From positions 1-18,129 of the forward strand of contig VBGE01000009.1 in the NCBI GenBank assembly GCA_005880345.1: a stretch of DNA of 18,129 nucleotides, given 5' to 3'. Origin of the DNA: Chloroflexota bacterium (GTDB lineage: Bacteria > Chloroflexota > Dormibacteria > Dormibacterales > Dormibacteraceae). Under the pieces are notes generated by a model, which ran no database searches, was not told the DNA's origin, and saw nothing but the letters and a program-made list of their open reading frames with translations. Both the position numbers and the translations under genes were made by a program. Below, in pieces: positions 1-18,129 of the stretch. Within the stretch, counting starts at the first letter, position 1. Every line of letters starts with the position of its first letter.

Positions 1-500
1 TCATCCTCGGGCCGGCCACCGCGGGCGCGATCCTCAGCGCCGTCCTCCTCGGTCAGTTCTTGAGCACGATAGACAGATCTCGCGTCCTGGCCGGTTCGCT
101 GCTGGCCAATGGAGCCACGCTCGTGGCGCTGGCCGCGGTGCCCCAGGCGATGCACCACTTTCCCGACCTGCAGGTCCACAACCGGATCACCGGGGCGACG
201 TTCAGCTTCCTGCTCGGCATCGAGTTCGGGGCGATCCTCATCCCCGCCATCACCTACCTGATGGAGTCGACCAGCGACGCCATCCGGGGCCGCATCTTCG
301 CCCTGCTCTACATGGTCATCAACGGCGTGTCGGCGATCCCGGTCCTTCTCGCCGCGGCCCTCGCCGACAGCATCGGCACGGCGCAAGTGCTGGGCGGTCT
401 TGGGGTGCTGCTGCTGGGTGGCGGGGTAGGCGTCATTGCCGGCGGGCTGCACGTAAGCGCGCCACAACCAGAACCAACGCAATCAGCAAAAGGACCGTGA
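1..500 (+). CDS. MFS transporter, C-terminal part (5' end outside the window)
   Basis: The reading frame is already open at base 3 and ends at TGA 498-500, so only about the last 165 residues are visible. They form five hydrophobic stretches separated by short charged loops, as in the second half of a 12-helix major facilitator. The loop containing DAIRGRIFAL (bases about 273-305) resembles the RGRVFAL-type loop of the MFS_3/enterobactin-exporter-like branch, which suggests a proton-driven efflux pump in the cytoplasmic membrane; the substrate cannot be read from this part. A TTG at 60 lies inside a helix and is not a real start. The short C-terminal tail is rich in Pro, Gln and Glu. Its last 68 bp overlap the 3' end of the oppositely oriented DedA gene. 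The general class is fairly secure; the subfamily is an inference. Confidence 0.8.
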   Translation, partial: ILGPATAGAILSAVLLGQFLSTIDRSRVLAGSLLANGATLVALAAVPQAMHHFPDLQVHNRITGATFSFLLGIEFGAILIPAITYLMESTSDAIRGRIFALLYMVINGVSAIPVLLAAALADSIGTAQVLGGLGVLLLGGGVGVIAGGLHVSAPQPEPTQSAKGP

Positions 501-1023
501 GGCCGCCGATCCCGACCGCGCGGATGATCGTCTCCAGGAGTGGAAGGTTGTTGCCGAGGATGTAGCCGGCCACTCCGACCGCGGCAGCCCACAGCAGTCC
601 GCCCACCGCGCTGAATACCTGAAACCGCCAGAACGGCATGCGCGCCATGCCGGCCAGCATCGAAGCCCAGGTTCGCAAGCCGAGCACAAATCGCGCCGTG
701 ATCACCGCCTTGTCGCCGTGCCGCGCGAAGAACAACTCGGCATGCGCCAGGTGCTCTGGCCTGATGTGAAACAGGTGCCCGAACCTCTCCACGAAGGGCC
801 GGCCGCCTCGATAGCCCAGCAGGTAGCCGAGGTCGGCGCCCGCGGTCGCGCCGAGAAAGCCGAAGAGGATGACCAGCGCCAGTGAGTGGTGGCGGATCGC
901 CGCCCACGCCGCCGCGGCGAGCAGCAATGCCTCGCCGGGAAACGGCACGCCCGAGCTTTCGATCAGGATGCCGAGCCCGGCGGACGGATAGCCGAGCGCG
1001 TCGACGATTGCGGGCCAATTCAC
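433..1023 (-). CDS. DedA family membrane protein (VTT/SNARE-associated domain)
   Basis: This encodes a 196-residue integral membrane protein of the DedA/VTT superfamily, whose better-studied members move lipids such as undecaprenyl phosphate or phosphatidylethanolamine across the membrane. Family hallmarks are visible: an N-terminal re-entrant segment with SSGVPFPGEALLL, the G-x-x-x-G-x-x-x-GYLLGYRGG stretch, then FARHGDKAVITARFVLGLRTWASMLAG, and two hydrophobic C-terminal helices ending in a basic tail. The frame is open further upstream, to about 1185, but those residues are not DedA-like. I chose GTG at 1023 because it begins with the amphipathic VNWPAIVDAL segment and has a strong GGGGAGGA ribosome-binding site about 7 bases upstream. 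That site is part of the inverted repeat at 1028-1077. The gene faces away from thrS and converges on the MFS gene. The lipid substrate is not predictable. Confidence 0.88.
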   Translation of the reverse strand: MNWPAIVDALGYPSAGLGILIESSGVPFPGEALLLAAAAWAAIRHHSLALVILFGFLGATAGADLGYLLGYRGGRPFVERFGHLFHIRPEHLAHAELFFARHGDKAVITARFVLGLRTWASMLAGMARMPFWRFQVFSAVGGLLWAAAVGVAGYILGNNLPLLETIIRAVGIGGLTVLLLIALVLVVARLRAARRQ

Positions 1024-1027
1024 GCTC

Positions 1028-1077
1028 GCTCCTCCCCATTCATGGGGAGGTGTCGCCGAAGGCGACGGAGGGGCTGA
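1028..1077. repeat. REP-like palindromic element, copy 1
   Basis: Two adjacent inverted repeats are present. CCTCCCCAT (1031-1039) pairs with ATGGGGAGG (1042-1050), and GTCGCC (1052-1057) pairs with GGCGAC (1061-1066) around a GAA loop. The block ends in GGAGGGG. A diverged relative occurs at 18040-18087, sharing the ATGGGGAGGTG core and the CCGAAGG loop. The element fills most of the gap between the divergent DedA and thrS genes and supplies the DedA ribosome-binding site. Its similarity to REP/BIME-type elements is an inference from form; genome-wide copy number is unknown. Confidence 0.6.
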
Positions 1078-1100
1078 CTCATCGAACACAAGGCGGTTCA

Positions 1101-1106
1101 TATACT
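1101..1106 (+). promoter_or_regulatory. Putative -10 hexamer TATACT of thrS
   Basis: TATACT matches the TATAAT consensus at five of six positions and lies 10 bases before the thrS ATG. Transcription from it would start about 4-6 bases before the ATG, which fits the lack of a Shine-Dalgarno sequence there. There is no good -35 at 16-18 bp; a CTGACT at 1074-1079 is 21 bp away. This is a motif call only. Confidence 0.4.
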
Positions 1107-1116
1107 GGACGACCCC

Positions 1117-2898
1117 ATGGCCGGATACGGCGACCACGAGGTCAGCGACGATCCCCTCCAGATCCTGCGGCACTCGACCGCGCATCTGCTCGCGGCCGCC
1201 GTCACCGAGCTCTACCCCGGCGTGAAGTACGCGATCGGCCCGGCGATCAAAGAGCCGCCAGGCTTCTACTACGACTTCGACTTCGGCAAACAGGTGTCGG
1301 ACGCGGAGCTGCCGGCCATCGAGTCACGCATGCGGCGGCTGGCGAACGCAGACATTCCTTACGTTCATGAGGTTCTGCCGCGCGAGCAGGCCATCGAGGA
1401 GTTTCGCAAGCGCGGGCAGGACTACAAGCTCGAGCTGATCGCGGACAAGGTCTCCGGGGATGGCGTCAGCGTCTACCGCACGGGCGATTTTCTGGACCTG
1501 TGCCTTGGCCCGCACGTCAGGTCGACCCGAGACATCAAGGCTTTCAAGCTGCAGCGGATCTCGGGTGCCTACTGGCGCGGCGACGAGAAGCGCCCGCAGC
1601 TGACCCGCATCTACGGCACCGCGTGGCAGACGCAGCGCGAGCTCGACGACTACCTGAAGTTCCTCGAGGAGGCCGAGAAGCGAGACCACAAAAAGCTCGG
1701 CAAAGATCTGAAGCTCTTCACGGTCGACGACCGCGTCGGGCCGGGCCTGCCCCTGTGGCTGCCGGATGGCGCGACCATCCGCCGAGAGCTGGAGCGATTC
1801 ATCGTCGACGAGGAGCTGATGCGCGGGTACCTGCATGTGCGCACGCCGGATGTCGCGCGGCTCGACCTGTACCGCCAGAGCGGGCACGCCCAGCTCTATG
1901 CGGAGTACATGTATCCGCCGATGCGGTTTGAGGACGGCGAGGAGCTCGAGCTCCGGCCCGTCAACTGCCCACACCACATCGTCGTGTATCAGACCGAGCT
2001 GCGCAGCTACCGCGACCTGCCGCTGCGCATCGCGGAGATCGGCAATAACTGGCGCTACGAGCGCTCGGGCACCCTGGCCGGAATGAATCGGGTCCGAGCA
2101 TTTGCCCTCAACGACGCGCATATCTTCTGCACGCCCGAGCAGCTGATGGACGAGGTCAAGGGCGCCATTGACCTCGCGCTGTACTTCTCGAAGGTGCTCG
2201 GCATCGACGAATTTTCCTACCGCCTCTCGACGCGGGACGACGTCAAGGACAAGTGGCTCGGCACCGAGGAGCAGTGGGAGGAGGCGCAGGCGGCGTTGGC
2301 CGAAGCCCTCGAGTCGATGGGGCAGACGTACGAGGTGGGGAAGGGAGAGGCGGCCTTCTACGGTCCGAAGATCGATTTCCAGGTGCGCGACGCGCATCGC
2401 CGGGAGTTCACGAACTCCACGGTGCAGGTGGATTTCCAGCTGCCCCAGCGGTTCGAGCTCGAGTACGTGGCCGAGGATGGGGCACGCAAGCGTCCTGTGA
2501 TGGTGCATCGCGGGGCAGCCGGGTCGATGGAGCGGCTGTTCAGCTACCTCATCGAGCGCTACGCCGGCGCTTTCCCCACGTGGCTGCATCCGACGCAGGT
2601 CGTCGTCACGCCGATCGCCGACGCGCACAACGAATACGCGCAGGAGGTGGCTGCTCGCCTGCGTGCGTCACGGGTCCGGGTCGAGGTCGACCGCCGCTCG
2701 GAGCGCCTTGACCGCAAGATCCGTGACGCGAAGCTCAAAAAGGTGCCGTATGTCGCAGTCGTGGGCGGCAAAGAGGTGGAGTCCGGGCACGTCAACGCCC
2801 AGAACCGCGCGGGGGAGAAAGTCGACATGGCCCTCGAGTCCTTCGTCGAGATGCTCACCGCGGAGATCGCCGAGCGGCGCCGGCCGCCTCAGCGCTAG
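1117..2898 (+). CDS. thrS: Threonyl-tRNA synthetase lacking the TGS domain
   Basis: This class II synthetase charges tRNA-Thr in the cytoplasm. The protein has 593 residues against about 640 in E. coli and begins directly in the second N-terminal (editing) domain, so the ubiquitin-like TGS domain is absent. The editing site is intact: HSTAH at 19-23 and Cys129/His133 in DLCLGPHV match the HxxxH and CxxxH sets that remove mischarged Ser-tRNA. The catalytic zinc ligands are present as Cys284 (RPVNCPHH), His335 (DAHIFC) and His464 (MVHRG). The C-terminal anticodon-binding domain begins near HPTQVVVTPI. ATG 1117 has no clear ribosome-binding site, and no frame upstream could encode a TGS domain before the divergent DedA gene. 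It lies 45 bp before the small exported protein. The function is essentially certain. Confidence 0.97.
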   Translation: MAGYGDHEVSDDPLQILRHSTAHLLAAAVTELYPGVKYAIGPAIKEPPGFYYDFDFGKQVSDAELPAIESRMRRLANADIPYVHEVLPREQAIEEFRKRGQDYKLELIADKVSGDGVSVYRTGDFLDLCLGPHVRSTRDIKAFKLQRISGAYWRGDEKRPQLTRIYGTAWQTQRELDDYLKFLEEAEKRDHKKLGKDLKLFTVDDRVGPGLPLWLPDGATIRRELERFIVDEELMRGYLHVRTPDVARLDLYRQSGHAQLYAEYMYPPMRFEDGEELELRPVNCPHHIVVYQTELRSYRDLPLRIAEIGNNWRYERSGTLAGMNRVRAFALNDAHIFCTPEQLMDEVKGAIDLALYFSKVLGIDEFSYRLSTRDDVKDKWLGTEEQWEEAQAALAEALESMGQTYEVGKGEAAFYGPKIDFQVRDAHRREFTNSTVQVDFQLPQRFELEYVAEDGARKRPVMVHRGAAGSMERLFSYLIERYAGAFPTWLHPTQVVVTPIADAHNEYAQEVAARLRASRVRVEVDRRSERLDRKIRDAKLKKVPYVAVVGGKEVESGHVNAQNRAGEKVDMALESFVEMLTAEIAERRRPPQR

Positions 2899-2943
2899 GC
2901 TGGGATACGCGGGGCGTTTCTTCAGGCTGTGCAGGAGGTGTTG

Positions 2944-3222
2944 ATGAAGAACGGACGGTTCCTTGTCGCTGCCATCGGATCGATCACTGCGGTGATGCTC
3001 AGCGCGGCACCCGCGCTGGCGGACGACACCGGCTATCACGCCAACCCGAACGCGAGCGTCGACGGCCAGTGTCACGGCGCATTCGGCGCGTTTTCGCACA
3101 ACTTTCAGTTCTCCCCCGGCTTCCAGCCGCCGACTGACGCACACGCCGACAAGGCGGCCGGCGTGAATGGAGACGGCAACCTCTTCAACCCGAACGCCGA
3201 GAAGATAGGAAGCTGCGGCTGA
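2944..3222 (+). CDS. Small exported protein of unknown function
   Basis: I do not recognise the family. The product has 92 residues and starts with a textbook Sec signal peptide: a basic N-terminus (MKNGR), a hydrophobic core and an AlaLeuAla signal-peptidase site at about residues 24-26, followed by Asp-Asp. The mature part, about 66 residues, is hydrophilic and rich in Asn, Gly, His, Phe and Pro. It has two cysteines, one early (GQCHG) and one almost at the end (SCG), which could form a disulfide outside the cell. ATG 2944 is preferred because AGGAGG (2933-2938) lies 5 bases upstream; GTG 2929 and TTG 2941 in the same frame are less well placed. It sits between thrS and the infC leader, with no contextual clue to its role. 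It may be co-transcribed with thrS. Confidence 0.75.
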   Translation: MKNGRFLVAAIGSITAVMLSAAPALADDTGYHANPNASVDGQCHGAFGAFSHNFQFSPGFQPPTDAHADKAAGVNGDGNLFNPNAEKIGSCG

Positions 3223-3231
3223 GGTCGCGCA

Positions 3232-3258
3232 CGGGCCGCCGCCGCCCCGCGCGGCCCG
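3232..3258 (+). other. Strong GC hairpin after the small exported-protein gene
   Basis: CGGGCCGC (3232-3239) pairs perfectly with GCGGCCCG (3251-3258) around an 11-base loop, starting 9 bases after the stop codon. There is no T-tract after it, so it is not a canonical intrinsic terminator. It could stabilise the 3' end of the transcript or mark a factor-dependent end. Between here and the infC leader only a weak -10-like TACCAT (3302-3307) was seen, without a matching -35. Confidence 0.4.
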
Positions 3259-3319
3259 GGCTTCCTCAGCTGTCGAGGTGCACGCCGGGTTACGTTTCCG
3301 GTACCATCCACGCTCTGAA

Positions 3320-3448
3320 GAAGGGCGCCGCCCTCACCCCAAGGGTTCTGCCCAAAAGGGTTCTCGAAGCGGACGGCCCTTGCTGTCCGTTTTGTTTTAT
3401 GTAGGTGGAGGAATAGAGCAACCCTGAATTTGGCCGAGGTAGCGTCCC
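3320..3448 (+). promoter_or_regulatory. infC leader, probable attenuation region
   Basis: This non-coding stretch holds several mutually exclusive pairings ahead of infC. AAGGGTTCT occurs twice, at 3341-3349 and 3356-3364. AAGGG in each copy, and AAGGGC at 3321-3326, can pair with CCCTT at 3377-3381, inside the terminator hairpin at 3370-3389, so forming either one would compete with the terminator. Downstream come a strong GGAGG at 3407-3411 with no good start codon after it, and GAGGT at 3436-3440, which suits AUA 3449. In B. subtilis the infC-rpmI-rplT operon is controlled by an L20-binding leader with a terminator. The same type of control here is inferred from position and architecture only; I cannot see a clear L20-binding consensus. 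Confidence 0.5.
3370..3398 (+). terminator. Intrinsic terminator in the infC leader
   Basis: CGGACGGC (3370-3377) pairs with GCTGTCCG (3382-3389), with one G-U pair and a CCTT loop, followed by TTTTGTTTT (3390-3398). It is the only textbook Rho-independent terminator I found in the window. It lies 51 bases upstream of the proposed infC start and 147 bases after the preceding gene. Either it ends the thrS transcript or, more likely given the competing repeats upstream, it acts as an attenuator for infC-rpmI-rplT. Confidence 0.75.
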
Positions 3449-3997
3449 ATACCGTTTAAAGAGCTAAGGATCAACGATCAGATCCGGAGCTCCGAAGTGC
3501 GTCTGATCGATGACCAGAACAACCAGCTCGGCGTCCTTTCGCTCGACGCCGCGCTGCGCATTGCAAACGAGAAAGGGCTCGACCTCGTCGAGGTGGCGCC
3601 GCAAGCCAGCCCGCCGGTCTGCCGCCTGATTGACTACGGACGCTACAAGTTCGAGACGGTCAAGAAGGAGAAAGACCAGCGGCGCAAGCAGAACGTCACC
3701 AAGCTGAAGGAGATGAAGCTGCGGCCGAAGGTCGCCGAGCACGATTTCCAGACCAAGTTCAAGGGTTTGCGACAGTTCCTCGAAGCAGGAGAGAAGGTCA
3801 AGGTGACGATCATGTTCAGGGGCCGCGAGATGGTCCACCAGGATATCGGCAGGCGGATCCTCGATCGCGTCGCGGACGACGCCAAGCCGTTCGCGGTCGT
3901 CGAGCGCCAGCCGCTGCTCGAGGGCAGAAACCTCTTCATGATCCTCGCGCCCACACGCCAGGCGGCCGCGAAGGAGGCCCAACCGACCAGTGCCTAA
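3449..3997 (+). CDS. infC: Translation initiation factor IF-3, probable AUA start
   Basis: IF3 binds the 30S subunit, prevents premature 50S joining and rejects wrong initiator codons. The N-domain (EVRLIDDQNNQLGVLSLDAA, then LDLVEVAPQASPPVCRLIDYG), a lysine-rich linker and the C-domain (FRGREMVHQDIGRRILDRV to LAPTRQ) are all present. The first ordinary start is GTG 3497, but the conserved stretch LRINDQIRSSE continues upstream in frame, until a TAG at 3440-3442. The only candidate starts there are AUA 3449 and AUC 3470 or 3482. AUA 3449 has GAGGT (3436-3440) 8 bases upstream and gives 182 residues, the normal length. infC is known for AUU, AUC or AUA starts, which let IF3 repress its own synthesis. 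GTG 3497 also has a GGAG upstream, so an internal start is possible. The end overlaps rpmI by 8 bp. Confidence 0.93.
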   Translation: MPFKELRINDQIRSSEVRLIDDQNNQLGVLSLDAALRIANEKGLDLVEVAPQASPPVCRLIDYGRYKFETVKKEKDQRRKQNVTKLKEMKLRPKVAEHDFQTKFKGLRQFLEAGEKVKVTIMFRGREMVHQDIGRRILDRVADDAKPFAVVERQPLLEGRNLFMILAPTRQAAAKEAQPTSA

Positions 3998-4184
3998 GTT
4001 GAAGACGCGGAAAGGCATCTCGAAGCGCGTGCGGGTGACCCGCAACGGCAAGCTCGTGCGTCGCAACTCGTGGACCAGCCACCGCCTCCACCAGAAGTCG
4101 AAGACGCACAAGCGCAAGGATCACACCGAGCAGCCGGTCTCCAAGGCCGACCGCAAGACCGTGAGACGGGCGCTCGGGGTTTAA
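3990..4184 (+). CDS. rpmI: Ribosomal protein L35
   Basis: This encodes the 64-residue, very basic large-subunit protein L35. The sequence follows the family pattern: PKLKTRKGISKRVRVTRNGK, then the RRNSWTSHRLHQKS segment, and RKDHTEQPVSKADRKTVRRAL at the end, including the usual Ser/His-rich middle. The GTG start at 3990 gives the invariant N-terminal Pro-Lys-Leu-Lys-Thr and overlaps the end of infC by 8 bp, so translational coupling to IF3 is likely. AAGGAGG at 3971-3977 lies 12 bases upstream, slightly far. The infC-rpmI-rplT order is one of the most conserved ribosomal operons. Confidence 0.97.
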   Translation: MPKLKTRKGISKRVRVTRNGKLVRRNSWTSHRLHQKSKTHKRKDHTEQPVSKADRKTVRRALGV

Positions 4185-4190
4185 CGAGAG

Positions 4191-4544
4191 ATGGCTCGAG
4201 TCAAGCGCGGCGTACCGGCGCATCGCCGCCACAAGTCGATCCTCGACCGCGCCAAGGGCTTCCGGCTTTCCAAGAAGCTCCTGTTCCGGCCGGCCAACGA
4301 GGCCGTCCTGCACGCGCTCGCTTACGCGTTTCGCGACCGCCGTCGTCGCAAGCGCGAGATGCGCAGGTTGTGGATCGCCCGGATCAACGCCGCTTCGAGG
4401 CAGTCGGGGCTGCCCTACAACAAGCTGATGCACGGCCTTCGCCAGGCCGGTGTGGAGATCGACCGCAAGATGCTGGCTGACCTGGCCGTGCGCGACAGCG
4501 GTTCCTTTGCCCGGCTGGTGGAGGTTGCAAAGAAAGCTCTCTAG
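4191..4544 (+). CDS. rplT: Ribosomal protein L20
   Basis: L20 binds 23S rRNA early in 50S assembly; in several bacteria it also represses its own operon by binding the leader mRNA. The 117-residue product is full length. It has the basic N-terminal arm ([22 protein letters not shown]), the [21 protein letters not shown] helix and the C-terminal globular part with [27 protein letters not shown]. It begins 6 bases after rpmI, with a weak CGAGAG site directly before ATG. A 78-bp gap containing a structured palindromic element separates its stop from the ATG chosen for trmH. Confidence 0.98.
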
Positions 4545-4555
4545 AACAGACCCAA

Positions 4556-4652
4556 CCTGCTGGGAAAGAGAGCAGGCGCGCTTGCCCCGCCGTCAGGCGG
4601 GGTGGGCTTTGCCCACGCGCCGATGAGAGGAAACCGACCGGTTTCCTCTCAT
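4556..4652. repeat. Compound palindromic element between rplT and trmH
   Basis: The single strand can fold into a near-complete branched structure. GGCGCG (4575-4580) pairs with CGCGCC (4616-4621) and encloses two hairpins: CCCCGCC/GGCGGGG (4585-4591/4596-4602) and TGGGC/GCCCA (4603-4607/4611-4615). It is followed at once by a perfect 14-bp inverted repeat, ATGAGAGGAAACCG (4623-4636) and its complement (4639-4652), separated by two bases. CCTGCT/AGCAGG (4556-4561/4571-4576) offers an alternative fold that competes with the outer stem. There is no T-tract. The last repeat overlaps the possible start codons of trmH. Confidence 0.6.
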
Positions 4653-5393
4653 GGTTCTGACCAGCTGATCTCGAGCCCGGACAACGAGATCGTCCGCCGC
4701 TTGCGGCGTCTCGCCCACCGGCGCGAGCCAGGCTTCGTCCTCCTGGAAGGCCCGCGCGTGCTCGCCGAAGCGAAAGCCGCCGGTCTCGAGTTCGACGTGA
4801 TCGCCGTGCGCGAGGGCGATCGGCTCCCGTTTCACACCGAATCGCGCGTCACGCTGACGCCGGCCGCGTTTCGTGCAGCGACCCAGACCGTCACGCCGCA
4901 AGGCGCCATCGCCGTCGCCCGCGTGCATGAAGCCACACCGGTCGAAGCCATCGAGGCGGCACGCCTGGCGCGCTGGCCGCTCATCGTGCTCGACCGCGTG
5001 CAGGATCCGGGCAACGTGGGCGCGATCGCCCGCACCGCGGCCGCCGCCGGCGCGCCCGCCCTGGCTGTGCTGCCAGGGACGGCCGACCCTTTCGGGCCGA
5101 AAGCCGTGCGCGCCTCGGCAGGCAACGTCTTCCGGCTCAAGCTCGCGCGCGTCCAATGGAAGGACCTGGCTGAGCTGGATGGCTACGGCGCGGCGCCGTC
5201 GGGCGGAGCGCCGCTGGCCGAGGCGCCGATAGAGTCTGCGGGCATGGTCGTGCTCGGCAGTGAGGCGCATGGTTTGTCGCGCCAGGACTTGAGGCTCGTC
5301 ACGGTTCCGCTCACCGAAGGCGTGGAATCGCTCAACGTGGCCGCGGCTGCCGCGCTGATCCTGTTCGAGATCCGGCGGAGGCTTACAGCTTGA
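4623..5393 (+). CDS. TrmH/SpoU family rRNA (guanosine-2'-O-)methyltransferase
   Basis: This encodes a SPOUT-class RNA 2'-O-ribose methyltransferase using S-adenosylmethionine. An N-terminal substrate-binding part (ISSPDNEIVRRLRRLAHRREPGFVLLEGPRVL) is followed by the trefoil-knot domain with all three motifs: LDRVQDPGNVGAIARTA, VVLGSEAHGLS and VPLTEGVESLNVAAAAALILFEI. Members beside pheST generally modify 23S rRNA, though the target nucleotide is not readable. The start is uncertain. Recognisable homology begins at about 4668, but the only upstream starts in frame are CTG 4665, ATG 4623 (inside a palindrome) and GTG 4602. None has a good ribosome-binding site. I give ATG 4623, about 256 residues. 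The stop overlaps the pheS start as TTGA. Confidence 0.9.
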   Translation: MRGNRPVSSHGSDQLISSPDNEIVRRLRRLAHRREPGFVLLEGPRVLAEAKAAGLEFDVIAVREGDRLPFHTESRVTLTPAAFRAATQTVTPQGAIAVARVHEATPVEAIEAARLARWPLIVLDRVQDPGNVGAIARTAAAAGAPALAVLPGTADPFGPKAVRASAGNVFRLKLARVQWKDLAELDGYGAAPSGGAPLAEAPIESAGMVVLGSEAHGLSRQDLRLVTVPLTEGVESLNVAAAAALILFEIRRRLTA

Positions 5394-6412
5394 ACGATCC
5401 TTCCGCGCTGACAGCCGAGGCCCTGGCGGCGACCGGCAAGGCTCAGACGCCTCAGGAGCTCGACCAGCTCGAAAACGATTACCTCGGACGCAAGAGCGGG
5501 CGCGTCAGCAAGCTGCTCGAGGGCATCGGCGGCCTCGGCCCGGACGAGAGGGCAGCCCTGGGCAAGGCCGTCAACGAGGCCAAGCGCACCATTGAGGCGG
5601 CGCTTGCCGCCCGGCGCGCCGAGCTGGATTCAGCCCGCATCGCCGACCTCGCGGAGACCGAGGCCATCGACATCACCTTTCCGGGCCCGCCGCTGGAGCG
5701 CGGCCACATCCACGTCCTCACCCAGGTCCGGAGGCAGATCGAGACGGTGCTCGAGTCGCTCGGCTACCAGGTCGAGCAGGGACCCGAGGTCGAGACCGAG
5801 TGGTACAACTTCGAGGCGCTCAACATCACCGCGGGCCATCCCGCGCGCGAGAACTGGGACTCGTTTTACTTCAGCCCCGAGCTTCTGCTGCGCGCCCACA
5901 CCTCCCCTGTGCAGATCCGCGCCATGCAGCGCATCAAGGAGCCGCCCATCTACATCATCACCCCGGGTCGCTGTTACCGCCGCGATGCGCCCGAGGCCAC
6001 GCGCCTGCCTTACTTCAGCCAGGTCGAGGGCCTCGCGGTCGACAAGGGCCTGACCGTCGGCGACATGAAGGGGACTCTGCTCTACATGATCCAGTCGCTG
6101 TACGGGCCCGACCGGAAGGTCCGCGTGCGCCCGAGCTACTTCCCTTTCACGGAGCCGAGCTTCGAGTTCGATGTGACATGCGGGATCTGTGGCGGGATGG
6201 GCTGCAAGAGCTGCCGGCACAAGGGATGGCTCGAGGTCGGTGGCTGCGGCATGGTGCACCCGCAGGTGCTGCGCAACGGCGGCATCGACCCGACTCAGTG
6301 GAACGGCTATGCGTGGGGATTCGGCATCGAGCGGATGGCGATGTTGAAGCACGACGTCGACGACATCCGCCTGTTCTACGAATCGGACCTTCGCTTTCTG
6401 GAGCAGTTCTAG
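5390..6412 (+). CDS. pheS: Phenylalanyl-tRNA synthetase alpha subunit
   Basis: PheS is the catalytic subunit of the alpha2-beta2 enzyme that charges tRNA-Phe. The 340-residue protein is full length. It has an N-terminal coiled coil of about 85 residues that contacts tRNA, then the class II core with RENWDSFYF, HTSPVQIRAM, PGRCYRRD, the motif 2 region FPFTEPSFEFDV and the motif 3 region WNGYAWGFGIERMAML. A CxxC-like cluster (CGICGGMGCKSC) is inserted before LEVGGCGMVHP; similar Cys-rich loops occur in other bacterial PheS and may bind zinc. The TTG start at 5390 overlaps the trmH stop by 4 bp and has GGAGG 8 bases upstream. It is followed by a 113-bp gap with palindromes before pheT. Confidence 0.98.
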   Translation: MNDPSALTAEALAATGKAQTPQELDQLENDYLGRKSGRVSKLLEGIGGLGPDERAALGKAVNEAKRTIEAALAARRAELDSARIADLAETEAIDITFPGPPLERGHIHVLTQVRRQIETVLESLGYQVEQGPEVETEWYNFEALNITAGHPARENWDSFYFSPELLLRAHTSPVQIRAMQRIKEPPIYIITPGRCYRRDAPEATRLPYFSQVEGLAVDKGLTVGDMKGTLLYMIQSLYGPDRKVRVRPSYFPFTEPSFEFDVTCGICGGMGCKSCRHKGWLEVGGCGMVHPQVLRNGGIDPTQWNGYAWGFGIERMAMLKHDVDDIRLFYESDLRFLEQF

Positions 6413-6436
6413 CGATGCGGACGAGCCCGCTATCCA

Positions 6437-6498
6437 CGGATAGTCCGGACTATCCGAACATCTCGCACGCGGAAACCCCGGTTAGTCCGGACTATCCG
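6437..6498. promoter_or_regulatory. Pair of 20-bp palindromes between pheS and pheT
   Basis: CGGATAGTCCGGACTATCCG (6437-6456) is a perfect palindrome. A second copy, at 6479-6498, differs at one base (T for A at its fourth position). The two centres are 42 bp apart, close to four turns of B-DNA, so a dimeric protein bound to each would sit on the same face. A smaller TATCC/GGATA repeat precedes the first copy. The 113-bp gap has no coding frame. The sites could be operators for pheT, RNA hairpins that set the PheS:PheT ratio, or copies of a dispersed repeat. The sequence alone does not decide. Confidence 0.6.
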
Positions 6499-6525
6499 AT
6501 ATTGAGGGGTGTCGGGACCTAGAAA

Positions 6526-8910
6526 ATGAAGATCTCCTACGAGTGGCTCGGCGATTTCGTCGACCTCGAAGGCGTCACGCCGAAAGACGCGGCCGAGATC
6601 CTGACCCGCCTCGGCATCGAGGTCGACTCGCTCACCGTGGTCGACCTCTCGCAGATCATCATCGGCAAGGTCCTCGAACAGAAACCGCATCCCAAGTCGC
6701 GCAACCCGCTCTGGATCCACCAGGTGGACCTGGGCGACCACGTCGAGCAGATCATCGCGGGAGCGCCCAACGCCGGCGCCGGCAGCCTGGTCCCGGTCGC
6801 CCTCCCGGGCACCACGGTGCCCAGCGGCAAGCTCGTCAAAGACATGAACATCGCCGGGTTCACCGCGCGCGGCATGATGGCGTCGGCGGACGAGCTCATG
6901 CTCGGCGACGACCATTCGGGAATCATGGTCCTCGAGCGCGGCACGCCAGGTGAGCCGCTGACCACCGTCATCCCGAGCCAGGCGATCATCGAGGCCGAGA
7001 TCCTCTCGAACCGGCCAGACGAGATGGGCCACCTGGGCATCGCGCGCGAGCTCGCCGTCGGCCTCGACCGCCCGATGAAGCACGATTTCATGCCTTCCTT
7101 CACGGGCAGCGCGGACCCGCCGGGCAAGGATTTGATCAAGGTGACGGTCGACGACCCCGAGCTCTGCAGCCGCTTCATCGGCGCGGTGATCAAAGGAGTC
7201 AAGGTTGGCCCAAGCCCTGACTGGATGCAGCGGCGGCTCCGCGCGTGCGGCGTCCGGCCGATCAACAACATCGTCGACATCACCAACTACGTGCTGCTCG
7301 AGTACGCGCAGCCCATGCACGCCTATGACCTGGCGAGGCTGAAAGGTCCGGCCATCCACGTCCGCCGCGCTCGCGACGGCGAGAAGCTGCTCAGCCTCGA
7401 CGGCGTCGTGCGCGACCTCACCTCTGACATGCTCGTCATCGCCGACGCAGAGCGGCCCGTCGGCATCGCGGGCGTGATGGGCGGCGAGGAGACGGCGGTC
7501 ACCGACTCGACGGTGGACATCCTCCTCGAGTCGGCCAACTTCGACGGCCCCAGCATTCGACAGACGTCGCGCGCCCTCGGCCTGCGCACCGAGGCGTCGG
7601 CGCGCTTCGAGCGCAATCTGCCGCCAGAGCTTGCGCTTGCCGGTGCGCGTCGAGGCGCTTCGCTGATTGCCGAGCTTGCGGGCGGGACCGTGCACCGCGA
7701 GTGGTCCGACGTCTATCCGCGCCCGCAGCAGCCGGTTCGAGTCATCCTTCGCCCCGAGCTCATCGACAGCGTACTCGGCGTGCATGTGCCGCTCGAGGAA
7801 GCGGAATCGATCCTCAAGCGGCTGAACTTCCACGTCAAGGTGATGGGCGACGGCGAGTGGGATGTCCTGCCTCCAGTGTTTCGGCTCGACGTGTCCATCG
7901 GGGAGGACCTTGTCGAGGAGGTGGGCCGCGTGTACGGCTACGACCGCGTGCCCCCGACTCTGCCCGGTCGGCGCCACGACCGCTGGACCCCTATCTCGCC
8001 CAGCACAGACCGGCGCCTGGACGAACCGCGCGAGGTGCTCGCCGGCGCGGGGTACACCGAGGCGTGGAACCCGGCGCTCGTCTCGGGCAAAAGGCTCGAG
8101 GAGCTGAGGATCGCTGCCCATGCCATGCGCGTGCTCAACCCGCTCAGCGATGACATGGACACGCTGCGAACCTCGCTCCTGCCGTCTCTGATCGATGTCG
8201 TGGCCCTGAACCGGGATCGTGGGCGCGTCGACGTCCGCACTTACGAGATCGCCAGCTCGTACCTCGCCAACGTCGGGGAGAAGAACACGCAGCCGGAGGA
8301 GCCGCTGCGCCTGGCGGCGATCACCACCGCCGGGGTCACCGCTCAGGAGGGCCGCGCCGCCTTCTATCGTCTCAAGTCCGTTCTGGACGGATGCATCGCC
8401 GCCCTCGCTGCGCCGGCCTGCACCTACCAGCGCGCCGCGACGCAGCTTTTCCATCCAGGGCGATGCGCGGCCGTGGTCCTCGAGGGGCGCCAGCTCGGTC
8501 ACATCGGCGAGCTGCACCCTGCTGTCGTCTCAGGCTCGCGCCTCGAGGGCCGCCTGGTCGCGTTCGAGATCGACGTCCAGCCCGTGCTTGACGCATCGCG
8601 CATCCCGCGCGCCCAGCCGTTGCCGCGATTCCCCGCCGTGGAGCGCGACCTGGCGGTCGTCGTCGAGGACACGGTCGCCGCGGGCGCGATCCTCGGGTCG
8701 ATCAAAGAGCTGGCCGGCGACTTGCTCGAAGGCGTGAAGGCGTTCGATGAATATCGCGGAACGCAAGTTCCAGAAGGTCACAAGAGCATCGCGTTTGCCT
8801 TGACTTTCCGCAGCCCGGAGCGCACCCTGACGGACGCCGAAGTGGACAGGGTGATGGCGGAGATCAGGCTGGGGCTGGAAAAAAGACACGGCGCCAGGTT
8901 CAGAGAGTGA
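6526..8910 (+). CDS. pheT: Phenylalanyl-tRNA synthetase beta subunit
   Basis: PheT, 794 residues, carries the tRNA-recognition and editing modules of PheRS. In order: an N-terminal segment (KISYEWLGDFVDLEG); the EMAP-like tRNA-binding domain at about 40-150 (IIIGKVLEQKPHP to GMMASADEL); the B3/B4 editing domain at about 205-380 (RPINNIVDITNYVLLEYAQPMHAYD, GVMGGEETAV); the B5 domain at about 400-480 (DVSIGEDLVEEVGRVYGYDRVP); a pseudo-catalytic domain; and the C-terminal ferredoxin-fold anticodon-binding domain from about 700 (PRFPAVERDLAVVV). The length is normal. ATG 6526 has no close ribosome-binding site; GAGGGG at 6504-6509 is 16 bases away. A 113-bp gap with palindromes, rather than the usual tight coupling, separates it from pheS. 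Confidence 0.98.
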   Translation: MKISYEWLGDFVDLEGVTPKDAAEILTRLGIEVDSLTVVDLSQIIIGKVLEQKPHPKSRNPLWIHQVDLGDHVEQIIAGAPNAGAGSLVPVALPGTTVPSGKLVKDMNIAGFTARGMMASADELMLGDDHSGIMVLERGTPGEPLTTVIPSQAIIEAEILSNRPDEMGHLGIARELAVGLDRPMKHDFMPSFTGSADPPGKDLIKVTVDDPELCSRFIGAVIKGVKVGPSPDWMQRRLRACGVRPINNIVDITNYVLLEYAQPMHAYDLARLKGPAIHVRRARDGEKLLSLDGVVRDLTSDMLVIADAERPVGIAGVMGGEETAVTDSTVDILLESANFDGPSIRQTSRALGLRTEASARFERNLPPELALAGARRGASLIAELAGGTVHREWSDVYPRPQQPVRVILRPELIDSVLGVHVPLEEAESILKRLNFHVKVMGDGEWDVLPPVFRLDVSIGEDLVEEVGRVYGYDRVPPTLPGRRHDRWTPISPSTDRRLDEPREVLAGAGYTEAWNPALVSGKRLEELRIAAHAMRVLNPLSDDMDTLRTSLLPSLIDVVALNRDRGRVDVRTYEIASSYLANVGEKNTQPEEPLRLAAITTAGVTAQEGRAAFYRLKSVLDGCIAALAAPACTYQRAATQLFHPGRCAAVVLEGRQLGHIGELHPAVVSGSRLEGRLVAFEIDVQPVLDASRIPRAQPLPRFPAVERDLAVVVEDTVAAGAILGSIKELAGDLLEGVKAFDEYRGTQVPEGHKSIAFALTFRSPERTLTDAEVDRVMAEIRLGLEKRHGARFRE

Positions 8911-8927
8911 TCGCCGGCGCCAATTTC

Positions 8928-8943
8928 GCACGCTTTGGCGTGC
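8928..8943 (+). other. Short hairpin between pheT and the CvpA-like gene
   Basis: GCACGC (8928-8933) pairs with GCGTGC (8938-8943) around TTTG, 18 bases after the pheT stop. With no T-tract it is at best a weak pause or processing site. Confidence 0.25.
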
Positions 8944-8962
8944 CGTACCGGGGGAACGTCAA

Positions 8963-9517
8963 TTGAGCTGGCTCGACATCCTGCCGATCGTGCTGATCAT
9001 CGTCTACGGGGTCGGCGGTTTCTTCACCCGCGTGATCCGTCGAATCATCGGCCTGGTCGCGCTTTTCGTCGCGGCCTGGGCCGCGACCAACATGGGGTTG
9101 CAGGCAGGCGGCATCCTGAATCAGACATCCAGCTTCCCCCAGATTTCTGATGCGCGAATCTATGGATTCTTCGGCATCATGGTCGCGGTGCTGGTCATCG
9201 TCGAGGTGGCCACGCAGCTGGCCCACTCCAGCCTGCAGCTGCCCGCCATCGTCCTGGATCGCACATCCGGCGCGATCGTCGGGGTCATAACGGCCATCTT
9301 CCTTTCCGTCGTTGTGGCGTATGAGCTGGGCGCGGCGTCGAACCCGATCGGAGGCGCGCAGCTCGACCCTTTGCAGCTGAGCCTTCGGGACGCGGTCCAC
9401 CATTCTCTGTACATGGTCAACCTGGTGAACTCGGTCGGGAAACCGATCATTGCGCTCTTCTCGCCGCTGCTCCCGGGCGACCCGCAGATCTACTTCGGAC
9501 CCAACCCGGTCTCCTAG
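8963..9517 (+). CDS. CvpA family membrane protein
   Basis: This 184-residue protein has the CvpA (colicin V production) layout. A very hydrophobic N-terminus (SWLDILPIVLIIVYGVGGFFTRVIRRIIGLVALFVA) carries the SWLDI opening and the G-F-x-R-G/I-x-x turn typical of the family. Two further membrane helices follow (IMVAVLVIVEVATQLA; GVITAIFLSVVVAYEL), then a short extracytoplasmic C-terminal region. The biochemical role of CvpA proteins is not settled; they have been linked to purine-operon expression, export and envelope stress. TTG 8963 is chosen because it yields the conserved opening, and GGGGGAACG lies about 8 bases upstream. It sits between pheT and tyrS, 9 bp before tyrS, so it is probably co-transcribed with tyrS. 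Confidence 0.85.
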   Translation: MSWLDILPIVLIIVYGVGGFFTRVIRRIIGLVALFVAAWAATNMGLQAGGILNQTSSFPQISDARIYGFFGIMVAVLVIVEVATQLAHSSLQLPAIVLDRTSGAIVGVITAIFLSVVVAYELGAASNPIGGAQLDPLQLSLRDAVHHSLYMVNLVNSVGKPIIALFSPLLPGDPQIYFGPNPVS

Positions 9518-9526
9518 GATCGAGCG

Positions 9527-10684
9527 GTGACGGGTTTGTTTGATCGCCTGCGCGGGCGGGCGGTCGAGATCCACGTCGAAGATCACCTGCGCGCGCGCCT
9601 GGCGAAGGGCGACAAGCTGCGTGTCAAGCTCGGGCTCGACCCGACCGCGCCCGACCTCCACGTCGGGCACCTGGTCGTTCTCGACACGCTCAAGCTGTTC
9701 CAGGACGAAGGACACACGGTGGTCGTCATCATCGGTGACTACACAGGGCTCATCGGCGATCCGAGCGGACGGTCGGAGACGCGCCCGATGCTGACCGAGG
9801 AGCAGATCGCCGCCAACGCGGAGACTTATTTCAAGCAGCTGGACCTGGTGCTCGATCGCAGCCGCATCGAGGTGAGGCGCAACTCCGAGTGGCTGGCGAC
9901 GATGACCGCAGCCGACATCCTCCGGCTGCTCGCGAAGGCGACACTGCAGCAGGTCCTCCAGCGTGAGGATTTCGCCAATCGCATCAAAGAAGGCACCGCG
10001 ATCGGCGCGCACGAGATCCTGTACCCGTTCAACCAGGCATACGACTCGGTGGCCATCAAGGCCGATGTCGAGATCGGTGGCACCGACCAGCTGTTCAACC
10101 TCCTGTTCGGCCGCGAGATCCAGAAGGCATATGGCCAGGAGCCGCAGGACATTGCCGTTTTTCCGCTGCTCGAGGGGACAGACGGAGTCCTGAAGATGGG
10201 CAAGTCGCTGGGCAACTACATCGGCCTCACCGAGCCGCCCGCGGAGATCTACGGCAAGACCATGTCGATCCCCGATCGATTGATCGAGAAATACGTGCGC
10301 CTGGTCTCAGGTGTCGAACCTGACGCGCAAGCCGCGGTGCTGGCCATGAAGCCTCGAGACGCCAAAGCCGTGTTGGCGCGGCGACTCGTCGAACGGCTCC
10401 ACGGCGCCGAAGCCGCCGCTCGGGCCGAAGGCGACTTCAACCGGATGTTCCGCAATCGTGAGATTCCGGACGACATTCCCGAACGGACGGTGTCCGACCC
10501 GAAGGACCTGGTGAGCGCGCTCGTGGAAACAGGCCTGGCGCCGACGCGTGGGGATGCGAAACGATTGGTCGAGCAAGGTGGTGTCCGCATCCACGGGGAG
10601 AAAGCCGGCACCGACGCCACGCTTCGAGATGGAGACGTCCTGCAGGCCGGGAAACGAAGTTTCGTTCGAGTGCGGCTGGGCTAA
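9527..10684 (+). CDS. tyrS: Tyrosyl-tRNA synthetase (TyrZ-like branch)
   Basis: This is a class I synthetase for tRNA-Tyr with 385 residues. The HIGH motif is HVGH at 45-48 within KLGLDPTAPDLHVGHLV, and the KMSKS motif is KMGKS at 223-227. The tyrosine pocket shows the GGTDQLFNLLFGRE segment, and an S4-type RNA-binding domain forms the C-terminus (DAKRLVEQGGVRIHGEKAG to RSFVRVRLG). The LGLDPTAPDLH form and KMGKS place it in the TyrZ/type 2 branch rather than the E. coli TyrS branch, from family knowledge. The GTG start at 9527 has AGGA 7 bases upstream. It starts 9 bases after the CvpA-like gene. Its stop TAA is part of a -10-like TAAAAT that may serve yebC. Confidence 0.97.
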   Translation: MTGLFDRLRGRAVEIHVEDHLRARLAKGDKLRVKLGLDPTAPDLHVGHLVVLDTLKLFQDEGHTVVVIIGDYTGLIGDPSGRSETRPMLTEEQIAANAETYFKQLDLVLDRSRIEVRRNSEWLATMTAADILRLLAKATLQQVLQREDFANRIKEGTAIGAHEILYPFNQAYDSVAIKADVEIGGTDQLFNLLFGREIQKAYGQEPQDIAVFPLLEGTDGVLKMGKSLGNYIGLTEPPAEIYGKTMSIPDRLIEKYVRLVSGVEPDAQAAVLAMKPRDAKAVLARRLVERLHGAEAAARAEGDFNRMFRNREIPDDIPERTVSDPKDLVSALVETGLAPTRGDAKRLVEQGGVRIHGEKAGTDATLRDGDVLQAGKRSFVRVRLG

Positions 10685-10687
10685 AAT
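10682..10687 (+). promoter_or_regulatory. Putative -10 hexamer TAAAAT before yebC
   Basis: TAAAAT overlaps the tyrS stop codon and lies 30 bases before the yebC ATG, giving a short 5' untranslated region that would include GGAG (10704-10707). It is AT-rich against a GC-rich background. No convincing -35 is seen at 16-18 bp. It could start a separate yebC-ruvCAB transcript. Confidence 0.3.
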
Positions 10688-10717
10688 CATCGAAAGCATG
10701 TTCGGAGCGTGTAACTG

Positions 10718-11473
10718 ATGTCCGGCCATTCGAAATGGGCCGGCATCAAGCACAAAAAGGCCATCGTCGACGCCAAGCGCGGCCAGGCGTTCACTCGCGC
10801 CAGCCGTGAGATCACCATCGCCGCGCGGGAGGGAGGGGGCAGCCCTGACGGGAACTTCCGGCTCCGGCTGGCGATCCAGAAGGCCCGCGAGATCAACATG
10901 CCGACCGACCGGATCCAGAACGCGATCAAGCGCGGGACGGGGGAGCTTGCCGGCGAGCGACTCGAGGAGGTCCGCTACGAGGGTTACGGCCCTGGCGGCG
11001 TCGCGGTCATGGCCGACACGCTGACCGACAACCGCAATCGAACATCCGCGTCGATCCGCCACCGTTTCGCCAAAGGCGGCGGCAACCTGGCCGAGAGCAA
11101 CGCGGTCGGCTGGATGTTCGAGCGCAAGGGCGTGATCAGTGCCAACGCCGGCAATCGAGACCCGGAGGAAGTCGCCCTGGCGGCGATCGAGGCGGGCGCC
11201 GACGACGTGCAGGTCGAGGGCAGATCCGTCGAGATCACGGCTCCGCCCGCGGCTTTCGAGAAGGTGAAGACAGCGGTGGAAGGACTCGGTGTCACGGTCG
11301 ACAATGCGGAGGTCACGATGCAGCCGAAGCAGACCGTGCCCATCGGCGAGGACAAAGCCGCCGCGGTCCTCAGATTGATGGAGTCACTGGAAGAAGACGA
11401 CGACGTCCAGCAGGTTTACGCCAACTTCGACATCCCAACCAACGTCCTTGAACGTGTCTCTGCACAGGTGTAA
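10718..11473 (+). CDS. yebC: YebC/TACO1 family protein
   Basis: This 251-residue cytoplasmic protein is a full-length YebC/PmpR family member. It opens with the invariant SGHSKWAGIKHKKAIVDAKRGQAF, followed by the middle domain (RYEGYGPGGVAVMADTLTDNRNRT, GNLAESNAVGWMFERKGVI) and a C-terminal domain ending in DDDVQQVYANFDIP. The family was long annotated as a DNA-binding transcription regulator. More recent work on YebC and mitochondrial TACO1 supports a role on the ribosome, helping synthesis of proline-rich stretches. GGAG lies 10 bases before ATG 10718. It stands directly upstream of ruvC, as in many bacteria, with a 15-bp gap. Confidence 0.96.
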   Translation: MSGHSKWAGIKHKKAIVDAKRGQAFTRASREITIAAREGGGSPDGNFRLRLAIQKAREINMPTDRIQNAIKRGTGELAGERLEEVRYEGYGPGGVAVMADTLTDNRNRTSASIRHRFAKGGGNLAESNAVGWMFERKGVISANAGNRDPEEVALAAIEAGADDVQVEGRSVEITAPPAAFEKVKTAVEGLGVTVDNAEVTMQPKQTVPIGEDKAAAVLRLMESLEEDDDVQQVYANFDIPTNVLERVSAQV

Positions 11474-11488
11474 AACCTTGTTGGACCC

Positions 11489-11986
11489 ATGCCTGGCAAG
11501 CGCGACGGACTGATCCTCGGCGTCGACCCGGGCCTCGCCGGCACGGGGTTTGCGTTGTTCTCCGAACCCAATCTCGTTCTCACCTGCAGCACCGTCGTGA
11601 CCATCCCGGGCCGCGACGGGGCTCGTCTGCTCACCATCACGAACCATCTGCGGGCTCTGCTCGCGGAGCATCCGCCTGGCGAAGCATCCATCGAAGAGCT
11701 CTTCATGGGCCGCAACGCGACCAGCGCCGTCGGCGTGGCCCAGGCGCGCGGCGCGATCCTCAACGTGCTCGAGGAATGCGGCGTCCCGGTGTACGAGTAC
11801 AAGCCGAGCCAGGTGAAGGTCATCCTCACCGGTTACGGCAACGCCGACAAGTCCCAGATCGGGCGCATGCTCGCGGCGCAGGTGAAGATGCCCGAAGGCA
11901 AGATCGACGACCACGCGCGTGACGCCATCGCAATCGCGCTGTGCCATGCGAGGAGCCGGCGCTTTGCGAGGGCCGCCGTAAGGTGA
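11489..11986 (+). CDS. ruvC: Crossover junction endodeoxyribonuclease RuvC
   Basis: RuvC is the dimeric, metal-dependent nuclease that cuts Holliday junctions held by RuvA and driven by RuvB. The 165-residue product has the RNase H-like core. Catalytic acids are Asp13 (ILGVDPG), Glu69 (SIEELF) and Asp145 (HARDA), with His142 where the E. coli enzyme has Asp138. The same Asp/Glu/His/Asp set is known in Thermus thermophilus RuvC, so this is a natural variant and not a defect. The KPSQVKVILTGYGNADKSQ segment is also typical. ATG 11489 has only a weak GGA upstream. Its stop overlaps the ruvA start as GTGA. Confidence 0.97.
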   Translation: MPGKRDGLILGVDPGLAGTGFALFSEPNLVLTCSTVVTIPGRDGARLLTITNHLRALLAEHPPGEASIEELFMGRNATSAVGVAQARGAILNVLEECGVPVYEYKPSQVKVILTGYGNADKSQIGRMLAAQVKMPEGKIDDHARDAIAIALCHARSRRFARAAVR

Positions 11987-12585
11987 TCGCTCACCTCAAT
12001 GGGCTGGTGCGACGCGCGGGACCTGACTTTGTGGTCGTCGATGTAGGTGGGGCGGGTTACATGGTGTCCGTCGCGACTTATACGCGGCAGTCGCTCCCGC
12101 CACCGGGCGGGGAGGTGGAGCTGCACATCCACACCCACGTCCGCGAAGACCAGCTCTCGCTATACGGGTTTGGGTCCGTCGAAGAGCTCGAGCTGTTCGA
12201 GCAGCTGATCCAGGTGGACGGGGTTGGGCCCAAGGTCGGGCTCAACATCCTGAGCGCGGCAAGCCTCGAAGTCCTCAAGCGCGCCATCATGAGCGAGGAT
12301 GCTGCCCCTATCCGGAGAGCCAGCGGAGTCGGGCCGCGTACCGCGGCCAAGGTGATCATCGAGCTCAAGCCGCGCCTCGACGCGGTGGCCGCGTTGGAGG
12401 TGGTGCCTCGCGCCGCGGCGGTGGCCGGCGACGGCGCCGTGCCGAGGGCAGTCGAGTCCGCGCTGCGCAACCTGGGCTATTCGTCGCAGGAAGCTCGCAC
12501 CGGGATCGAATCGGTCGACTGGAAGGTCTCGCCTTCGACACAGGAAGCGCTGGCGACCGCGCTCAAGGCGCTCGGGCGCAAGTGA
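11983..12585 (+). CDS. ruvA: Holliday junction branch migration protein RuvA
   Basis: RuvA binds four-way DNA junctions as a tetramer and loads the RuvB motors. The 200-residue product is of normal length. It has an N-terminal OB-fold domain ([27 protein letters not shown] to [17 protein letters not shown]), two helix-hairpin-helix motifs ([14 protein letters not shown] and [16 protein letters not shown]), an Ala-rich flexible linker and the C-terminal RuvB-contacting domain ([15 protein letters not shown]). The frame stays open back to GTG 11941, but GTG 11983 gives the family's usual first residues and forms the 4-bp GTGA overlap with the ruvC stop. The stop overlaps ruvB in the same way, implying coupled translation of the three proteins. 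Confidence 0.97.
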
Positions 12586-13604
12586 CCAAGGACAAGGTGC
12601 TCGAGGCGAAGTCGGACGACGAGCAGTTCGACCTCACGCTGCGCCCCCGCCTCCTCACCGAGTACGTCGGACAGCAGCAGGTGCGCGAGAACCTCAGCAT
12701 CTTGCTGGAAGCCGCGCGCCGCCGCGACGAGCCCGTCGAGCATGTGCTCTTGTGCGGGCCGCCCGGGCTCGGCAAGACCACGTTGGCGCACATCATCGCC
12801 AACGAGCTGGGCGTGGCGATCAAGGTCAGCTCCGGCCCCGCGATCGATCACCAGGGCGCGCTCGGCTCGATCCTCTTGAACCTGAGCACGCGTGATGTGT
12901 TCTTCATCGATGAGATCCACCGACTGAACACGATCGTCGAAGAGTCGCTGTATCCCGCGCTCGAAGATTTCCGTTTTGACGCGGTCCTCGGGAAGGGAGT
13001 GGGGGCGAGCGCGGCCACGCTGCCGCTGCCGCACTTCACGTGCGTCGGCGCGACCACCCGGCAGGGTCTCCTCAGCGGCCCGCTGCGCGATCGCTTCGGC
13101 GCCGTGTACCGGCTCGACTTCTACACGAAGGCGGAGCTGGAGAAGATCGTCAGCCGCTCGGCGCGGATCCTCGAGATAGAGATCCACAACGACGCCGTTT
13201 CAGAGATCGCACGACGGGCGCGCGGCACGCCTCGTATAGCCAACCGCTTGCTGCGTCGTGTGCGCGATTACGCCCAGGTGCGCGGCGACGGGCGCGCCAC
13301 GGTCGACATCACCCGGCACGCGCTGGGGATGCTGGAGATCGACGAGATCGGGCTGGAGCCGCTCGACCGCCAGCTCCTGGAGACCGTGATCCTGAAGTTC
13401 AAGGGCGGGCCGGTGGGCCTGGACACCATCGCCACGTCGCTGGCGGAGGAGCCCGAGACCATCGAGGACGTCCACGAGCCCTACCTGATCCAGATCGGCT
13501 TCCTCGCCAGGACCTCCCGCGGCAGGGTGGCGACGGAGCTCGCCTACGAGCACCTGGGCCTCAAACCTCCACGGCCTGAATCCCAGCAGACCCGACTACT
13601 GTAG
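12582..13604 (+). CDS. ruvB: Holliday junction DNA helicase RuvB
   Basis: RuvB is the hexameric AAA+ motor that drives branch migration with RuvA. The 340-residue product shows Walker A GPPGLGKT at 59-66, Walker B DEIH at 110-113, GATTR at 156-160 (sensor 1 region) and PLRDRFG at 167-173 with the arginine that reaches the neighbouring ATP site. The lid domain carries [20 protein letters not shown], with the sensor 2 arginine, and the C-terminal winged helix ends in [17 protein letters not shown]. The stretch between Walker B and sensor 1 reads [14 protein letters not shown], less basic than the GPAARSIRLDLP usual elsewhere. GTG 12582 overlaps the ruvA stop by 4 bp. It is 6 bp upstream of the DUF2905 gene. 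Confidence 0.98.
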
Positions 13605-13610
13605 GAACCA

Positions 13611-13817
13611 GTGGCTGATGTGGGGCGGCTGCTCCTTGTCTTCGGCGTGGTCCTCGTGGTCATCGGCGGGGCGCTGATGCTCTTCGGCCGGTTCCACCTG
13701 CCCGGCGACTTCACCTTCCGCAGCGGCAGCACCGTCGTCTACATCCCGCTGGCCACCAGCATCGTGCTCTCGATCGTCGCCACCCTGGTCCTGAACCTGG
13801 TCTTCCGGCAGCGATGA
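13611..13817 (+). CDS. DUF2905 family small membrane protein
   Basis: This 68-residue protein has two hydrophobic helices (LLLVFGVVLVVIGGALMLF and the C-terminal IPLATSIVLSIVATLVLNLVF) joined by a short conserved segment, FHLPGDFTFRSGSTVVYIPL. This matches the DUF2905 pattern of LPGD followed by a polar turn and a Y/F-x-P-L-A-T-S-I helix. The family has no known function and is often found beside ruvB in diverse bacteria, which supports the assignment but does not explain it. The GTG start is 6 bases after the ruvB stop, with AGGA at 13604-13607. It is probably the last gene of the yebC-ruvCAB transcript, because a 219-bp non-coding region follows. Confidence 0.9.
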   Translation: MADVGRLLLVFGVVLVVIGGALMLFGRFHLPGDFTFRSGSTVVYIPLATSIVLSIVATLVLNLVFRQR

Positions 13818-13851
13818 TCCTTCCGACCTATTTGATAGACGTTTTCCTTCC

Positions 13852-13893
13852 TCGGTCCAAAGTCGCGGTGTTGGGGTGCGGACTTTGGACCGA
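13852..13893. repeat. 13-bp perfect inverted repeat after the DUF2905 gene
   Basis: TCGGTCCAAAGTC (13852-13864) and GACTTTGGACCGA (13881-13893) are exact reverse complements around a 16-base G-rich loop. Neither strand has a T-tract after the stem, so it is not a canonical terminator. It lies in the 219-bp stretch 13818-14036 between the DUF2905 gene and secD. The one open frame there (13814-14026) has codon use unlike its neighbours, and I do not call it a gene. Confidence 0.6.
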
Positions 13894-13910
13894 AGCGACT
13901 GACGGCGACA

Positions 13911-13942
13911 GGTGGCCTGGGTCTCGCGGGCCCCGGGCCACC
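13911..13942. repeat. Second strong hairpin upstream of secD
   Basis: GGTGGCCTGGG (13911-13921) pairs with CCCGGGCCACC (13932-13942), with one G-U pair and a 10-base loop. A smaller CGGCG/CGCCG stem follows at 13995-14006. Together with the repeat at 13852-13893 they make this gap one of the most structured non-coding parts of the window. The hairpins may form the 3' end of the ruv transcript or a boundary before the secD promoter. Confidence 0.5.
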
Positions 13943-14018
13943 TTCACTGAGGCTGGTCAGGCCCGTCTTGACAAAGCCACGGCGCGGGAGCGGTCGGCGG
14001 TCGCCGTCACTCGCGTCT

Positions 14019-14024
14019 TAGACT
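14019..14024 (+). promoter_or_regulatory. Putative -10 hexamer TAGACT of secD
   Basis: TAGACT fits the TAnnnT pattern and ends 12 bases before the secD ATG, which has no Shine-Dalgarno sequence. As with TATACT before thrS, this would give a nearly leaderless mRNA. A perfect TTGACA at 13968-13973 is 45 bp upstream, too far to be its -35. Confidence 0.3.
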
Positions 14025-14036
14025 AGTTCGCCGCCT

Positions 14037-15542
14037 ATGCAGTTAGTTCTCAGCTGGCCCGTCCGCCTGTTCGTCGTCGCAGTCCTGATCTTCTCGATCT
14101 TTGTCGACGGCGCGGGCTACGTCTACCGCATCGCCAACCACCTGCCGCTCACTGGCAACGTCCAGGGCCTGCCGCCGAACTTCGGGGGCTGGCAGCCGTA
14201 CTTCCACAAGGGGCTCGACCTGGCGGGCGGCACGCACATCGACTACCAGCTCAACAACTTTCCGGCCGGCCAGAGCCGGGCAGACGTCCAGCAGCGAACC
14301 ATCGCGGTCATCAACAAGCGCGTCAACTCACTCGGGGTCAGCGAGCCGGAGATCCGCGGCGCCGGCTCGAACAACGACCGGATCACCGTCGACCTGGCCG
14401 GGGTCAACGCCGCCCAGGCCCAGAAGACGATCGGAGCGGTGTCCAAGCTCGTCTATACGAAGTGGGTTGCCGACACCAAGGTCACCAACGGACCTCAACC
14501 TGGCTACAAGCCGCAGCTCACCGGCCTGACCGGCGACGACATCCAGAGCGCGACCGCGACCATCGATCCGAGCGGTACGGCGTGGGTGGTCAACATCAGC
14601 TTCACGTCACGGGGCGCGACCGTCTTCGACAATCTGACGCGCGACAACGTGGCTCAATGCCCCGGCGACGTCAACTCTGTGGCCAGCGCCAACTGCGCAG
14701 GGCGCCACCTGACGATCTGGCTCGACCTGACGCAGCAGGACATCGACCACTGGGAGGACGCGACCTACGTCACCAAGGTCTCGCAGGCTTACGACCCGAG
14801 CTGCCTGGCCACCCAGGCGGCCGACACTGTCTGCGGCAAGTTCCTCACCGACCCGATCACGATCCAGGAGATCGCCGGCGGCAACGCCGTGATCCAGGGT
14901 TCCTTCACCCAGCAAAGCGCGGGTGACCTGGCCACTGGCATCAATTCCGGCTCGCTGCCCGTCGACCTGGTCGCGCTCGACGTCACCCAGGTCAGCGCAA
15001 CCCTTGGCGCCGAGTCAGTGAAGTTGAGCCTCGCGGCGGGCCTCCTCGGCCTCGCGATCGTCGTCCTTTTCATGATCATCTACTACCGCATTCCCGGCTT
15101 GCTGGCGAGCCTCGCGCTCATCTTCTATGCGGGCGCGGTGCTGGCCCTGTTCAAGCTCATCCCCGTCACGCTGACGCTGGCCGGCATCACCGGCTTCATC
15201 CTGTCCGTCGGCATGGCGGTCGATGCCAACGTGCTGATCTTCGAACGGTTCAAAGAAGAGGTGAGGGCGGGGCGGACGATCACAGCCGCGGTCGACGCCG
15301 CGGTCCGCCGCGCGTGGCCCGCGATTCGTGACTCGAACACGTCCACCTTGATCACGTGCCTCATCCTCGGGTTCGTCGGTCCAGCCGCGGTCAAGGGCTC
15401 TGCGGTAACGCTCGCGATCGGTGTGTTCGCGAGCCTGGTCTCGGCGATCGTGGTGACTCACAACCTGCTCGCGATCGTGCTCGCGGGCAGCAGCTTCCGA
15501 CGCGCCGGCCTGCTCGGGGTGGACCGTGTCAGAACTGTCTGA
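14037..15542 (+). CDS. secD: Protein translocase subunit SecD
   Basis: SecD works with SecF in the membrane, using the proton gradient to help proteins finish crossing through SecYEG. The 501-residue product has one N-terminal helix (about 5-27) and a large extracytoplasmic domain starting with the signature GLDLAGGTHI (59-68). Five C-terminal helices follow, beginning near VSATLGAESVKLSL, with the conserved GMAVDANVLIFERFKEE (about 392-408), which contains the Asp important for proton use. The extracytoplasmic part has four cysteines in two closely spaced pairs (C-x11-C and C-x9-C). No yajC gene precedes it. ATG 14037 lacks a ribosome-binding site. It overlaps secF by 17 bp. Confidence 0.97.
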   Translation: MQLVLSWPVRLFVVAVLIFSIFVDGAGYVYRIANHLPLTGNVQGLPPNFGGWQPYFHKGLDLAGGTHIDYQLNNFPAGQSRADVQQRTIAVINKRVNSLGVSEPEIRGAGSNNDRITVDLAGVNAAQAQKTIGAVSKLVYTKWVADTKVTNGPQPGYKPQLTGLTGDDIQSATATIDPSGTAWVVNISFTSRGATVFDNLTRDNVAQCPGDVNSVASANCAGRHLTIWLDLTQQDIDHWEDATYVTKVSQAYDPSCLATQAADTVCGKFLTDPITIQEIAGGNAVIQGSFTQQSAGDLATGINSGSLPVDLVALDVTQVSATLGAESVKLSLAAGLLGLAIVVLFMIIYYRIPGLLASLALIFYAGAVLALFKLIPVTLTLAGITGFILSVGMAVDANVLIFERFKEEVRAGRTITAAVDAAVRRAWPAIRDSNTSTLITCLILGFVGPAAVKGSAVTLAIGVFASLVSAIVVTHNLLAIVLAGSSFRRAGLLGVDRVRTV

Positions 15543-16563
15543 CGTCACTGAGCAGGAGCAGGCGGCGGACATCGGTCCATCCGACGGAGCGCCGCCGCGC
15601 CAAGAAGCTCGGAAAGAGGAGCCCGCCGTCGAGCTGAAGCCGAGAGAGCCGCGCCGCCTGAACATCATCGGGCGGCGGAATCTGTTCTTCGCGCTCTCGC
15701 TCATCGTCATCATCCCCGGCATCCTCTCGATGTGGCGGAACGGGTTTCTGCTCGGCATCGACTTCGCGGGCGGCACCGAGTTCACGGTGTCATTCGTCGA
15801 GCATCCGACGGTCGCTCAGGTCGAGAACGCCGTCCACTCCGAAGCCCTCAACGGTTCGGTCATCCAGACCTCAGGCGGCGGCTACATCATTCGGTACCCG
15901 CCGCTGAACGCTGCATCGCAGGCCTCGGTCGAGAACGACCTGCAGAAGCGCCTGGGACCGTTTTCCGGTGGGCAGCCCCAGTCGATCCTGGAAGTCGGCG
16001 GCACCATAGCCGGCGAGACGATCTTCTATTCGATCCTGGCCGTGGTCCTCGCGTCTGTCTCGATCCTGATCCTCCTGATGTTCCGGTTCCGCAACGTGCC
16101 CGGAGGATGGCGCGCGGGCTTCCAGTTCGGCGGTTCCGCTCTCGCCGCCCTCCTGCACGATGTCTTCATACTCACCGGCCTTTTCTCGATCTTCGGCACG
16201 GTGCTCCACTGGCGGGTGGGGGAGATCGACGCGTTCTTCGTCACGGCCGTGCTGACGGTGGTCGGCTTTTCGGTGCACGACACCATCGTCGTCTTCGACC
16301 GGGTCCGCGAAAACCTGAGGGTCAGCCAACGGCTCTCGTTCGACCAGGTCGTGAACCTGAGCATCATGCAGACCGCGGCGCGGTCGATCATCACGAGCTT
16401 CACCGTCGTCCTGGTCCTCGCCGCGATCTTCCTCGCGGGCGGCACGACGCTCCAGGGACTGGCCCTCGCCCTCGCCATCGGCATCATCTCCGGCACCTAC
16501 AGCTCGATCTTCAACGCCGCTCCGCTTCTGGTCGTGTGGCGCAAGCTCCAGCCGCTGAGGTAG
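15526..16563 (+). CDS. secF: Protein translocase subunit SecF
   Basis: SecF is the partner of SecD in the SecDF export motor. The 345-residue product has the SecF signatures: GIDFAGGTEF at 77-86 after the first helix, and VGFSVHDTIVVFDRVREN with the proton-relay Asp, within a six-helix layout. About 45 hydrophilic residues rich in Glu, Pro and Arg precede the first helix, longer than in many SecF proteins, and would lie in the cytoplasm. GTG 15526 is chosen because it is the first start in this frame with a GGGGTGG site about 5 bases upstream. It overlaps the secD end by 17 bp, so coupled translation is likely. rimP follows after 20 bp. Confidence 0.96.
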   Translation: MSELSDVTEQEQAADIGPSDGAPPRQEARKEEPAVELKPREPRRLNIIGRRNLFFALSLIVIIPGILSMWRNGFLLGIDFAGGTEFTVSFVEHPTVAQVENAVHSEALNGSVIQTSGGGYIIRYPPLNAASQASVENDLQKRLGPFSGGQPQSILEVGGTIAGETIFYSILAVVLASVSILILLMFRFRNVPGGWRAGFQFGGSALAALLHDVFILTGLFSIFGTVLHWRVGEIDAFFVTAVLTVVGFSVHDTIVVFDRVRENLRVSQRLSFDQVVNLSIMQTAARSIITSFTVVLVLAAIFLAGGTTLQGLALALAIGIISGTYSSIFNAAPLLVVWRKLQPLR

Positions 16564-16583
16564 CTTGTAGCTAGACACCGGAC

Positions 16584-17054
16584 ATGCCGACATGGCCCAT
16601 ACCGTCAATCAAGGAGCTGCTCGAGCCGACCCTCAACCACATGGGTTACGAGCTGTACGCGCTCGACCAGTCCGGCCAGTCAGGGCGGACCCTGCGCATC
16701 TCCATCGACCGCACCGAGCCGGTCACCATCGAGGACTGCGAGCGAGTGAGCCGGATAGCGGGCCCACTGCTCGACCACTCGAACCTCATCGCCGGCCCCT
16801 ATGACCTCGAGGTTTCATCCCCGGGTGCGGAACGTCCCTTGCGCAACCATCACGATTACGAGCGCTTCAACGGCAAGCGCGTCAACGTGAGATACAGAAG
16901 CGGTGAGGCAGAGGCGATCGTCGAAGGCCAGCTCGTCGCGGTCGACCAGGCCGGTATAGCAGTGCAGGCGCCAGGCGCACGTGGGCGCGCGCCGGTGATC
17001 ATCCACATTGGTTGGGAAGACGTTGTCGCGGGCAGGCTCGCGGTCGCAATCTGA
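16584..17054 (+). CDS. rimP: Ribosome maturation factor RimP
   Basis: RimP assists late assembly of the 30S subunit. The 156-residue product has the family layout. An N-terminal alpha/beta domain (IKELLEPTLNHMGYELYALDQS, RTLRISIDRTEPVTIEDCERVSRIAGPLLD) leads to the diagnostic YDLEVSSPGAERPLRNHHDYERFNGKRVNV, and a C-terminal SH3-like beta domain follows. It is normal in length and starts the rimP-nusA-ylxR order common to most bacteria. ATG 16584 has no clear ribosome-binding site; the 20-bp gap after secF contains the repetitive TAGCTTGTAGCTAG. Its 3' end overlaps the start of nusA. Confidence 0.95.
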   Translation: MPTWPIPSIKELLEPTLNHMGYELYALDQSGQSGRTLRISIDRTEPVTIEDCERVSRIAGPLLDHSNLIAGPYDLEVSSPGAERPLRNHHDYERFNGKRVNVRYRSGEAEAIVEGQLVAVDQAGIAVQAPGARGRAPVIIHIGWEDVVAGRLAVAI

Positions 17055-18039
17055 GCCGGCAACCCAGACGCTCGCCGAAGCGCTGAACGCGCTTTGCGCC
17101 GAGGTGGGCATTCCCATCGAGGAGATGGTGCACACCGTCGAGGGAGCGCTCGCAGCGGCCTACGTGCGCGCGTTCAGTCCCGCGGGTTACGTCACCGTCA
17201 AGCTCGATACGAAGACCGGGGCGCTGCATGTGCGCAGCCGGTCGACCAACCCAGACGGCACCGTCGTCGAGGAAGAGCTGCCATCCGAGGACTTCAAACG
17301 AATGGCCGCGCAGACCGCCAAGCATGCCGTGCTGCGCCACATCCACGACCTGGAGCGCGAAAAGGTCCTGCGGGACGTGGCCGAGCACAGGGGAGAGCTG
17401 GCGACCGGAGTGATCGACCGCACCGAAGGGGGAACCATCTACGTCGACCTGGGCCGAGCTGAGGGGGTGATGCCGCCAGAGGAGCAGATACCTGGCGAAC
17501 AGCTGCACCCGGGCCGGCCGGTGCTGGTCGTCATCCTCGACACGCAGCACAACCGCAAACAGGCGCAGGTCAGGGTCTCCCGAGCGGCGCGGTCGTTCGT
17601 GCACCGTCTGCTCGAGGCCGAGGTGCCCGAAATCAAAGCGGGCACAGTCCAGATTCGCTCCATCGCCCGTGAGCCGGGGCTGCGGACCAAGATCGCTGTG
17701 TCCTCGAGCGAGCCGGGGCTCGACCCGGTCGGCGCCTGTGTCGGCCCGAAGGGCGTGCGGCATCGGGCGATCCTCAGTGAGCTCTCCAGCGAGCACGTCG
17801 ACATCGTCCCGTGGTCGGATGATCCCGAGACTTTCGTCGCCGCCGCGCTGGGCCCCGCGAAAGCGGAGAGGGTGACCATCGACCGTGTCACCCGTACCGC
17901 CACCGTGCTCGTGCCGCGCAGCCAGCTGTCGCTGGCCATCGGACGCGACGGCCAGAATGCGCGCCTCGCCGCCAAGCTCACGGGCTTTCGAATCGACATC
18001 AAGCCGAGCGAGGGGGACGGGCCGATCGCGGCTGAATGA
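17023..18039 (+). CDS. nusA: Transcription termination/antitermination factor NusA
   Basis: NusA binds RNA polymerase and controls pausing, termination and antitermination. Domains in order: the polymerase-binding N-terminal domain (ALNALCAEVGIPIEEMVHTVEGALAAAY), an S1 domain from about 122 (GELATGVIDRTEGGTIYVDLG to RKQAQVRVSRA), and two KH domains with GPKG and GRDG signatures (GACVGPKGVRHRAI; AIGRDGQNARLAAKLTGFRIDI). The C-terminal acidic repeats of E. coli NusA are absent, as in many Gram-positive-type NusA proteins. The start is uncertain. No ATG or GTG precedes the conserved region in frame, only TTG 17023 (338 residues, weak GGGAAG upstream) and TTG 17008. Both overlap the end of rimP. 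The stop overlaps ylxR as ATGA. Confidence 0.95.
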   Translation: MSRAGSRSQSEPATQTLAEALNALCAEVGIPIEEMVHTVEGALAAAYVRAFSPAGYVTVKLDTKTGALHVRSRSTNPDGTVVEEELPSEDFKRMAAQTAKHAVLRHIHDLEREKVLRDVAEHRGELATGVIDRTEGGTIYVDLGRAEGVMPPEEQIPGEQLHPGRPVLVVILDTQHNRKQAQVRVSRAARSFVHRLLEAEVPEIKAGTVQIRSIAREPGLRTKIAVSSSEPGLDPVGACVGPKGVRHRAILSELSSEHVDIVPWSDDPETFVAAALGPAKAERVTIDRVTRTATVLVPRSQLSLAIGRDGQNARLAAKLTGFRIDIKPSEGDGPIAAE

Positions 18040-18129
18040 CTCCTGCCCATGGATGGGGAGGTGGTCCGAAGGGCCAGAAGGGCCAGCCGGTCAGGACCTG
18101 CGTGGCTTGCCGGGAGGAAGCCGGCAAGG
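18036..18129 (+). CDS. YlxR (DUF448) family protein, N-terminal fragment
   Basis: ATG 18036 overlaps the nusA stop in an ATGA junction and opens a frame that runs off the window. After about 18 residues rich in Gly, Lys and Gln comes VRTCVACREEAGK, matching the RTC-x-x-C-R-E/K opening that defines YlxR, a small RNA-binding protein normally found between nusA and infB. The position right after nusA supports the call. The residues before that motif are encoded by the palindromic repeat at 18040-18087 and are not part of the usual YlxR sequence. Only about 31 codons are visible. Confidence 0.8.
   Translation, partial: MTPAHGWGGGPKGQKGQPVRTCVACREEAGK
18040..18087. repeat. REP-like palindromic element, copy 2 (inside ylxR)
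   Basis: CCCAT/ATGGG (18046-18050/18053-18057) is followed by GAGGTGGTCCGAAGGGCC and a second GGGCC block. It shares with the element at 1028-1077 the CTCCT opening, the ATGGGGAGGTG core and the CCGAAGG loop, but is more degenerate. It lies wholly within the start of ylxR and is read as Pro-Ala-His-Gly-Trp-Gly-Gly-Gly-Pro-Lys and onward. Confidence 0.5.

Follow-up and report, generated by a model that had tools for sequence, protein, structure and literature searches.

The infC gene of the window, the whole stretch of 18,129 nucleotides that was analysed, is very probably translated from an AUA codon at position 3449, through which IF3 would exert feedback on its own synthesis. The start position and the codon are strongly supported by comparison with related genes; weak initiation at this codon is what we infer by analogy with known infC genes, and feedback by IF3 on the window gene is likely on the same grounds. 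For an uncultured phylum, these results would correct where the IF3 protein begins, and they provide a comparative test of IF3 feedback in that the start codon shifts between lineages and stays among the codons that are expected to be sensitive to IF3.

Relatives were searched for in 41 genomes (38 with a match) and then in 110 genomes of the class (104 with a match). The class is taken as Dormibacterota from the named relatives, which are 'Candidatus Dormiibacterota' and 'Chloroflexi bacterium' MAGs. One infC gene per genome was read, giving 100 genes in four families, f1 (n=38), f2 (n=27), f3 (n=17) and f4 (n=18). Partial or split matches (G021, G038, G050 and G053) were left unread and the divergent L101 was set aside. 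The latter is a second infC (G073:C178:385-1785) in one f4 assembly with 54% identity to that of the window, and it is either a paralogue or contamination.

The start site in the window

The features of the start site and of the operon are as follows.

3436 to 3440, plus strand: Shine-Dalgarno-like GAGGT, 8 nt (3441-3448) from the ATA, seen in the sequence; GAGGT stands at 8 nt in 33 of 38 f1 genes
3440 to 3442, plus strand: in-frame stop TAG that shuts the infC frame upstream, seen in the sequence
3449 to 3451, plus strand: proposed start codon ATA (AUA); of the 100 class genes read, 83 have AUA, AUC or AUU here and the other 17 ACG
3449 to 3997, plus strand: infC, coding for IF3, 182 codons plus stop; NCBIfam infC at 218 bits, Pfam IF3_N and IF3_C
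3497 to 3499, plus strand: GTG, the first canonical in-frame codon, read as residue Val17 and not as the start; GTC or GTT in 17 of 17 f3 genes
3990 to 4184, plus strand: rpmI (L35), GTG start, 8-nt overlap with the end of infC, seen in the sequence
4191 to 4544, plus strand: rplT (L20), ATG start, from the ORF list

The gene order around the start site is thrS, a small ORF, infC, rpmI and rplT, as taken from the sequence and the ORF list, and the ORFs 3990..4184 and 4191..4544 are presumably rpmI and rplT, judged by the sequences of L35 and L20. The matches to NCBIfam infC, Pfam IF3_N and Pfam IF3_C all identify the gene as encoding IF3, and it is the one infC match in this assembly (1.95 Mb, 63% complete, 411 contigs). 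The small ORF, which lies between thrS and the infC leader at 2929-3222, codes for 97 amino acids with a signal-peptide-like start and gave no Pfam or NCBIfam match. A scan of 2880-3600 for sigma-70-type promoters found none.

The infC frame reads TAG(3440) CGT CCC ATA(3449) CCG TTT AAA GAG CTA AGG ATC(3470) AAC GAT CAG ATC CGG AGC TCC GAA GTG(3497). There is no ATG, GTG or TTG in this frame from the TAG at 3440-3442 up to GTG 3497, and the stretch between them codes for conserved IF3 residues. The earlier note had claimed, from the sequence alone, that the conserved N-terminus of IF3 is encoded upstream of GTG 3497 and in frame with it. The profiles bear this out because the NCBIfam infC score is 218 bits from 3449 and 200.5 bits from 3497 (cut-off 60), and Pfam IF3_N is covered over profile positions 1-70 from 3449 but only over 11-70 from 3497. 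Its placing of GAGGT 8 bases before AUA 3449 is also confirmed, with 3441-3448 in between. With the Met removed, the N-terminal peptide of the window IF3 is predicted to be PFKELRINDQIR, and that of the f3 form AFRELRINDQIR. ATA is rare in the window, accounting for 5 of the 247 Ile codons in 12 CDS. The predicted RNA structure of 3395-3500 is no more stable than that of shuffled sequences (z -1.21) and therefore adds nothing to the case for the start. One further point of the note, that B. subtilis IF3 has 13 residues up to the conserved IleArg, the same number as from AUA 3449, could not be confirmed. Residue 2 of the solved chain 5me0_Y aligns with residue 4 of the window protein and the Bacillus locus L171 has two consecutive ATT codons in its start region, so the residue count is no test of the start.

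Codon 1 and the first codons across the class

Among the 100 class genes, codon 1, aligned with ATA 3449, is AUA in 36, AUC in 45, AUU in 2 and ACG in 17, and AUG, GUG or UUG was found there in none of the genes read. By family it is ATA in 17, ATC in 20 and ATT in 1 of the f1 genes, ATC in 25, ATT in 1 and ATA in 1 of the f2 genes, ATA in all 18 f4 genes and ACG in all 17 f3 genes. In the genus of the window it is ATA in 14 and ATT in 1 of the 15 genes read, two more genomes of the genus having no match. Thus, the comparison of upstream regions that the earlier note had proposed gives an AUN codon in 83 and ACG in 17 of the 100 genes, and its placing of the start at AUA 3449 and not at GTG 3497 is upheld because relatives keep a non-canonical codon at exactly that position. 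In 100 of 100 genes codon 1 is preceded at 7-10 nt by an SD-like motif, weak motifs such as AAGG being counted as well, and the second codon specifies P, S or A in 99 of them. An in-frame canonical codon lies further upstream in 10 of the 100 genes, all of them f2 or f4, and in none of the 55 genes of f1 and f3. Within the bodies of infC, ATA makes up only 6 of 372 Ile codons in the 38 f1 genes and 4 of 172 in f4. Since it is about 2% of Ile codons and yet occupies codon 1 in 17 of 38 f1 and 18 of 18 f4 genes, its share there is not a matter of codon usage (binomial tails of 4e-20 and 4e-30, which ignore shared descent).

If IF3 began at GTG 3497, it would be made without its first 16 residues and the homology upstream would be untranslated. 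In favor of this start, GTG 3497 is the first canonical codon in the frame, GGAG sits 7 nt before it in the window, and codon 17 is GTG in 35 of 38 f1 genes. However, the variants in codons 2-16 are 23 synonymous and 18 nonsynonymous in frame in the 38 f1 genes compared to 5/38 and 1/40 in the shifted frames, and the corresponding values are 19/4 compared to 1/22 and 1/21 in the 17 f3 genes and 30/32 compared to 10/58 and 3/64 in the 45 f2 and f4 genes. This in-frame synonymous bias shows that the stretch is translated in these lineages. A lack of conservation between 3449 and 3497, which the earlier note had named as an outcome against its claim, is thus not what was found. Moreover, all 17 f3 genes carry GTC or GTT at codon 17, and the GGAG of the window is at the same place in only 3 of 38 f1 genes (L001, L002 and L032), with some SD-like tetramer within 16 nt before codon 17 in 10 of 38. 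A start at GTG 3497 was therefore rejected as extremely improbable. No more credible is a start at AUC 3470, residue 8. This codon is of the same class as AUA and is ATC in 36 of 38 f1 genes, but 17 of 27 f2 genes have GTC, GTT or ACG at codon 8, and 2 of 38 f1 genes and 1 of 18 f4 genes have GTC there, while codons 2-7 are conserved as protein, and this candidate was also rejected. AUA 3449 is, therefore, the start that we adopt.

The other genes of the operon served as controls. Starts of rpmI, found by a motif rule, are ATG, GTG or TTG in 49 of 49 located (50 tried), and those of rplT are ATG or GTG in 42 of 43, the remaining one reading NTG. Thus, within the operon only infC avoids canonical starts. 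The 8-nt overlap of the rpmI GTG start with the infC stop (3990-3997 in the window) was found in 28 of 30 located f1 genes; the overlap is 23 nt in 11 of 12 f2 and f4 genes, and there is a gap of about 10 nt in 6 of 7 f3 genes. It is possible that the overlap serves translational coupling. Among database proteins with a readable N-terminus, for which only the protein records were used, Met is exactly at residue 1 in 10 of 68. The IF3 records P0001, P0003, P0010 and P0031 are stored with truncated N-termini, which fits the use of gene callers that take no start other than ATG, GTG and TTG; P0001, of the f3 family, begins at residue 27.

Probable ACG, GUC and GUA starts

The f3 genes (L022-L028 and L042-L051) come from four genera, and in all 17 the ACG is preceded by AAGGAGG or AGGAGGT 7-8 nt upstream. 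The invariance of ACG is by itself modest evidence because 23 of the 149 codons after it are also invariant in f3; codons 2, 4, 6, 7 and 8 show synonymous variation only. An in-frame TGA lies two codons before ACG in 17 of 17 genes, and this leaves TCC or TCA and the ACG as the sole codons before the conserved residues. The same arrangement is present in VBEN01000049.1 (L115), which may duplicate a genome already counted. A database protein similar to those of f3, P0004, reads ...REITGFRELRIN with Ile directly before Thr, and therefore the start in that lineage could be AUN or ACN.

Explanations for the use of ACG were looked for in the f3 genomes. An altered initiator tRNA was rejected because a BLAST search with a Dormibacterota initiator tRNA (E 0.001) found one initiator tRNA with a CAT anticodon in each of 18 of 18 genomes. 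Of the other 16 tRNA matches, the 12 that were read are tRNA-Asn (11) and a tRNA-Thr with anticodon TGT (1), and the other 4 are weak. A stricter tRNA pattern matched in 0 of 17 f3 genomes, the T-arm of f3 not fitting the pattern. A hairpin UGAUCC:GGAUCA around the ACG was also rejected because no more than 11 of the 17 genes contain the GGATCA partner. The spacer before ACG reads TGATC in 17 of 17 and TGATCC in 16 of 17 genes, and TGATCC is complementary to GGATCA of the 16S tail, which 2 of the 11 f3 genomes searched yielded. With the hairpin partner in only 11 of 17 genes, complementarity to the 16S tail is the better idea, and perhaps pairing of the spacer UGAUCC with this tail aids the ACG start. 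Upstream short ORFs that might couple to the ACG were inspected by eye and none looked conserved.

Of the best 80 named-genome loci of a longer list, 70 lie outside Dormibacterota. A rough rule was applied to them, in which a candidate start is an in-frame codon that follows an SD-like motif at 3-11 nt. By this rule 53 of these 70 offer only AUN or CUG, 6 offer both kinds, 6 offer canonical codons only (TTG in four of these, which are spirochaete records), 4 offer neither and 1 is too near a contig end. AUA candidates among the 70 are in records of several phyla. The AUA of the window is thus an ordinary member of a widespread kind. In the named set, GTC is at the start position in L160, L174, L189 and L152. 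The Actinomycetota-labelled class of L189 was examined in 27 genomes, of which 25 had a match and 24 (L230-L253) were readable. Codon 1 is GTC in 20, GTA in 3, ATG in 1 and GTG in none, and of the 21 genes in which a script took the distance, 20 have a GAGG that ends 9 nt upstream.

Three clades thus use different codons and avoid AUG, GUG and UUG, save for one species with AUG. Since the codon differs by lineage and the canonical ones are avoided, it is apparently the property of being rejected by IF3 that is kept, and not any one codon. We consider it probable, going by these alignments, that the infC start is selected for rejection by IF3 whatever its letters, drifting among AUN codons, becoming ACG with a second-base mismatch to the CAU initiator tRNA in one Dormibacterota family, and becoming GUC or GUA without GUG in an Actinomycetota class. 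The ACG and the GUC/GUA clades appear to be the surprising part of the result, and a search limited to open-licence papers found no bacterial infC with an ACG or GUC start. These lineages would be natural cases for measuring how much the start of an essential gene may depart from AUG, and if this is true, family-wide ACG and GUC/GUA starts widen the range of working start codons.

Proposed IF3 feedback and the leader of infC

In E. coli, IF3 makes initiation complexes less stable unless their codon is AUG, GUG or UUG. Three residues of E. coli IF3 that are important for discrimination, R25, Q33 and R66, correspond in the alignment to R18, Q26 and R59 in the window protein. The E. coli infC gene reportedly has an AUU start and is under autocontrol by IF3, in work by Butler et al. 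of 1986 and 1987. The window gene is the same gene with the same logic, a codon that IF3 rejects, the codon being AUU there and AUA here; feedback has been shown for E. coli infC and is likely for that of the window. AUA 3449 would be read as fMet by the CAU initiator tRNA, helped by the GAGGT 8 nt upstream, and AUA in the P site would be destabilised by IF3. As AUA is such a codon, enough free IF3 would lower initiation on its own mRNA, and this negative feedback would set the level of IF3. The avoidance of AUG, GUG and UUG fits this mechanism.

In a survey of codon-anticodon pairs (PMC10158994), IF3 is reported to accept nothing but Watson-Crick pairs at the first two bases and to shut out weak pairs at the third base; the system was reconstituted with engineered tRNAs, and by itself it leaves the function of GUG and UUG unexplained. 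The closest parallel is S. aureus infC, where Ribo-Ret density is reported at an AUA start and the authors suggest autoregulation (PMC13009471). The gene, the AUA codon and the presence of an upstream SD are the same, but the S. aureus start comes from ribosome profiling and that of the window from comparison only, and the S. aureus site is said to have an extended SD (PMC13009471) whereas the window has only GAGGT. A non-canonical and probably self-limiting infC start is thus of a known kind to which the window adds a case.

The second candidate for control is the RNA upstream of the start site, for which two features are proposed.

3304 to 3393, plus strand: structured infC leader, L20-leader-like; stems P1 and P2, an inner hairpin and the terminator are mutually consistent (covariance model R1, covariation)
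3365 to 3394, plus strand: intrinsic-terminator-like hairpin followed by TTTTATG, proposed attenuator (pattern scan, covariation across families)

The 82 genes of f1, f2 and f3 yielded 63 distinct leaders, 18 genes being without the anchor TCACC (many of these, mainly f2, read CCACC) and one being a duplicate. Of the 63, 41 were aligned and 22 were left out as redundant or because of long insertions or a misplaced anchor. The consensus of the 41 has 17 pairs, 12 of them changed on both sides. Paired cells are 97.6% compared to 84.6% in shuffles and 41.8-53.1% in slid versions, and the covariation score is 0.542 compared to 0.276, with 0 of 500 shuffles reaching the former; the count of pair types stands out less, since it is equalled in 19 of 500 shuffles. 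The terminator pattern found once in 2880-3600, where shuffles have a mean of 0.6, is weak alone. The match of R1 in the window (73 bits, E 2e-20) is to a model to which the window contributed. R1, which was built from this alignment, was run on 71 sources, consisting of 67 of the best 80 named-genome loci, 3 f4 loci and the window, and it matched 7 of 7 Dormibacterota sources outside f4 and 0 of 5 in f4. Among 59 other sources it matched upstream of infC in 13 at E 0.01 and in 8 at 0.001, the weakest matches being untrustworthy because two on the minus strand reach 0.01. Of 16 such loci, 15 are matched by the Rfam L20_leader, and 6 of these matches exceed the gathering score. Both models match in 14 loci, and in 12 of them RF00558 starts exactly 8 nt after R1 (L124 and L150 differ); L186 has RF00558 only and L132 has R1 only.

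The window leader shares with the RF00558 L20 leader of Bacillus and others its place before infC, the AAGnAG-stem-CUCACC core and the 3' terminator. It differs in that the window gave no Rfam match, the gathering score of RF00558 not being reached, and that 12 loci of the class gave no RF00558 match even at E 5, with only six sub-threshold matches to unrelated Rfam families. We read the window leader as a diverged L20 leader that the Rfam model misses here. The leader precedes infC-rpmI-rplT and ends in a terminator. It is likely that 3304-3393 is a transcription attenuator of the L20-leader type and a second layer of control.

This raises the question whether the attenuator alone regulates infC, the AUA start at 3449 keeping IF3 low with no feedback. 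A covarying attenuator leader is present in f1, f2 and f3, and weak starts cut the yield by themselves; S. aureus reporters with AUA or AUU give about 10% of AUG, a share that rises to as much as 30% in rich medium for one gene (PMC13009471). On the other hand, f4 keeps AUA in 18 of 18 genes though 0 of 5 f4 loci match the leader model, and codon 1 drifts among AUA, AUC, AUU and ACG without becoming UUG or GUG, which are weak but canonical, in any of the 100 genes, as sensitivity to IF3 would predict. Regulation by the leader alone is therefore unlikely, and feedback by IF3 through AUA 3449 is the explanation we favor.

Three further observations concern this region. In f3 the U-tract ends shortly before the SD, which places the terminator within the infC leader, where it would act as an attenuator. 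Between the terminator and the SD, the window (3398-3440) and L002-L019 share a stretch GGAGGAATAG..CAACMCTGAATTTG that is strongly conserved within f1. Downstream of the infC region of two other genomes, T-box leaders were seen at L124:2916-3165 and L150:2880-3133.
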